Below, one piece after another: positions 1 through 64,000 of a stretch of 64,000 nucleotides of DNA. The notes below the pieces were generated by a model. It was not told the DNA's origin, made no database searches, and was given only the letters and a program-made list of their open reading frames with translations. Where the stretch lies: contig CASDXP010000003.1 in NCBI GenBank assembly GCA_949285455.1, positions 1 through 64,000 on the forward strand. The letters run 5' to 3'. This DNA comes from an uncultured bacterium. GTDB lineage: Bacteria; Bacillota_I; Bacilli_A; RFN20; CAG-826. Positions within the stretch are counted from its first letter, which is position 1; every line of letters begins with the position of its first letter. A program made the translations under genes and the position numbers.

Positions 1-120
1 CAAAGAAATGACAAGGTAAATGCAACACATTTCTTAAAATGATAGAAAAGGACTAATAATTATTTTTCGTTGCAATGAGTTTGTCACCTAACAAAAATTG
101 TATTTATAAATAAATAGCCT

Positions 121-846
121 TTAGAGGACGTATAGATAGATACTTAAAAAATGCAAGATGATACCTACTAAAATGAAGAAATGAAAAACTGTGTGCCACC
201 ATAAAGATTGATGTTTACCGACACCATATAGAGCCGCTCCGATGAAAAAAGACACTCCGCCAAAGGCAAGAAATAAAAATCCATTTAAGCCTAGAGCTTG
301 ATAAATTCCCGTGACATTTAAAATAATTGCACCCCCACCGACGAGATACATGACCATCGAAAGAATTTCAAATTTAACCATGTTGATACTAGAAAAAGTC
401 ACGCCGATGATAAGGCATGTATAACTGATGGCGAAGATGAGATAGCCACTCCACCAAGTATTTGGAATGTTCCATAACAAGGCTTCATGTTCGATCATCC
501 CTACCAAACAAAATGGAGCGTAACTCCCCGCCACTAAAAGATAGATCATCGCATGGTCGATAATGCGCATAACTTTTTTACCTTTGTTTTTCTTAAGCGC
601 GTGATAGACGCAAGAAATAGTCATGCAGACGATGATCGAAACACTATAAAAAATAGAAGTGATAGTTTTGACGATGTACATCGTATCGTAACTAATAGAA
701 GAAACGTAAGGATAAACACCATTAATTTTCAATAAAGATAAGATGAGGACGACGATACCAAAAATAGCCCCGAGACCGTGGCTGATAGAATTCCATAATT
801 CCTGCGCTAAGGTGTAATTTGCGTGTTCAAGTTTGGCTAATTTCAT
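121..846 (-). CDS. Hemolysin III family (PAQR/YqfA-like) membrane protein
   Basis: This is a 241-residue protein with about seven hydrophobic segments and almost no soluble part, the usual size of the bacterial hemolysin III branch of the PAQR family. The family's conserved polar residues are visible: an SHG motif with His23, YH at 81-82, the DH pair at 97-98 and two histidines near the C-terminus (His218, His222). In the family these form a metal-binding, hydrolase-like site in the membrane. The biochemical role in bacteria is unsettled and the hemolysin name is historical. The ATG is preceded by no clear ribosome binding site. The gene stands alone, downstream of the M6 protease gene. Confidence 0.85.
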   Translation of the reverse strand: MKLAKLEHANYTLAQELWNSISHGLGAIFGIVVLILSLLKINGVYPYVSSISYDTMYIVKTITSIFYSVSIIVCMTISCVYHALKKNKGKKVMRIIDHAMIYLLVAGSYAPFCLVGMIEHEALLWNIPNTWWSGYLIFAISYTCLIIGVTFSSINMVKFEILSMVMYLVGGGAIILNVTGIYQALGLNGFLFLAFGGVSFFIGAALYGVGKHQSLWWHTVFHFFILVGIILHFLSIYLYVL

Positions 847-895
847 GCCATAAACTTTATAAGTTTTTTAACTAAGATACAAGCAAAATAACAAC

Positions 896-2449
896 TTATT
901 TTGTCGAGATTTTTATCGTCGCGTCAAAATTATTAATATCTTCGATAGAAATTGTAAAATTAAGAGCACTTCCATCGTAAAATGTAAAATCGTCATAAGT
1001 CGTAAGACCAAAATTATCGCCTTCTAAAAATAACGATGAATTATCAAATGTCCCGCCACCATTTAAGAAACGATTAGATTCGCTATGTTCTAAAAGTAAA
1101 TAGAAGGGATGAGTGGAAGAATTGTTATCGTACATCAAATCGAGCCAATAAGCATTATCGTTAGGCACGTAAGTGTCATCTAAAGCATGGAGTAAATTCA
1201 TCGAACCTGCTCCGGTGACATGATAATAGGCTAAAGTCGCATCGACGTGATAAATTTTAATGCCAGGAAGTCTAGGCATCGAAGCTGTTTCAACTTCCCC
1301 TTCCGGATTAGTGAAAGAAATGTAAGAAGAAGGATAATTAAATCCCGTCGGAGCGTAATATTCAATTAAAAGATATTCATCGAACATCGAACCATTCCAA
1401 CCACGCGGATGAGGAATTAAGATGACATCACCGCTTTGACTTAAAGGACGAATGGTAATGCTCGCTTCACCAGTGACGACGTAAGGTCTCGTCCAGTTCA
1501 ATAAAATTTTTGTTAAAGCACTATGATCACCAATAGAATAATCCATCATCTCAAGTCTTCCTGTCGGAGTAGTTTTACCATCCTTCGTGTTGTAATAATC
1601 AGGTAGTCCAAAAAGATGGCCTGTCTCATGTACGAGGACATGCGTATCAGTATAACCAATATTTTCATTCAATTGAAAATAACTGGTCCAAGAAAAATTT
1701 CCTATCAAATCGCCACTATTTTGGAAAGTTGTAAAAGCCCAGAAGACTGAATCATCATCTTGTCTAGGATCGATGACATCCGCAGAATAAATTAAATATA
1801 ATGCGTCGACTCTTCCATCGTTATCTTGATCGAAATAGGCTTTATTTTGAGGATACGTCGCAAAATAATCTTCTACTGCTTCTTTAGCGACATTATATGT
1901 TTCAGCGCGTGAAGAACTCTTCAATTGTTCGTACGTTTTAGAAGGTGTGAAGGCATCCGCGACTTTACCAGTCAAAGAAAATTTACCATAACTTGTCCGA
2001 TTATAAAAACTTGCGACGCTTTCCCAGCTCGTCGCTTTGCTCTCACCAAAAAAGGCATTTTCTAAATTCGTTTTAACCTTAGCGGGTTTTATTCCCGCTT
2101 CGCTAAAAGATGCATCTTTGAAATTGATGGGAATCACTAACATCGTACGCGATTGGTCGTTTTCGTTCGTACTAATTAATGAACTACGCCAATACGCACT
2201 AGTGCGTGTACGAAACATTTCGTCATAAGTCGTAATTTCTTTCCAAGATTTACTACGACAATCATAATAAGGGAGAGACTTATAACTCGCTGGTTTATAA
2301 TAACCTTCGCCCACTACTTCTTCATAATTATCTTCATCGAAATATAGACGGACGTAAGGAACAAATCTTTCCATTCCTAAAAATTGACAACCGCTAGAAG
2401 CGATGAATAATAAAGATAAAGAAAGGAAACCAAGACGAGAATATTTCAT
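896..2449 (-). CDS. M6-like zinc metalloprotease lipoprotein
   Basis: The 517-residue protein begins with a lipoprotein signal peptide ending in ASSGC, so Cys21 should be lipidated and the protein held on the outer face of the membrane. The zinc motif HETGHLFGLPDYY (His274, Glu275, His278, Asp284) is the M6/immune-inhibitor-A type HExxHxxGxxD. An EF-hand-like loop DQDNDGRVD lies at 207-215. I infer an extracellular peptidase; the substrate cannot be read. The start lies 6 bp after the stop of the LRR lipoprotein gene upstream and has no good ribosome binding site, so translation is probably coupled to that gene. A paralogue lies at 6597-8309. Confidence 0.85.
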   Translation of the reverse strand: MKYSRLGFLSLSLLFIASSGCQFLGMERFVPYVRLYFDEDNYEEVVGEGYYKPASYKSLPYYDCRSKSWKEITTYDEMFRTRTSAYWRSSLISTNENDQSRTMLVIPINFKDASFSEAGIKPAKVKTNLENAFFGESKATSWESVASFYNRTSYGKFSLTGKVADAFTPSKTYEQLKSSSRAETYNVAKEAVEDYFATYPQNKAYFDQDNDGRVDALYLIYSADVIDPRQDDDSVFWAFTTFQNSGDLIGNFSWTSYFQLNENIGYTDTHVLVHETGHLFGLPDYYNTKDGKTTPTGRLEMMDYSIGDHSALTKILLNWTRPYVVTGEASITIRPLSQSGDVILIPHPRGWNGSMFDEYLLIEYYAPTGFNYPSSYISFTNPEGEVETASMPRLPGIKIYHVDATLAYYHVTGAGSMNLLHALDDTYVPNDNAYWLDLMYDNNSSTHPFYLLLEHSESNRFLNGGGTFDNSSLFLEGDNFGLTTYDDFTFYDGSALNFTISIEDINNFDATIKISTK

Positions 2450-2454
2450 ATTTA

Positions 2455-3909
2455 TTAAGCGCTAAAGGTCACGTTCGCAAGACAATTCATTCGCCAATCA
2501 GCACTCCAATTTTCGCTCTGAGATTCTAAGCAATTGAAAGTGAGATTGACGCTACTTGTTAGACCGCTAAAGGCATAACCACCAACGTAACTTGGTGAAG
2601 CAAAAGTTAAAGAAGTTACATCCGTCAAATTGGCGAACGCATACGCACCAATTTTTTCTACAGTTAAAGCACTTAAATCTAAGGAGACAAGTTTAGAATC
2701 ATAGAAAGCATATTCCCCAATTTCTTTTAAAGTAGAAGGAAGCGTAATTTCTTTAATGTTAGATGAAGCGAAAGCTGAAGAAGGAATTTCTTCAATATTT
2801 AATGCACTTAAATCCACTTCTTCGATAGCGGAGCCATAAAAAGCATATTCTTCCATCGTTTGAAGGCTAGACGCTAAAGAAGTTAAATCGAGACTAGTCT
2901 TACCAGCTGGAACAGCGATAAGAGTCGTTAAATCTTTGTTTAAAAGAACGCCATCTACGACAGCAAAATGTTCATTTTCTTCATCGATAGTAAAAGCTTC
3001 CAAAGCCTCCAAATTTAAGAAAGCAGTCGAAGCAATATTTAATAGATTTGCGTTCAAAGTAATAGAACTTAAAGCATCGTTATTAGCGAAAGCATAATCG
3101 CCGATAGAACCTAAAGCCGTAGGCAAGGCCACACTTAATAAGGCGTTACAATTGTAGAAAGCATATGCACCGATAGTTTGAATGTTCGGAGCAAAATTAA
3201 TTTGCGTTAAAGAAGAACAATTGTAGAAGCTACGCGCTCCAATGCTCACTAACATCGTGTTCGTATTAAAATTGATTAAATTTGTAAGAGATGAGCAATT
3301 GTAGAAAGCCGCTTCGCCTATCTCGATAATTGCATCACTAAAAGTAAAACTCCTCAGCGACGTACAACCAGAGAAAGCATTCGCAGGAATAGAAGTAAAA
3401 TATAAGCCAGCTTCTTGGTCGATGACGAAGGGATAGACAAATTCTTCTAAGGAAGTGCAATTGAGGAAAGCACCATCACCAATAGTGATGGAGGAATTTG
3501 AAGCAAAATTAATTTCGCTTAAAGCACTACAATTCGCGAAAGCATTCATCTCGATATTACGTAAAGAAGCAGGTAAAGTAATCGATTGGATCGAAGAAGC
3601 AGTAAAAGCATCGCTCATAATGTCGATGACCCCTTCTTCCACTATGACATTTTTAACTGCATCATTACCTTCTAAACAAAAAGTTTCAATCGTCGTGACA
3701 GGATGAAGACCATTCGTACCATCATCGTATTCACCAGCGATCGTAATCGTTTCATCATCCCCACCATAAGCGGTGAAAGAATACGTTTGTAAATCTGCGT
3801 TATAAGTATAGTTAAATTCGCTACCGACGACTGTCTCTTCTTCCTGACCACAGCCACTTAGTAGAGCGATACTTAGTAATGGAATTAAGATTAATTTTTT
3901 TGCTTTCAT
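2455..3909 (-). CDS. BspA-type leucine-rich repeat lipoprotein
   Basis: The protein is about 484 residues long. I place the start at the ATG at 3909, because an AGGTG ribosome binding site sits just upstream and the signal peptide begins there (MKAKKL, ending LLSGC, lipidated Cys20). The rest is a run of roughly 23-residue leucine-rich repeats of the BspA/LRR_5 kind, recognisable by recurring phrases such as AFYNCSSLT, IGAYAF and LPSTLKEIGEYAF. Such surface proteins usually bind host or microbial surfaces or glycans. It is co-directional with the M6 protease gene 6 bp downstream, so the two probably form a surface adhesion/proteolysis pair. The partner is unknown. Confidence 0.85.
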   Translation of the reverse strand: MKAKKLILIPLLSIALLSGCGQEEETVVGSEFNYTYNADLQTYSFTAYGGDDETITIAGEYDDGTNGLHPVTTIETFCLEGNDAVKNVIVEEGVIDIMSDAFTASSIQSITLPASLRNIEMNAFANCSALSEINFASNSSITIGDGAFLNCTSLEEFVYPFVIDQEAGLYFTSIPANAFSGCTSLRSFTFSDAIIEIGEAAFYNCSSLTNLINFNTNTMLVSIGARSFYNCSSLTQINFAPNIQTIGAYAFYNCNALLSVALPTALGSIGDYAFANNDALSSITLNANLLNIASTAFLNLEALEAFTIDEENEHFAVVDGVLLNKDLTTLIAVPAGKTSLDLTSLASSLQTMEEYAFYGSAIEEVDLSALNIEEIPSSAFASSNIKEITLPSTLKEIGEYAFYDSKLVSLDLSALTVEKIGAYAFANLTDVTSLTFASPSYVGGYAFSGLTSSVNLTFNCLESQSENWSADWRMNCLANVTFSA

Positions 3910-3937
3910 AATTTTCACCTGCCAACGTAATAATAAT

Positions 3938-3965
3938 ATAATATACACTTAAGTTTAATTATCAA
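3938..3965 (-). promoter_or_regulatory. Probable promoter of the LRR lipoprotein gene
   Basis: Read on the minus strand, TTGATA (3960-3965) and TATTAT (3938-3943) are separated by 16 bp. They lie about 30 bp upstream of the start at 3909. This is a sigma-A-like match found by eye in AT-rich DNA, so it is only moderately convincing. Confidence 0.45.
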
Positions 3966-4033
3966 TTAAATTTTAAATTGCCATCGAGAAAATAAGATGC
4001 GATAAAAATAATCAAATCTTTTTTAAAGAAAAA

Positions 4034-5335
4034 TTATTCTTCTTCTTTTTCTACTTTTTGGCAGATAATCTTTTTCACCGTGTGGTGTTTACCTAAGGCG
4101 AGAACTTTCATCTTCACATCTTGGAACATGACTTCGTCACCCCTATTTGCGAATTTATCATCCAATAGTTCGATGATGAAACCACCGATGGTGACATATT
4201 CAGTATCAAGTTCTTCATAATCGATATCAAATAAAGTGCAGAAATCTTCTAAATTCATCCCTCCATCGACGATGTAACTGCCATCATTTCTTTCGATGTA
4301 AGGTTCATCTTTATCATCCGTTTCATCCCAAATCTCACCGACGATTTCTTCGATGATATCTTCCCTTGTAATTAAACCTTCGGTTCCACCATATTCATCT
4401 AAGATAATAGCGATATGTTCATGCTCTTTTTTAAAATAATTTAAGACATCATTTATTTCTGTCGTACGTGGGAAAAATTGAATATCTTCGATGACGTCGC
4501 TAATATCGTTCGTTCGTCCTTCTAATTTGAGACGAATCAACGCTTTAGAGCGAACGTATCCGATGATGTTGTCAATCGTTTCATCGTAGACTGGAATTCT
4601 TGAATAATTGAAAGTTTTTGGACTCGCTAAAATATCATCTAAACTATCGTTTTTATCGATTGCGTAAATTTTCGCGCGTGGGGTCATAATTTCATAAGTT
4701 TCCGTCGAGGCATAATCGACTGTTCCCCTTAGAAGTTCAGCTTTATCTTCATCGATGAGCCCTTCTTCTTCCCCTTCATCGATCATTTCATGCAATTCTT
4801 CATCGCTTATTTTAATATCTTTAACATTCTTGGTAACTGGATAAGTGACTAAACTTCCAAAACCACCCACTAAGAAAGTGATAGGAATGGTGACGTAATA
4901 ACAAATCGTAATAAGTGCACTATAGAAATTTGCGAACTTATAGTTATAAATTTTACCGATAGATTTCGCGATAATTTCACCGACCGTAATTTTTAAAACT
5001 AAGACAATCAAAGAAGCGGCGAGACCAAAAGTATTCGTGATTTTTGGATCATAAATCCCCATAAATTCCGTCGCTAATAAGACACCGCACATCGTTGCAA
5101 TCGTATCTAATGCCGCATTGATCGTATCGTTAAATAATAAGATGGTGGAGATAGTTTTATCGTAATTTCTCGTCAACTTTTCCGCTCTTTTTAAGCTGCT
5201 AGAAGGATGAGTGTTAAGCCTTCTTAAAATACGTTCGTGAGAGACGCTACCATAAGCCATATCCGCACTCGAATAGATGAAGGATAAGAAAAGTAAGACA
5301 AAGATTAAAGCAATGTAAACCCAAAAGATAGCCAT
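4034..5335 (-). CDS. CNNM (DUF21)/CBS-pair/CorC_HlyC membrane protein
   Basis: This 433-residue protein has the layout of the CNNM/CorC (formerly hemolysin TlyC) family. An N-terminal DUF21 membrane domain with about four helices (1-150) is followed by two CBS domains (about 205-330), then a C-terminal CorC_HlyC domain that begins near the NDGSYIVDGGMNLED stretch. Family members take part in magnesium or cobalt export and resistance. The ATG at 5335 follows the stop of the sister gene by 4 bp, with a GGGGTG ribosome binding site overlapping that gene's end, so the two are in one operon and may form a heterodimer. The metal specificity is not evident from sequence. Confidence 0.85.
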   Translation of the reverse strand: MAIFWVYIALIFVLLFLSFIYSSADMAYGSVSHERILRRLNTHPSSSLKRAEKLTRNYDKTISTILLFNDTINAALDTIATMCGVLLATEFMGIYDPKITNTFGLAASLIVLVLKITVGEIIAKSIGKIYNYKFANFYSALITICYYVTIPITFLVGGFGSLVTYPVTKNVKDIKISDEELHEMIDEGEEEGLIDEDKAELLRGTVDYASTETYEIMTPRAKIYAIDKNDSLDDILASPKTFNYSRIPVYDETIDNIIGYVRSKALIRLKLEGRTNDISDVIEDIQFFPRTTEINDVLNYFKKEHEHIAIILDEYGGTEGLITREDIIEEIVGEIWDETDDKDEPYIERNDGSYIVDGGMNLEDFCTLFDIDYEELDTEYVTIGGFIIELLDDKFANRGDEVMFQDVKMKVLALGKHHTVKKIICQKVEKEEE

Positions 5336-5339
5336 CGTC

Positions 5340-6467
5340 TTACTTCACCCCTTTCTTCATTTGATAAATTGATTCGAGATGGGAAGTTTCCCCTACTAAT
5401 TCATCTAAAATATCTTCCATCGTCACCATACCTAGCAATTTATCGTTTTCATCTTTAACTAGGCCAATGTGCAATTTTTCTTCATTTAATTTATCGAAAA
5501 TTTCATTCACTTTCGCATCTTTAGAAAAATAGATAGGTGGAAGAAGAATGGAACGAATATCGAGATGAGGATCTTCATTATATTCTTTAAAATAAGTGTT
5601 AACGCTTAAGATACCGATGATGTCATCTTTATTTTCATCGTAGATAGGAAAACGAGAAAATTTAGAAGACATGATGAGACTATTAAGTGTCGTGTTCGTC
5701 AAATCGTTAATGTCGAAAGAGACGATTTTTTCTTTTGGAGTTAATACTTGTTCAACTTTAATTTGATCGAAGATGAACGCTCTATCGAACATTTTCATCT
5801 CTTCCGGCTTAAATAATTGTTCTTCTTCATTATTGACATTTTCATCCGTGACAGCTTCGTCAGCCTTTTCGATAAAATCTTCTTTCGTAAGCATATTATC
5901 GTCTTTGATTTTAAACATCTTGTGAACGAGTTTTAAAATACCTTTAAATAAGATGATGATAGGAAAAAGAATGATTGAGAAAATGAAATCGGGCCAGGCT
6001 AAGATGTAAACCATCTTATTTGGAATAGCTTTCGATAAGATTTTTGGACATGTATCAGCGATGATATAGACCGCGAAAGCGACGACGACTGTCGAAAGGA
6101 CGACTTCGATCGATTCCCCCCACCCATTCGCATTACAAATGTTGTAGAACAAAATAGCGGAGATGGTCGAAATTAAAGTTTGGACGATATTGTTACCGAC
6201 GAGAACGCTCACTAAAGTCGATTCAAATTTTTCCGTGAGGCGAACGATTATTTTAGGAGTAATTTTACCTTCGTCAGCTAAAACTTTAAAATGATATTTA
6301 TTACAATTGGAGAAAGCGTTCTCAGAAGCAGAAAAAAGTGCTGAGAATACTAAAAGGATGGCAATCAAAAGCCAAGAAGCCCAAAAGGGCATACCGAAAG
6401 CGCCTAGCAATTCGTTGCTACTCAGCGGATCTGTAGTGCTATCGGAAACTAAACTTAACAAATTCAT
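5340..6467 (-). CDS. CNNM (DUF21)/CBS-pair membrane protein, shorter paralogue
   Basis: The 375-residue protein has a DUF21 membrane domain (helices between about 30 and 175) and two CBS motifs (about 230-365). It ends with a short tail and lacks the C-terminal CorC_HlyC domain present in its neighbour at 4034-5335. The phrase SASENAFSNCN near residue 47 matches the start of DUF21. Together the two genes look like a paralogous pair acting in divalent cation homeostasis. The ATG at 6467 has no ribosome binding site and lies only 10 bp after a strong -10 box, so the mRNA is probably almost leaderless. An internal ATG at 6392 also lacks a ribosome binding site. Confidence 0.8.
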   Translation of the reverse strand: MNLLSLVSDSTTDPLSSNELLGAFGMPFWASWLLIAILLVFSALFSASENAFSNCNKYHFKVLADEGKITPKIIVRLTEKFESTLVSVLVGNNIVQTLISTISAILFYNICNANGWGESIEVVLSTVVVAFAVYIIADTCPKILSKAIPNKMVYILAWPDFIFSIILFPIIILFKGILKLVHKMFKIKDDNMLTKEDFIEKADEAVTDENVNNEEEQLFKPEEMKMFDRAFIFDQIKVEQVLTPKEKIVSFDINDLTNTTLNSLIMSSKFSRFPIYDENKDDIIGILSVNTYFKEYNEDPHLDIRSILLPPIYFSKDAKVNEIFDKLNEEKLHIGLVKDENDKLLGMVTMEDILDELVGETSHLESIYQMKKGVK

Positions 6468-6477
6468 AGCGGGGTTA

Positions 6478-6507
6478 ATTATATATAAACAAAAACTTGA
6501 TTGTCAA
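6478..6507 (-). promoter_or_regulatory. Strong promoter of the CNNM pair, giving a near-leaderless mRNA
   Basis: On the minus strand a perfect TTGACA (6502-6507) and a perfect TATAAT (6478-6483) are 18 bp apart. The start codon at 6467 comes 10 bp after the -10 box, so transcription should begin about 4 nt before the ATG and leave no room for a ribosome binding site. Confidence 0.7.
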
Positions 6508-6543
6508 TAGATTCCGCTACTTCATCTTTATTCATTCTTCAAT

Positions 6544-6577
6544 AAAAAAGCCCTAGACTTCCATCTAGAGCTCTTAA
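6544..6577 (-). terminator. Rho-independent terminator after the second M6 protease gene
   Basis: On the minus strand a 9-bp stem (AGCTCTAGA pairing with TCTAGGGCT, one G-U pair) with a short loop is followed by six T residues. It lies 20 bp past the stop of the gene at 6597 and separates that gene from the CNNM promoter. Confidence 0.8.
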
Positions 6578-6596
6578 AATTTAATTTTGAATATAA

Positions 6597-8309
6597 TTAT
6601 TCAGCGTAGGCGAAGGTGATGGTAGCGACACCATCTTCGATCGCATCAATTGTGAAGGTCCAACCAAATGGGTCTTCGCTATTCATCGTGAAATCTTTAA
6701 ACGTTCTTACGCCGAAACTATCACCAGCTTTGAATAACGTATCATTATTTGCGTGTCCACCAGTGATGAACGTATTTTGACCGCTAGATTCAAGTAAGTG
6801 AATGAGTTTAAATTCTGAATTAGCAGCGCTTCTAGAAGCGGTATTAGACGCCACAATTTGTGTACGTTGACGATCACCCATCGATAAGGCAGTCGCGTAA
6901 CGTGAGAATTCATAAGAACTAGAAGTATCATTATATGAGAATAATCCAAATCTTGAATCGATATGATAAACTTTGACACCGACATCCGTATAAAGAAGAG
7001 GATAGATACCATTTAATGATTCAGTTGAATCGACAGCGTTCAATCCATCTGGTGTGTAAAGTTCAAGTAAGATATATTCATCAAGTGGAGTGTTACGATA
7101 TTCTAATCCACGTGCTTTTACTAAAAGAGCAACGCCATCTTTACCACTTTGCATCGCATTTAATGTATAAGTACCAGGCTTATCGACGACTGTTGGAGTA
7201 ATCCATTGTGAAAGCATCTTGGAATAAGCATTATGATCACCTAAGTTATGATCCATCATATCGAGCCAGCCAGCCGCGTACCAGTCCTTTTGATCGTAAG
7301 TATAATAATCTTCGTACGCGCATAATGCGTGACCGTGCTCATGGATGACAGTATGAGTATCTAATCTTACATCATCCCTAGCGATAATTTGTGAAAGTTG
7401 ATTTGCTTCCGCAGAATCTTTCCAAGAGAGACCAACGAAAGTGTGATCATCATTGTAATAACCTTCGTAATATAGTTGATCCCAACTCATCCAAACGAAA
7501 CGATATCTTTGTGGAGCATAACGACTTGGTAAACCATCGTAAGCTTCGCTCGCACCAGTTTCAAGCCATGGAGATTGATAGAAATCACTATGGGTGAAAG
7601 CCCAGAATGTTTCTTGGTAAGCGCTAGAAACATTACCGCTCATGTTAGGATAAGAATGGCAAGAATAAATCATCGAAATACAATCGATGTAACCATCTTG
7701 GTTCTTATCATATTTCATCGCCCATTTATAACCTTCTTCGGTAATGTAACCATAATCGGTAATACCAGTTTTTTGACGATAGAAGTCACGAAGAATTCTA
7801 AATGGAGCAGAACCACCTTGACCATTGTTATAATCATCTTCGAAAATTTTTGCAAGTTCATCGACGGTTAAGCCACAGTTCCACCACGAATCATTGACTT
7901 CGCCGACAACTTTCATTTGCCCGTAACTTGATTTTTCATAATAAGAGGCAAGCGATTCAGTGAGAGCAGGATTGGTTTCAGGATCGCCAAAGAATGCTTG
8001 TTCGATTTGTTGTAGTTGATAATCTGCACCGCCAGGAAGTTCGCTCGCTGGAGCGTCGACAAATTCAACAGGTAAGACGAAAACCGCCACTTCACCAATC
8101 GTCGCTGGATCCCCGGAAATATAAGTAGTCGTATAAGTTTCAAGACCATCCGCATTGATGAAGAAATCTTTCGAACTACGATAATTACTAGCAATGTTCA
8201 AATCATTGTATGTGATACCTTTTTCAGTGGGATCATTTCCCGGATCACAAGCGACAAGTAACATCGCAACAAGGGATAAAGCAAGTGTTGCGTAACGTAA
8301 TTTTGCCAT
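6597..8309 (-). CDS. M6-like metalloprotease lipoprotein, divergent zinc motif
   Basis: The 570-residue lipoprotein has a signal peptide ending LLVAC (lipidated Cys21). It is a paralogue of the protein at 896-2449: both have the FFG and SSYG phrases, an EF-hand-like loop (DKNQDGYID, 201-209) and an HExxH motif. Here the motif reads HEHGHALCAYED (His323, Glu324, His327, Asp334), so the usual glycine after the second histidine is Cys330. The zinc-binding His and Glu remain, so activity is plausible. It has its own promoter and terminator and is transcribed alone. The substrate is unknown; an extracellular proteolytic role is inferred from the family. Confidence 0.82.
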   Translation of the reverse strand: MAKLRYATLALSLVAMLLVACDPGNDPTEKGITYNDLNIASNYRSSKDFFINADGLETYTTTYISGDPATIGEVAVFVLPVEFVDAPASELPGGADYQLQQIEQAFFGDPETNPALTESLASYYEKSSYGQMKVVGEVNDSWWNCGLTVDELAKIFEDDYNNGQGGSAPFRILRDFYRQKTGITDYGYITEEGYKWAMKYDKNQDGYIDCISMIYSCHSYPNMSGNVSSAYQETFWAFTHSDFYQSPWLETGASEAYDGLPSRYAPQRYRFVWMSWDQLYYEGYYNDDHTFVGLSWKDSAEANQLSQIIARDDVRLDTHTVIHEHGHALCAYEDYYTYDQKDWYAAGWLDMMDHNLGDHNAYSKMLSQWITPTVVDKPGTYTLNAMQSGKDGVALLVKARGLEYRNTPLDEYILLELYTPDGLNAVDSTESLNGIYPLLYTDVGVKVYHIDSRFGLFSYNDTSSSYEFSRYATALSMGDRQRTQIVASNTASRSAANSEFKLIHLLESSGQNTFITGGHANNDTLFKAGDSFGVRTFKDFTMNSEDPFGWTFTIDAIEDGVATITFAYAE

Positions 8310-8342
8310 ATGTTTTCTCCTTTCAAATTTAAAATTTGACTT

Positions 8343-8359
8343 ATATCTATTTTAGATAT
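8343..8359. promoter_or_regulatory. Inverted repeat in the leader of the second M6 protease gene
   Basis: ATATCTA and TAGATAT form a perfect 7-bp inverted repeat with a 3-bp centre, just downstream of the -10 box at 8366-8371 and so close to the predicted transcription start. It could be an operator or an mRNA hairpin. Confidence 0.35.
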
Positions 8360-8365
8360 GCATCT

Positions 8366-8393
8366 ATTATATTCATGAGATAAAAAGTGTCAA
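8366..8393 (-). promoter_or_regulatory. Promoter of the second M6 protease gene
   Basis: On the minus strand TTGACA (8388-8393) and TATAAT (8366-8371) are both perfect and 16 bp apart. The ATG at 8309 follows after about 50 nt with a GGAG ribosome binding site. Confidence 0.75.
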
Positions 8394-8423
8394 ATAAAAT
8401 ATATTAATAAAAGTAATTATAAT

Positions 8424-8449
8424 TAAAAAGCCTACATAAAGTAGGCTTA
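8424..8449 (-). terminator. Terminator of the rpoBC operon
   Basis: On the minus strand the stem AAGCCTAC/GTAGGCTT with a 4-nt loop is followed by a run of T. It lies about 35 bp beyond the rpoC stop codon. Confidence 0.85.
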
Positions 8450-8482
8450 ATAAGTGATATTAACTAATTTTTTAAGAAAGTC

Positions 8483-11400
8483 TTAGTCCTTACGATCATG
8501 CGCTTCGATATATTGCGCCTTCACTTCATCCATACGTTTTAAAACGTCGAAATCTTTTAAAAGTTCACTTTCTTGTTCACGGTTTAATAAACCTCGACCA
8601 GCAGGAATTAGTTTACCGGTGATGACGTTTTCTTTTAGACCGTGGAGACTATCAGTTTTAGCTTTGATAGCGGCATCGGTTAAGACACGTGTCGTCTCTT
8701 GGAAAGAGGCCGCTGATAAGAAGGAATCAGTTTGTAAGGCGGCTTCGGTAATACGTAAAATTAATGGTGAAGCCATGGCTGGACGTTTACCTTCTTTCAT
8801 CACACGTTCATTTTCACGTGTGAAGTCTTCGACGGACACACGCATACCTGGAAGCATGTAAGTATCGCCACCTTCGATGACAGCGACTTTACGTAACATT
8901 TGACGGACGATGACTTCGATATGTTTATCAGAGATACCAATACCTTGGGCACGATAGACTTTTTGCACTTCTTTAATAAGGTAATTTTCTACCGCGACCA
9001 CCCCTGCGCATTCGAGCAATTCTTTCGGTGAGATAGCCCCTTCAGTAATCTTGCCACCAGCTTTGACGAAATCACCATTTCTAACACGTAGGCGCGAGCC
9101 GAACGGAATATCGTAAGTTTTCGATTCTTTATCATTCGTGACGATCGCATGACTATCTTTGTCTTTAAGTTCGACCGTTCCACTAATTTCGGAGATGAGA
9201 GCTTTACCTTTCGGATTACGGGCTTCGAATAGTTCTTGCACACGTGGTAAACCTTGCGTGATATCGCTACCCGCGACGCCACCTTCGTGGAAAGTACGCA
9301 TCGTAAGCTGCGTGCCAGGTTCACCGATCGATTGTGCTGCCATCGTTCCGACCGCTTCACCAACTTCGACGACTTTACCAGTCGCTAAGTTACGACCATA
9401 ACAATGGACGCAGACACCATTTTTCGTCTCGCAGCCAAATAGAGAACGAATTTCTACTTCTTTGATACCTGCTGCGACGACTTTATCAGCCATATCTTCT
9501 TCGATTAAAGTATTAGGTGGGACGATGACTTCACCAGTTGTAGGATCAGCAATTGCACGTAAAGAGAATCTTCCCACTAATCGATCTTTTAAAGGAACGA
9601 TGACGTTTTGACGTGACGTATCCATTATATCTTTGACGATGTAACCATGGTCCGTACCACAATCAACTTCGCGGACGATGACGTCTTGAGAGACGTCGAC
9701 GAGACGACGAGTAAGATAACCAGAGTCAGCAGTCTTCAAGGCTGTATCCGCACCACCCTTACGGGCACCGTGCGTAGCGATGAAGAATTCAGAGACCGTT
9801 AGACCTTCACGGAAACATGATTTGATAGGAATTTCGATGGCTTCACCCTTCGGGTTAGACATCAAGCCACGGAAGCCTGCTAATTGACGGAAGTTCGAAT
9901 CGGAACCACGTGCACCACTATCTTTCATCATGAAGATTGGATTACGTTTATCATTCGAAATTTGTGTCGAAAGTTCAGATTGAATAATTTTACCTGTCTT
10001 CTCCCAAACTTCGATAACTTTTCTATGTCTTTCTTCATCGGTAAGTAGACCTTCTTCGTAAAGTTGTTCGAATTGATTAACTTGTTCATCACCTTCAGCG
10101 ATAATTTCTTTTTTGTTATGTAAGACTTTGATGTCGTCGATGGAGATGGTGATACCAGCAATCGTCGAATATTGGAAACCATAGTCTTTAATCTTATCTA
10201 AGACTGCACTTGTCTTAGAAGTTCCATAGACCTTAAAAATTTGATTGATGATGTTTCCGATATCAGATTTCTTAAATGGTTCCACTAAGGGACGAGAAGC
10301 AATTTCTTCTTTGATATTCGTGCCGCGTGGGACGAAATATTTATCGATATTTTCAAGAAGATTTTCTTTGCTAGGTTCATTTAAATAAGGGAAATCTGTG
10401 GGGAAAATTTGATTGAAAATAACTTTTCCAACACTTGTAAGTAAATAAGAATTATTCTCATTTTCATCAAATGATGATTTAAGTAAAGAACGCCCTAATA
10501 AAGCGATACGATTATGGAGATGAATAGCTTTTGTTTGATAGGCATGTAAAACTTCGTTCACGCTCGCGAAGACTTTACCTTCTTCTTTTGCATAAAGTTC
10601 ATATTTTTCCGCCTCTTCTTCATCACCTAAATTGCGAAGTTTTTGGGCTTTTTTAAGGAAGTCTTCCTTACTTGCTTCTAAGGTTAAATAATAAATACCA
10701 AGGACCATGTCTTGCGATGGCGTAACGATTGGTTTACCATCTTTTGGACCAAGAATATTATTGCTTGCAAGCATGAGGTTTAAGGCTTCTTCTTGTGCGG
10801 CTTTACCAAGCGGTACATGGACCGCCATTTGGTCGCCGTCGAAGTCAGCGTTGAAACCAGTACAGACGAGAGGATGTAATCTAATCGCACGACCATCGAC
10901 AAGTTTTGGTTGGAAAGCTTGAATACCGAGACGGTGTAACGTCGGCGCGCGGTTCAATAACACTGGGTGAGAAGAAATGATTTCTTCTAAAATTTCGAAA
11001 ACTTTTTCGTCTCGACGATCGATGATCTTATCGGCGATTTTATGCGCATTACAAACGCCATCGCGAATAAGTCTAGAAGCGATGAATGGACGAAGGAGTT
11101 GAATCGCCATCTCACGAGGAAGACCGCATTGATACATCTTAAGATCTGGTCCAACGGCGATGACGGAACGTCCGGAGAAATCGACACGTTTACCAAGTAA
11201 GTTTTGTCTAAAACGACCTTGCTTACCTTTAAGGGCACTAGAAAGAGATTTTAATGGACGTGAACCTGTACCAGTGACAGCCTTATTTCTACGACCATTA
11301 TCGATAAGTGCATCCACTGCTTCTTGTAACATACGTTTTTCATTCATCAAGATGACGTAAGGTGCATTCATTTCGATGAGACGACGTAGACGAGAATTAC

Positions 11401-12358
11401 GCGTGATGACACGACGATATAAATCGTTCAAATCAGACGTCGCAAATCTTCCACCATCTAGTTGTAACATTGGACGTAGATCAGGTGGAATGACTGGAAC
11501 GACATCTAAGACCATCCATTCAGGCTTATTGCCAGAATGTCTAAAGGCTTCGATAACTTCGAGTCTCTTCTTAAGTTTTTCGAACACTTGATTGTTCTTT
11601 TTATTTTTGTTAGCTTCCTCTCTAATCTTACGACTAACTTCGTTAAATTCAGCGTTTAAATCGACTTCGCTAAGAAGACGTTTGATCGCTTCCGCCCCTT
11701 CACCGAATTCCGCACCGCGTCCATCTTCATCGACCGTATGTTTAGCGATGAAAGTTGAAATCGTTTGGAAATCGAAAGATTCGTAACGATTTTGCATCTT
11801 AGTAATATAATTTTCCGCAAGTTCAAAATCGTAAGAATTAGGATCTAGTTTTTCTTTAAATTCTTCGATGACGGAAACGAAGACTTCTCTCGCTGTCCTT
11901 TCATCTAAGAATTGCGCTTTGTATAAAATTTTGGAGTTACCAGGATATAAGCAGATATGCGCTGCAAAATAGACGACTTCTTCAAGATGTTTTGGCGAGA
12001 CATCTAAAATCAAGCCGATGCGGCTAGGCACACCTTTCAAATACCAAATATGCGTACATGGACTAGCGAGAGTGATGGAGCCCATACGTTCACGACGAAC
12101 GTCTTTTGTCGTAACTAAAACACCACATTTTTCGCAGACCGTACCTGCGAAACGAATCTTTTTATATTTGCCACAATGACATTCATAATCCTTACTTGGA
12201 CCAAAGATTTTTTCGCAGAATAAACCATCTGGTTCTGGTTTTTGGGAACGATAGTTGATCGTTTCTGGCTTCGTCACTTCGCCTTGTGACCAGGAACGAA
12301 TCGTTTCCGGCGAGGCAAGTCCCACCTTGATGGCGGCTAAATCATTGACATCGAACAT
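8483..12358 (-). CDS. rpoC: DNA-directed RNA polymerase beta' subunit
   Basis: The 1291-residue beta' subunit carries the catalytic NADFDGD motif with Asp505, Asp507 and Asp509 that hold the active-site magnesium. The N-terminal zinc site (Cys60, Cys62, Cys75, Cys78) is intact, and the second cysteine cluster is present in the C-terminal half ([11 protein letters not shown]). The bridge-helix/trigger-loop region is recognisable at [20 protein letters not shown]. The length is typical of Firmicutes, without the large lineage insertions seen in Proteobacteria. It follows rpoB by 23 bp with a GAGG ribosome binding site and is the last gene before a strong terminator. Confidence 0.99.
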
Positions 12359-12381
12359 AATCTAGTTAACCTCCTCTTCTA

Positions 12382-15300
12382 TTAATCAAGTTCACGCTCA
12401 GAACGCATGGAAAGTTCTTCATCAGGAACGTATTCTTCCTGCACTTCTTCTTCCATAGCTTTTCTTCTCGCGTGTCTTTCTTCTTTTTGGGCTTCACGTG
12501 CGATGGCTTCTAGATTAATTTCTTCACCGTTGTGGTTGAGAAGTTTGACATCCATACCAAGGCCTTGAAGTTCTTTTGTGAGCACTTTGAAGGCTTCAGG
12601 AATACCAGGTTCTGGTAATTCTTTATTCGTGATGATGGCTTCGTAAGCTTTTCTTCTTCCGATACGATCATCAGATTTAATCGTAAGAATTTCTTGTAAC
12701 GTATGCGCTGCACCATAAGCTTCGAGTGCCCAAACTTCCATCTCACCAAATCTTTGACCACCATTTTGAGCCTTACCTCCTAATGGTTGTTGCGTGACTA
12801 AGGAATATGGGCCTGTCGCACGAGCGTGCAACTTATCATCGACCATGTGGACAAGTTTAATCATGTACATGACCCCGACAGAAATTCTTTCGTCGAATCT
12901 TTCACCAGTACGGCCATCGTAAAGTATCGTCTTACCATCTTTAGAAAGATTAGCGTCTTCCATCAACTTGAATATTTCTTCATTAGAAATACCATCGAAG
13001 ACAGGTGTCGCAATTCTAAATGGCTTACCATATTTTTCTGAAAGTTTTTTACAAGCCATACCGAGATGAATCTCTAAAATTTGACCGATGTTCATACGGC
13101 TTGGAACACCGAGTGGGTTAAGCATGATATCAACTGGGGTACCATCAGGTAAGAATGGCATATCTTCCACTGGTAAAATGCGGGAAATAACACCTTTATT
13201 ACCATGTCTACCTGACATCTTATCACCTTCGGAAATCTTACGTTTTTGCGCGATGTAAACACGCACAACTTCGTTGACACCAGCCGGCAATTGGTCTTTA
13301 TTTTTTCTCGAGAAAATCTTTACATCTAAGACGATACCAGCACCACCGTGAGGCACTCTTAAAGAAGATTCACGTTGATCGTTAGTCTTATCAGCAAAGA
13401 TAGCTTGTAGTAATTTTTCTTCTGGGGTAGGATCTGTCGCACCTTTTGGTGTCGTTTTACCCACTAAGATATCCCCTTCTTTGACTTTAGAACCAGGGAT
13501 GATGATACCTCTTTCATCTAAGAATGCTTTCGCATCTTCGTTGACGTTAGGTAGATCACGAGTGATTCTTTCATCACCAATTTTCGTGCTACGACATTCG
13601 ATTTCATATTTTTCAATATGGATGGAAGTATAAGCATCATCTTTCACTAATTTTTCGCTCATGATGACAGCGTCTTCATAGTTGTAACCATTCCACATCA
13701 TGAAGGCGATAGTGACGTTTTGACCTAAAGCTAAATCGCCATGATCCATCGCTGGACCATCCGCGATAATTTGACCACGTTTAATTTCATCGCCCACTTT
13801 GACGACAGGCACTTGATTGATACAAGTTCCTTGGTTCGAACGATCAAATTTTTGTAACGTGTAAACACGTTGTTCTTTCACTTTTGGTTCTTTAACTTTA
13901 ATCGTCTTACAATCGACGTAAGTAACTTTACCATCCCCTGTCGCGACGACAGCAAGACCGGAGTCACGAGCGATGAGATGTTCTAAGCCTGTTCCAACAT
14001 ATGGCGTATGCGGGCGAAGTAAAGGTAAAGCTTGACGTTGCATGTTCGCACCCATAAGAGCACGCATCGTATCATCGTTTTCAAGGAAAGGAATACAAGC
14101 GGAAGCGACCGAAACAATTTGTTTAGGTGAGACGTCGATAAAATCGACATCTTCTCTTCTCGCTACGATATTTTCACCGTTGTGACGAGCGATGACAAGT
14201 TCATCTAAAATTTCATGCGTCACAGGATCTAAATGGACGTTAGCCTGCGCGATGATAGCGTTACGTTCTCTATCCGCCGCTAAGTAGACATTTTCTTCAG
14301 TGACGACATGTTTTTTCTTATCGACGCGACGATAAGGCGTTTCGATAAAGCCATATTTATTAACTTTAGCGTAAGTCGCTAAGTTATTAATCAAACCAAT
14401 ATTTTGTCCTTCTGGCGTTTCAATAGGACAAATTCGACCGTAGTGAGTGTAGTGAACGTCACGCACTTCCATCGAGGCACGGTCACGGGTTAAACCACCT
14501 GGACCTAAAGCAGAAATACGACGCTTATTGGTAAGTTCCGCAAGCGGGTTAGTCTGATCCATGAATTGTGATAATTGGCTCGAAGCGAAGAATTCTCTAA
14601 TCGCTGCAGTCAAAGGTCTAATATTAATTAAGGATGCAGGCGTAATCGTGTCTACGTCCGCGATGGACATTCTTTGTTGAACGGCTTTAGCCATCTTCGT
14701 TAAGCCGATACGAATTTGTTGTTGGATAAGTTCACCGACGCAACGTACACGACGGTTAGATAAGTGATCGATATCATCCGTATCGCCAAAACCTTCGATG
14801 ACGTTCATGAAATAAGAGAACGTCGCATAAATATCGGAAGTTGTCACATGTTTAGTTTCAAGATTTAAATCTGTGCCGACGATGTTGACGACTCTTTTCT
14901 TCGTTTCATCTACATAAACTTTGACGATGTTGACGATACTATTTTTATCTAAATCAGGATTATTTGGTAAGACGAATTGATGAGCCCCAGTTTCAAAGAA
15001 ACGTTTAGCTTTTAATTCATCCACGTCATTTAAAGTCAATAAGTGACCAGCTTTAAAAGCAAGTACACCATCCGCATCCACTAGATTTTCTGCGAGGATT
15101 CTTCCAACTAGACGATTATAAATACCAAGTTTCTTACTATATTTAAATCGACCTGCATTACCTAAATCGTAACGTTTTTCATCGAAGAATTTTTGGAATA
15201 AGAAATTTTTCACCCCTTCGACAGTGACAGGTTCACCGGGTTTAAGTTTTTGAAAGATTTCGGTGAGGGCTTTAATTTTGGAATCGGTTTGTTTATCTTT

Positions 15301-15966
15301 AGATAATGTGTTGATAAGCATCGGATGATCACCAAATATTTCGATGATATCTTCTTCCTTTTCCATTCCTAAAGCTTTAAGTAAAATCGTCGCGAACATC
15401 TTTCTTTGACGGTCGATACGAACATTTAAAAGATTTTTGGTATCACTTTCAAATTGTAACCACGTACCACGTGCCGGAATTAAATCCGCTTCGTAACGAT
15501 AGATACCAGTCTTCTCTAAATCTTTAGAAAGATAAGCACCTGGGGAGCGTACAATTTGTGAGACGATAACTCTTTCTACACCGGAGATGATAAAAGTACC
15601 AGAATCAGTCATGAGAGGGAATTCACCCATGAAGACTTTTCCTTCCTTATATTCACCAGAGGGAAGAACGAGCCTTAAAGTCACACGTAGAGGTGCGCTA
15701 TAATTTAAATCTCTTTCTTTGCATTCAAGAAAATTATACTTCGCTGGTTCAAATTCGTGGGAGACGTATTCCAAACGCATCGATTCCGAATAGTTGTTAT
15801 AAATCGGAAAGACATCATTGAATACTTCATCGATTCCTTCATCCATCAAATGTTTATAAGAATCAGTTTGAATTTCCACTAAGTAAGGCAAAGGTAATTT
15901 ACCAGAAATCTTAGAGAAGTCGAGACGATCATTATTTAACAATGGTTTTTCAACTATATTTTTCAT
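12382..15966 (-). CDS. rpoB: DNA-directed RNA polymerase beta subunit
   Basis: The 1194-residue beta subunit has the usual blocks, including the rifampicin-cluster sequence [10 protein letters not shown] and the [18 protein letters not shown] stretch. The residue equivalent to E. coli His526 is Asn480 (codon AAT at 14527-14529, phrase [12 protein letters not shown]). That residue is the accepted cause of natural rifampicin resistance in spiroplasmas and mycoplasmas, so resistance is predicted here. The Ser equivalent to 531 and Asp equivalent to 516 are unchanged. The ATG at 15966 has an AAAGGAG ribosome binding site. The C-terminus is acidic and charged. Confidence 0.99.
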
Positions 15967-16049
15967 GTAATGGCTCCTTTACTTATGAAGTTGCGCAATT
16001 TATTTTAATGTGACTGCGCCAGCCAACAATGATGGGTTAATTTATGTTC

Positions 16050-16066
16050 ACACTATTACATAGTGT
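16050..16066 (-). promoter_or_regulatory. Small hairpin between rplL and rpoB
   Basis: ACACTA and TAGTGT form a 6-bp stem with a 5-nt loop. There is no T-run, so it is not a terminator; it may be an RNA processing or stability element. Confidence 0.3.
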
Positions 16067-16087
16067 AACTAGCAAATTTAAAATGGA

Positions 16088-16130
16088 AACGCTCTTCTAA
16101 GAAGGCAATATTACCCCTTAGAAGAGCTTT
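16088..16130 (-). terminator. Attenuator-like hairpin between rplL and rpoB
   Basis: An 11-bp perfect stem (GCTCTTCTAAG at 16091-16101 with its complement at 16117-16127) follows the rplL stop. The 3' tract on the minus strand is broken (GTTTCCATTTT), so termination is probably partial. A partial terminator here is known from other bacteria and lowers rpoBC relative to L7/L12. Confidence 0.6.
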
Positions 16131-16149
16131 TGAAATAATAAATTTATGC

Positions 16150-16530
16150 TTATTTAATTTCGACTTCTGCGCCAGCTTCGACGAGAGCTTTCTTATGTTC
16201 TTCAGCTTCGACTGGAGAAATCTTTTCTTTGATGACTGCTGGAACAGCATCCACTAATTTCTTCGCATCCATTAAGCCTAAGCCAGTGATAGCTTGAACA
16301 GCTTTGATGACAGCCACTTTGCTTTGTCCAGGTTTGACTAAGGTTAAAGTGACTTCGGTTGGTCCTTGTGCTGGGCCTTCTTCTTCTTCGTGTGCAACAG
16401 CGACACCAGCGACTGGAGCAGCTGCGGTCACGCCGAATGTTTCTTCACATAATTTGACAAGATCATTAAGTTCGACAACCGTCATTTCCTTCAAGGATTC
16501 AACGATTTCTTCTTTGGTTAATTTAGCCAT
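16150..16530 (-). CDS. rplL: 50S ribosomal protein L7/L12
   Basis: The 126-residue protein has the two-domain L7/L12 layout. The N-terminal dimerisation helices (about 1-30) are followed by an Ala/Gly/Glu-rich hinge (about 35-60). The C-terminal factor-binding domain contains KVAVIKAVQAITGLGLMDAK and ends VEAGAEVEIK. L7/L12 dimers bind L10 and recruit translation GTPases to the ribosome. It lies 32 bp after rplJ with a GGAGG ribosome binding site, in the standard rplJ-rplL order, and is followed by the attenuator-like hairpin. Confidence 0.98.
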   Translation of the reverse strand: MAKLTKEEIVESLKEMTVVELNDLVKLCEETFGVTAAAPVAGVAVAHEEEEGPAQGPTEVTLTLVKPGQSKVAVIKAVQAITGLGLMDAKKLVDAVPAVIKEKISPVEAEEHKKALVEAGAEVEIK

Positions 16531-16562
16531 AAATATTTTTCCTCCTAAATTCAGCTAATTGA

Positions 16563-17048
16563 TTATTGTTTTTCCGCAATTGCTTTAACAGTACACGCAA
16601 ATTGACGGACTGGTGCTTGAAGCACGGAAAGGAACATCGAGATGAGACCTTCGCGGCCTGGAATCTTAGAGAGTTCCTTTAATTTGGCAGCATCGACTTT
16701 TTGGCCTTCGACGACACCACCTTTAACGACGAGTTTGGGATTACGACGTGAATATTTCATGATGACTTTCGCCCCACTTGTCACTTCGTCTAGGAAGACG
16801 TAAGCATTTGGGCCAGTGAGCCATTCATCAAAATCAGTGTATCCTAAGTTAGCCATCGCTCTTTCGACGAGCGAGTTTTTGAAGACGACCATAGAAGCAT
16901 TTTCTTTCTTAAGCTGCTTTCTAAGGTCAGAAATCTCAGAGACTGATAAACCACGATATTCGACGATCGTCATCGCTTGGTGGGATTTAACATCTTCGGC
17001 AATCTTTGAGACGAGCTCTTCTTTAGCTTTCAATATGTTTTGATTCAT
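16563..17048 (-). CDS. rplJ: 50S ribosomal protein L10
   Basis: The 161-residue L10 begins MNQNILKAKEELV and contains the rRNA-binding N-terminal domain (VEYRGLSVSEISDLRKQLK, about 29-47). It ends in the helix that carries L7/L12 dimers. L10 forms the base of the ribosomal stalk and represses its own operon by binding the mRNA leader, which is visible upstream at 17049-17225. The GGAGGTG ribosome binding site lies at the usual distance. Confidence 0.98.
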   Translation of the reverse strand: MNQNILKAKEELVSKIAEDVKSHQAMTIVEYRGLSVSEISDLRKQLKKENASMVVFKNSLVERAMANLGYTDFDEWLTGPNAYVFLDEVTSGAKVIMKYSRRNPKLVVKGGVVEGQKVDAAKLKELSKIPGREGLISMFLSVLQAPVRQFACTVKAIAEKQ

Positions 17049-17225
17049 CGTTAAGTGTTCACCTCCTTCTTTAAATTTTTATATGAGGCTTTCAATATAC
17101 TTCTTTTAGTGGTCAATCTCACGTAGTGAGATGAATGTCTTACATTCTTTTCCTACGCAACATGATTAAGCATTTTTGCCGTTGCGGTCTAAGGTATATT
17201 GAATGCTCGCCAACAATGGAATATT
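17049..17225 (-). promoter_or_regulatory. L10 (rplJ) leader RNA
   Basis: The 180-bp space between rplA and rplJ folds on paper into a closed structure. A perfect 10-bp stem joins 17194-17203 with 17091-17100, enclosing two hairpins (GAATGT/ACATTC, and ATCTCA/TGAGAT) and the CCGCAACGG...TTAATC...TAGG region resembling the kink-turn core of known L10 leaders. Known leaders of this class bind the L10(L12)4 complex and control rplJ-rplL expression. The assignment rests on position and helix pattern only. Confidence 0.7.
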
Positions 17226-17232
17226 AGGTCGA

Positions 17233-17916
17233 TTATTTCGCATTAACGAGTAATGGAATAGAAGGACCCATAGTCGTATGAACGACGCAAGTTAAGACGT
17301 AAGTACCTTTGACAGCACTAGGTCTGATACGAAGAATATGATCGACGACAGCACGCATGTTATCGACAAGTTTTGTTTCTTCGAATGAAACACGACCGAC
17401 GGAGACATGCATATTACCATCACGGTCATTACGATATTGCACCTTACCAGCTTTAATTTCGCTAACCGCCTTAGCAATATCTTGGGTAACCGTACCAGTC
17501 TTGGGGTTTGGCATCAAACCTTTCGGACCTAAGATACGACCAAGTTTACCAAGTTCGCCCATCATATCTGGGGTAGCGACGATGACATCGTAATCGAACC
17601 AGTTTTCTTTTTGGATTTTTTCGAGCATTTCTTTGCCCCCAGCGAAATCAGCACCTGCTTCTTTAGCTTCATCCACTTTGTGCGTGATAGCTAAGACGCG
17701 GACAACTTTACCGTTACCGTGGGGTAAATTAATCGTCCCACGAAGTTGTTGATCAGCTTGCTTCGGGTCGATGTTAAGATGGAAGGACATATCGACAGTT
17801 GCATCAAATTTCGTCGTCGAAGTTTCCTTCACTAATTTAGCAGCTTCATTAAGGGTGTAAAGTTTACCCTTTTCGACAAGTTCGGCTGCCTTGACGTATT
17901 TCTTTCCTTTTTTCAT
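17233..17916 (-). CDS. rplA: 50S ribosomal protein L1
   Basis: The 227-residue L1 has the expected two-domain sequence, with the signature stretch [20 protein letters not shown] in the second domain and [13 protein letters not shown] around residues 63-75. L1 binds 23S rRNA at the E-site stalk and often represses its own operon. The ATG at 17916 follows a GGAGG ribosome binding site. It lies 42 bp after rplK. Confidence 0.98.
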
Positions 17917-17958
17917 AAATTCCTCCAGTGGTCCAATCGAGCGGAACTACTCTCCCAC

Positions 17959-18372
17959 TTAATCATCCACGACGATACCCATATTGCGGGCGGAGCCTTC
18001 GATGATGCGCATCGCTGCTTCAATATCGTCGCAGTTGAGATCGACAAGTTTGTACTCAGCAATCTTCTTCAATTGTTCACGGCTAATATGACCAACTTTG
18101 GTCGTCTTAGGGTTAGCCGAACCCTTTTCGATACCAGCAGCCTTAAGTAATAGACCCGCTACTGGGGATGTCTTGATGACGAAATCGAATGACTTGTCTT
18201 CGTAAGCAGTGATGATGACAGGTACAATTTCACCACGACGATCAGCCGTCTTAGCGTTGAAATCAGTACAAAACTTTGGCATCACGATACCAGCTGAAGC
18301 AAGTTTTGGTCCCGGTTTAGCGTTCCCGCCTTCGAGTTCCATCTTCACGACTTTTGCGATTTTCTTTGCCAC
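17959..18372 (-). CDS. rplK: 50S ribosomal protein L11
   Basis: The 137-residue L11 has the N-terminal domain with the proline-rich switch region (GNAKPGPKLASAGI) and the C-terminal rRNA-binding domain (GSANPKTTKVGHISREQLK). The start codon is GTG at 18372, preceded by TAGGAGG at proper spacing. L11 sits at the GTPase-associated centre and is the thiostrepton site. Unlike in most Firmicutes, nusG is not directly upstream: a metal-efflux unit lies between them, and rplK has its own promoter. Confidence 0.98.
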   Translation of the reverse strand: MAKKIAKVVKMELEGGNAKPGPKLASAGIVMPKFCTDFNAKTADRRGEIVPVIITAYEDKSFDFVIKTSPVAGLLLKAAGIEKGSANPKTTKVGHISREQLKKIAEYKLVDLNCDDIEAAMRIIEGSARNMGIVVDD

Positions 18373-18406
18373 GTGACTTACCTCCTAAAGTAATTTTTGT
18401 GTGGTT

Positions 18407-18442
18407 GTGGTATAATCTTGGATACTCGCTATATCCTCCCAC
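18407..18442 (-). promoter_or_regulatory. Hairpin in the rplK leader, possible L1 control site
   Basis: On the minus strand GTGG pairs with CCAC around an inner stem GGATA/TATCC, with unequal internal loops (2 nt and 9 nt). An asymmetric loop of this sort near the L11-L1 start is where L1 regulatory sites occur in other bacteria. The match is by shape and position only. Confidence 0.35.
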
Positions 18443-18487
18443 AAACATATGTGCTTATACATGTATGTGAATAAACACGCTTTGCAC

Positions 18488-18516
18488 ATTATATATAAAT
18501 AGGCGTAATAACGCAA
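18488..18516 (-). promoter_or_regulatory. Probable promoter of rplK-rplA
   Basis: On the minus strand a perfect TATAAT (18488-18493) is preceded at 17 bp by TTGCGT (18511-18516), a partial -35 match. The implied leader is about 110 nt and contains the hairpin at 18407-18442. A separate promoter is expected because a terminator-bounded efflux unit cuts rplK off from nusG. Confidence 0.55.
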
Positions 18517-18755
18517 AGAATTTTTTTATGAAAAAGAACTAGGAACTTTATTTCTTATATGTGAAACAGTAACACTTTTTTTAAAATTATTTTACCCTTT
18601 TATCACTTAAAAATAATGGATAATGTTGGAAAATGGACTTTCAAAAAGCACAATTTTGCCGTAAAAACGTCATGTTTTTTAAAAGGATTTAAAAATTAAA
18701 ATTTTAAAGTGAAACTAACAACAAAAAAATTTTTTTAAAAATATATGAATTTAAA
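18517..18755. other. AT-rich spacer without a gene
   Basis: This stretch between the efflux ATPase terminator and the rplK promoter is very AT-rich, with many A and T runs. I see no open frame with a ribosome binding site, no repeat and no RNA gene in it. Confidence 0.6.
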
Positions 18756-18784
18756 TAAAAACCGTTAGGATCTCTAACGGCTCT
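18756..18784 (-). terminator. Terminator of the metal-efflux operon
   Basis: On the minus strand CCGTTAG and CTAACGG form a 7-bp stem with a 5-nt loop, followed by TTTTTA. It lies right after the ATPase stop codon. Confidence 0.85.
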
Positions 18785-18787
18785 TCT

Positions 18788-20917
18788 TCATAAAACTACT
18801 TCTTTTTTCTTATGAATTTTCTTCTTGATAAGTAAGACACTATAAATAATTAAGACGACAGCAAGACCTGAATCTGCTAAAACTGCTACCCACATCGGCA
18901 CTAGACTTAGCAAAGATAAAATCATGATGATGACCTTAACAAGTAACGCTACGCTGATATCGACGATAGCTCTAAGTCTCGTCGCCCTAGCGACTTTGAT
19001 TGCATCATTAACGCGTTCTGGGGAATCATCCATGATGACGACATCTGCGTTTTCCACAGTCACATCACTTCCTAAGCCACCCATCGCAATACCGACATTC
19101 GCCCTAGCAATACATGGTGCGTCATTGACCCCATCGCCCATGAAGCCGATGACACGTTTCGGATTATCTTTTATATCATTTTCTAAGATATTCAATTTAT
19201 CATTTGGTAATAATTCTGCATGATATTCATAGATACCAAGTTCTTTAGAAACGCGTTCCGCACTCCCTTTTAAATCACCTGTGAGCATGATGCCTTTAAC
19301 GTAATTATTTTTTAAATTTGTCACGAAATCATATGCATCATTTTTAATCTTATCATCTAAGATGAGATAACCTTTATATTCTTTATTAATAGCTACATAA
19401 ATTAAAGTGCTATACGTTTCGATTAATGGCACGTTCACGCTTTCTTTTTCCATAAGTTTTTTCGAGCCAATTAATACTTCATTTTTCTTATAATTTGCCT
19501 TTAAACCATAACCTGGAATGTCTTCGCTTTTACCTTTAAAATCGCTCTCCACTTTCAAATCAAGAGAATCCACTATCGCTTTACCGATCGGATGGTTCGA
19601 TCTTTTTTCGACACGATAAATCATCTCTAAAAATTCTTTTTCATTCATCTCCACTGCTTCGTAACGTACAAGTGAGAATTTTCCTTGTGTAATCGTACCA
19701 GTCTTATCAAAATACAATCTTTCCATCGAATTCAAAGCATCTAAATAATTCCCACCTTTGATGATGATACCGTTTTTAGAAGCTAAACCGATGCCGGTAA
19801 AATAAGACAAAGGAATGGAGATGACAATTGCGCAAGGACAAGAAATAACTAAGAAATTTAAGGCATTATAAATCCATTGTAGCCAATCACCAGTCGCAGA
19901 TCCACCGACGATTAAAACGAAGACAGCTAAGAAAGCTACACACGGAGTGTACCATTTTGCGAACTTAGAAATAAAACTTTCAGTTTTAGACTTATTTTCT
20001 TGCGAATTAGAAACGAGTTCAATCACTTTGGCAATCGTCGAATCTTCGTAAGCTTTATTAACTTTGACACGCAATTCTCCGCTTTCTAAAATGTATCCGC
20101 TTAACGCCTTCGAACCTTTCTTTAATAAAATTGGATAAGATTCACCTGTTAAAGAGGAAGTGTTAACTCTTCCTTCCCCTTCTTCTACTTCTCCATCACA
20201 CGCGATGGTTTCGCCTACTTTAATTAAGATGATGTCACCAACTTTGACATCCTCCGCGCGTAAAGTCACTAATTTATTATTTCTTAAGACAGTCGCGGTT
20301 TTGGCTCTTAAATCCGTCGCATCGACGATCGCGTTCTTTGAACGATGTAAAGAGATATGTTCGAATAATTCGCCAATTTGGGAAAGGATCATCACTAAAC
20401 AGCCTTCAAAATATTCTTGGATTGCAAACGCCCCAATCGAAGCGATAGACATAAGCAAAGCTTCATCGAAGAAATTTTCTTTGTGAATAATATTTTCTAC
20501 TATTTCCCATAAGACATCGTAACTGATAATAAACCAGCCGATGACGTAAGTGATGATCGGGATAAAATATAAATCTGTACTTTCATAAGTTGGGGTAAGC
20601 CAAAACATCGAAAGAAGTAAAATCGATAAAGAAACGATAATACGAGATATTAGAAATATCTCACTTTTACCAATGACTTTTTCTTTCTTCGATTCTTTCG
20701 AAGATAAATATTCAATTGAACAATCTTTCCCTAAATTTTTTTTAACGTATTTATTTAACTTATTTAAATTCGATAACTTACCTTCGTAAGATAATTTAAG
20801 ATGTTTCGTCTCTTCATCATAATGCGCGTCCGCGACTTTATCTAATTTTAAGAAAGTAGATTCAATCTCTCTAACGTTTATATTATCTACGCCACGCAAA
20901 ATAAATATCTCTTCCAT
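18788..20917 (-). CDS. P1B-type heavy-metal exporting ATPase (Zn/Cd/Pb class)
   Basis: This 709-residue protein is a CadA/ZntA-type efflux ATPase. It shows the membrane metal motif CPC (in VISCPCAIVIS), the phosphorylation site DKTGTITQG, the HP motif (NHPIGKAI) and the hinge GDGVNDAP. The last membrane helices carry the Lys (in LLVKV) and Asp (in VLADSGLAV) typical of the zinc/cadmium/lead subgroup. The N-terminal HMA-like domain (1-70) has no CxxC motif, so it should not bind metal by two cysteines. It starts 4 bp after the ArsR regulator gene and ends at a terminator, forming a two-gene resistance operon inserted among ribosomal genes. Confidence 0.93.
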   Translation of the reverse strand: MEEIFILRGVDNINVREIESTFLKLDKVADAHYDEETKHLKLSYEGKLSNLNKLNKYVKKNLGKDCSIEYLSSKESKKEKVIGKSEIFLISRIIVSLSILLLSMFWLTPTYESTDLYFIPIITYVIGWFIISYDVLWEIVENIIHKENFFDEALLMSIASIGAFAIQEYFEGCLVMILSQIGELFEHISLHRSKNAIVDATDLRAKTATVLRNNKLVTLRAEDVKVGDIILIKVGETIACDGEVEEGEGRVNTSSLTGESYPILLKKGSKALSGYILESGELRVKVNKAYEDSTIAKVIELVSNSQENKSKTESFISKFAKWYTPCVAFLAVFVLIVGGSATGDWLQWIYNALNFLVISCPCAIVISIPLSYFTGIGLASKNGIIIKGGNYLDALNSMERLYFDKTGTITQGKFSLVRYEAVEMNEKEFLEMIYRVEKRSNHPIGKAIVDSLDLKVESDFKGKSEDIPGYGLKANYKKNEVLIGSKKLMEKESVNVPLIETYSTLIYVAINKEYKGYLILDDKIKNDAYDFVTNLKNNYVKGIMLTGDLKGSAERVSKELGIYEYHAELLPNDKLNILENDIKDNPKRVIGFMGDGVNDAPCIARANVGIAMGGLGSDVTVENADVVIMDDSPERVNDAIKVARATRLRAIVDISVALLVKVIIMILSLLSLVPMWVAVLADSGLAVVLIIYSVLLIKKKIHKKKEVVL

Positions 20918-20921
20918 ACAT

Positions 20922-21239
20922 TTATTCCTCGTTGTTCGATTTCTTTTCCATCACGTGTTCATAAACGACTTCAAATAGTTTATTGATATGTTCGTCGTTT
21001 AAACGATAATAGACGCGCGTCTTATCCTTACGGACGCTGACGAGCCGATGATTTCTTAACACTTGCAGTTGATGAGACACTAAGGACTGAGATGCCCCTA
21101 CTATTTCAATTAATTCGCCGACATTTTTTTCGCCGCTTAAAAGAGCGTGTAAAATTTTTAAACGAGTGAAATCGGAAGCAACATTCAATAGTTGTTCCAT
21201 CTCTTCAATCGCTTCATCATCGATAATTTGAGCAATCAT
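20922..21239 (-). CDS. ArsR/SmtB-family metal-sensing repressor (CzrA-like)
   Basis: I start the gene at the ATG at 21239 (105 residues), because a GAGGTG ribosome binding site lies just upstream and any earlier start would overlap the promoter. The winged-helix DNA-binding segment is SQSLVSHQLQVLRNHRLV. The C-terminal helix contains D-x-H-x10-H-x2-E, which is the alpha-5 zinc-sensing site of CzrA/SmtB. The alpha-3 cysteine motif of CadC is absent (NVGEL instead of CxC), so zinc or cobalt sensing is more likely than cadmium/lead sensing. It should repress its own operon through the two TGAA-N6-TTCA sites upstream. Confidence 0.9.
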   Translation of the reverse strand: MIAQIIDDEAIEEMEQLLNVASDFTRLKILHALLSGEKNVGELIEIVGASQSLVSHQLQVLRNHRLVSVRKDKTRVYYRLNDEHINKLFEVVYEHVMEKKSNNEE

Positions 21240-21257
21240 AATTTTCACCTCGACAAT

Positions 21258-21287
21258 ATTATATGAACGTATATTCATATTTGTCAA
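21258..21287 (-). promoter_or_regulatory. Promoter of the metal-efflux operon
   Basis: On the minus strand a perfect TTGACA (21282-21287) and a perfect TATAAT (21258-21263) are 18 bp apart. Transcription should start near 21251, so the mRNA begins almost at the ribosome binding site of the regulator gene. Confidence 0.8.
21264..21277. promoter_or_regulatory. ArsR-type operator 1, inside the promoter spacer
   Basis: TGAACGTATATTCA has the TGAA-N6-TTCA form of CzrA/SmtB operators. It lies between the -35 and -10 boxes of the operon it should control, a position at which a bound repressor blocks polymerase. Confidence 0.75.
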
Positions 21288-21295
21288 CATAAAAA

Positions 21296-21309
21296 TGAAT
21301 GATTATTCA
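21296..21309. promoter_or_regulatory. ArsR-type operator 2, upstream of the -35 box
   Basis: TGAATGATTATTCA is a second TGAA-N6-TTCA site. Its centre is 32 bp from that of operator 1, about three helical turns, so two repressor dimers could sit on the same face of the DNA. Confidence 0.65.
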
Positions 21310-21326
21310 TATTCAATATTAAAGTA

Positions 21327-21360
21327 AGAAAAAACCTTTAGGTTTATCTTTCCTAAAGGC
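21327..21360 (-). terminator. Terminator after nusG
   Basis: On the minus strand CCTTTAGG and CCTAAAGG form a perfect 8-bp stem followed by a T-run. It ends the rpmG-secE-nusG transcript, which in most Firmicutes would continue into rplK. Confidence 0.88.
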
Positions 21361-21369
21361 CTTCATTTT

Positions 21370-21930
21370 TTAAATTTTTTCAATTTCTGAGAAATCGACA
21401 TCGACTGGTGTCACACGACCGAAGAAGATTGTTTCCACTCTCACTTGGCCTGTCTCACGATCGATGCTCGTAATCTTACCTTCCGTACCTTCTAAGGCGC
21501 CATGGATTACTTTCACATTATCACCGACATTGTAACGATCATACATCGCACTATCGACCATACCCATACGTTTAAGTACTGGTTCAATTTGTTCAGGTGG
21601 AACTGGGAATGGTTTTGCGCCGCCACCAGATGAACCGACAAAGCCCGTCACTCCAGGAGTGTTTCTTACCATGTACCACGCTTCATCTGTCATGATCATT
21701 TCGATGAAGACGTAACAAGGATATAAATTTTTCTTTTTCATTTGGTCAGTCGGAACACCATCTTTTAAGACAGGTTCTTCTTGCGTCGCAACGATGATAC
21801 GATAGATGAATGGTTGAAGGTTAAATGATTCTCTTCTTTTCTCTAACGCATCCGCGACTTTTTCTTCGTTTCCGCTATAGGTAGAAACGACGTACCACGC
21901 CTTCTCACCTAATTTCTTTTCTTCTTCCAT
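21370..21930 (-). CDS. nusG: Transcription termination/antitermination factor NusG
   Basis: The 186-residue NusG has the N-terminal NGN domain (KAWYVVSTYSGNEEKVADAL) and a C-terminal KOW domain with VGDNVKVIHGALEGTEGKI. It binds RNA polymerase and couples transcription to translation or Rho. I use the ATG at 21930, with GGAGG 8 bp upstream, rather than the preceding TTG. It follows secE by 4 bp and ends at a terminator. Confidence 0.97.
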   Translation of the reverse strand: MEEEKKLGEKAWYVVSTYSGNEEKVADALEKRRESFNLQPFIYRIIVATQEEPVLKDGVPTDQMKKKNLYPCYVFIEMIMTDEAWYMVRNTPGVTGFVGSSGGGAKPFPVPPEQIEPVLKRMGMVDSAMYDRYNVGDNVKVIHGALEGTEGKITSIDRETGQVRVETIFFGRVTPVDVDFSEIEKI

Positions 21931-21934
21931 CAAA

Positions 21935-22135
21935 TTAACCTCCTATGCTTGAAAAAGCATTGTGAAGTTGTTGGATGAGAGTGCCGGAAGCTAAATCTTC
22001 AAGCATCAAGAATAAGGCGGTGAAAATAGCGATGAGAAGTACGACACCAAGAGCAGGTAATAATTGTTCGCGGTTTGGCCAACGTACTCTCGCACCTTCT
22101 CTTACGACTTCCTTGAAATATTTTCTAATACCCAT
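21935..22135 (-). CDS. secE: Preprotein translocase subunit SecE
   Basis: This is a 66-residue, single-membrane-helix SecE of the short Gram-positive type. The conserved cytoplasmic amphipathic stretch KYFKEVVREGARVRWPNREQ precedes a membrane segment at about 29-49. The ATG at 22135 has AGGAG 8 bp upstream; the GTG nine bases earlier lies on top of that ribosome binding site and is rejected. It acts with SecY (50966-52345) in the translocon. Confidence 0.95.
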   Translation of the reverse strand: MGIRKYFKEVVREGARVRWPNREQLLPALGVVLLIAIFTALFLMLEDLASGTLIQQLHNAFSSIGG

Positions 22136-22146
22136 ATTTCTCACTC

Positions 22147-22293
22147 CTATCGACTTTCTTTATGTATCGTCATCTTATTACAATGAGAACAATACTTTTT
22201 TAACGTGAGTCTATCTTTTACATTTTGGGATTTGTGAACGGAGTAATTTCTGCTACCGCATTCTTCACAGATCATCATCACTTTTCCACGCAT
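22147..22293 (-). CDS. rpmG: 50S ribosomal protein L33, zinc-binding (C+) form
   Basis: The 48-residue protein begins MRGKVMMICEECGS and has both CxxC pairs (CEEC and CSHC) of the zinc-containing L33 form, with the L33 pattern NYSVHKSQNVKDRLTLKKYC between them. Its place before secE-nusG is the conserved one. No strong ribosome binding site precedes the ATG at 22293; the ATG codons at residues 6-7 are possible alternatives. Confidence 0.9.
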   Translation of the reverse strand: MRGKVMMICEECGSRNYSVHKSQNVKDRLTLKKYCSHCNKMTIHKESR

Positions 22294-22398
22294 ATAAAAT
22301 GTACTCGCTACAAGAATATACCACAAGCAAAAAATAATTGTCAATTTATAAATTGAAAATAGATGCTTTTAATTGGATTAATTCAGAAGAAAATACAC

Positions 22399-23007
22399 CT
22401 AAGCAATTTGAGCAATATCTTCTAATTTTTTATAACGTTCCTTCAACTTTTTTATGATGCTTCTAACTTTCTTTGCACTCATCTTTAAAGCTTCTGCAAT
22501 TTCGACGCTTCGATAACCATCTAAATAATACATTAGTATCTCTTTTTCTAAACGAGAAAAGATGCCTTTTTCATTTAAAGTTAAGTTTAAAAAGTTCACG
22601 CTATTGAAGTGATCTTTAAAATCATCATCGACGTAGATTAAATCGTGAAAAGTTTTACTTTCATATTCATCAAATATCTTTTGATCTAGCGAGAGCATGA
22701 CGTAATTATGTTCGACGCTTTTCGAACTCTTCTTCGCTCTTAAAATGTTGAAAAAATGGCTTCTTAATACTTTGATAAAATAAGGATAAAGATAACCACT
22801 ATGGAAGTCAAAACGCGATATAGAAACGAAGAACGCTTGTCTTAAAGTCGACGCTAATTCATCGCTTGAAACTAAATTATTTAAATCATTAAAATTTTGT
22901 CTTAAATAGCTATAACCATATGCAATGTAACGTAAGTAAAGCACATTAAAAGCATCTTGTCTGTTCTTCCTAGTTAGGAAGAGCAAATATTCATCATTTA
23001 GGAACAT
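22399..23007 (-). CDS. Sigma-70-family factor, SigH-like by position
   Basis: This 202-residue protein has a region-2-like helix set (about 10-95, LRQAFFVSISRFDFHSGYL) and a C-terminal region-4-like helix-turn-helix (LDGYRSVEIAEALKMSAKKV, about 165-185). It occupies the place of sigH between rlmB and rpmG, as in Bacillus. The sequence is clearly diverged from the sporulation sigma-H, so its promoters and function cannot be assumed. It is probably an alternative sigma factor. The ATG has an AGAGG ribosome binding site. Confidence 0.75.
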   Translation of the reverse strand: MFLNDEYLLFLTRKNRQDAFNVLYLRYIAYGYSYLRQNFNDLNNLVSSDELASTLRQAFFVSISRFDFHSGYLYPYFIKVLRSHFFNILRAKKSSKSVEHNYVMLSLDQKIFDEYESKTFHDLIYVDDDFKDHFNSVNFLNLTLNEKGIFSRLEKEILMYYLDGYRSVEIAEALKMSAKKVRSIIKKLKERYKKLEDIAQIA

Positions 23008-23018
23008 AAAACCTCTTT

Positions 23019-23732
23019 CTAATGGGAAAGAAAGTGTGAAATATAAGATAATAAGACGCTTGTCGCACTCGCGACATTAAGACAAGGAAGTGGTCCATTT
23101 AACGGGATTTTGATGCTAAAATCGGCTTTTCGCATCGTAAGATGTGCAATGCCCTTACCTTCGTTTCCAACAATTAAGGCAACTTTATTTGGATAATCAA
23201 TTTCATACATTGATGTCGCCCCGTGATCGCTAGAAGCGAAAACCCAAAAACCATCTTCTTTTAATATATCGATTGTTTGATTAATATTTTTCACTTGGCA
23301 AATTTTTAAATGTTCCATCGCCCCTGCACTCACTTTGTAGACGACGTTAGTAATCGGAGCTTGTCTATCCGCTCTTAAGATGATCGATCTAACATTAAAA
23401 GCCGCCGCACTACGAAAAATCGCACCGAGATTATAAGGGTCTAAAATACCATCTAAGATAAGGACGATCGATGTCGATTCATCCTTAAGTTCATCACGCA
23501 ATTTGGTAAGAGGATAAAAATTATATTCTTTTAATTTGATGACGATACCTTGATGGACGTGATTTTCACTTAAACTATCTAATATTTTATCTTCTACTAC
23601 TTGATATTTTAGATGACCAAGTTTACTTTCATATAATTTAAGAACGCGTTGGTTAAGAAAAACTTCGAGAATTTGACTCTCGTTACGCAAAGCTTCTTCA
23701 CAAGCTTTTTTCCCATAGATATATATTGACAT
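23019..23732 (-). CDS. rlmB: 23S rRNA (guanosine-2'-O)-methyltransferase RlmB/TrmH family
   Basis: The protein of about 237 residues is a SPOUT methyltransferase. An N-terminal rRNA-binding domain (MSIYIYGKKACEEAL onward) is followed by the knotted catalytic domain with motif 1 (DGILDPYNLGAIFRSAAAF), motif 2 (VALIVGNEGKGI) and motif 3 (IPLNGPLPCLNVASATSVLL). I take the ATG at 23732, preceded by AAAGGA. In Firmicutes this gene sits between cysS-mrnC and sigH, as it nearly does here. Confidence 0.92.
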   Translation of the reverse strand: MSIYIYGKKACEEALRNESQILEVFLNQRVLKLYESKLGHLKYQVVEDKILDSLSENHVHQGIVIKLKEYNFYPLTKLRDELKDESTSIVLILDGILDPYNLGAIFRSAAAFNVRSIILRADRQAPITNVVYKVSAGAMEHLKICQVKNINQTIDILKEDGFWVFASSDHGATSMYEIDYPNKVALIVGNEGKGIAHLTMRKADFSIKIPLNGPLPCLNVASATSVLLSYISHFLSH

Positions 23733-23763
23733 AAAATCAAGTCCTTTTGGTCTCAAATTTTAT

Positions 23764-24525
23764 TTAAATTAAGCCGGTAGAAATATGCAATTCAAGAGGT
23801 TTGATAGCTTGTCTTAATTCGTCGACGAAAGCCGTCATCGAAGCTTTAGAAACTTTTGAACAACGAATGTTCACTCTTAAAGCTTCTTGTCCATCGATTT
23901 GTACGATTTGTGAATCGACATCGCGAATGTTCACACCAAACCTTGAACCGATGGAAATAAGTTCTTTAATGAAAGGTGTACCAGCATTCACCACTAGGGT
24001 GATAATAGGATTTTTTCTTGCAGCGAATCTTTCAAATTTACGTAACATCGTCAATATACTTAAAGCGATGATCGTCGCTAAAGTGGCGATAACTAAATTT
24101 CCACTACCGCAAGCAAGACCGACAGCCATCGAAAGCCATAGAGTCGTCGCAGTCGTTAAACCTTTCACACTAATACCAGTTTGAATGATCGTTCCAGCCC
24201 CTAAGAAACCGATGCCAGCAATTACTTGAGCAGCAAGCCTTGCGGGATCCCTATTAGCGAAAGCTTCATTTCCAGGCATGACATTGAAGCCATAGATAGA
24301 AATGATCATGATGATACATGAACCAAGGGAAACGAGAATATGCGTTCTTAAGCCTGCTGCGTGGCCGTTATATTCTCTTTCGAATCCGATGAGGCCTGAA
24401 AGAATAATTGTCATCAAGATACAAAGAAAACATAAGACTAAATTTCCGATCCAAGGATCCGCACCAGTATTAAAACTGCTATTGAACCATTGGACGATAA
24501 TGTTATCAACTGTATCAATGCTCAT
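23764..24525 (-). CDS. MgtC/SapB family membrane protein
   Basis: The 253-residue protein has the MgtC signature in the order LSGLIGFEREYNGHAAGLRT, VAGIGFLGAGTI-like (QVIAGIGFLGAGTIIQTG) and TTATTLWLSMAVGLACG, with four to five membrane helices up to about residue 165. A C-terminal ACT-like cytoplasmic domain follows. Family members are linked to growth at low magnesium and to membrane energetics. It lies between cysS and rlmB, where Firmicutes usually carry mrnC (Mini-RNase III). A GAGG ribosome binding site precedes the ATG. Confidence 0.9.
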   Translation of the reverse strand: MSIDTVDNIIVQWFNSSFNTGADPWIGNLVLCFLCILMTIILSGLIGFEREYNGHAAGLRTHILVSLGSCIIMIISIYGFNVMPGNEAFANRDPARLAAQVIAGIGFLGAGTIIQTGISVKGLTTATTLWLSMAVGLACGSGNLVIATLATIIALSILTMLRKFERFAARKNPIITLVVNAGTPFIKELISIGSRFGVNIRDVDSQIVQIDGQEALRVNIRCSKVSKASMTAFVDELRQAIKPLELHISTGLI

Positions 24526-24540
24526 AATTTTAACCTCTTA

Positions 24541-25890
24541 TCAATAAAGGCCTCTTTTTAAAAGTTCAGCCCTCAAAGCATCGCTCTTAGCAAAATCTTT
24601 ATTCTTTTTTGCCGTTATATAACTATTATATAGTAATTTATCTTCGTTGGAAACATTAGGTGCCTTCATAGCGTAACCTAAGATATCTAACATCGTCTTA
24701 AATTTAGCATAATAATTTTTTAAAGTAGCGATATCATCCATTCCTCTATGTAGATAAGTATTAATTTCTTTCGTCAAATCGAAGATAGCTTTATAAGCAT
24801 TCGGTGTATTTAAATCATCTTTTAAAGCATCGACAAAAGAGACGATATCTTCACTTTTTTGATAACTCAAATCATCATCTAAAAATGACAATCTTAAAGA
24901 CAATGCATGATAAGTATTATCGATCTTTTCAAAATTGTTTTTAGCGTTCATTAAATTAGTGTCGTTAAAACTAATTGGAGCTCTATAAGAACTAGAAAGA
25001 ATAAACGTTCTTAAAACGTTTGGTTCATATTGTTTTAAAGCATCAGAAATAGTGATGACATTGCCTAAAGATTTGGACATCTTTTCATCATTACCAAAGG
25101 TAATAAAGCCATTATGCATCCAGTAATTAGCAAGATGATGAGAATGCATCGCTAGCGCTTGCGCCATCTCGTTATCGTGATGAGGAAATTTTAAATCGAA
25201 ACCACCACCATGGATATCGATTAAACCATCTTGAGCCTTAAAAATTTCATCGATGAAGACGACGCATTCCGTGTGCCATCCAGGTCGACCTTTGGACCAA
25301 GGTGAAGACCAATTAAAATTTTCATCAGTCTTCTTCCACAAAGCGAAATCTAAAGGTGACTTTTTCTTCTCGTTAATTTCTATTCTTGCTCCAGCGATCA
25401 AATCTTCTTTTTTCATCTTCGATAGTAGAAGATAATCTTCAATTTTATCGACGGAAAAATAGACGTCGCCATCGCTTACGTAAGCGTAGCCTTTCTCGAT
25501 CAATTTTTCGATGTAAGCGATAATATCTTCGATATGTTCGCTCACTTTAGGGGTAAAAGTTGGAGGTAAGATATTCATCTTCTCACGCATCTTTTTAAAT
25601 TCATCAATATAAAAAGAAGAAAGTTTTAAAGGTTCGACGTTCAATTCTTTCGCACGGTTGATAATCTTATCATCCACATCCGTATAATTTGAAACGTAAG
25701 TTACTTCGTTTCCTAAATAAGTCAAAAGACGATAGAGAACATCGAAGACGATAGGTGGTCTTAAATTGCCAATATGTGGTTCGTTATACACTGTTGGACC
25801 GCAGACGTAAAGCGAAACTTTTCCTTCTTTCAAAGGAACAAATTTTTCTTTTTCATTGGAGATGGAATTATATAAATAAATATCTTTCAT
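24541..25890 (-). CDS. cysS: Cysteinyl-tRNA synthetase
   Basis: The 449-residue class I synthetase has the CGPTVYNEPHIGN start (zinc ligand Cys30, HIGN at 39-42), the further zinc ligands in the HTECVVF and HHDNEMAQ stretches, and the KMSKS loop (DEKMSKSLGN). It charges tRNA-Cys. The length is normal. The ATG has no ribosome binding site and lies 9 bp after a TAAAAT box that is spaced 16 bp from TTACAT, so a very short leader is likely. I see no T-box element upstream. Confidence 0.97.
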   Translation of the reverse strand: MKDIYLYNSISNEKEKFVPLKEGKVSLYVCGPTVYNEPHIGNLRPPIVFDVLYRLLTYLGNEVTYVSNYTDVDDKIINRAKELNVEPLKLSSFYIDEFKKMREKMNILPPTFTPKVSEHIEDIIAYIEKLIEKGYAYVSDGDVYFSVDKIEDYLLLSKMKKEDLIAGARIEINEKKKSPLDFALWKKTDENFNWSSPWSKGRPGWHTECVVFIDEIFKAQDGLIDIHGGGFDLKFPHHDNEMAQALAMHSHHLANYWMHNGFITFGNDEKMSKSLGNVITISDALKQYEPNVLRTFILSSSYRAPISFNDTNLMNAKNNFEKIDNTYHALSLRLSFLDDDLSYQKSEDIVSFVDALKDDLNTPNAYKAIFDLTKEINTYLHRGMDDIATLKNYYAKFKTMLDILGYAMKAPNVSNEDKLLYNSYITAKKNKDFAKSDALRAELLKRGLY

Positions 25891-25899
25891 AGTATCTAT

Positions 25900-25927
25900 A
25901 TTTTAGCGAAATTAGTAATAAATGTAA
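25900..25927 (-). promoter_or_regulatory. Possible cysS promoter placed very close to the start codon
   Basis: On the minus strand TTACAT (25922-25927) and TAAAAT (25900-25905) are 16 bp apart. The start codon follows 9 bp after the -10 box, implying a leader of only a few nucleotides. Confidence 0.4.
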
Positions 25928-25928
25928 T

Positions 25929-26621
25929 TTATTTTGCGAGGACGTAAGAATTGATGTAATCGATGACTTGTGGAAGTTTATCCATCTTAGTGATGAAAAA
26001 AGTATTATCTAAAACATCAAGATTTTGTTTGCTTTCATAACCATACATCACCATACATAAATGCATGTTCACGTTCCTTGCAAACTTATAATCCACGAGC
26101 GAATCGCCGACGTAGAGACATTCTTCTTCTTTTAAAGAATACTTCTCTTTTAAAGGCAAAAAACATAGTGGATCAGGTTTTTTATGTTCTTCACCCGTAT
26201 AGCCAACAAAATCTAAGATGAGCGAATCGCTAAAATACTTAGTCACTGCTCTAGATAAGATTCTCATTGGCTTATTAGAAAGAATGAAACAATTAATGCC
26301 TCTTCTTTTAAGTTCTAATAAAGTATCGATAACGCAAGGATAAGGTTTAGTTAAAGTGTTAGATTTTTCTTCATAAATTCGATAGAAAGTTTTCCTAAAT
26401 TCTTCTCTTAATTGTTCGTCTTTTACATCGAGAATTTCTAAAGCTCTATTCACTAGAACATTTTGCCCATTTCCATATAAAAACACGCCATCAGATTTTT
26501 TGAACTGGTGCATTCTTCTTTTAGGAAAGATGCTCTTAGTCGTCAAATTAAGTGCCAAAAGCATATCGTTCATCGTATCAAGAAGTGTTCCATCTAAATC
26601 GAAGATGACGTGTTTAATCAT
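25929..26621 (-). CDS. HAD-superfamily phosphatase (phosphoglycolate phosphatase-like)
   Basis: The 230-residue protein begins with the HAD motif I, FDLDGTLLD (nucleophile Asp8, Asp10). It has motif II around ILSNKPMR and motif IV in VGDSLVDYKFARN, with a helical cap between motifs I and II of the Gph/YieH type. It probably dephosphorylates a small phosphorylated metabolite; the substrate cannot be read. It starts 5 bp after hydA, so it is the last gene of the hydrogenase transcript. Confidence 0.85.
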   Translation of the reverse strand: MIKHVIFDLDGTLLDTMNDMLLALNLTTKSIFPKRRMHQFKKSDGVFLYGNGQNVLVNRALEILDVKDEQLREEFRKTFYRIYEEKSNTLTKPYPCVIDTLLELKRRGINCFILSNKPMRILSRAVTKYFSDSLILDFVGYTGEEHKKPDPLCFLPLKEKYSLKEEECLYVGDSLVDYKFARNVNMHLCMVMYGYESKQNLDVLDNTFFITKMDKLPQVIDYINSYVLAK

Positions 26622-26625
26622 ACTT

Positions 26626-28407
26626 TTATTTTTTCACCTGAGGATATTTTTCGCGGTGAGACTCATAATGCGTATGTAGTAGTTCATGCGCAAGATGAGA
26701 ACAAGGCTCACCAAGATAATCTTCGTAAAGACGTTTAATATCAGGATTATTGTGCGATTGTCTCAAAACTTTTCTTTCATCTTCGCTATAGAGGACGGAA
26801 GCACGTTTTTGCATGTAGGTATCTAAAATATTTTCCTCTTCATTTGGAAGAAGATTTGGATGGACGTAAGGTTGACCACCACCATTGATACAACCACCAG
26901 GACAACCCATAATTTCGATGAAGTGATATGGAGACTTACCATCTTTCACATCTTCTAGTAATGGTTTTGCATTCTTCATACCTGAAACAGCAGCAATCTT
27001 AATAACTTTACCATCGATATCAATACTAGCTTCCTTGAATAAAGCAACATTTCTTACTTCCTTAAATTCAATAGCCGGGTATTCTTTTCCAGTGAGAGCA
27101 AAATAAGCAGTTCTAAGCGCTGCTTCCATGACGCCACCAGTGACGCCAAAGATGACACCTGCGCCAGTATATTCGCCAAGTAAATCATCATCAAATTGTT
27201 CTTCAGGTAAATAGTTCCAATCGATACCAGCACGTTTGATCATCTTAGCAAGTTCTCTCGTCGTAATGACTGCATCTACATCTTTTAAACCATCTACTGC
27301 ACGATTAGCAGGACGATCTTTTTCATACTTTTTAGCGACGCAAGGCATGACGCTTACGACGAAGATATCTTTCGGATCTAATGCATGCTTTTTCGCATAA
27401 TAAGATTTGATGATAGCGCCAACCATTTCATGAGGAGATTTACATGAAGAAACGTGAGGAATAACTTCAGGATAATAATATTCTAAATAATTAATCCAAC
27501 CAGGAGAACAAGAAGTAATTTGTGGTAAAACGCCACCATTTTTAATTCTTCCTAATAACTCATAGGCTTCTTCCATAATTGTTAAATCCGCCCCAAAGTT
27601 CGTATCGAAGACACGATAGAAGCCTAAACGATGAAGCGCTGCAACCATCTTACCAGTGCCAACAGTGCCAATCTTAGCTCCAAATTCTTCAGCGATAGCG
27701 GCTCTTACCGCCGGGGCGGTTTGAACGATAACTTTCTTACCTTCCTTAAATGCTTTATCGATGAGATGAATTTCACTATTTTCCATCAAAGCACCTGTCG
27801 GGCAAACGTTCACGCATTGGCCGCATTGGATACAAGGCGAAGTAGCAAAACTTCTATTACCGCTCGGAGCGACGATCGTATTGAAACCACGATTTTCAAA
27901 ACCGAGGATACCAATACCTTGCGCGTCTTTACATCTTTCAATACATCTTCCACATAAAATACATTTGGATGTATCTCTCACTAATGAAGGCGCAAGATTA
28001 TCAAATGTTGTCGGAGTCTTTTCTCCTTGATACATCCCTTCTCTTGCTCCAACAATTTTAGCCACTTCTAAAAGTTCACAATGACCATTTTTATCACATT
28101 GTTGGCAGTTCATGTTGTGATTAGATAAAAGTAATTCGACGTTCGCCCTTCTTGCTTCCACTGCATCGATATTAGAAATAGAAATTTCCATACCTTCATT
28201 CACTGGATAGACGCAAGAAGCTAGTAAACCTCTCGCTCCTTTTACTGACACTAAGCAAACTCGGCAACTTGCTTTTGAACATTGTCCTTTATTAAAAGTA
28301 CATAATGAAGGAATACGATAGCCGACAGAACGACAAGCTTCTAAAATAGTTAACCCTTCTTCTACTTGATAAGGGCGACCTTCAATTTTAATATTCACTA
28401 AAGCCAT
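26626..28407 (-). CDS. hydA: [FeFe] hydrogenase catalytic subunit of the NAD-linked multi-subunit type
   Basis: The 593-residue protein has an N-terminal 2Fe-2S domain (Cys36, Cys48, Cys51, Cys65), a His/Cys cluster (HCELLEVA region), two 4Fe-4S ferredoxin motifs (around 149-159 and 192-202), and the H-domain. The H-cluster motifs are TSCSPGW (298-304), MPCVAKKYE (354-362) and MGCPGGCINGGG (500-511). With HydB and HydC it should form a complex coupling NADH and ferredoxin oxidation to hydrogen evolution, or the reverse. The first motif has Ser301 where the clostridial form has a second Cys. A GGAGG ribosome binding site precedes the start. Confidence 0.93.
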   Translation of the reverse strand: MALVNIKIEGRPYQVEEGLTILEACRSVGYRIPSLCTFNKGQCSKASCRVCLVSVKGARGLLASCVYPVNEGMEISISNIDAVEARRANVELLLSNHNMNCQQCDKNGHCELLEVAKIVGAREGMYQGEKTPTTFDNLAPSLVRDTSKCILCGRCIERCKDAQGIGILGFENRGFNTIVAPSGNRSFATSPCIQCGQCVNVCPTGALMENSEIHLIDKAFKEGKKVIVQTAPAVRAAIAEEFGAKIGTVGTGKMVAALHRLGFYRVFDTNFGADLTIMEEAYELLGRIKNGGVLPQITSCSPGWINYLEYYYPEVIPHVSSCKSPHEMVGAIIKSYYAKKHALDPKDIFVVSVMPCVAKKYEKDRPANRAVDGLKDVDAVITTRELAKMIKRAGIDWNYLPEEQFDDDLLGEYTGAGVIFGVTGGVMEAALRTAYFALTGKEYPAIEFKEVRNVALFKEASIDIDGKVIKIAAVSGMKNAKPLLEDVKDGKSPYHFIEIMGCPGGCINGGGQPYVHPNLLPNEEENILDTYMQKRASVLYSEDERKVLRQSHNNPDIKRLYEDYLGEPCSHLAHELLHTHYESHREKYPQVKK

Positions 28408-28427
28408 AATGACTAATTCCTCCTACC

Positions 28428-30293
28428 TTATTCCTTATTGATAGCTTTGAAACGGCAAGCGCTAAAACACATACCACACTTGATACATTTATTTTGATCG
28501 ATGACAAATGGTTCTTTACCAACCACACCGCTAATAGCGTTAACAGGACAATTTCTTGCACATAAAGAACATTTCTTACATTTTTCCGCATCGATGACAT
28601 AACGCATAAGATGTTTACAAACATGCGCACGACATTTCTTTTCATCGATATGTTCTAAATATTCTTCCATGAAGTTAGATGTAGTAGACAAGATTGGATT
28701 CGCCGCCGTTTGACCTAAACCGCATAACGAACCAGCTTTAATCGTCTTAGAAAGATGCAATAAATCTTCTAAATCTTGTCTCGTACCATTACCTCTAACA
28801 ATCTTATTTAAAATTTCTAAGATACGTTTCGTACCGATACGACAAGGTGAACATTTACCGCATGATTCATCGCAAATAAATTCCATATAGAATTTAGCGA
28901 CGTCAACCATACAGTTATCTTCATCCATGACGATCGCACCGCCAGAACCCATCATCGAACCCTTTGCCACTAAGTTATCAAAATCGATTGGAGTATCTAA
29001 ATCTTTTTCAGTTAAGCAACCGCCAGATGGACCACCTGTCTGAATAGCTTTAAATTTCTTGCCATTAGGGATACCGCCACCGATATCATAAATTAATTCT
29101 CTTAAGGTCGTACCCATCGGCACTTCCACTAAGCCAACATTATTAATTTTTCCACCTAAAGCGAACACTTTCGTTCCTTTAGATTTTTCCGTACCATACT
29201 TGGTAAAATTTTCTAAACCTTCTCTTAAAATGTAAGGAACACAAGCTAAAGTTTCGACGTTATTAATGATCGTAGGTTTACCCCATAGACCGCTAATCGC
29301 AGGGAATGGGGGACGAGGACGAGGCATACCTCTTTTGCCTTCGATTGAATTAAGCAAGGCTGTTTCTTCACCGCAGACGAACGCCCCTGCCCCTAATCTA
29401 ATATGGACGTGGAATGAAAAATCCGTACCTAAAATATGGTCGCCAATAAGACCTAATTCTTCCGCTTCTTTAATAGCGATTCTTAAACGTTTGACAGCGA
29501 TTGGATATTCCGCACGCACGTAGAAATAACCATTCTTTGCTCCAATTGCGTAACCAGCAATCATCATACCTTCGATGACGTTGAGCGGGTTACCTTCTAA
29601 AATGGAACGATCCATGAAAGCACCTGGGTCACCTTCGTCGCCATTACAAACGACATATTTTGTCTCATTTTTTTGATCGTAAGCAAATTGCCATTTACGG
29701 CCGGTAGGAAAACCTGCCCCACCACGACCTCTTAAACCACTCTTTAAAATTAAGTCGATAACTTCTTGTGGTTTCATAGATAATGCTTTTTCTAAGCCTT
29801 GGAATGCCCCATAGCCTAAAGCTTCATCGATGTTTTCAGGATTGATATGACCACAGCCATGAAGCGCTAAACGCACTTGCTTTTTATAGAAGTTAATATC
29901 ATCTTGTCTTTGCACTTTTTGATGCGTCGCTGGATCTTCGTAAAATAATTCAGTGACGACGTGACCATTAAGTAAATCTTCTTCGACGATCTTTTTTACA
30001 TCTTCGACTTTCACTGCGTGATATAAAGTATCTTCTGGGAAAATTTTGACGAATGGCCCTTGTGAACAAAAGCCGAAGCAACCGACGTGATTAACGGTTA
30101 CTTTATCTTCTAAATTGTATTCTTCGATCAATTTCTTAAATTCATCAAGAATTTCTTCCGAATGCGAAGCCATACATCCTGTCCCACCGCAGACGACGAC
30201 AGCCCGCTTCCCATCTAAGCCTTCGACTTTATTTTTTAGACATTGTGAGCAATGAGCGATTTTCTCATTTAAAGATTTCGTTGAGTCGATCAT
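28428..30293 (-). CDS. hydB: NADH-oxidising hydrogenase subunit HydB (NuoF-like)
   Basis: The 621-residue protein has four parts: an N-terminal thioredoxin-like 2Fe-2S domain (CGGTGC near 35, GCFGFCSQGP near 97); the NuoF FMN/NADH domain (GRGGAGFPTGRKW and NGDEGDPGAFMDRS); the SLBB and 4Fe-4S domain (CGKCSPCRIGTKR); and a C-terminal pair of 4Fe-4S motifs (CKKCSLCARNC and CIKCGMCFSAC). This is the standard layout of the flavin subunit in trimeric bifurcating hydrogenases. It overlaps hydC by ATGA and precedes hydA by 20 bp. Confidence 0.94.
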   Translation of the reverse strand: MIDSTKSLNEKIAHCSQCLKNKVEGLDGKRAVVVCGGTGCMASHSEEILDEFKKLIEEYNLEDKVTVNHVGCFGFCSQGPFVKIFPEDTLYHAVKVEDVKKIVEEDLLNGHVVTELFYEDPATHQKVQRQDDINFYKKQVRLALHGCGHINPENIDEALGYGAFQGLEKALSMKPQEVIDLILKSGLRGRGGAGFPTGRKWQFAYDQKNETKYVVCNGDEGDPGAFMDRSILEGNPLNVIEGMMIAGYAIGAKNGYFYVRAEYPIAVKRLRIAIKEAEELGLIGDHILGTDFSFHVHIRLGAGAFVCGEETALLNSIEGKRGMPRPRPPFPAISGLWGKPTIINNVETLACVPYILREGLENFTKYGTEKSKGTKVFALGGKINNVGLVEVPMGTTLRELIYDIGGGIPNGKKFKAIQTGGPSGGCLTEKDLDTPIDFDNLVAKGSMMGSGGAIVMDEDNCMVDVAKFYMEFICDESCGKCSPCRIGTKRILEILNKIVRGNGTRQDLEDLLHLSKTIKAGSLCGLGQTAANPILSTTSNFMEEYLEHIDEKKCRAHVCKHLMRYVIDAEKCKKCSLCARNCPVNAISGVVGKEPFVIDQNKCIKCGMCFSACRFKAINKE

Positions 30294-30781
30294 AAATTTT
30301 CTCCTTCTAATTTACGATATTCTTCGATAATGTGAGGTACTTGATCCACTGTAACTTTAGGATAAACTTTTCCGTTGACGTTCACTGCTGGTGCAATACC
30401 GCATGCACCGATACAACGTAAAGCATCAAGTGAGAATAAACCATCATCAGAAGTTCCGCCTGGTTTCGTATTTAAAAGTTCAGCAAACTTATCTATCACT
30501 TGTTGTGAACCCTTGACGTAACAGGCTGTACCAAGACAGACACCAATGACATATTTTCCTTTTGGTTTTAATGAGAAAAAAGCATAGAAAGTTACCACAC
30601 CGTAAACATCAGAAACTGGGATATCTAATTCGGATGCAATAATTTCTTGCACTTCAAGTGGTACGTAACCAAATTCATTTTGTACTTCACTTAAAATCAT
30701 AATTAATGGGGTCGGTTCATTTTTGTATTCCGCACATATTTCCAAAATGCGTTTTTTCGCCCCGGCTGATAAAGAAGCCAT
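30290..30781 (-). CDS. hydC: NuoE-like 2Fe-2S hydrogenase subunit HydC
   Basis: The protein of about 163 residues has an N-terminal helical part followed by the thioredoxin-like 2Fe-2S domain, with cysteines in VCLGTACYVKGS and LRCIGACGIAP. This is the NuoE/HydC family. It passes electrons between HydB and HydA. I use the ATG at 30781 because TAGGAGG lies at the right distance. It is the first gene of hydC-hydB-hydA. Confidence 0.93.
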   Translation of the reverse strand: MASLSAGAKKRILEICAEYKNEPTPLIMILSEVQNEFGYVPLEVQEIIASELDIPVSDVYGVVTFYAFFSLKPKGKYVIGVCLGTACYVKGSQQVIDKFAELLNTKPGGTSDDGLFSLDALRCIGACGIAPAVNVNGKVYPKVTVDQVPHIIEEYRKLEGENL

Positions 30782-30825
30782 GCACTTATTTCCTCCTAGA
30801 AACAAATTAGTTCTTAAACAAAAGT

Positions 30826-30831
30826 ATTATA
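30826..30831 (-). promoter_or_regulatory. Possible -10 box for the hydCBA operon
   Basis: A perfect TATAAT on the minus strand lies 45 bp upstream of the hydC start. A matching -35 box is poor (TTAGTA at 18 bp), so an activator may be needed or the call may be wrong. Confidence 0.35.
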
Positions 30832-30880
30832 AAGTATTTATAAATGATTTACTAATAGAAAAATTTATTAAATATTAAGG

Positions 30881-32104
30881 TCAATCTAACTTCAAATATT
30901 CGAAAATTTCTTTAACGACTTCTTCCACTGTCGAAAGTGCGCTTACTAAAGTCTTATCAGGAGAAGAAATATCCCCTGCATAAAAAACATTAGGCATTTT
31001 TTTACCTTTGATAATACCTTCTACAATTTCAAAGAAATTTTTTAAATAACTATCATCGATAAGAACGCCAATAGCTAAAACATATAAACTCGCTGGAATA
31101 GTTTCTTCTTCTTCACCATAATAATTTTTAAAAACCATATTTCCTACTTCATCAAATCTTAAAGGTGTACGATTAAAGATAAAATCATCTACAGCTTTAA
31201 AACCCATTTCTAAAGATTCTTTATTCGCTCTTAACCTTTCTTTTTCTCTTCGATACACTCCTACGACTTCTTTAGCGATACTTTTTGCAGAAGCGAGGCA
31301 ATCCATCGCTGTATCGCTTCCCCCGATGACCACGATCTTATCGTAAGTATCGACATCTAATTCATGTCGACACATCTTTAAGAAATCATGCGCTAAAACG
31401 ACTTTAGGGTGATTTTTCATGAAGTTGTAAGTTCTTGCTTTATCTAAACCAGTTGTAAAAATGGTCGCATAGTATTTATCTTTAATATCTTCATAAGTAA
31501 CATCTTTTCCAAACGTCGTATTTAGTTTCACTTCTATTCGTTCATTCAATAATGGATTCAAATCATGTTCGATGACACTAGAAGGTAATCTAAAAGCAGG
31601 AATTTGCTGTCTTAAAGCTCCTCCTAAATATAAGCTTTTCTCTAAAATAGTGGATTTTAACCCGCGTTTTGCAAGTTTATGAGCCATCACTAAGCCCACT
31701 GGACCACCGCCGATAATCAAAGCGTGTTTATTATTTAATGGTTGAAATTCTTCTTCGTCTCTTCTATTTAATGAAGCAAGATATCGATGAATTTCTCTTA
31801 CTTTAACAACGCGATCAATCCTACCTCTTAAACAATTTTTCTCACAATATTTTTCACTTGGACATATGTGGCCGCATATATAACTTAAAAGATTTTTCTC
31901 GTAGACAAATTTTGCTGCTTCTTCAATATTTCCACTATTAAGTAGAGCAATGAAACGATGTGGTTCACATTGCATTGGACACATCAAGGAACAACGCGGA
32001 GCTTTACAATTGAGACATCTTTTTGCCTCCGCTTGAATTTGAGTTAAATCCAATAATTCTTCTTGATAATTATCTTCGATCAAAGGATTATTTTTCTTAG
32101 CCAT
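30881..32104 (-). CDS. PreT/GltD-like NAD(P)H oxidoreductase, second paralogue
   Basis: The 407-residue protein has the N-terminal Cys-rich domain of the GltD/PreT family (CLNCKAPRCSLMCPMQC, CGHICPSEKYCEKNC) that binds 4Fe-4S clusters. It also has an FAD motif (IIGGGPVGLVMAHKLAKRGL) and an NAD(P) motif (VVIGGSDTAMD). It resembles preT at 33620-34849 but is shorter in conserved stretches and is transcribed apart from preA. It could feed electrons into another iron-sulphur partner, possibly the hydrogenase next to it. The ATG has no clear ribosome binding site. Confidence 0.8.
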   Translation of the reverse strand: MAKKNNPLIEDNYQEELLDLTQIQAEAKRCLNCKAPRCSLMCPMQCEPHRFIALLNSGNIEEAAKFVYEKNLLSYICGHICPSEKYCEKNCLRGRIDRVVKVREIHRYLASLNRRDEEEFQPLNNKHALIIGGGPVGLVMAHKLAKRGLKSTILEKSLYLGGALRQQIPAFRLPSSVIEHDLNPLLNERIEVKLNTTFGKDVTYEDIKDKYYATIFTTGLDKARTYNFMKNHPKVVLAHDFLKMCRHELDVDTYDKIVVIGGSDTAMDCLASAKSIAKEVVGVYRREKERLRANKESLEMGFKAVDDFIFNRTPLRFDEVGNMVFKNYYGEEEETIPASLYVLAIGVLIDDSYLKNFFEIVEGIIKGKKMPNVFYAGDISSPDKTLVSALSTVEEVVKEIFEYLKLD

Positions 32105-32321
32105 GACTTAATTATGCAATAGATTATAATAAAAGACACTAATTTTATTTATCATAGAAAATTGTAGAAGTAAGCTATCAGTTTTAATCTGGGCACGATT
32201 AAAGATATGTATGAAATAAAATAAAGATTATCGCTTGATAATATAAAATTCTTCTTTAAGTATAAGAATAAAATGCTGGTAAGAAGATAAATATAATAGG
32301 CAATAATATTAATGTTCATAC
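32105..32321. other. AT-rich spacer without a gene
   Basis: The space between the second preT-like gene and the preA terminator holds a TATAAT on the minus strand at 32123-32128 (possible -10 for the gene at 30881-32104). I see no coding frame and no repeat in it. Confidence 0.5.
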
Positions 32322-32347
32322 AAAAAAGCACCTCGGAGGTGCTTTTA
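32322..32347. terminator. Terminator after preA
   Basis: AAAAGCACCT and AGGTGCTTTT form a perfect 10-bp stem with a 3-nt loop. The stem is symmetrical, with T-runs on both strands; on the minus strand it ends the preT-preA transcript 27 bp past the preA stop. Confidence 0.88.
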
Positions 32348-32372
32348 ACTCAAAGTTAATAATTGATAAATA

Positions 32373-33620
32373 TTAGATGATAACGTCTTTTGTTTTTCTT
32401 CCTTTGCCACGACCTGGCTTAAAGACAACTTCACCTTTAGAAATTGCCCCGACAGGACAGACTAAGGAACAAAGTAAACAGCCGACGCACTTATCAGTGT
32501 TACAAGTTGGTCTTCTCGTCTTCTTATCCCATTCCATAGCTTGGTGAGAACCATCGTAACAAGAGATGTAACATCTTCCACAACCAACACATTTATCATC
32601 ATCTATTTTTGGATAAATTTTGAAGTCACGGTCAAGTTCTTCCGCAGGAATAACATTCTTATTAGCTCTTCCTACTAAGTCGGAAAGACGATCGACACCT
32701 TTTTCTTCCATATAGTGCATGAGACCATTACATAAATCATCGATGATACGATAACCATATTGCATGATGGCAGTCGTCACTTGCAAAGTGGAAGCACCAA
32801 GTAAAATAAATTCTGCCGCATCGCGCCAAGTCTCGATACCGCCAATACCAGAAATTGGAATATCTCGCGTTTTAGGATTATCTCTCAATTGTTGAATAAA
32901 TCTTAAGGCCACTGGTTTAATAGCCTTACCAGAATAACCAGAAATCGAAGATTTACCATTGACGATAGGTAGCCCCACTTCTTTATCTAAGTCGACGTTT
33001 AAAATAGATTTGATCGTGTTGATAGCAGAGATTGCATCCGCTCCACCTTCGATACTTGCAAGTGCGACTTCGCACATATCAGTAATATTAGGTGTCATCT
33101 TAGCGATGACTGGCAATTTAGTCGCACTCTTCACAGCTTTACAATATTGACGACATAGATCAGGATTTTGTCCGATCGCCGAACCAAGATGTGTATCGGT
33201 CATTTGAGGACAGGAGAAATTAAGTTCGATCATATCCGCTCCTGCATCTTCGACTTGTTTAGCTAAAATTTTCCAATCTTCATCGCTTCCCGCCATGATA
33301 GAAGCGACTAAAACACAATCGGGGAATTCTTCTTTTAGACGTCTAATATCTCTTAGATCATCTTCTAAAGGATGTTCTGTCAATTGTTCCATATTTTTAA
33401 AGCCGACGAAAGGTGTCGCTTCTTTTTGTAACATATCGTAACGTGGCGAACATTCATCGCATGGATCTTTAATTAAAGTTTTATAGACGATTCCGCCCCA
33501 ACCTGATCTAAAAGCTTTCGCGCACATGTCGTAACAATTGCCGACAGGCGAAGAAGAAAGCATGAAAGGGTTTTTAAATTTCACACCGAGGAATTCGATA
33601 CTTAAATCTTTCTTAATCAT
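32373..33620 (-). CDS. preA: NAD-dependent dihydropyrimidine dehydrogenase subunit PreA
   Basis: The 415-residue protein has a dihydroorotate-dehydrogenase-like FMN barrel ([66 protein letters not shown]). Two C-terminal 4Fe-4S motifs follow ([22 protein letters not shown]). With PreT it reduces uracil or thymine with NADH, or the reverse. The loop that carries the catalytic Cys in mammalian dihydropyrimidine dehydrogenase reads GSAIGQ here, without Cys; I recall the E. coli PreA loop also lacks it. The start overlaps the preT stop by one base (TAATG). Confidence 0.92.
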
Positions 33621-34849
33621 TATTTTGTCCTCGCTTTCGTTAAATAGGCGTCGATAAAGTAAGATGCCTCTTTTGCGGTTTTGACCGCTCCGACGACTGT
33701 TTTATCACCCTTAGCGATATCGCCGACGACAAACACATTAGAGTCACCGACACGGTAGTTATTCGCGACCACTTCACCTAGATTATAATCTAAACCAAAT
33801 TGTGGTCTTACCACTTGACCAACCGCTAAGATAATATGTTTTGGTTCGATAGAAATGACACTAGGCAAATGACGATGTTTAAATGTCACTACTTTTCCAT
33901 CGTAACTCATTGGAACATAACCATCGATGATGGATACGTTTAATGCTCTAGCTTCATTCAATTCTTTTTGGCTGGCTCTAAATTCATTAAATTCTTCATA
34001 AACAACATCGATGACACGCGGTGTACCGATACGTTTTAAAGTCGTAACGACATCCATCGCTACGTCCCCGCCACCGATGACTAAAGTATCACTATAGACG
34101 TCGATATCGCCTCTTTCATTTTTGACTCTTCTTAAGAATTGTGTCGCAAGTTCAACGTGTGCATCATCTTCAAACATCGGTAAGGTCTTCGCTAATTCGT
34201 AACCAGTTCCAACGACGACCGCGTCATATTCTTCCTTTAATTTTTTAAATTCATCATCGTCCACTGGATGATTCACTAAATTTTTAACACCTAAATCTAA
34301 GATACGCTTAATTTCTAAATCTAAGACATCATTTGGTAAACGATATGAAGGAATGCCATATCTTAGATAACCACCAAGTTTTTCATCTTTTTCAAAGATT
34401 GTCACTTGATAACCTTTCATACGCAATAAAGCCGCAAGTTCTAAACCACCAGGACCAGAACCAATGATGGCAACCTTTTGTTTTAATTCCACTTCTGGCT
34501 TCCTTAAAATTTCCATCTTTAAATTAGCTTCAAAATCAGTGATGTAACGTTGAATCTTGCCAATTTCAATTGGTTTATCAATACCACTTCTTGAACAACC
34601 TAATTTACAATATTTTTCTTGTGGACACACTCTTGCGCATATGGCCCCTAAGGCGTTATTTTCTCTAATAATTTCCGCTGCGCCTTTTTCATTTAAAAAA
34701 CGCAAAGCACGAATAAATCTAGCGGGGTCTGTTCCAGCGGGACAATTCTTAGAGCATGGGGCATCATGACAAAGCAAGCACCTACTTGCTTCTTCGATAG
34801 CTAAAAGAGGAGTGTAAGCCTCTTCCGCTTCTTTCAAATAATCTTTCAT
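33620..34849 (-). CDS. preT: NAD-dependent dihydropyrimidine dehydrogenase subunit PreT
   Basis: The 409-residue flavoprotein has the Cys-rich N-terminal domain ([31 protein letters not shown]), an FAD-binding motif ([20 protein letters not shown]) and a pyridine-nucleotide motif ([12 protein letters not shown]). It is the electron-input partner of PreA, whose gene begins at its stop codon. The ATG has an AAGGAG ribosome binding site. No dihydropyrimidinase or later pathway gene lies in the window. Confidence 0.9.
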
Positions 34850-34920
34850 GGGGATAGTTCTCCTTGTAATAGATATTATGCCATAAAAGATTAGTTTATT
34901 TAATTAAAAGTTAAATGTAC

Positions 34921-35481
34921 TTAGTTTGATGAATTACTAGGGTTAAGTGGAATACTTATAGAATAATAAGGACTACTTGGATAATTAAAAGCAAATGAAG
35001 CGATGAACGCTGCCGCCATAGAAACGACCATGAAGCCAACGAAGACGATGATGACTGGCCCCATAGGATCCCTATCAGTAGCCATATTGAACGCAAAATA
35101 AAGTAAAAAAATTACAACGTATCCAGCAAGATAAATTAAAGGTACATACATATTTGAAAAATCAGGCATCCTATAAAAAAACACATAAAATAACACCGTG
35201 CCTATAAACGCTGAAGCAAAAAATATTACAATAGCGAAAAAGAAATATAGAACCCAAAGCATATTTTCCCCGGAGCGTTTTAAATAAATAGAAATTCCAA
35301 CATGCGTTGCTAAGAAAAGCACTCCAATAACAATAAGTATTATCATTGAATTCTCACCATCATTATACGGATGAAGGATGACTGGGCAAATAAAATAAAA
35401 AATTAATGAGATGAGTGACAAAACAATTATAATCTTTAATTTTCTATTTTCTAAAATAGATCCAATAAGTCCTGATAACAT
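34921..35481 (-). CDS. Small membrane protein of unknown function, paralogue A
   Basis: I do not recognise this 186-residue protein. It has four or five hydrophobic segments and ends in a short polar Ser/Pro/Asn tail. It is related to the next gene (35559-36038): both begin with a short amphipathic stretch ending ENxK, have similar segment spacing and share a late VxxxFxxxxxxxAxxIG/A-like helix. The preceding 70 bp contain a duplicated fragment of the gene at 36041-36730. It is the last gene of the seven-gene operon. Confidence 0.6.
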   Translation of the reverse strand: MLSGLIGSILENRKLKIIIVLSLISLIFYFICPVILHPYNDGENSMIILIVIGVLFLATHVGISIYLKRSGENMLWVLYFFFAIVIFFASAFIGTVLFYVFFYRMPDFSNMYVPLIYLAGYVVIFLLYFAFNMATDRDPMGPVIIVFVGFMVVSMAAAFIASFAFNYPSSPYYSISIPLNPSNSSN

Positions 35482-35487
35482 AAAAAA

Positions 35488-35547
35488 TTAATATTCTTCC
35501 TTCCTATAGGCATCTCTTTCAATTAATAGAAGATGGATTTTCTTACA
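35488..35547 (-). repeat. Duplicated 3' end of the upstream coiled-coil membrane gene
   Basis: These 60 bp match 36041-36100 at 54 positions without gaps; 33 bases in a row are identical. Read in frame they encode the same C-terminal phrase (CKKIHLL...ERDAYRKEEY) and a TAA stop, followed like the original by a small-membrane-protein start. Confidence 0.9.
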
Positions 35548-35558
35548 ATTTTATTCAT

Positions 35559-36038
35559 CTAAAAAACCGGTAATGGAAAACCAACAGTAAATAATAATGA
35601 GTAAGCAAGGCCAATAAAAATGGCGGCAGTTAAGAAGAAAATAATGAACGTTGGAATTAAATTTTCTTGTGTAGAAAAGTGATTAACCACAACGTAAGAG
35701 ATAAGAACTATACCCATCGCGCCTAGCGAAATAAGTGGAAGATAAACTGGATCGATGGGTAAAAAAGTAGTTAAAAACATAGAGAGATAAAAGCTAAGGA
35801 GACAGCCGACAAGGACAAAAGCGAGCCACTTCTTTTCAAGACCAAATCTAATTATGTAAAAAACAGTCAATAGAAGAACTAAAATGAATCCAGCAGAAAG
35901 AATTATTATACCTAGATGAAAGTGCGATGAAATGATAACACCACTACAAAAGTATGATATGATTATTGTCCATAAAATAAATAATAAAAGATGGATTTTC
36001 TTATTTTCAATTATTGTACTAATAAGTTCTGAAATCAC
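35559..36038 (-). CDS. Small membrane protein of unknown function, paralogue B
   Basis: This 159-residue protein is not recognised. It has four to five membrane segments and few charged residues, and is related to the protein at 34921-35481. The start codon is GTG at 36038, two bases after the TAA of the gene before it, with GGAAGGAAG as ribosome binding site inside that gene's end. Translation is therefore coupled. The function is probably tied to the SPFH-protein operon in which it lies. Confidence 0.6.
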   Translation of the reverse strand: MISELISTIIENKKIHLLLFILWTIIISYFCSGVIISSHFHLGIIILSAGFILVLLLTVFYIIRFGLEKKWLAFVLVGCLLSFYLSMFLTTFLPIDPVYLPLISLGAMGIVLISYVVVNHFSTQENLIPTFIIFFLTAAIFIGLAYSLLFTVGFPLPVF

Positions 36039-36040
36039 AA

Positions 36041-36730
36041 TTAATATTCTTCCTTCCTATAGGCATCTCTTTCTACGAGAAGAAGATGAATTTTCTTACA
36101 AAGTTTAACTATTTCATCGTTATTTTGTTCACTAACAGCGAGCATTAATTCATCGATAGAAGCATCGATCTTACTATCGTAAGTTTTCGTGCCTAAAGCT
36201 TCCATGCTCGGTAAGGAGTGAATTTCATCATGAATATTTTGTAGTTGTCTTCTTACATTTCTATCTTCCACTACTTCGATAAGCCTAGCAATACGACCTG
36301 CATAATTTTTGATGACTCTAGCTTCTTTGTGATCAATTCTTTCTTGCTCCGCACTTTTTTGATTAACGATATAAAGTGTTAAGAAAATAATTATATATAA
36401 GCCTAACAATACCGCGTTCGTGGCAATGGAAGGAACAATATCAATTAATTCCAAGCATAAAAATACAACATTTGCGATAAAAGACGATAAGAAGTAGAAA
36501 ACACTTACTAGATAATGAGTCATTTGATAAATATGATTTCCCATCGTATTCGTCTTAAGTAATGGAATTAAAATCAAAGATAGATATGAAACGTGAATAA
36601 AAGCATACGCGACCCAAGTTGAATCCGTGTGTGTCACACCAGCAATCAAAAAGAAACAGAGGTTGAAGACGATGACAAATATTAAATCTAAAACGATCGT
36701 CGCAATTAATAATTTATTTTTTAGTTTCAT
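36041..36730 (-). CDS. Four-helix membrane protein with C-terminal coiled-coil domain
   Basis: The 229-residue protein has four membrane segments (about 8-28, 40-60, 78-98 and 105-122). A charged helical domain follows (about 128-229, with RIARLIEVVEDRNVRRQLQN and repeated Asp/Glu/Lys) that should lie in the cytoplasm. I know no family for it. It overlaps the SPFH gene by ATGA, so the two products are made together and may form a complex. Its last 60 bp are copied at 35488-35547. Confidence 0.6.
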   Translation of the reverse strand: MKLKNKLLIATIVLDLIFVIVFNLCFFLIAGVTHTDSTWVAYAFIHVSYLSLILIPLLKTNTMGNHIYQMTHYLVSVFYFLSSFIANVVFLCLELIDIVPSIATNAVLLGLYIIIFLTLYIVNQKSAEQERIDHKEARVIKNYAGRIARLIEVVEDRNVRRQLQNIHDEIHSLPSMEALGTKTYDSKIDASIDELMLAVSEQNNDEIVKLCKKIHLLLVERDAYRKEEY

Positions 36731-37782
36731 AATTTTGCTAAGAGTTCCTTTCTTTTCGCGTCATATTCATCTTTATCGATCAAACCTTGATCAAACAAAG
36801 TTTTTAAAGTTTGAAGTTTAGAAGCGACATCTTCATTTCCTTTAGGTTTATCTAAACCCATATTATTAGAGTTATTATTTTGCATCGCATTAAACATACC
36901 TAGACCCGCGCCTAGGCCAACTCCGATACCGGCTCCGCCACCGCTACCTTCATTTTCTGCAGCCGCTTTTAAAATTTCGGCCTGTCTTTGTCTTTGCCAA
37001 TTGTCACCTAATGTTTCAAAGACAGCTTTATCTGCCTGAGCGTGTCTTAATTTTGCAATCGTTTCGATGCCCACTTCATCATATTTTCTTCTTAGTTCAT
37101 CATCTTCAATATCTAAAGCGGAAACGACGAAACGCACGCAAGTTAAACCATATTCTTTTAAGATTTCATCCATGTAAGGTTCGATAATTTCACTAAATTC
37201 ATCAAGCCTTGCATCGATACCTAAAAGTTCCATATTCGATTCTAATAAAGCTCTTGCAATAACTGATTTAATTTTCGATTGGAATTGGCTAATAAAATAT
37301 TTATTAAGTCCCACTTCCGTTTCAAAATCCATATTATTACCAATCAATTTTTCTAAGAATAATTGAGGATTTTTAATTTGCACTTTATAAGCTCCACGAC
37401 ATTTAATTTTCGTCGCGATACCTAATAGTTTATCTCTTACTTGGATAGGTGAATCCGTTCCCCATTTTATTTCGACACTATGGGTAGTTCGAACAAAATA
37501 GACGCGGCAATTAAAAATCGAAACGCCACCAGAAAATAAATTTCTTAAACTAGTGATGAAAGGATAATTTTTCGTCGAAAGTTTATAAGTACCATTAGAA
37601 AATACTTGCTTAATTATACCTCCATCGACAAAGATAGCTTCTTCGCCAGGTTGCACAATTAAAGTAGAATTCGTATTGAAATCTTCGCTTGGATATTTAA
37701 AGATTAAAAAATCTGGTGAAGATTCATTTTTAATGACCTCAGTCCAAGTTTTTTTCACTTCACTGCGTTTGAATAAAGACAT
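36727..37782 (-). CDS. SPFH-domain protein with C-terminal SHOCT domain (YdjI-like)
   Basis: The 351-residue protein matches the YdjI/virion-core-like SPFH family. It has an N-terminal beta-rich segment (LIVQPGEEAIFVDGG near 40), an SPFH domain (about 60-250), a stretch of glycines (GSGGGAGIGVGLGAGLG, about 283-299) and a C-terminal SHOCT helix pair (LKTLFDQGLIDKDEYDAKRK). Bacterial relatives gather at the membrane with PspA/Lia-type envelope stress systems. It sits in the middle of the operon and is the best clue to its role, which I infer to be membrane integrity or scaffolding. A GGAGG ribosome binding site precedes it. Confidence 0.8.
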   Translation of the reverse strand: MSLFKRSEVKKTWTEVIKNESSPDFLIFKYPSEDFNTNSTLIVQPGEEAIFVDGGIIKQVFSNGTYKLSTKNYPFITSLRNLFSGGVSIFNCRVYFVRTTHSVEIKWGTDSPIQVRDKLLGIATKIKCRGAYKVQIKNPQLFLEKLIGNNMDFETEVGLNKYFISQFQSKIKSVIARALLESNMELLGIDARLDEFSEIIEPYMDEILKEYGLTCVRFVVSALDIEDDELRRKYDEVGIETIAKLRHAQADKAVFETLGDNWQRQRQAEILKAAAENEGSGGGAGIGVGLGAGLGMFNAMQNNNSNNMGLDKPKGNEDVASKLQTLKTLFDQGLIDKDEYDAKRKELLAKL

Positions 37783-37801
37783 GATGTTTTCCTCCTAAAT
37801 T

Positions 37802-38275
37802 TTAAGGATAATCGATGCGACATATTTGTCCGCGGCAACGGAAATAAGTGCGATGAACAATTTTTATTAAAGCGATGAAGACGCCATATTTTTTTATTGC
37901 TAATAAGGCGTATTCTGAACAAGTTGGCTTAAAATTACATTTTCTACGCGTTTCATCTTTCGCATAATGCTGATAAAGATGGACGAGTCCTACGATGATA
38001 GATGGGGATAAAATTAAGAAAGTATAACCACCGATGATGAGGATGAGGATGAAGATACTTAAACAAGCATTTTCATCTAATAATTCGCTAAGAGCGGGAC
38101 TTAAACAATCGCTGTTCTTCAACAAGAAATATAATCCCACTCCTAGCGACGATATGAGAAACAAGAACGTGATAATATAACAAATACATTTTGTAAGCGT
38201 AGTGTTAGGTCTACTTAGAGGATGATTTAAAACATAATTGAAGACGTAACCATGTTCTTGTTTATCAAACACCAT
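37802..38275 (-). CDS. YidD-domain protein with added N-terminal membrane region
   Basis: The C-terminal third (about 103-157) carries the YidD motif, CNFKPTCSEYALLAIKKYG, followed by the second cysteine-containing segment FRCRGQICRIDYP. YidD helps membrane protein insertion near YidC and is usually about 70-85 residues. Here 100 residues with two membrane helices (about 25-50 and 68-95) precede it. This layout may anchor the domain. It lies between the unknown gene at 38281 and the SPFH gene, in one operon. No good ribosome binding site is seen, so translation is probably coupled. Confidence 0.75.
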   Translation of the reverse strand: MVFDKQEHGYVFNYVLNHPLSRPNTTLTKCICYIITFLFLISSLGVGLYFLLKNSDCLSPALSELLDENACLSIFILILIIGGYTFLILSPSIIVGLVHLYQHYAKDETRRKCNFKPTCSEYALLAIKKYGVFIALIKIVHRTYFRCRGQICRIDYP

Positions 38276-38280
38276 AGAAA

Positions 38281-38922
38281 TTATTTAGCTTTTCTTTCTC
38301 TCACTAAGGCCTTGAGACCTTGAATCGATCTTTCAGAAGCTTCAGGATTGGTGACAGAAATCGATAATTTATCACCTGGAACGACGATCATAAATTGATT
38401 GTAATCCATGAGAATTCTTTGATAAGTATTCGTCCTCAAACCACGTCTCTTTAAAACTTCACGTTCTTCCGAACCAGTTTCCGTATAAATGCTTACGATA
38501 TCTTTGTAGAAATATTCTGCAGTTTTAACACTCTTACCATCTTCATCAAGATTAGTCGTCCATTGATAAAGGAATAATTCTTCGTCAGTGAAGAAAACCC
38601 AGGTCACTTGATAAGAAGAAGAACGCCACAATAAATCTTTACCAAGTTTAGTAAAGATATTACGGTCGCTAAAATTGTAACCTTCAAAAGAAATCGCTTT
38701 AACTTTGCTCACTTGTGTGGGATCGAGACCAATCTTTCTTAAGCCTTCGCTCTTATGATCGATCGAATGAACGACTTTACTCACAAGTTCATCATATTTT
38801 TTGTCGTTAAGTTTACCACCAAAACAACCACCAGTGCCTAAGAAATAGTCGATGACTTTCTTTTGTTCTTTGCTGCGACCAGCTTTTAAATTCTTTTCTT
38901 TTTGACTAGCAAATAAGCCCAT
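38281..38922 (-). CDS. Conserved-looking cytoplasmic protein of unknown function
   Basis: This 213-residue protein has no signal peptide or membrane helix and no motif I recognise. The second half (about 95-213) alternates short beta-like strands (WVFFTDEELFLYQWTTN, RILMDYNQFMIVVPGDK), suggesting a PH-like fold that could bind membranes. This is only a reading of pattern. The ATG has a GGAGG ribosome binding site. It is the second gene of the operon and probably works with the SPFH protein. Confidence 0.55.
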   Translation of the reverse strand: MGLFASQKEKNLKAGRSKEQKKVIDYFLGTGGCFGGKLNDKKYDELVSKVVHSIDHKSEGLRKIGLDPTQVSKVKAISFEGYNFSDRNIFTKLGKDLLWRSSSYQVTWVFFTDEELFLYQWTTNLDEDGKSVKTAEYFYKDIVSIYTETGSEEREVLKRRGLRTNTYQRILMDYNQFMIVVPGDKLSISVTNPEASERSIQGLKALVRERKAK

Positions 38923-38958
38923 AAATAATACCTCCTATATAGAAAAGATTTTGCTCTT

Positions 38959-39552
38959 TTAAAGCCAATTTGGTCTCGCTACTCCTAACATAGCAAATAA
39001 GGAATTGACATCCATGTCGGAGTAACCATATTCTTTCGCTTGCGATAAAGTTTCCATATAATTTGGAACCGTATTGAAATATTTTCTTTCGTAATAATCG
39101 TATTTAATGTAACTAAGTAAAACGTAATAGATACCTTTAGGAGTAATCATATTCGCCGCATTTAAATATTGTTCACATTTATCGATATCATCTTTCGTAT
39201 GTAAAAAAGGTATCTTCCCTTTCAAAGTCGCAATCGCCGCGGCAAAGAAGATATCCCCATTATCGAAATTATCTTGCATAGCAATTTCAAAACAAGCGAG
39301 AGCTTTATCGAAAAGTTTAAGTTTTAAATAGCACATACCCATCGAAGCATTCACGTCTTTATCATCAGGATGTGCATCTAAAGCTTTCTTATAGCTTCCA
39401 GCGTATTTATTCAATAGAGGTAAGGACATATCGATGACACTATTAAAAGTGCTCACATTAATTGGTGAATGACAATATTCACATTCTTTTTGCGAAATCG
39501 ATACCGGCGCGCCGCAGCCAGGACAATTCAATTTAATAACTTCCACTGCCAT
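38959..39552 (-). CDS. Zinc-ribbon protein with TPR-like repeats, first gene of the poly-G operon
   Basis: I start this gene at the ATG at 39552 (197 residues). Longer readings run back through the promoter and are rejected. The N-terminus holds a zinc ribbon (CPGCGAPVSISQKECEYC), followed by TPR-like helices (HPDDKDVNASMGMCYLKLKL and FDKALACFEIAMQDNFDNGD). Such proteins usually act as adaptors. Its promoter contains a G9 tract (39598-39606), so expression of it and the six genes downstream could vary between cells. An AAAGG ribosome binding site lies 15 bp from the ATG, longer than usual. Confidence 0.7.
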   Translation of the reverse strand: MAVEVIKLNCPGCGAPVSISQKECEYCHSPINVSTFNSVIDMSLPLLNKYAGSYKKALDAHPDDKDVNASMGMCYLKLKLFDKALACFEIAMQDNFDNGDIFFAAAIATLKGKIPFLHTKDDIDKCEQYLNAANMITPKGIYYVLLSYIKYDYYERKYFNTVPNYMETLSQAKEYGYSDMDVNSLFAMLGVARPNWL

Positions 39553-39591
39553 ATAACAATAAAATGACCTTTCGATAAATAATTCAAAAAT

Positions 39592-39621
39592 ATAATACCC
39601 CCCCCCGTTTAATTTTGTCAA
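39592..39621 (-). promoter_or_regulatory. Promoter with poly-G spacer, candidate phase-variable switch
   Basis: On the minus strand a perfect TTGACA (39616-39621) and TATTAT (39592-39597) are separated by 18 bp, of which the last nine are G. Gain or loss of a G changes the spacing. Transcription should begin near 39585, about 33 nt before the ATG of the zinc-ribbon/TPR gene. Confidence 0.7.
39598..39606. repeat. Nine-base homopolymer (C9 on plus, G9 on minus)
   Basis: Nine consecutive C residues lie in otherwise very AT-rich intergenic DNA. Tracts of this length slip during replication in many bacteria. Confidence 0.9.
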
Positions 39622-39921
39622 CGAATTTTTTTGAACAAAGAAAAAGTCATTTGTTAACTATTTTTCATCGCTTTGACAAAACCATTCATATACAAAAAAC
39701 TAGAAGAAAATAATAATTTCTTCTCATCACTTTAATTTTCACTAAAGGAGCTAAAAAACTTATTTTCAATTTTCATTTAATTACACATTAAAATTTATAA
39801 AACTTAAAGCATTTTAATTATCATTTCTTCATTTTTCGCTCAATTAAATAATAATATTGAATAAAAATGAACCATTTTTTAATCTTTTGAATAAATTTTC
39901 TTTAATTTTAACTTGATTTTA
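39622..39921. other. AT-rich divergent intergenic region upstream of glnA
   Basis: This 300-bp space between the poly-G promoter and the glnA -10 box has no open frame with a ribosome binding site. I looked for GlnR-type TGTNA-N7-TNACA boxes and did not find a convincing one. It contains many T and A runs. Confidence 0.5.
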
Positions 39922-39927
39922 TATAAT
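39922..39927 (+). promoter_or_regulatory. Probable -10 box of glnA
   Basis: A perfect TATAAT lies 34 bp before the glnA ATG. No good -35 box is found at 16-18 bp, so an activator may be involved. Confidence 0.5.
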
Positions 39928-39961
39928 TTATCGCTAAAATTGAGCCGTGAGGTAAAAAATT

Positions 39962-41302
39962 ATGGCAAAATATACTAAGCAAGATATCTTAAATATCGCT
40001 AAAAAACAAAATGTTCAATATGTAAGATTGCAATTTTCTGACATCTTAGGGACGAATAAAGCAGTCGAAATCCCTGTCGCTAAATTAAAAGATGCCTTAG
40101 ATGATAAAATTTCTTTCGATGGTTCATCTGTCGAAGGCTTCGCGCGTATCAAAGAAGCAGATATGTACTTATCCCCTGATCGCAATACGTGGCTCATCTT
40201 AGACTTCGAAGATTTAAAATATGGTAAAGTCGCTAGACTTATCTGCGATGTTTACATGAATAATGGTAAGCCTTTTTCAGGTGATCCACGTTACATCTTA
40301 AAGAAAACATTACGTAAGATGAGAGAATTAGGTTATTCTTCATTAAATGTCGGTTTCGAACCAGAATTTTATTTATTTAAAACTGATGAGGAAGGTAAAC
40401 CTATCTTAAAACATTCGATCGATAAAGCTTCTTATTTTGACCTTTCCCCTATCGATGGAGCGGAATATGTAAGAAGAGATATCGCTCTTGCCTTAGAGCA
40501 TCTAGGTTTTGAAGTACAAACTAATCATCATGAAGTAGGCCCTGGTCAAAATGAAATCAATTTTAAATATGACGATGCTCTAACTACCGCGGACCGCATT
40601 CAAACTTTGAAGCAAGTCGTCAAAATTATCGCTGGAAAACATGGCTATTTCGCTACTTTCATGCCGAAACCAATCGAAGGTTATCCTGGCTCTGGGATGC
40701 ACGCGAATATGTCGCTCGTGGATGAAAATGGGGAAAATGTCTTTTACGATGCCAATAGCAAAGATGGTCTATCTTCAACATGCAAGAAATGGATAAGCGG
40801 CATCATCAGCCATTCTAGGCCTCTTTCTTTCATCACTAATCCGACGATCAATTCTTACAAACGCTTAGTCGCGGGTTTCGAAGCTCCTATCTACGCAAGT
40901 TGGAGTCAAGCGAATCGTTCTTCGATGATTAGAATTCCCGCACAAAGAGGTGCGGCTACGCGCACAGAAATTCGTAACGTCGATTGTATGGCTAACCCCT
41001 ACTTAGCGATTTCTTGTCTTCTTGCCGCAGGACTCGATGGCATTTTACATATCGAAGATGAAGATATCATTCCACCTATATCAGAAAACTTATTTGAATT
41101 AAGTTTAGAGGAAATTACGAAATTAGGTATAAAACGTATTCCTTCTAATCTTTACGATGCGATGAAAGAATTTAAAAAGGACACTTTCTTTAAAAATGTC
41201 CTCGGTGAACCAGTTTATTCCAAGTTGATTTATATCAAAGAACAAGCTTGGAAAAAATATTCTTTAATCGTCACACCTTTCGAATTAGAAAGATATTTAT
41301 AA
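39962..41302 (+). CDS. glnA: Glutamine synthetase type I (GSI-alpha)
   Basis: The 446-residue enzyme is of the GSI-alpha length, without the 25-residue insertion and adenylylation loop of the beta form. Active-site blocks are visible: FEPEFYLF (metal Glu), NHHEVGPGQNEINF, GSGMHANMSL, NPTINSYKRLVAGFEAP and IRIPAQRG. The C-terminus (LIVTPFELERYL) keeps the usual ending with the Arg of feedback-inhibited GSI-alpha enzymes. It makes glutamine from glutamate, ammonia and ATP. It is one of few plus-strand genes, with a GAGGT ribosome binding site, and converges on the lipoprotein array with 3 bp between the stops. Confidence 0.97.
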   Translation: MAKYTKQDILNIAKKQNVQYVRLQFSDILGTNKAVEIPVAKLKDALDDKISFDGSSVEGFARIKEADMYLSPDRNTWLILDFEDLKYGKVARLICDVYMNNGKPFSGDPRYILKKTLRKMRELGYSSLNVGFEPEFYLFKTDEEGKPILKHSIDKASYFDLSPIDGAEYVRRDIALALEHLGFEVQTNHHEVGPGQNEINFKYDDALTTADRIQTLKQVVKIIAGKHGYFATFMPKPIEGYPGSGMHANMSLVDENGENVFYDANSKDGLSSTCKKWISGIISHSRPLSFITNPTINSYKRLVAGFEAPIYASWSQANRSSMIRIPAQRGAATRTEIRNVDCMANPYLAISCLLAAGLDGILHIEDEDIIPPISENLFELSLEEITKLGIKRIPSNLYDAMKEFKKDTFFKNVLGEPVYSKLIYIKEQAWKKYSLIVTPFELERYL

Positions 41303-41305
41303 AAA

Positions 41306-42061
41306 TTAATTCATCAACACAAAATCATCTAAATTAGGTTTTTCTTGGATAGCCACCAATTGTATTTCGATGTCGCTAGAGACATTTCTTTCTGGACTTT
41401 GAATTAAAGAAGACGCAAGCGTCACTAAATTATCTTCGATGAGAATATTATAATAATCTCTTGCTTTTCCATCCGTCAGATCATAAAAGAAATATAAATC
41501 CCCACTTCCCTCGCTCGAAAGATAATAATCTAAGCGATATTGTGGTTTCAATTGTTCTTCTCCGGCTTCCAATAAGACGAAATGTTCTAACATTGGTGCG
41601 ATAATATTTTCAATCGTCGATAAAGTAAATTCTTTTACATTAGAGGCTCCCATATAATTTTCGTAAGTTTTAACATATTCATTAAAATAAGCTTTTGCCT
41701 CTTCATTATTGCTAAACTCGTAACGATAATAAGTGGCGGTTTTATCGAAACTAATTCTTGCATCGTAAAACACATTGTTTTCGACGTAGAACCATATTTC
41801 TTCAATATCGCTCGAAACTTGCGTTAAGTTATAGTAATAATAGTTATTAAAGTCGAACACTTCATTTGTTACAATTTGATAATTATTTTCGCTCGTAGTC
41901 AATTTAGAAGTGAAGGAAGGACTAACGTAAAGTGGGTTATTTAAATGCGCCTTTATATTTTCTAAAACGCGCATCATCTCACTGGCGGGTTCGCCAGTCG
42001 AAGGATGACAAGCACTTAGAAGAAGTAAAGGAAGTAAAGTTAAGGATAAATATTTTTTCAT
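41306..42061 (-). CDS. Lipoprotein of an unknown paralogous family (copy 1)
   Basis: The 251-residue protein has a lipoprotein signal (LLLLSAC, Cys18) and one domain of the family repeated in the next three genes. Shared marks are an opening helix with EN-IxxxL, a strand pattern ending in YYYYNLTQVSSD-like text, an xxWxYVExN/DxxFY motif (IWFYVENNVFYD), an EEAKAYFNEYV helix, and a late GSGDLYFFY strand. I know no function. Its start overlaps the stop of the upstream member (ATGA), so they are co-translated. Confidence 0.65.
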   Translation of the reverse strand: MKKYLSLTLLPLLLLSACHPSTGEPASEMMRVLENIKAHLNNPLYVSPSFTSKLTTSENNYQIVTNEVFDFNNYYYYNLTQVSSDIEEIWFYVENNVFYDARISFDKTATYYRYEFSNNEEAKAYFNEYVKTYENYMGASNVKEFTLSTIENIIAPMLEHFVLLEAGEEQLKPQYRLDYYLSSEGSGDLYFFYDLTDGKARDYYNILIEDNLVTLASSLIQSPERNVSSDIEIQLVAIQEKPNLDDFVLMN

Positions 42062-43428
42062 AATTCACTCACTTTCTCATACGCACTTAAATCAGGATAA
42101 ATTAAATCGAATGCACCAACTTCAATAATTGATTCGTTAACGTAATTAGAGTCATTAACTATCATCGTCTGATGAACGTAAGCTAAATAGTTATTTTCAA
42201 GTTCGATATGCATCACTAAGTCATTAGAGGTATCTTCATAAATTAAATTAAGATAGCCTTCGCCACGCGAAGTTAAACTAGATGCACTTTCTAATAAATT
42301 ACGCATCGAAGCGATAGTCATTAACGTCAAAGTATTTAAATTGTAACTAGTTTTGCCCTGCGTTACACTTTCTAATTCTAAGATATAAGTATCAAATAAT
42401 GCTCTTGCATCTTCAACACTCGCACACTCAGTCAAAGTGTAAGTATTATCTTTTATTTGTACAAAGTTTTTTCCTTCGACGTAAGCATAAGTTAGGCTAG
42501 AATCTAAACCTGTTCTTTCTTCGTAGAAGTAATAATTATCTAAATCGATCTTTTGATTTTGTGTCGTTATATCTTCGCCTAGCTTCACGAAAATATAATT
42601 CGTGTAAGCTGGTCTAGAAGTCATTCCATTTAGATAAGCTTCCATCGCATCTAATAACGCATTTGCCTTACTTACAGTAATCGGCTCTTCGATGATAAAT
42701 TCTTTAACATCCGGATATTCAAGCGGGACACCTAAAGTGAAAATTTCACTCATCTCATAATAATTATCTTCTTCATCTTGGATGATGAGACTATATTCTC
42801 TTAAATAATATTCGTTGAAGACGATATTAATTTCATCGCTAACGCCATCGTTCATTTCCTTATATTTTAAAGAAAAATTTCCATGTTCATCAAAAGATGT
42901 TGAATAAGATAATTCTTCTAAGGCTTCATAATCACTATTATTATCATTTTCAAAATCGATAATATTATTGACGATGCTTCTTGCTTCTGTTAACGCTAAT
43001 TTAGAAGCATCGACCCACGATTGTTTATAAGTTTCATCGAGCGAATCCATATAGGCCATAAATTTCGCTTGCGCGCTACTGACGTCTTCTAAATACTCGA
43101 CTGCCCCGGTTTTTTCACCCACCACGTCAATTAAATAATAAACATTCATCTCATCGACGTAGACCCATAGTTCATTTTCGATGATATTAGAGCTTTCTTT
43201 CCTCATATGAAAATAGAAATTAGAAGGATCATAACTTAATAAAATTTTACTTTCCTTTCCTTCTTCTTCAACGATAATATTTCTTGTAAAAAGAGGACTA
43301 GAAGAAACCTTAGTAAGGTAATTTTCAATATTATCTAACGCTAGTAAAGTATCTTCCGCTGAAGGAATAGGTAAACAAGATGATAACATTAACGTCGATA
43401 ACAAGAGTGGTATACATATTTTTTTCAT
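42058..43428 (-). CDS. Lipoprotein of the same family with two tandem domains (copies 2 and 3)
   Basis: The 456-residue protein has a signal ending LMLSSC (Cys18) and two tandem copies of the domain (about 25-240 and 250-456). The marker motifs appear twice: LWVYVDEMNVYYLI and LTYAYVEGKNFVQI; SSAQAKFMAYMDSL and ASVEDARALFDTYI. The doubling suggests an in-frame tandem fusion of two genes like its neighbours. It is probably exposed on the cell surface. Function and ligand are unknown. Confidence 0.65.
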   Translation of the reverse strand: MKKICIPLLLSTLMLSSCLPIPSAEDTLLALDNIENYLTKVSSSPLFTRNIIVEEEGKESKILLSYDPSNFYFHMRKESSNIIENELWVYVDEMNVYYLIDVVGEKTGAVEYLEDVSSAQAKFMAYMDSLDETYKQSWVDASKLALTEARSIVNNIIDFENDNNSDYEALEELSYSTSFDEHGNFSLKYKEMNDGVSDEINIVFNEYYLREYSLIIQDEEDNYYEMSEIFTLGVPLEYPDVKEFIIEEPITVSKANALLDAMEAYLNGMTSRPAYTNYIFVKLGEDITTQNQKIDLDNYYFYEERTGLDSSLTYAYVEGKNFVQIKDNTYTLTECASVEDARALFDTYILELESVTQGKTSYNLNTLTLMTIASMRNLLESASSLTSRGEGYLNLIYEDTSNDLVMHIELENNYLAYVHQTMIVNDSNYVNESIIEVGAFDLIYPDLSAYEKVSEL

Positions 43429-43483
43429 ACTTAAATCATCCTTAAAAAAAGACTACTCCATTATAAACTAAACCTAGATAAAA

Positions 43484-43513
43484 ATAAACGTAGCGAGCTC
43501 ATAGCCCGCTACG
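43484..43513 (-). terminator. Terminator after the third lipoprotein gene
   Basis: On the minus strand CGTAGCGGGC pairs with GCTCGCTACG (one mismatch), followed by TTTATTTTT. It separates the gene at 43543-44295 from the two-gene unit downstream. Confidence 0.8.
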
Positions 43514-43542
43514 CTAAATAGAAGGAGATTTTTAAAATTAAA

Positions 43543-44295
43543 TTATGCGCCAGTCACTAAAGTATAATCACTTAAATCTGGAATATTACGCGAAATACTT
43601 CTCACTTGGATATCGACGATTGAATCCATACTTTGCTCACCTTGCTTGGCACTAACTTTCATATGCGTAAGCCAGTAATTATCGATCCTAACTTCAACGG
43701 CTTCAGATTCTCCGCCTTGACTCATGCTAAAAGAAATAGATAAATTACCATCGCCACTCGAACCAAGATGATAAGAGATATTTATCCCTTCTGGAACTTG
43801 TCCTTCGCCAGATTCAAGTAACATACAAGTTGGTAAAATTGAAGCACCTACTTCAAGACCAGATTGAGTTAAAGCCACTAAACTCCCGCCTCCACCATTT
43901 GATTCAATGTAATCGATATACATATCAAAATTAGCTTGAGCTTCTTCTACACTCGCGCCTTCAGTAACCATATATTGTTTTTCACCTGCCAAATTTGAAA
44001 CTACATAGAAATCCGTATCATCGACGTAGATCCAGCTTTCAGATGTCGCACCATCTGAAGTTGCTTTTTGATGAATATAATAATTTGCTAAATCTACATC
44101 CACTTCAGATTTTATCGGTGATGAACCAACCGTATTAGTTTCAATATCTCCGTGATAAGCTGTTTCTTCTGCGGTCGTTAAATGAGTAGCGATATCATTA
44201 GCGATTTCCCACGCATCGGCTGCTTTAATACCAGTTCCGCCACAAGATACGAGTGCGAAAGCAGGTAATAAGGCTAATAGAGAGATTTTCTTCAT
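43543..44295 (-). CDS. Lipoprotein of the same family (copy 4)
   Basis: The 250-residue protein has a signal ending FALVSC (Cys18) followed by Gly-Gly-Thr and a single family domain. Motifs include ESWIYVDDTDFYVVS, ASVEEAQANFDMYIDY and a GSSGDGNLSISF strand. It is closest in length to copy 1. A GGAGG ribosome binding site precedes the ATG and its own terminator follows, so it is transcribed separately from copies 1-3. Function is unknown. Confidence 0.65.
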   Translation of the reverse strand: MKKISLLALLPAFALVSCGGTGIKAADAWEIANDIATHLTTAEETAYHGDIETNTVGSSPIKSEVDVDLANYYIHQKATSDGATSESWIYVDDTDFYVVSNLAGEKQYMVTEGASVEEAQANFDMYIDYIESNGGGGSLVALTQSGLEVGASILPTCMLLESGEGQVPEGINISYHLGSSGDGNLSISFSMSQGGESEAVEVRIDNYWLTHMKVSAKQGEQSMDSIVDIQVRSISRNIPDLSDYTLVTGA

Positions 44296-44401
44296 AAACT
44301 TTTTTGCCTCCGAATCTTTCTAAATAAAGTATGAATAACATCAAAATTAAAATCAAGCAATTTTAAGTAATAAAATAATTAAATTTTTAACAACTAGACT
44401 A

Positions 44402-45137
44402 TTAATTGTTAACAATTACATAATTGGATAAATTTGGATAAATTAATTGTGGATTTTCTAGGCTGACACTCATTTCATACACTTCATTATGCGTCTTATC
44501 TTTAAATTCTTGTTTACAATGAGAGACGTAATATTTATCGAAACTACGAACATATTTTTCTTTTTCTTCGCTCGGAGTAACAATTTCGTAACTGATACCT
44601 AAATTACCTTCACCATTCGAAGTAATAGAATAATGAAAATCATATCCATCCGTATAAGTTATATCACCTGCTTCATAAACTTCTAATTCATCTAATAAAG
44701 AGGTAACTTCATCGATGAATACTTTCGTTCTAGCCGCTAAGGAAGAATTGGTGAAATATGTATTAAAGTATTGAATAAACATCGCTTCCGCTTCTTCATC
44801 GTTTGTAACTTCGATCACTTGATAGGCTCCATTTTCGCCATTTGCTTCCACGAGGTATAAGTTAAGATCTTGAACATACAAACATACATCGATAACTTCA
44901 TCATTCGTAGGATTTTGATTGTAGGCATATAAATTAACGAAATCGAACGCCCCTTTTACATCTAGGACATTAACGTCATTAGCGTTACTAGTCATAGAAT
45001 AAGTATAAGCAGGATTTTCAGTTGCTGTAAGAATGTAATTATCAATATCTTTAGCAATCCTATTAGCCTCACTCGCGCTGATAGAAGTTCCATCACAAGA
45101 CGCTAACGATAAAGTAGGCGCTAATATTCTTTTTCAT
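44402..45137 (-). pseudogene. Lipoprotein of the same family with a frameshift in the signal peptide (copy 5)
   Basis: The ATG at 45137 has a good GGGGAG ribosome binding site, but its frame stops after 14 codons (TGA at 45093-45095). One base off, from 45124, the frame continues intact to the stop at 44402 and encodes the end of a lipoprotein signal (TLSLASC) and the whole family domain (SEANRIAKDIDNYIL, EAEAMFIQYFNTYF, SNGEGNLGISYE). The simplest reading is a one-base insertion just after the A-rich start of the signal peptide. It is either a recent pseudogene, an off-state, or a sequencing error. Confidence 0.75.
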
Positions 45138-45196
45138 ATGCGAACTCCCCATAAATTCATTTTGCAAAAAAATATTTTTTGACACATGTAACATCA

Positions 45197-45238
45197 TAAA
45201 ACTTACTTATGCAATTTTTCGTAGGTAAGTTTTGAATA
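45197..45238. repeat. 42-bp stem-loop repeat, left copy
   Basis: This is identical over 42 bp to 46621-46662. Each copy contains a perfect 9-bp inverted repeat (AAAACTTAC at 45198-45206 and GTAAGTTTT at 45225-45233) around an 18-bp loop. The two copies enclose the two-gene toxin-antitoxin-like module. The 3' end of this copy contains the TTGAAT that can serve as -35 box. Confidence 0.95.
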
Positions 45239-45260
45239 TTGAATACTTTCGTGTTAAAAT
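45232..45260 (+). promoter_or_regulatory. Probable promoter of the toxin-antitoxin-like module, leaderless
   Basis: TTGAAT (45232-45237, inside the repeat) and TAAAAT (45255-45260) are 17 bp apart. The ATG at 45267 is 7 bp past the -10 box, so transcription should begin at or next to the start codon. No ribosome binding site is present. Confidence 0.6.
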
Positions 45261-45266
45261 GTAACC

Positions 45267-46118
45267 ATGTTAGGAAAATTTGAACTAAAAAAAGACGTCG
45301 AAAGAGCGTGCGAAATATTAAAACTAAGCGAAGCTAGCTTTGCTGATTTAGCGAACATTAACCTTCGTACTTTACAATATAATTACGAAGATAGTAATAA
45401 CAATGAAGTCTTAGAAAAAGTTTATTCTACTATCTACCGCGCTCGTATTCGTCTAAATAAAATTAAATCTGAACTCTATTTTGAAAATTTAAATAAAGAC
45501 GAATATTTATTGTTTCATGGCTCAAAAAACGGTATTGAAAAAATAGATGAAAGCGGCTCTAGATATAATTCTGATTTCGGTAACGGCTTTTATTGTTCTA
45601 CATCATATCAATCTAGCCTTGCGTTCATCGAAATGAACGAAAGTCCTTCGATTTATGTTTTCACTTTGGATAAAAAAGATTTGTCTATCATCGAAATAAA
45701 ACCTTCTCGAGAATGGATGCTAATTGTTTGCTATTTTCGCGGAATGATCGATCAATATGCAACTCATCCTCTAATGCAAAAATGTTTGAATATGTTAAAA
45801 AATAAAGATGTCATAATTGCTCCGATTGCGGACAATCGCATGTTCCAAATAATGCGTGATTTTGGAGAAGGTAATATTACAGATCAACAAGCAATTCATG
45901 CTCTATCAGCGAGCAGATTAGGAAATCAATACGTCTTTAAAACTAAAAAAGCTATCGATAAGTTAAAATTTATAGAAAGACTTTATGTTTCAAATTCAGA
46001 AAGAAAAAATTCATTTGAAAATACCGAAGAAAGAAAAGTTGAAATAGATAATAAATTAAAACTATCTAAACGTGAATTTAGAAATGAAGGAAAATATATT
46101 GATGAGGTGTTCGAATGA
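45267..46118 (+). CDS. Probable toxin: HTH-like N-terminus plus DUF3990-like ADP-ribosyltransferase fold
   Basis: The 283-residue protein has a helical N-terminus with an HTH-like stretch (SEASFADLANINLRTLQYN, about 20-38). A domain at about 75-230 follows with the DUF3990 pattern: LLFHGSKNGIEKI, then SDFGNGFYCSTSYQSSLAFI. From family knowledge DUF3990 is grouped with ADP-ribosyltransferases, where the His and the FGxGFY segment line the NAD pocket. The start overlaps the predicted transcription start, without a ribosome binding site. The stop overlaps the next ATG (ATGA). Toxin activity is inferred from the pairing and domain only. Confidence 0.65.
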   Translation: MLGKFELKKDVERACEILKLSEASFADLANINLRTLQYNYEDSNNNEVLEKVYSTIYRARIRLNKIKSELYFENLNKDEYLLFHGSKNGIEKIDESGSRYNSDFGNGFYCSTSYQSSLAFIEMNESPSIYVFTLDKKDLSIIEIKPSREWMLIVCYFRGMIDQYATHPLMQKCLNMLKNKDVIIAPIADNRMFQIMRDFGEGNITDQQAIHALSASRLGNQYVFKTKKAIDKLKFIERLYVSNSERKNSFENTEERKVEIDNKLKLSKREFRNEGKYIDEVFE

Positions 46119-46615
46119 AGAAACTTGATAACGATGGTTTAAAACTTTGTGCTTACCAAGCTCAAATTTTTGAAGTTTCTCCCGCTAAATTTCAAGGTTC
46201 GAGCAAAATTTTCTTACGCCGCTTCTACCGTAGCAAATTTGCGATGAAATTAGATGAAGGTTATCTTAGTCAACTTAACCTTAGTGTCGATGAAGCTTTC
46301 GAAAGCATCGAAAAACAATTTGGAAAGACAAATTATGGCCAAGTAAAATATGATAAAAATGAGCTTTATTGGATTGGCTATATCACAAGATATATATGTT
46401 ATACAAGAGAGGTAAGTTCTATATTCGTCTACAAAACTTTTCCTACCCAATTACTGCTCGATTGTTATAAAGGTTATCATAGTCAAGGTGAAGAATGGGT
46501 CATCGCTCATCTCTTAGAAACTTTACAATTAGATGAATCTTATTTCGATATTAATGTGAGATTAAAAAATCTTCTAAGAACAGAAACGAAGAAAAGCGAA
46601 GAAAAAACCATTTAA
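46115..46615 (+). CDS. Probable cognate antitoxin of the DUF3990-like protein (DUF3791-like C-terminus)
   Basis: The 166-residue soluble protein overlaps the upstream gene by 4 bp. Its central and C-terminal part (about 85-145, ELYWIGYITRYICYTREVSS and LDCYKGYHSQGEEWVIAHLL) resembles the DUF3791 pattern, in which a short helix ends in YxxLHTxGxxYIxxDI. DUF3791-like genes commonly accompany DUF3990 genes. The N-terminal part (FLRRFYRSKFAMKLDEGY) is basic and may contact DNA or the toxin. The antitoxin role is inferred from coupling to the toxin-like gene. Confidence 0.6.
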   Translation: MKKLDNDGLKLCAYQAQIFEVSPAKFQGSSKIFLRRFYRSKFAMKLDEGYLSQLNLSVDEAFESIEKQFGKTNYGQVKYDKNELYWIGYITRYICYTREVSSIFVYKTFPTQLLLDCYKGYHSQGEEWVIAHLLETLQLDESYFDINVRLKNLLRTETKKSEEKTI

Positions 46616-46620
46616 ATATT

Positions 46621-46662
46621 TAAAACTTACTTATGCAATTTTTCGTAGGTAAGTTTTGAATA
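46621..46662. repeat. 42-bp stem-loop repeat, right copy
   Basis: This is identical to 45197-45238, in the same orientation, starting 5 bp after the antitoxin stop. A terminator follows directly at 46666-46690. Confidence 0.95.
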
Positions 46663-46665
46663 AAA

Positions 46666-46692
46666 AGAAAAAGGGCAAGAAGCCCTTTTATA
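46666..46692. terminator. Bidirectional terminator between the toxin module and the alpha operon
   Basis: AAAAGGGC (46669-46676) and GCCCTTTT (46682-46689) form a perfect 8-bp stem with a 5-nt loop and A/T tracts on both sides. It can stop both the plus-strand module and the minus-strand rplQ transcript. Confidence 0.85.
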
Positions 46693-46718
46693 ATAAATTA
46701 AGATTTAATGAATAATAA

Positions 46719-46952
46719 TTAGTCGATCCAAAGAACTTTGTTGTAGATGACCATCGTAACGATATCGATAATCCAGACGATGAAGAAAACGAAGAATAGT
46801 AATATTGCAAGAACAGTATGCAACATATTTTCTTTTAAGACTGAACGAGCGATACGATAGACGATCCAAATAATGTTCACAATTGGAATGATCGCTAAGA
46901 TAATTTTGACAACGCGAGATTGGTTGTCGAGCATGTTCACTAAATTTTTCAT
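46719..46952 (-). CDS. Small two-helix membrane protein
   Basis: The 77-residue protein has two membrane segments (about 15-33 and 46-68) and a basic N-terminus, with no recognised family. It follows rplQ by 22 bp and precedes the terminator, so it is probably expressed with the alpha operon. It could be a membrane-remodelling or YqaE-like small protein, but I cannot tell. Confidence 0.5.
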   Translation of the reverse strand: MKNLVNMLDNQSRVVKIILAIIPIVNIIWIVYRIARSVLKENMLHTVLAILLFFVFFIVWIIDIVTMVIYNKVLWID

Positions 46953-46974
46953 CCTTACTTTTTTTATCCTTTCC

Positions 46975-47370
46975 TTATTCGACGAAACTCACGACGCTCA
47001 TGGGAGCGTTATCGCCGCGACGCGCCGCTAAATCTAAAGCACGCGTATAACCGCCGTTACGATCTTTGAAACGTGGACCTAACACGTCGAATAATTTGTC
47101 GATAGCTTTCGTCTCACCCACTTTTTGATCGGTGAGGATACTAAGTGCTCTTCTACGGCTCGCTAAGGTGTTAGCCTTGGCTAAGGTGATGAGCTTATCA
47201 GCTAAAGGAATTAAATCTTTCGCCACTGCTTTTGTCACTTTGACTTGATCAAATAAGACGAGATGGGTGACCGTATTACGAAGCATCATTTTACGTTTGC
47301 TAGAGGTGTAAGCCGCTTTGAAGCGCACACCAGTTTTTCCATGTACGTTTTTACGTCCTTGTGCTGGCAT
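46975..47370 (-). CDS. rplQ: 50S ribosomal protein L17
   Basis: The 131-residue L17 begins MPAQGRKNVHGKTGV and contains the conserved HLVLFDQVKVTKAVAKDL stretch and the NGGYTRALDLAARRGDNAPM block before the end. L17 binds near the polypeptide exit tunnel. It follows rpoA by 15 bp with an AGGAGG ribosome binding site and is the last ribosomal gene of the super-operon. The usual downstream Firmicutes neighbours (ECF transporter genes, truA, rplM, rpsI) are absent here. Confidence 0.97.
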   Translation of the reverse strand: MPAQGRKNVHGKTGVRFKAAYTSSKRKMMLRNTVTHLVLFDQVKVTKAVAKDLIPLADKLITLAKANTLASRRRALSILTDQKVGETKAIDKLFDVLGPRFKDRNGGYTRALDLAARRGDNAPMSVVSFVE

Positions 47371-47385
47371 ATGTATTAACCTCCT

Positions 47386-48381
47386 TTAATCAATGTTCGG
47401 TCCGTGTTCTAAGAAACTAAGACCTCTTTCTTCAAGTTTATCTTTCACTTCTTTAAGTGATTTCTTTCCTAAGTTACGCACTTTCATCATCTCATCTTCC
47501 GTCTTTTGAATAAGTTCACCAACGGTCGTGATACCGGCACGTTTTAAGCAGTTGAAGGAACGGACGGAAAGATCTAAATCTTCGACTGGAGTGTCTTCAA
47601 ATTTATTTTCTTCCACCGGCGCTTCTTCTTTGTACATATTCATATCTTGTGCGATATCGCTAAGACGAGCAAAATGTTCTAAGTGAGTAATTAAGATTTG
47701 AGCCGCTAAAGAGACAGCATTTTCGGGTTCAATTGAACCATTCGTCCATACTTCTAACACCAATTTTTCAAATTTAGAAGAATTGCCGACACGTGTTTGT
47801 TCACTCGTCCAATTAACTTTTTCAATTGGAGAATAATTCGAATCGGTGGCAATTAAGCCGATATGTTTAGGATCGTTTGGACCAGCAATGTTATTATCGC
47901 TTGTGACGTAACCACGATAATTTCTTGCATACATCGTCATGTTGATGCTACCTTCCGCAGCGAGATGACAAATTTCAAGTTCTGGGTTGATGATCGTTAC
48001 ATCGGCTGGACATTTAATATCGCCCGCTTTGACCACTCCACCATTTTTAGAAGAAACTTCTAAGGTGAGTTTACGTTGACTCGAATCATTAATATCAGCG
48101 ATGTCGATGACGAGTTGTTTCAAATTGAGAATGATTTCGGTGACGTCTTCGACGATGCCAGGTAAAGAAGAGAATTCATGCTTCACTCCTTCGATTTCGA
48201 TAGCGAAGATGCTCGCGCCTGGTAAAGCGGATAATAAGACTCTTCTTAAAGCATTACCGATCGTCGTCGCAAAGCCTCTTTCTAAAGGTTCGAAGACGAA
48301 ACGACCATAATGATCGTTTTCATCAATCTTGGCCACTTTGAAGGCCATCTTTTCAAAAGGATTAACTAATTTGTGTTCCAT
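47386..48381 (-). CDS. rpoA: DNA-directed RNA polymerase alpha subunit
   Basis: The 331-residue alpha subunit has the N-terminal assembly domain ([20 protein letters not shown]) and a C-terminal domain that binds UP-element DNA and activators ([35 protein letters not shown]). A short linker rich in Glu lies at about 240-255. It follows rpsK by 21 bp, as in all Firmicutes. Confidence 0.98.
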
Positions 48382-48402
48382 CTCATTACTCCTTTCTTAT
48401 CT

Positions 48403-48789
48403 CTAGCCTTTTGGCTTCTTGGGTGGACGGCAACCATTGTGTGGAATGGGTGTCGAATCTTGAATAGATAAAATTTCAAGACCAGCATTCGCTAAGGAGC
48501 GCACCGCACTTTCACGGCCTGGGCCTGGACCTTTGACGTCGACATCGACCGTTCTAATACCTTGATCATAAGCTTTCTTCGCTGCGGCTTCGCTAGCGAG
48601 TTGAGCAGCATAAGGAGTAGATTTTCTTGCTCCTTTGAAGCCGAGCACACCAGCGCTAGACCAAGTTAAGACGTTACCTTGTTCGTCACTGATAGCGACG
48701 ATAGTGTTATTGAAGGTCGCATGAATATGAGCGACGCCCTTAGTAAATGTGCGTTTAATTTTTTTCTTACGAGTTACTTTTGTAGCCAT
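48403..48789 (-). CDS. rpsK: 30S ribosomal protein S11
   Basis: The 128-residue S11 has the conserved [18 protein letters not shown] segment and the C-terminal [15 protein letters not shown] ending. It sits on the platform of the small subunit. The Firmicutes order rpsM-rpsK-rpoA-rplQ is kept. Confidence 0.98.
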
Positions 48790-48804
48790 AAAATTAACAC
48801 CTCA

Positions 48805-49179
48805 CTATGCGGTCGCTTTCTTCTTATTAGCGATCGTTTTCTTCTTACCTTTACGTGTACGAGCGTTCGTACGTGTTCTTTGACCACGCACTGGTAAGCC
48901 ACGACGATGTCTCATACCGCGGTAACAGCCAATTTCTTGTAAAGTTTTGATGTTGAGCGCCACGTCACGACGTAAATCACCTTCGACTTTATATTTGGCA
49001 ATTTCTTGACGGATGCGGACGAATTCATCGTCAGTTAAATCTTTGACGCGTTTGTCTTCGCTGACGTTCGCGTCTTTTAAAATCTTTTTCGCTGTCGTAT
49101 TTCCAATACCATAAATGTAAGTAAGAGAAATGACGACTCTTTTTTCATCTGGAATATCAACACCAACGATACGTGCCAT
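48805..49179 (-). CDS. rpsM: 30S ribosomal protein S13
   Basis: The 124-residue S13 begins [20 protein letters not shown] and has the [16 protein letters not shown] motif and a basic C-terminal tail ([12 protein letters not shown]) that reaches the P-site tRNAs. It is preceded by rpmJ. Confidence 0.98.
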
Positions 49180-49192
49180 ATTCTTTTTCCTC

Positions 49193-49330
<138 letters not shown>

Positions 49331-49549
49331 CTATTTGTACCTAAATGTGATGCGGCCCCGTGTTAAATCGTAAGGCGAGATTTCTATCGCAACTCTGTCA
49401 CCTGGTAGGATGCGAATGAAGTTCATTCGGATTTTACCAGAAACGTGGGCCATGATTACGATGCCGTTATCAAGGCGAACTTTGAACACTGCGTTCGGTA
49501 AGTTCTCCAAAACGACCGCCTGTGTTTCGATGACGTCATTCTTGGCCAT
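49331..49549 (-). CDS. infA: Translation initiation factor IF-1
   Basis: The 72-residue protein ([19 protein letters not shown]) is a single OB-fold S1 domain, with the conserved FRVRL-like strand (FKVRLDNG), [17 protein letters not shown] and the RITFRYK ending. I take the ATG at 49549, with GGAGG at good spacing, which gives the family's exact usual length. Its start overlaps the 3' end of map by 14 bp. Confidence 0.97.
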
Positions 49550-50303
49550 GTTCGTCCTCCATAGTAAGAATTTTTGCGCCATCCGCAGTCACTACGACTG
49601 TGTTCTCGTAGTGTGCTGTGGCTAATTTATCTCTCATCTTAATCGTCCAGCCATCACCTAAGACTTTGTATTCGCTTGAGCCTAGACAAATCATCGGTTC
49701 GATAGCTAAAGTCATACCTTCGCGTAATTTCACGCCTGTACCCGCCACTCCTTGATTAGGAATGTAAGGGTCTTCATGGAAGGAAAGGCCTACCCCATGA
49801 CCCGTAAAATCTTTAGGCGAAGAATAACCGAATTTTTTATAATAACTTTCGATCGCGTGAGAGATATCACCGACGTGATTACCAGGTTTGACTTGGGCTA
49901 AACCTTGAAAAAATGCTTCCTTAGTCACTTCCACTAATCGCTTAATTTCTTCTTTCACTTCCCCGACTAGATAAGTTCTAGCCGCGTCCGCGATATAGCC
50001 TTTCTTCGTCACCCCTAAATCGACGCTTACGACGTCACCAGCTCTCAAGATTTCTTTACGCGAAGGAATACCATGAATTAAAGTATCGTTCACACTTACG
50101 CACACAGCGCCAGGAAATCCTTCGTAATTTAAGCAAGTGGGGTAAGCATCGTGAGAGCGAATGATCTCTTCGCAAAATTTAGAGATATCATAAGTCGAGA
50201 TACCCGGCTTGATGAATGTCTCTAAACCTTTGAATACTTTAGCGATGATCAAACCCGCTTCGTGGATAAGTTCCACTTCGCGGGGAGATTTGATGATGAT
50301 CAT
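49536..50303 (-). CDS. map: Methionine aminopeptidase, type I
   Basis: The 255-residue protein is a pita-bread fold metalloprotease. The metal ligands appear in order: Asp in [20 protein letters not shown], His in [10 protein letters not shown], Glu in AIEPM and the final Glu near [12 protein letters not shown]. It removes the initiator methionine. The gene order adk-map-infA is the common Firmicutes one. There is no N-terminal zinc-finger extension. Confidence 0.97.
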
Positions 50304-50305
50304 TC

Positions 50306-50962
50306 TTATCTTTCACCTCGGATGAGTTCCTTAACCTCAACGAAGAGCAAATCTTTACCTTTTGAGCCATCTAAAGTCACTAAGTTACCAGCTTCTTTAT
50401 AATAATCAAGAAGTGGTTTAGTTTCATGTTCGTAGTGATTTAGTCTAACTTCTAAAGCTTCCACATTATCGTCTTTACGTTGCATCAATGGACCGCCGCA
50501 GATGTCACAAACGCCATCTACTTTGGGTTTCATCGTATCGACGTGGTATGGCGCGCCACAAGATTTGCAGACGCGGCGGCCAGAAATCCTACGGATAAGT
50601 TCTTCTTTCGGCGTTTCGACATCGATGACAAGATCGATCTTGCGATGCATCTTTGCCATCATCTTATCTAACGCTTCCGCTTGGGGAATCGTGCGGGGGA
50701 AGCCATCGAGTAGGAATCCTCCTTTACAATCATCTTGCGCTAATCTTTCTTCGACGATGCCGATAGTGACATCATCAGGCACGAGATGACCTTGATCAAT
50801 ATATGATTTGGCTTTTAAACCAAGAGGAGTTGCATTTTTCATCGCTTCGCGGAACATATCGCCAGTCGAGATATGTGGCAAATTGAATTCTTGAATAATT
50901 AATTTAGCTTGGGTACCCTTCCCTGCTCCGGGTGGGCCCATCAAAATAATATTTGTTTTCAT
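50306..50962 (-). CDS. adk: Adenylate kinase with zinc-binding lid
   Basis: The 218-residue enzyme has the P-loop GPPGAGKGTQA (10-20), FLLDGFPRTIPQAEAL and a long LID domain with four cysteines (CKSCGAPYH and CDICGG). Gram-positive enzymes of this type hold zinc there. It converts ATP and AMP to two ADP. It lies 4 bp after secY. Confidence 0.98.
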   Translation of the reverse strand: MKTNIILMGPPGAGKGTQAKLIIQEFNLPHISTGDMFREAMKNATPLGLKAKSYIDQGHLVPDDVTIGIVEERLAQDDCKGGFLLDGFPRTIPQAEALDKMMAKMHRKIDLVIDVETPKEELIRRISGRRVCKSCGAPYHVDTMKPKVDGVCDICGGPLMQRKDDNVEALEVRLNHYEHETKPLLDYYKEAGNLVTLDGSKGKDLLFVEVKELIRGER

Positions 50963-50965
50963 CTT

Positions 50966-52345
50966 TTAAAATCCCCTTCTACCGGCACTGGCGACGACTT
51001 CTTCGTAACTCTTACCGGCTAATAGACCGCTGATTTGGTTAGAAATTTCAAGCGCGACACCGACGACGATAATTAAACCAGTTCCGCCGATGGCGAGCGA
51101 TGAATTTTCACCGAACACGCCAGTCAAGGTTAAAACGTTAGGTAAAGCAGCGATGAAAGCGAGAGCAAACGCACCGATACAAGTGACGCGATTGACGACT
51201 TTCTTCACGTATCTTTCCGTTTCATTTCCGGGTCTAATACCTGGAATATAAGATCCATTCTTCTGGAAGTTTTCGGCGAGTTGAGCTGGATTAATTTGCA
51301 TGTTCGCATAGAAGAAGGAGAACAAGAAGATGAGGATGATGTAAAGGATTAAACCCCAACACATGTACCAAGTTGTGCCATTCACACCTGGCATTGGATT
51401 CCAGGCTGAAATATTAAATATGGTAAGCCATGAAGCATTTTCTTCCGTCACACCCATGAAGGAAGCAATGATGGAAGGAACCATCAAAATTGCACTTGCA
51501 AAGATGACAGGAATAACACCGGAGGCATTGACTTTAATTGGTAAGAAACTTGCTTGTGACATGCGTGGATTGTGGCCACCACCCTTACCAGCATTTTGAA
51601 CAGGAATTTTACGTTTCGCTAATTCGATGAAAACGACGAAAGCGATGATGAGTAAGAACGCTAAGATGTAGACGCTAAATTGGAATACACCTTGTAAAAT
51701 GTAATTGCTTGCTTCCGTATTACCGAACCAAGAACCGATCCATTGTTGGAACGCTAATTGAATTTGTTGTGGGAAGCTCACCACGATACCGGCAAAGATG
51801 ATGACGGAAATACCATTGCCGATACCTTTAGATGTAATTTGGTCACCAAGATACATGACGATCATTCCACCCGCTAACATGATAGCGACGATGTAGACGT
51901 AGTTCCAGAAGGACGTATCTTCGATCGTAATTAAACCTTGGTTAGACATCATCATGATGATGCCATAGGCTTGCACTGCGCCGAGAAGTAAAGTTAAATA
52001 TCTCGTCGCCATCTCCATTTTCTTTCGACCAGTTTCACCTTGTCTTTTAAGTTCACTTAAAGCTGGTAAAACATCGCTAGAAAGAAGTTGGATGATGATG
52101 CTAGATGTAATGTAAGGAGAGACACCTAAAGCGAAAATGGAAACATTCGTCAAGGCTCCCCCGCCTAATAAGTTGATGAGTGATAAGGCAGAAGTTGTAT
52201 TCATCTCGTTCGCCAAATCGTCCGATAATGAGACGCCAGGGATGGTAATTGCCGCTCCAAGGCGGAAAATGAATAATATCATGAGCGTAAAAAAGATACG
52301 CGACATGATTTCTTTGTTCTTGAAGACGGAAATGAGCGTTTTCAT
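50966..52345 (-). CDS. secY: Preprotein translocase subunit SecY
   Basis: The 459-residue protein has ten membrane helices and the SecY marks: FRLGAAITIPGV near the N-terminus, FALGVSPYITSSIIIQLLSS in the plug/TM2 region, and PGIRPGNETERYVKKVVNRV in a cytoplasmic loop. It forms the translocation pore with SecE (21935-22135). Its start follows the rplO stop at once, suggesting coupling. Confidence 0.98.
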   Translation of the reverse strand: MKTLISVFKNKEIMSRIFFTLMILFIFRLGAAITIPGVSLSDDLANEMNTTSALSLINLLGGGALTNVSIFALGVSPYITSSIIIQLLSSDVLPALSELKRQGETGRKKMEMATRYLTLLLGAVQAYGIIMMMSNQGLITIEDTSFWNYVYIVAIMLAGGMIVMYLGDQITSKGIGNGISVIIFAGIVVSFPQQIQLAFQQWIGSWFGNTEASNYILQGVFQFSVYILAFLLIIAFVVFIELAKRKIPVQNAGKGGGHNPRMSQASFLPIKVNASGVIPVIFASAILMVPSIIASFMGVTEENASWLTIFNISAWNPMPGVNGTTWYMCWGLILYIILIFLFSFFYANMQINPAQLAENFQKNGSYIPGIRPGNETERYVKKVVNRVTCIGAFALAFIAALPNVLTLTGVFGENSSLAIGGTGLIIVVGVALEISNQISGLLAGKSYEEVVASAGRRGF

Positions 52346-52346
52346 C

Positions 52347-52787
52347 TTAAATTACCAATGCTTGACCTTTCGCTTTTTCGATGCTAGCTTGCGCAGCTTT
52401 GGTGAATTTATGCGCTTTGACGGTCAAAGCTACTTTAAGTTCACCATTACCTAGTATTTTAACACCATCGAGGTCCTTTTTGATAAGACCTTTTTCAAAT
52501 AATTTTGTCGGGGTGACTTCTTCACCATCTTTAAAGACGTTTAAAGCTGTCACATCCACTTCGGCATAACGCACTTTTTGAATGTGGGTAAAACCTCTTT
52601 TTGGAATACGACGATATAAGGGTAATTGACCACCTTCGAAACCAAGTCTCGTATGGCCACCACTACGAGCATTTTGCCCTTTGTGGCCCTTACCAGCCGT
52701 CTTGCCATTACCGGAGCCAATACCACGACCCTTACGGTAAGACTTAGTCATGCTACCTTTGGTAGCGCTCAAATTATGGAGTTCCAT
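52347..52787 (-). CDS. rplO: 50S ribosomal protein L15
   Basis: The 146-residue L15 has the glycine-rich basic N-terminal region ([20 protein letters not shown]) and the [15 protein letters not shown] motif. It begins at the stop codon of rpsE. In most bacteria rpmD (L30) lies between rpsE and rplO; here there is no room for it. Confidence 0.97.
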
Positions 52788-53446
52788 TATTTACTTTCCT
52801 CCTTTACTTGACGTAAGGCTTTCACTTCGCCACGCGTCTTGAGAGAATCTAAGCCGCTAGATAAGGCACGGATAATATTAATTGGTGCTCTAGAGCCATA
52901 AACTTTCGAGACGACGTTTTTCACCCCAGCAAGTTCTAAGATAGCACGCACTGGACCACCAGCGATGATACCTTTACCTTCTTGGGCTGGTTTGATGAAG
53001 ACGCTACAAGCGCCATAACTTGCCATCACTTCGTGTGGGATCGTTCCTTTCTTATTGATAGGAATACGATGCAAATTACGACGAGCGTGTTCTAAAGCTT
53101 TCTTAATAGCATCAGGTACTTCACCAGCTTTACCGCTAGCGAAGCCATAATGACCTTTATCATCACCGATGACGACAAGAGCAGTAAAACGCATACGTTT
53201 ACCACCTTTGACAACTTTCGCCACACGTTTGATGGAGACGACTCTTTCTTCAAATTCTTTTTGACGGTCGTTATCGCCACGACGGCGTGGACCACCGTGA
53301 CGTTCGCCACGGACGTTTGGTCTTTCTAAGCGCGGACGTCTTTCACCTTGGGAAGGACGAGCGGCTTTTTGGACGACTTCTGGTCCATGTTCTTCGTGGG
53401 CTTTCGTTTCCACTTCTTGAGTGTTATTCATAACTTTTTCTTCCAT
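52787..53446 (-). CDS. rpsE: 30S ribosomal protein S5 with long charged N-terminus
   Basis: The 219-residue S5 has the core with [27 protein letters not shown]-like [15 protein letters not shown] and [20 protein letters not shown], which holds the decoding-site loop. About 60 residues rich in Glu, Arg, Gly and His ([15 protein letters not shown]) precede it and are not part of the usual S5. The start is fixed by GGAGG upstream of the ATG. Confidence 0.97.
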
Positions 53447-53458
53447 CGCTATTTCCTC

Positions 53459-53815
53459 CTAGAAGACAAGTCCGGCTTTACGGCACGCTTCTGCGAGAGC
53501 TTGGACGCGCCCATGGTAGAGATAACCACCACGATCGAAGACGACTTTCGTAATACCTTTGGCTAAGCAAGCTTTGGCTAAAGCTTCGCCAACTGTCGTC
53601 GCTGCTGCGACATTTGAACCATTTTCTAATTTTAAAGAAGTAGAAGATGCGCTAGCGAGAGTAAGACCTTTCGTGTCATCGATCACTTGTGCTTCGATAT
53701 GTTTATTTGATCTGAAGACGCAAAGACGTGGCATTTTACTTGTGCCGCTTACTTTATTACGCACACGAGCGTGTCTACGTTTACGCATTTCGTTACGTGA
53801 AGTCATATTAATCAT
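53459..53815 (-). CDS. rplR: 50S ribosomal protein L18
   Basis: The 118-residue L18 shows [32 protein letters not shown] and the C-terminal [20 protein letters not shown] stretch. It binds 5S rRNA. I use the first ATG, which lies 10 bp after GGAGG. Confidence 0.97.
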
Positions 53816-53830
53816 TTAGTCCTAGCCTCC

Positions 53831-54373
53831 TTACTTCTTACCGGCGCGCTTACCTTCCTTACGGATGATATGTTCGCCTTTGAATTTAATACCTTTACCA
53901 TTATATGGTTCAGGTGGTCTAGTGAGTTTAATTCTCGCCGCTGTCTCACCGACCGCACGTTTATCGATACCTTCGACGTGCACTTCGGTTTGGCTCGGGC
54001 AAGAAATCTTGACGCCTGGTTCGGGGATGATGACGACTTCATGGGAATAACCGACGTTGAGCACTAGGTTATCGCCTCTCATCATCGCACGGTAACCGAT
54101 ACCGACGATTTCAAGTTGTTTTTTAAAACCTTCGGAGACACCGATGACCGCGTTGGCCACAAGTGCTCTTTGGGTGCCGTGATTTGTCTTCGCGGCGCTA
54201 GTTTCATCGTGACGAGTGAAACTGACATTTTCGCCATCGATATGGGTGTCGATGTGAGCTAAGACTGGGACATCTAAGGTACCTTTTGGTCCTTTGACGA
54301 CAATCTTATTACCTTCGATTGTAAGGCTTACACCCGCGGGGACATGGATTAGTTTATTACCAATTCTTGACAT
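53831..54373 (-). CDS. rplF: 50S ribosomal protein L6
   Basis: The 180-residue L6 has both homologous halves and the signature PPEPYNGKGIKFKGEHIIRKEGK near the end (split here: RPPEPYNGKGIKF). It lies near the GTPase-associated centre. It is preceded by rpsH. Confidence 0.97.
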   Translation of the reverse strand: MSRIGNKLIHVPAGVSLTIEGNKIVVKGPKGTLDVPVLAHIDTHIDGENVSFTRHDETSAAKTNHGTQRALVANAVIGVSEGFKKQLEIVGIGYRAMMRGDNLVLNVGYSHEVVIIPEPGVKISCPSQTEVHVEGIDKRAVGETAARIKLTRPPEPYNGKGIKFKGEHIIRKEGKRAGKK

Positions 54374-54391
54374 AATTTACTTCTCCTTCCC

Positions 54392-54784
54392 TTACCAGAC
54401 GTAACATAATACTTCGCCACCGACGCCAAGATGACGTGCTTCCTTATCGGTCACGACACCTTTGGAAGTTGAGATGATAGCGATACCTAAACCACTTAAG
54501 ACACGTGGAAGTTTTTCCACGCCGACATTCACGCGTAAACCTGGTTTAGAAATACGTTTTAAACCGGAGATTAAACGCACGCCATTTTCGCTATATTTAA
54601 GTGTGATATGTAAAGTCTTTTTCACATCTCCTGTGACGACGTAATCAGTGATGAAACCTTCATCCTTAAGGATGCGGGCAATTTCGACTTTCATCTTGCT
54701 AGAAGGCATCGAAAGTGCTTCGTGTTTTAATGCATTAGCGTTGCGGATGCGTGTGAGCATATCCGCGATTGGATCTGTTAACAT
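54392..54784 (-). CDS. rpsH: 30S ribosomal protein S8
   Basis: The protein is 130 residues when started at the ATG at 54784 ([17 protein letters not shown]), where AAGGAGG lies 9 bp upstream and which gives the family length. It contains [20 protein letters not shown] and the final GGEVLCYVW. It binds 16S rRNA helix 21 and in E. coli regulates the spc operon. Confidence 0.97.
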
Positions 54785-54798
54785 GATGACTTTCCTCC

Positions 54799-54984
54799 TT
54801 ACCAACTAGATTTCTTCAAGCCTGGAATTTCGCCCTTGTAGGCTAATTCACGTAAGCAGATACGACAGAGTTTAAATTTTGAATAAACGGCATGGGGACG
54901 ACCGCAACGTTCGCAGCGCGTATATTCACGAACTTTGAATTTTTGTGGACGAGCATGTTTAACTTTCAAACTAGTTTTTGCCAT
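54799..54984 (-). CDS. rpsN: 30S ribosomal protein S14, zinc-binding short form
   Basis: The 61-residue protein ([18 protein letters not shown]) has the zinc site CERC and CRIC and ends [14 protein letters not shown], which defines the short C+ S14 (type Z). I choose the ATG at 54984 because of the GGAGG ahead of it; longer readings run into rplE. Confidence 0.96.
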
Positions 54985-55000
54985 AATTCGTATCTCCTCC

Positions 55001-55717
55001 TTATCTTTGGAAAGGCATGCCGAGTAAACGGAGTAACTCGCGCCCTTCTTCGTCGCTCTTCGCGCTGGTGACGATGACGATGTCCATACCACGCACACGA
55101 GCGATTTTCACGTATTCGATTTCTGGGAAAATCGATTGTTCTTTGATACCTAAGGTGTAATTTCCGCGACCATCGAAACTAGTCTTGGAAACACCACGGA
55201 AGTCACGCACACGAGGGAGAGCGATAGAGATTAACTTATCGAGGAAATAATACATTCTTACTCCTCTTAAAGTTACTTTCGTTCCGATGGATTGACCTTC
55301 TCTCAATTTGAAGGTAGCAATCGATTTTCTCGCTTTCGTGATGATCGGTTTTTGACCGCTGATGTCAGTGAGTTCACTCACTGCTTCATCGATATATTTC
55401 GCATTGACGGTCGCATCACCGACGCCGATGTTGACGACGATTTTGACAAGCTTTGGCACTTGCATAGTCGACGTATATTTAAATTTTTCGATCAAAGCTG
55501 GAACAGCTTCTTTTTCGTAACGATCTTGTAATCTTGATCTTTCTTTCGCTACTTTGTGTTCGCCGCTACTCTTTTTTGCTTTAGTGGCTACTTTCACTTC
55601 TTTCACTTCTTCAACTTTGCTAACTTTTTCTTCCTTTGGAGTGCTAGTTTTCTTCGTCGAAGTCGTTTTCTTCGTGGTCGTAGCTTTCTTCGTAGTTACT
55701 TTCTTTTCTTCTGGCAT
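55001..55717 (-). CDS. rplE: 50S ribosomal protein L5 with long Lys/Thr-rich N-terminal extension
   Basis: The 238-residue protein is an L5 of normal size (about 180 residues, from [20 protein letters not shown]) preceded by about 58 extra residues rich in Lys, Thr, Glu and Val ([16 protein letters not shown]). The core has [34 protein letters not shown] and [13 protein letters not shown]. It binds 5S rRNA. The AGGAGG ribosome binding site just ahead of the long ATG supports the extended start. Confidence 0.95.
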
Positions 55718-55731
55718 ATAAGTTTACCTCC

Positions 55732-56043
55732 TTATATCCTTTCGCCACTTTTGGCGGCGAGACGCACTTTAACTTTATTTTTCTTATCGTAATCGACGCG
55801 GATACGTGTGGCTTTCTTCGATTTTGGATCGATTAAAGCGACGTTAGAAGCATCGATTGGAGCATAGATTTCTTGAATCGAACCTTCGGGTGTAGCTTGT
55901 GAAGGCTTCTTATGCTTCTTATGAACGTTCACGCCTTCGACGACGAGACGATTAAGTTTTGGATAAACTGCTTGTACGACACCAGTTTTACCTTTGTCAT
56001 CACCAGCGATGACGATGACTTTATCACCTTTCTTAATACGCAT
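55732..56043 (-). CDS. rplX: 50S ribosomal protein L24
   Basis: The 103-residue L24 begins MRIKKGDKVIVIAGDDKGKT (KOW motif) and has NVHKKHKKPSQATPEGSIQE. It initiates assembly of the large subunit. It lies 12 bp after rplN with GGAGG as ribosome binding site. Confidence 0.97.
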   Translation of the reverse strand: MRIKKGDKVIVIAGDDKGKTGVVQAVYPKLNRLVVEGVNVHKKHKKPSQATPEGSIQEIYAPIDASNVALIDPKSKKATRIRVDYDKKNKVKVRLAAKSGERI

Positions 56044-56054
56044 AGTTACCTCCT

Positions 56055-56432
56055 TTAGAGAACTTCGGTCGCGAGGGAAACAATTTTCATGAATCCTTCT
56101 TCACCGTATTCACGTAATTCACGCGCTACTGGTCCGAAGACACGCGTGCCAATAGGCATCTTATTATCATCGATTAAGACGATGGCGTTATCGTCGAAAC
56201 GAATGGTCGTTCCATCCTTACGAACGTAAGGTTTCTTGACGCGGACGATGACACCTTTGACGATATCAGATTTTTTTACTTTACCGTTTGGAATAGCGTC
56301 TTTCACCGCGCATTGGACGATATCACCAATCGATGACGACTTGCGGAAGGAGCCACCGTAGAGACGGAAGATTCTTACGCTTCTTGCCCCGCTATTATCA
56401 GCGACGACGAGATTAGTTTCATTTTGTACCAT
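56055..56432 (-). CDS. rplN: 50S ribosomal protein L14
   Basis: The 125-residue L14 has [20 protein letters not shown] and the closing [20 protein letters not shown] with EVL at the end. It forms part of the bridge to the small subunit. It overlaps the 3' end of rpsQ by 14 bp. Confidence 0.98.
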
Positions 56433-56748
56433 CTATTTTTTCCTCCTCCGCTAATTCTTCTTTAATTTCTTTTTCCGCTTCCTTGACTGATTCGAGTGCT
56501 TTCTTGTCGATCGACACTAAGCGAAATCTTTTCGTCTTGGAAAGGGGTCTAGTTTTCATGACGGTGACGACATCACCGACTTTCGCTACATTTTCTTCAT
56601 CGTGAGCGACGAGCTTCGTCGTAAATTGACGACGTTTTAAATACTTCGGGTGTTTCTTATGGGTTTCGATAGCGATGACGATCGTCTTATCCATCTTATT
56701 TTTGATGACGACACCTTGGAACGTCGCACGTCTATTTCTACTTTCCAT
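56419..56748 (-). CDS. rpsQ: 30S ribosomal protein S17 with charged C-terminal tail
   Basis: I use the ATG at 56748 (109 residues) with GGAGG 8 bp upstream; the TTG before it is inside that site. The S17 core ([24 protein letters not shown]-like [20 protein letters not shown]) is followed by a 25-residue acidic/basic tail ([17 protein letters not shown]) not normally present. Confidence 0.95.
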
Positions 56749-56953
56749 CGTTATTTCCTCCAATATTTAATTCTCTTTCACGTTGGACCATGAGACATCT
56801 AGCGATATCTTTACGCACGCGCTTGACATCTTCACCATGTTCTAATTGTCCGACGGCTTTCTTACGACGAAGATTCCATAATTCTTCTTTAAGCGAGTAA
56901 ATCTTCTCGTTCAATTCGGTCTGACTAAGACTTCTGATTTCATTAACTCTCAT
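56738..56953 (-). CDS. rpmC: 50S ribosomal protein L29
   Basis: The 71-residue all-helical L29 has LKEELWNLRRKKAVGQLEHG and VRKDIARCLMVQRERE. It sits near the tunnel exit. The end overlaps the start of rpsQ by 11 bp, and it begins 3 bp after rplP. Confidence 0.96.
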   Translation of the reverse strand: MRVNEIRSLSQTELNEKIYSLKEELWNLRRKKAVGQLEHGEDVKRVRKDIARCLMVQRERELNIGGNNDGK

Positions 56954-56955
56954 CT

Positions 56956-57372
56956 TTACTCACCTTTGCCCCTTTCAATAATTTTGGTTTTGACTGGGAG
57001 TTTGTAAGCCGCTAGGCGGAGAGCTTCTTTCGCCATTTCATCTCCGACTCCACCGATTTCAAACATCACACGGCCTGGCTTGACCACTGCCACCCAACTT
57101 TCTGGGCTACCTTTACCAGAACCCATACGGACTTCAGCAGGTTTTTTCGTCTTAGCAAGTTGTGGGAAGATTCTAATCCACACTTTGCCACTTCTTTTCG
57201 TAAAACGGGATAAGACGATACGCGCCGCTTCAATTTGTTGGGCTGTAATGTAATCACCGCTTTGCGCTTGTAAGCCATAATCGCCGAAACTAACTTCGTT
57301 TCCAGCTTTAGACTTACCTTCATATTTAGTTGAATGAGGACGACGATATTTTGTTCTCTTCGGTTGTAACAT
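56956..57372 (-). CDS. rplP: 50S ribosomal protein L16
   Basis: The 138-residue L16 begins [20 protein letters not shown] and has [20 protein letters not shown]. It contacts the A-site tRNA. Its start overlaps the stop of rpsC by one base. Confidence 0.98.
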
Positions 57373-58055
57373 TATTGTTCCCCTCCTTCATCTTCATTGA
57401 GTTTTTCTTTTTTGGCTAAGCCTTTAAAGATCCACACTTTGACACCGAGACGACCATAGGTCGTTTTTGCTTCCGCCATCGCGAAATCGATATCGTATTT
57501 AAGCGTGTGTAGCGGGACGCTACCTTCTTTATAACCTTCGCCACGAGCGATATCTGCTCCACCAAGACGACCGCTCACTAAGGTTCTACAACCTTTCGCG
57601 CCAGCTTTACGTACTTGTTGGATAGCTTTCTTTTGTGCAGTTCTAAATGAAGCTCTTGCTTCAAGTTGACGTGCGATCGTCGTCGCGACGATTTGAGCAT
57701 CAAGATATGGAACTTGCACTGGGATGACGTCGACTTTAATTTTGCTCGCATTGACTAGACTTGCTAAATCTTTACGAATTTTGTTGAGACGGTCGCCATT
57801 GGAACCGATAGCGGCACCAGGAGAAGCGACGTGGATAGCAATTTTTACATCGTATCCTTCTTTTTCCGTCTTCACTCTTTCGACGTCGATATGAGAAAGT
57901 AAGGCTTCAGGATCGAGATGCTTTTCGATATATTCACGAATGCGACGATCCTCATTTAATAAGACAGCGTATTCTTTGCCTTCAGCAAACCAACGGGAAT
58001 TCCACCCGCGGTTCACGCCGATACGCATACCAACTGGATTAACTTTGTGACCCAT
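57372..58055 (-). CDS. rpsC: 30S ribosomal protein S3
   Basis: The 227-residue S3 begins [20 protein letters not shown] and contains the KH domain [19 protein letters not shown] and the C-terminal [20 protein letters not shown]. It lines the mRNA entry tunnel. It is followed at once by rplP. Confidence 0.98.
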
Positions 58056-58066
58056 ATACCACTACC

Positions 58067-58519
58067 TTACCTTTCTTTGACGACACAAGTGATGTGCGAC
58101 ATTCTTTTCACTAAGCCAGAGGCACTACCTTTAGCGCGTGGAATGTATCTTTTCATTCTCATGCCATCGTTTGCATAAATTTCTTTGATGTAAAGTTTAT
58201 TTTCATCCATCATGAAGTTGTTGGTCGCATTCGCCGCAGCAGATTTGATAACCTTGCTCACAGGAGCGACCGCGGCTTTGTTGACGTTTGCTAAGATACC
58301 TAAGGCAACTTTGACATCTTTACCGCGTACAAGATCGATGACGAGTCTTGCTTTACGTGGGGTAACTCTTACGTTGTAAGCGATAGCTCTAGCTTCACTT
58401 ACTTGTGGTTTTTGAGGAGCGGCCTTGACTTCGGCTTTCGCTTTTTTCTCTTTTTTGCCACGTTTAATGTCGGCTTTTTCTTTTAAGACGACATCTTCGT
58501 TTTTCTTACTACGTGCCAT
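58067..58519 (-). CDS. rplV: 50S ribosomal protein L22 with Lys-rich N-terminal extension
   Basis: The 150-residue protein has a normal L22 of about 108 residues (from EARAIAYNVRVTPRKARLVI) preceded by about 42 residues rich in Lys, Glu and Ala (RGKKEKKAKAEVKAA). The beta-hairpin tip that lines the exit tunnel (RAKGSASGLVKRMSHI) is intact. The GGAGG site ahead of the long start supports it. Confidence 0.95.
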   Translation of the reverse strand: MARSKKNEDVVLKEKADIKRGKKEKKAKAEVKAAPQKPQVSEARAIAYNVRVTPRKARLVIDLVRGKDVKVALGILANVNKAAVAPVSKVIKSAAANATNNFMMDENKLYIKEIYANDGMRMKRYIPRAKGSASGLVKRMSHITCVVKER

Positions 58520-58531
58520 AGCCTATCCTCC

Positions 58532-58834
58532 TTATTTCTTCGTGGCTGCGGCCGCGGCAGCTTTATCTTCAGCTGTATGACCGGTATGCCCTTTATAAGT
58601 TCTCGTCGGCACAAATTCACCTAATTTATGACCGACCATATCTTCCGTGATGAAGACGGAGATGTGTTCTTTACCGTTATAAACAGCAAAGGTATGTTCG
58701 ACGAAGGCGGGGAAAATGGTCGAACGACGAGACCATGTTTTGATGATTTCACGTTTGCCACTCTTATTTAATTCTTCCACGCGTCGGAGTAGATATGGAT
58801 CACAGAATGGACCCTTTTTTAAACTACGTGCCAT
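58532..58834 (-). CDS. rpsS: 30S ribosomal protein S19
   Basis: The 100-residue S19 begins [20 protein letters not shown] and has [18 protein letters not shown]. The last residues form an Ala/Lys tail ([11 protein letters not shown]). It lies between rplB and rplV. Confidence 0.97.
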
Positions 58835-58846
58835 ACTTCAACCTCC

Positions 58847-59674
58847 TTATTTTCTTCTTCTGACGATCATACGATTAGAAGCTTTCTTCGTATTTCTCGT
58901 CTTGACGCCTAAGGCACGTTTGCCCCATGGCGTTCTTGGTGCATCACGACCAACTGGCGATTTACCTTCACCACCACCGTGTGGGTGGTCGGTTGGGTTC
59001 ATGACGGAACCTCGCACTGTCGGACGGACACCTAACCATCTAGTTTTGCCTGCTTTACCAAGATTGATCAAGCTATAATCTTCATTACCTACTTCACCGA
59101 TCGTCGCACGACAATTCTCTAAGACTTTTCTTACTTCACCAGATTGTAATCTTAAGATGACAGCACGATTTTCTTTACCAAGAATTTGTGCACTGGCACC
59201 AGCGGCTCTCGCCATTTGACCGCCCTTGCCAGGAGCAAGTTCGACGTTGTGGACGAGCGTACCTTCTGGGATGGATTTAAGTTCCATCGTATTTCCGACT
59301 TTGATGTCGACGGCTGGGCCGGAGATAAGTCGGTCCCCGATTTTGATACCCTTAGGGGCGAGGATGTAACGTTTTTCACCATCTAAGTAAGTGACAAGAC
59401 AGATGTTCGCGTTACGGTTTGGATCATATTCGATCGTCTTGACGATGGCGGGAATGCCATCTTTGTTACGTTTGAAGTCAATGAGACGGTATTTGCGCTT
59501 ATGGCCACCACCGATATGACGGGTAGTGATGACCCCTTGATTATTACGTCCGCCGGTCTTTTTTAATCCGACGAGCAAACTTTTCTCAGGAGCGACTTTA
59601 CTAATTTCTTCATTGGTCAAACTAATCATGTTACGACGTGACGGTGACGTCGGTTTATAACTTCTAGTTCCCAT
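58847..59674 (-). CDS. rplB: 50S ribosomal protein L2
   Basis: The 275-residue L2 has [19 protein letters not shown], the [19 protein letters not shown] stretch and the peptidyl-transferase-proximal [19 protein letters not shown] with the conserved His. It lies in the usual rplW-rplB-rpsS order. Confidence 0.98.
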
Positions 59675-59707
59675 TTTTATCAGTCTCCTATAATTTAGTT
59701 ACTAATC

Positions 59708-60085
59708 TTATTCTTTGAATAAGTCTAACGCTTCATTCTTCGCTAAGGTGACGATGGCTTTCTTGTATCCTGGAACGCTACCTTTATAACGTCCGCCACG
59801 TGATTTTTCTTTGCTTGAAACGTTGATAATTCTCACGCTCTTAACTTCCACTTGGAAGAGCGATTCGAAGGCTTTCTTAATTTCCACTTTTGTAGAAGTA
59901 GGAAGTACCTTCACGCTCACTTTGTTAAGATTTTGCATCGCTGCCATCGACTTTTCGGTGATGATCGGAGCGATGATGACGTCGAATTGTTTTAAAGTTG
60001 GTTCTTTGAAACGTTTGTTTTCGACGGCTTTAGTTTCTTTTTTGCTACGTCTAGTTTTCTTTGTAGCTTTTACTTCTTCTGCCAT
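59708..60085 (-). CDS. rplW: 50S ribosomal protein L23 with charged N-terminal extension
   Basis: The 125-residue protein has a normal L23 core (from QFDVIIAPIITEKSMAAMQN) after about 33 extra residues rich in Lys and Glu (KKTRRSKKETKAVENK). L23 is the docking site for SRP and trigger factor at the tunnel exit. It overlaps the rplD stop by one base (TAATG). Confidence 0.96.
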   Translation of the reverse strand: MAEEVKATKKTRRSKKETKAVENKRFKEPTLKQFDVIIAPIITEKSMAAMQNLNKVSVKVLPTSTKVEIKKAFESLFQVEVKSVRIINVSSKEKSRGGRYKGSVPGYKKAIVTLAKNEALDLFKE

Positions 60086-60732
60086 TACGCTAACGCCTCC
60101 TCGATGACCTTGACAGCATCTTTTACTAAGATGACCGTCTTTGCATTAAGTAGGTCATACACATTGATGTCGCGTGCGTTTAATGTCTTTAAATTAGATA
60201 TGTTACGCGCGCTAAGAAGAACATGTTCATCTTCTTCCTTGTAGACGATTAAGACTTTATCGCTTGCTTTGAGCGCTTTTAAGACGCTGACTAGTTCTTT
60301 TGTTTTCGCTTCTTTAAGACTTAATTCATCTAAGACGCGAAGACGATCTTTTTCGTGAGCGACGTAAGAAAGTGCACTTCTTAAGGCTAAGTCATGTTCT
60401 TTCTTATTTTGCTTAATCTTATAATTTTGTTCACCAGTTGGGCCAAAGACGGTACCGCCACCAGTGAAGAGTGGTGAACGAGTGGAACCGGCTCTCGCGC
60501 GGCCTGTTCCTTTTTGACGCCATGGTTTTTTACCACCGCCAGATACTTCGTCACGCTTTTTTGTTTTAGCTGTCGCTTGTCTTGCATTGCTTTGTTGGAC
60601 GCGGACAGCATTATACATCGCTTGCTTATGCGGATCGATGTTGAACACTTCGCCTTTGAGAGTAAGCTTTGTCTCTAAGACTTCGCCTTGCATGTTATAG
60701 ACATCGACTTTAATTGATTTTGCTGTAGCCAT
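60085..60732 (-). CDS. rplD: 50S ribosomal protein L4
   Basis: The 215-residue L4 has the basic tunnel loop GGGKKPWRQKGTGRARAGST followed by the GGGTVFGP motif. The C-terminal globular part ends IEEALA. L4 is a known repressor of the S10 operon in E. coli. It lies 14 bp after rplC. Confidence 0.97.
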   Translation of the reverse strand: MATAKSIKVDVYNMQGEVLETKLTLKGEVFNIDPHKQAMYNAVRVQQSNARQATAKTKKRDEVSGGGKKPWRQKGTGRARAGSTRSPLFTGGGTVFGPTGEQNYKIKQNKKEHDLALRSALSYVAHEKDRLRVLDELSLKEAKTKELVSVLKALKASDKVLIVYKEEDEHVLLSARNISNLKTLNARDINVYDLLNAKTVILVKDAVKVIEEALA

Positions 60733-60746
60733 GCTCGTTTTCCTCC

Positions 60747-61469
60747 TTAGGCATTTTCTTCCACAGCCGCTTCAGCGGATTTTTCTTCCACTTTTGGACG
60801 GCGGTCTAATAATGGTTTAATTTCGATAGGTGCACCACTTTGCGTCTTGATCGCACTTCTAATCGTCACAAGTGCTTTCTTTGGACCAGGAATCGCGCCT
60901 TTCACAAGAATGACGTTCTTGCTCGCATCCACTTCGACGATGAGTAAGTTTTGAATAGTGACGGAATGGTTACCTCTTCTTCCTGGCATCTTCTTACCAG
61001 GGATGACACGGTTATTCGTACGACCATTGTTCGCAAAGGAACCAGAGCCACGGTGGTAACCAGAACCATGTCCTTTTGGGCCAATTGCGTGATGGTAAGC
61101 TTTAATCGTGCCGGTATAACCTTTACCCTTGCTCGTACCGATGACATCGACGATGTCGCCAGCCTTGAACATCTCGACACTTAAGGTTTCCCCTACTTTC
61201 TTATCCATAAGTTCATCGCCTTTAAGTTCGATAAGATGTCTTTTTGGAGTAATACCAGCTTTCTTAAAGATACCTTTTTCACATTTGTTGGCTTTCGATT
61301 CTTTTAAATCTTCGTAACCAATTTGTAAGGCATTATAGCCATCAGTTTCAGAGGTCTTAACTTGGGTGACGACGTTAGGATCACAATAGACGACAGTCAC
61401 TGGATACATCGCACCATCTTCGGTGTAGACTTGCGTCATGCCAACTTTTTGTCCGATGATTGCTTTCAT
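60747..61469 (-). CDS. rplC: 50S ribosomal protein L3 with acidic C-terminal tail
   Basis: The 240-residue L3 begins MKAIIGQKVGMTQVYTEDGA and has HHAIGPKGHGSGYHRGSGSF and GKKMPGRRGNHSVTIQNL. The last 20 or so residues (VEEKSAEAAVEENA) are an acidic tail beyond the usual L3 end. It follows rpsJ by 17 bp. Confidence 0.97.
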   Translation of the reverse strand: MKAIIGQKVGMTQVYTEDGAMYPVTVVYCDPNVVTQVKTSETDGYNALQIGYEDLKESKANKCEKGIFKKAGITPKRHLIELKGDELMDKKVGETLSVEMFKAGDIVDVIGTSKGKGYTGTIKAYHHAIGPKGHGSGYHRGSGSFANNGRTNNRVIPGKKMPGRRGNHSVTIQNLLIVEVDASKNVILVKGAIPGPKKALVTIRSAIKTQSGAPIEIKPLLDRRPKVEEKSAEAAVEENA

Positions 61470-61486
61470 CTCGTTTTACCTCCTTC

Positions 61487-61801
61487 TTATAATTTGATAT
61501 CGATATCCACTCCAGCAGGTAAATCGAGACGGCGTAATTGGTCGATCGTTTCCTTAGTAGGATTAGTGATATCGATGAGACGCTTGTGCGTTCTTATTTC
61601 GAATTGTTCACGTGAATCTTTGTTGACGTGCACGGAACGTAAGATCGTATAGACTTGTTTTTCCGTCGGGAGAGGAACAGGTCCTACGACACCGGCTTTC
61701 GTCCTTTTCGCAAGAGCGACAATCTTCGCGGCTGAGAAGTCTAAGATGTCATGCTCGTAAGCTTGGAGGCGAACACGGATTTTCTTGTTTGTTTTAGCCA
61801 T
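61487..61801 (-). CDS. rpsJ: 30S ribosomal protein S10
   Basis: The 104-residue S10 (also NusE) has [37 protein letters not shown] and [19 protein letters not shown]. It is the first gene of the ribosomal super-operon, after a structured leader, with AGGAGG as ribosome binding site. rpsL, rpsG and the elongation factor genes are not directly upstream. Confidence 0.98.
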
Positions 61802-61925
61802 GAATTTTTTCCTCCTTATATTTTGCAGGCTTTTTAACTGCTAGCTCATCTACGAATTACCTGATGCCCATTCATGACAACGCCTGTGGGTGTATCAGCA
61901 ACCTCGCGAGTCCACGCTGCAGCCG
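61802..61925 (-). promoter_or_regulatory. Structured leader RNA of the S10 operon
   Basis: About 120 nt between the predicted start of transcription and rpsJ are richer in G and C than the other intergenic spaces. On paper CTGAT pairs with ATCAG and, inside, CCCA with TGGG, around a 16-nt loop; a GCTGCAGC palindrome lies before it. It may be a ribosomal-protein control site, for example for L4, but I match it to no known class. Confidence 0.45.
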
Positions 61926-61931
61926 TGTGAA

Positions 61932-61960
61932 ATATTACCTCATATACATACGCGTGTCAA
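61932..61960 (-). promoter_or_regulatory. Promoter of the S10 operon
   Basis: On the minus strand a perfect TTGACA (61955-61960) and TAATAT (61932-61937) are 17 bp apart, upstream of the structured leader. Confidence 0.65.
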
Positions 61961-62057
61961 AAAGAAAATAAAAATCTTAGAACTAGACTAGAAAAAATTA
62001 TTTCAAAATTCATTTTAATTACTTTAAATTATCTTATTTTTTTTATAGAATCCACTC

Positions 62058-62708
62058 TCAGTGAGAGAACTTTTCTCGATTAATTAAAGAGTATTCGCAG
62101 CCACAATAGTTCTGTTCGTAAAGTTTGTAACGTCTAGTCATTTCCTTATCAATTTGGATACCACCGCCACGTTTGAAATCACTTAATAAGTATTGTGTGT
62201 GAGAATATTTTTCATCTAATTTTTCACCAATTTCATTTAGAACTTTCGTCGGCTTATAACGCGAGACGGACATGACTGTCGTAAAGTAGTCGAAATGATG
62301 TTCGTTCGCATATTTAAATACTTCATCCATCCTCTTCTCGTAACATAATTTGCATCTAGGTCCACCTTCCTTATCGTCTTTATAAGGAATAAGATCAACC
62401 ATGTAAGAATCGTATGCATAAGGGAAAAAGATGATCTTTATGGAAGTATGATATTCTTCATTAAATTTTTCTAACATCTCTAAGATGGTAGCTTTTCTTT
62501 TTTCATATTCGCTTAAAGGGTAGATATTCGAATTTGCATACGCAATTGTCACATCAAAATATTTATGTAAGAAAAATAGAGGATAAGTCGCACAGGGGCC
62601 ACAACAAGCATGCAATAATAAAGTTGGTTTCTTACCATTTTTCGGTAATGAATTTAAGATGTCTAGCATCTCGTGATAATCGTCGATAAATTTTCTTTTT
62701 TTATCCAT
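62058..62708 (-). CDS. queH: Epoxyqueuosine reductase QueH
   Basis: The protein is 216 residues from the ATG at 62708. It has the DUF208/QueH cysteine motifs HACCGPC near the N-terminus and CKLCYEKRMDEVFKYA in the middle, plus YFTTVMSVSRYKPTKVLNEI and the later YCGCEYS. QueH reduces epoxyqueuosine to queuosine in tRNA and replaces QueG in many bacteria. Its ATG overlaps the queA stop (ATGGATAA), so translation is coupled, and it is the last gene of tgt-queA-queH. Confidence 0.92.
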   Translation of the reverse strand: MDKKRKFIDDYHEMLDILNSLPKNGKKPTLLLHACCGPCATYPLFFLHKYFDVTIAYANSNIYPLSEYEKRKATILEMLEKFNEEYHTSIKIIFFPYAYDSYMVDLIPYKDDKEGGPRCKLCYEKRMDEVFKYANEHHFDYFTTVMSVSRYKPTKVLNEIGEKLDEKYSHTQYLLSDFKRGGGIQIDKEMTRRYKLYEQNYCGCEYSLINREKFSH

Positions 62709-63729
62709 AGATGAACATCGCATCTCCAAAGGAGAAGAAACGATATTTTTCCTCCGTTGCGTGAACGTAAGCTTTCTTCATTAACTCTAGTGAAGAAAAA
62801 GCTGAAACGAGCATCAGTAATGTCGATTTTGGGAGATGAAAATTCGTAATTAAAGCATTTGAAACGAACGGTTTAAAACCAGGTGTAATAAAAATATCTG
62901 TCGCTTCTTTTGTAGAAACAAAACATCCATATTTTTTATAATTAGCCTCTAGTGTACGCATGCTCGTCGTTCCAATTGGAATGATGCGACGATGTTCTTT
63001 TAACGCTAAATTTAAGATTTTTGCGGCACTTTCACTAATTTCATATTGTTCGCTATGCATTTTATGTTCTTCTACTTTAGAAACTTTTACTGGTCTAAAT
63101 GTACCTAATCCAATGTGCAAAGTAATATCGACGATGATGACTCCTTTCTCTTCACATTTCTTAAAAAGATTATCATCGAAATGAAAGCCTGCCGTCGGCG
63201 CGGCGCTACTGCCGCTATGTTTTGCGTAAACTGTCTGATAAGCCCCTTCTTCTTGCTCTTTTTGATGAATGTAAGGAGGTAAGGGTGTTTCTCCTACTTC
63301 TTCTAAAACTTCTAGAAAGATGCCATGATAGTGAAATTTTAAATGTCTAATTCCTTCATCTAAAACTTTTAGACATGTCGCTGTTAACACGTTTTCTTTA
63401 AAGATGATAGTCGAACCAACTTTGATGGCTTTCGCATTCCCACACAAACATTCATAAATATCATCTTCTAGTTGCTTTAATATTAAAACTTCGACATGCG
63501 CGCCTGTCTCGTCTTTGACACCAAATAATCTTGCAGGAATAACTTTCGTATCATTTCTTACTAAGACATCCCCTGGTTTCAAATAATCTAAGATGTCGTA
63601 AAAATGTTTGTCCTCGATCGAATTATCTTCACGGTTCACTAACATAAGACGACACGTTGGGCGATCTTTTAAAGGTGATTGAGCAATTAAAGATTCATCT
63701 AGATAATAATCGAAATCTTTCACGTCCAT
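62701..63729 (-). CDS. queA: S-adenosylmethionine:tRNA ribosyltransferase-isomerase QueA
   Basis: The protein has 342 residues from the ATG at 63729, which has AAAGG upstream and lies right after the tgt stop. Signatures are DFDYYLDESLIAQSPLKDRP at the N-terminus, GDVLVRNDTKVIPARLFG, AAPTAGFHF, THLHIGLGTFRPV-like ITLHIGLGTFRPV and GTTSMRTLE. It adds the epoxycyclopentane group to preQ1-modified tRNA. Confidence 0.95.
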   Translation of the reverse strand: MDVKDFDYYLDESLIAQSPLKDRPTCRLMLVNREDNSIEDKHFYDILDYLKPGDVLVRNDTKVIPARLFGVKDETGAHVEVLILKQLEDDIYECLCGNAKAIKVGSTIIFKENVLTATCLKVLDEGIRHLKFHYHGIFLEVLEEVGETPLPPYIHQKEQEEGAYQTVYAKHSGSSAAPTAGFHFDDNLFKKCEEKGVIIVDITLHIGLGTFRPVKVSKVEEHKMHSEQYEISESAAKILNLALKEHRRIIPIGTTSMRTLEANYKKYGCFVSTKEATDIFITPGFKPFVSNALITNFHLPKSTLLMLVSAFSSLELMKKAYVHATEEKYRFFSFGDAMFIYG

Positions 63730-63730
63730 A

Positions 63731-64000
<270 letters not shown>

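What the first reader, a model, noticed from the sequence alone, without database searches (positions are those of the whole stretch)
39592..39621. Nine-G tract inside a promoter spacer: candidate phase-variable switch of a seven-gene operon
The promoter of the operon 34921-39552 reads TTGACA, 18 bp, TATTAT, and half of the spacer is a run of nine G in a region otherwise almost free of G. Slippage by one base would make the spacer 17 or 19 bp and strongly change promoter strength. Poly-G spacers of this kind switch outer-membrane genes in Neisseria (porA). No such switch is familiar to me in this lineage.
Basis: partly seen in the sequence, partly recalled or inferred. Interest (0 to 1): 0.68.

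Follow-up and report, generated by a model that had tools for sequence, protein, structure and literature searches.

The report
Slippery poly-G promoter switch, lineage-wide
A run of nine G's sits between the two contact sites of a gene promoter in an uncultured Bacilli-class bacterium, and related species carry the same promoter with 10 or 11 G's, so this is very probably a slippage-driven on/off (or volume) switch of a kind known from Neisseria that turns out to be widespread in this little-studied group.

Summary
On the minus strand the window reads TTGACA (39621-39616), an 18-bp spacer ending in nine G (39606-39598), and TATTAT (39597-39592). About 0.2 tracts of G9 or more are expected in this 1.1-Mb genome; it has five. 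The same operon in two relatives has the same promoter with G10 (spacer 19) and G11 (spacer 20). A sister species lacks the operon and has glnA directly beside preT. Across 279 genomes of the order, the motif occurs about 45 times in 20 genomes, against 0 for the reversed control. Of 47 G9+ tracts in ten genomes, 34 are promoter spacers (2% expected). Genes behind them are mostly lipoproteins, membrane proteins and acyltransferases. The window's genus lacks MutS and MutL, so slippage should go uncorrected. Poly-G spacers mostly measure 18-20 bp; ordinary promoters in these genomes measure mostly 16-18. The mechanism is porA-like, hence a new member of a known kind. Switching within a clone and its effect on expression are not shown. 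The operon resembles the B. subtilis ydjGHI membrane-stress genes.

The parts
39616..39621 (-). -35 element TTGACA
   Evidence: conserved in orthologues
39607..39615 (-). first nine bases of the spacer (AAATTAAAC); diverges between orthologues except the final C next to the tract and the first A's
   Evidence: C precedes the tract in 55/81 and 23/24 motif copies
39598..39606 (-). G9 tract, proposed slippage switch; G10 in G002, G11 in G209
39592..39597 (-). -10 element TATTAT, abutting the tract
38959..39552 (-). operon gene 1: zinc-ribbon plus TPR protein, 197 aa
   Evidence: orthologues 93% (G002) and 42% (G209)
38281..38922 (-). operon gene 2: 213 aa, no Pfam match
37802..38275 (-). operon gene 3: membrane protein with YidD domain
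   Evidence: PF01809 E=1.2e-13; TIGR00278
36727..37782 (-). operon gene 4: SPFH/Band 7 protein with C-terminal SHOCT domain
   Evidence: PF13421 E=8.2e-37, PF09851 E=2.2e-08; 97% and 28% identity to orthologues
36041..36730 (-). operon gene 5: membrane protein, 229 aa (overlaps gene 4 by 4 bp)
35559..36038 (-). operon gene 6: small membrane protein, GTG start
34921..35481 (-). operon gene 7: small membrane protein
33620..34849 (-). flanking gene: FAD/NAD(P) oxidoreductase (preT-like); same place in sister species G003 without the operon
39962..41302 (+). flanking divergent gene: glutamine synthetase-like (glnA); directly beside preT in G003
   Evidence: sequence and adjacency; name from sequence recognition, no family search

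Best explanation
The tract is the variable part of a phase-variable promoter. The replication machinery gains or loses a G at the run of nine (inferred), and with no mismatch repair detected in this genus the change persists. Each event moves the -35 and -10 boxes by one base pair, changing how well sigma-A RNA polymerase fits and so the expression of the whole downstream operon (zinc-ribbon/TPR, YidD, SPFH-SHOCT and membrane proteins). Predicted: G8-G9 (17-18 bp) high, G10 (19 bp) reduced, G11 (20 bp) low or off. The result is a mixed population for an envelope or membrane-stress module. Shown: the anatomy, its conservation with changing tract length, its recurrence in front of surface genes, and the lack of detectable MutS/MutL. 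Inferred: slippage in vivo, the expression levels, and the operon's role.
For: (1) Orthologous promoters with G9, G10 and G11 in three species, down to 42% protein identity; the TTGACA is kept while most other spacer bases differ. (2) In the order, about 45 motif copies in 20 of 279 genomes, reversed control 0 in all; in a class sample, about 69 copies in 29 of 395, control 0. (3) 34 of 47 tracts of G9+ score at least 10/12 as promoters; flank shuffles give 2.3%. (4) Most tracts precede lipoproteins, signal-peptide proteins, membrane proteins or acyltransferases. (5) Near-identical promoters in one genome differ in G count: G8 vs G9 in the G601 array and G045, G10 vs G11 in G082. (6) No MutS or MutL in four genomes of the genus at 96-99% completeness; other genomes in the same searches are positive. 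(7) Ordinary TTGACA/TATAAT promoters in four of these genomes have 16-18 bp spacers in 26 of 33 (19 at 16-17); none of the 34 poly-G promoters is at 16-17.
Against: No transcription start or expression data. Tract lengths come from metagenome assemblies, and G homopolymers are hard to sequence. Most genomes of the order lack the exact motif. MutS1 is present in half of the motif-bearing genomes in the order (10 of 20), so loss of mismatch repair is not a requirement. In some searches some ordinary promoters are orthologous copies, so that sample is not fully independent.
Confidence: 0.86

Rival explanations
1. The tract is a fixed structural spacer: poly-G gives the promoter special DNA geometry or binds a protein, and its length is not used as a switch.
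For: A C before the tract and direct contact with the -10 box are conserved, and the spacer is longer than in ordinary promoters, as if poly-G geometry shifted the optimum.
Against: Tract length differs among orthologues (G9/G10/G11) and among near-identical copies in one genome, and other tracts in this order lie inside coding sequences where only slippage makes sense.
Confidence: 0.08
2. The tract is coding: the ORF starts at TTG 39621, reads GGGGGGGGG as Gly-Gly-Gly, and slippage would cause frameshifts (translational switch).
For: The ORF 38959-39621 is open through the tract; intragenic tracts do occur elsewhere in this genome (C2:6235).
Against: G10 and G11 orthologues break that frame, protein similarity begins at the ATG, and the -35/-10 boxes recur in front of unrelated genes.
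Confidence: 0.03
3. Chance or an assembly artefact: a homopolymer that happens to lie in a promoter-like AT-rich region.
For: Promoter-like matches are as frequent as in shuffles in this region, and tracts lie near contig ends more often than expected.
Against: Recurrence at the orthologous place in two other species and about 45 copies in the order with zero reversed controls.
Confidence: 0.02

Closest known systems
Neisseria meningitidis porA promoter (poly-G between -35 and -10; PMC3639595)
   Same: Poly-G of 9-11 inside the -35/-10 spacer; one-base changes alter spacing. In porA, 10G gives about 2-fold and 9G about 13-fold less surface protein than 11G.
   Different: Class Bacilli instead of Neisseria; controls a seven-gene accessory operon instead of one porin; perfect TTGACA and near-perfect -10; longer G may weaken this promoter (predicted), whereas in porA longer is stronger over 9-11 G; no expression data here.
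Bifidobacterium breve UCC2003 G-tracts (PMC9187656)
   Same: Gut Gram-positive bacterium with slipping G-tracts; the authors mention G-tracts in promoter spacers in passing.
   Different: Their proven case is intragenic (pilin reading frame) and in Actinomycetota.
Mycoplasma homopolymer promoter switches such as M. hyorhinis vlp (poly-A spacer; from my own knowledge, not checked)
   Same: Bacilli/Mollicutes relatives, promoter-spacer homopolymer, families of surface lipoproteins.
   Different: Poly-A rather than poly-G.
Bacillus subtilis pspA-ydjGHI operon (PMC8581546)
   Same: SPFH-domain protein in one operon with membrane proteins.
   Different: No PspA gene among the seven; YidD present; poly-G sigma-A-type promoter instead of sigma-W.

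Membership tests
Promoter-spacer homopolymer phase variation (porA type) | Homopolymer tract of about 8 or more between -35 and -10 of a promoter | tested here: met
Promoter-spacer homopolymer phase variation (porA type) | Tract length differs among relatives at the same locus | tested here: met
   G9, G10, G11 in three species
Promoter-spacer homopolymer phase variation (porA type) | Tract length varies within a clone or strain population, reversibly | not testable with these tools
   one genome per species held; no reads; metagenome scans capped at 0
Promoter-spacer homopolymer phase variation (porA type) | Tract length changes expression | not testable with these tools
   needs reporters or RNA-seq
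Promoter-spacer homopolymer phase variation (porA type) | Controls surface-exposed product | tested here: inconclusive
   operon encodes several membrane proteins but no clear surface antigen; other tracts in the order do precede lipoproteins and secreted proteins
pspA-ydjGHI membrane-stress operon | SPFH-domain (YdjI-type) protein | tested here: met
   PF13421 E=8.2e-37; not compared directly with YdjI
pspA-ydjGHI membrane-stress operon | PspA encoded in the operon | tested here: not met
   no PspA family match among the seven proteins
pspA-ydjGHI membrane-stress operon | sigma-W promoter | tested here: inconclusive
   the promoter found is TTGACA/TATTAT; no separate scan for a sigma-W site was made
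Known anti-phage defence systems | Match to a PADLOC model | tested here: not met
   no match for the seven proteins

The most novel reading that the evidence does not exclude
A large part of uncultured gut Bacilli, and perhaps other gut Bacillota and Saccharibacteria, shares one standard format of phase-variable promoter (TTGACA-N8-C-G9..11-TATAAT) that independently controls many surface and envelope genes per genome. Its poly-G spacer has a different length optimum from ordinary spacers, so these promoters rest off-optimum and switch by one-base slips. This would be an unrecognised phasome in a major gut lineage.
Probability: 0.5. Interest if true: 0.75.

Novelty: new member of a known kind. 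Interest (0 to 1): 0.62.

Why it matters
It would show that uncultured, reduced-genome Bacilli diversify their envelopes by the contingency-locus strategy best known from Neisseria, Campylobacter and Helicobacter, using one recurrent promoter design. The motif is simple to search, so the switching state of many genes could be read directly from existing metagenome reads. The missing MutS/MutL in this genus, and the shifted spacer lengths, give testable questions about how slippage and promoter geometry co-evolve.

Tried and rejected
Coding-frame reading of the tract: rejected because the G10 and G11 orthologues shift the frame. Chance: rejected by zero reversed controls and orthologous conservation. 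Defence operon: no PADLOC match. Idea that poly-G promoters go with loss of mismatch repair: not supported across the order; MutS1 is present in 10 of 20 motif-bearing genomes against 62 of 259 others, the opposite of the expected direction, although the window's own genus does lack it. Phage link: only four viral contigs carry the motif, so phages are not a main carrier. Operon orthologues in more of the family: only two convincing. One family search failed on wrong coordinates and was repeated. Literature searches for such switches in RF39/Erysipelotrichia-type lineages found nothing relevant; the library holds open-licence papers only. The exact GTDB name of the window's order was not established; hits in the same class include records named Acholeplasmatales and Anaeroplasmataceae.

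Full report
OBSERVATION. On the minus strand the window reads TTGACA (39621-39616), AAATTAAAC, GGGGGGGGG (39606-39598), TATTAT (39597-39592): an 18-bp spacer, half of it G. It is the top promoter-like site of 34000-40200 (11/12), although promoter-like matches as such are at chance level there. The tract is the only run of seven or more G in the window. In the 1.106-Mb genome, 0.22 tracts of G9 or more are expected from a first-order Markov model; five exist. Seven collinear genes follow.

ORTHOLOGOUS PROMOTERS. The first operon gene has orthologues in G002 (same genus, 93%) and G209 (another genus, 42%). Both carry the same promoter layout: G002 TTGACA-9-G10-TATTAT (spacer 19), G209 TTGACA-9-G11-TATATT (spacer 20). 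The -35 box is identical in all three, the -10 region is kept or similar, most of the other spacer bases differ, and the tract is kept but never the same length. This is the central evidence. The extended ORF through the tract is ruled out because G10 and G11 change its frame and similarity starts at the ATG.

ACCESSORY CASSETTE. In sister species G003 (99% complete) glnA and preT are divergent neighbours about 265 bp apart, with no operon and no tract. So the seven-gene block with its poly-G promoter is a unit present in some species and absent in others.

A PROMOTER CLASS. TTGACA-N5..12-G7+-N0..6-TATNAT occurs about 45 times in 20 of 279 genomes of the order, about 69 times in 29 of 395 genomes sampled across the class, and in 8 of 195 of a phylum-level sample, which in practice held only genomes of the same class. 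The reversed-pattern control is zero in every one of these genomes. That scan has no matched control, so the spread outside Bacilli is less certain. In 81 parsed copies the tract touches the -10 box in 55 and is preceded by C in 55.

WHERE G9+ TRACTS LIE. In ten genomes, 34 of 47 distinct tracts score at least 10/12 as promoters with the tract in the spacer; flank-shuffled controls reach that in 2.3%. Most downstream genes have signal peptides, lipoboxes or membrane segments by simple inspection. Pfam confirms examples: MBOAT and acyltransferase-3 proteins and a collagen-like repeat protein. Some tracts are intragenic: in this genome inside the signal-peptide region of an Ig-like surface protein, and in G192 inside a DNA methylase gene followed by a type III res gene. 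Relative G601 has an array of surface-protein paralogues behind near-identical poly-G promoters, one G8 and the rest G9.

MISMATCH REPAIR. No MutS (E <= 1e-20) and no MutL (E <= 1e-5) was found in any of the four genomes of the window's genus, while other genomes and the control genomes are positive in the same searches. In the meningococcus, a mutS mutation raises porA switching (PMC3639595). Across the order the association is not simple: half of the motif-bearing genomes have MutS1.

SPACER LENGTHS. Ordinary TTGACA/TATAAT pairs in four of these genomes have spacers of 16 (15), 17 (4) and 18 (7) among 33; the 34 poly-G promoters are at 19 (16), 18 (5), 20 (4), 15 (6), 21 (2) and 14 (1), none at 16-17. 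Most poly-G promoters therefore sit off the ordinary optimum, as expected if many sampled copies are in a weak state, or if poly-G shifts the optimum. The window's 18 bp lies inside the ordinary range, so I predict this allele is on.

WHAT IT CONTROLS. Gene 1 has a zinc ribbon and TPR, gene 3 a YidD domain, gene 4 SPFH (PF13421) plus SHOCT; the others are unannotated, mostly membrane proteins by inspection. B. subtilis has an SPFH protein (YdjI) in a membrane-stress operon with membrane proteins (PMC8581546); this operon lacks PspA, so it works perhaps like it but is not filed as a member. No defence-model match.

KNOWN OR NEW. The mechanism is that of porA; promoter-spacer G-tracts were mentioned in passing in Bifidobacterium. 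My searches found no description for this part of Bacilli, but the library is incomplete. Verdict: a new member of a known kind, in a lineage where the kind seems widespread and unreported.

LIMITS. No reads, no strains of the same species, no expression data; tract lengths are from assemblies, and five of 48 tracts lie within 300 bp of a contig end against 0.8 expected, which may reflect length heterogeneity, repeats, or poly-G sequencing dropout.

Noticed in passing
L060 (G000:C2:6235-6243): G9 tract in frame inside the signal-peptide region of a large Ig-like surface protein; candidate translational on/off switch in the same genome.
   Followed up: partly
L061 (G000:C2:58801-58810): TTGTCA-9-G10-TATAAT promoter 12 bp before a 188-aa protein of unknown family; a helix-turn-helix-like ORF lies upstream.
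   Followed up: partly
L062 and L064 (G000:C3:137675, C12:7174): Two more G10 tracts before a collagen-like/List_Bact_rpt lipoprotein and a signal-anchored protein; -35 boxes less clear (TCGAAA, TTGACT).
   Followed up: partly
L063 (G000:C4:26905-26934): TTGACA...CGAGGGGGGGTATGAT before a membrane protein and a lipoprotein; an interrupted tract (GA G7) where G001 has a similar promoter with an uninterrupted G8, perhaps a locked switch.
   Followed up: partly
L259/L260 (G601:C6:8343-27066): Tandem array of surface-protein paralogues with near-identical signal peptides and near-identical poly-G promoters, one with G8 and the others G9; looks like a variable-antigen locus.
   Followed up: partly
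L255 (G192:C5:29940): G10 tract inside an N6/N4 DNA methylase gene followed by a type III res gene: a phasevarion candidate.
   Followed up: partly
G000-G003 (the window's genus): No MutS of any type at E<=1e-20 and no MutL, although most other genomes of the order have a MutS-family protein.
   Followed up: yes
order-wide G9+ tracts: Poly-G promoter spacers avoid 16-17 bp, the commonest lengths of ordinary promoters in the same genomes; possibly a geometry effect of poly-G DNA.
   Followed up: partly
contig ends of G042, G002, G008, G209 and others: Tracts lie within 300 bp of contig ends more often than expected (5 of 48 vs 0.8), which may reflect mixed tract lengths, repeats or poly-G read dropout.
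   Followed up: partly
G002 and G209, about 20-25 bp upstream of the -35 box: Both share CGGGAACTCAA-like sequence upstream of the promoter; the window lacks it. Possible regulator site.
   Followed up: no
window 41306-44295: Three tandem lipoprotein-like genes of similar build (251, 456 and 250 aa; the 456-aa one looks like an internal duplication) beside glnA.
   Followed up: no
L270 (IMG/VR contig): A contig classed as viral carries TTGACA-...-G11-TATAAT 36 bp before a 284-aa membrane protein.
   Followed up: no
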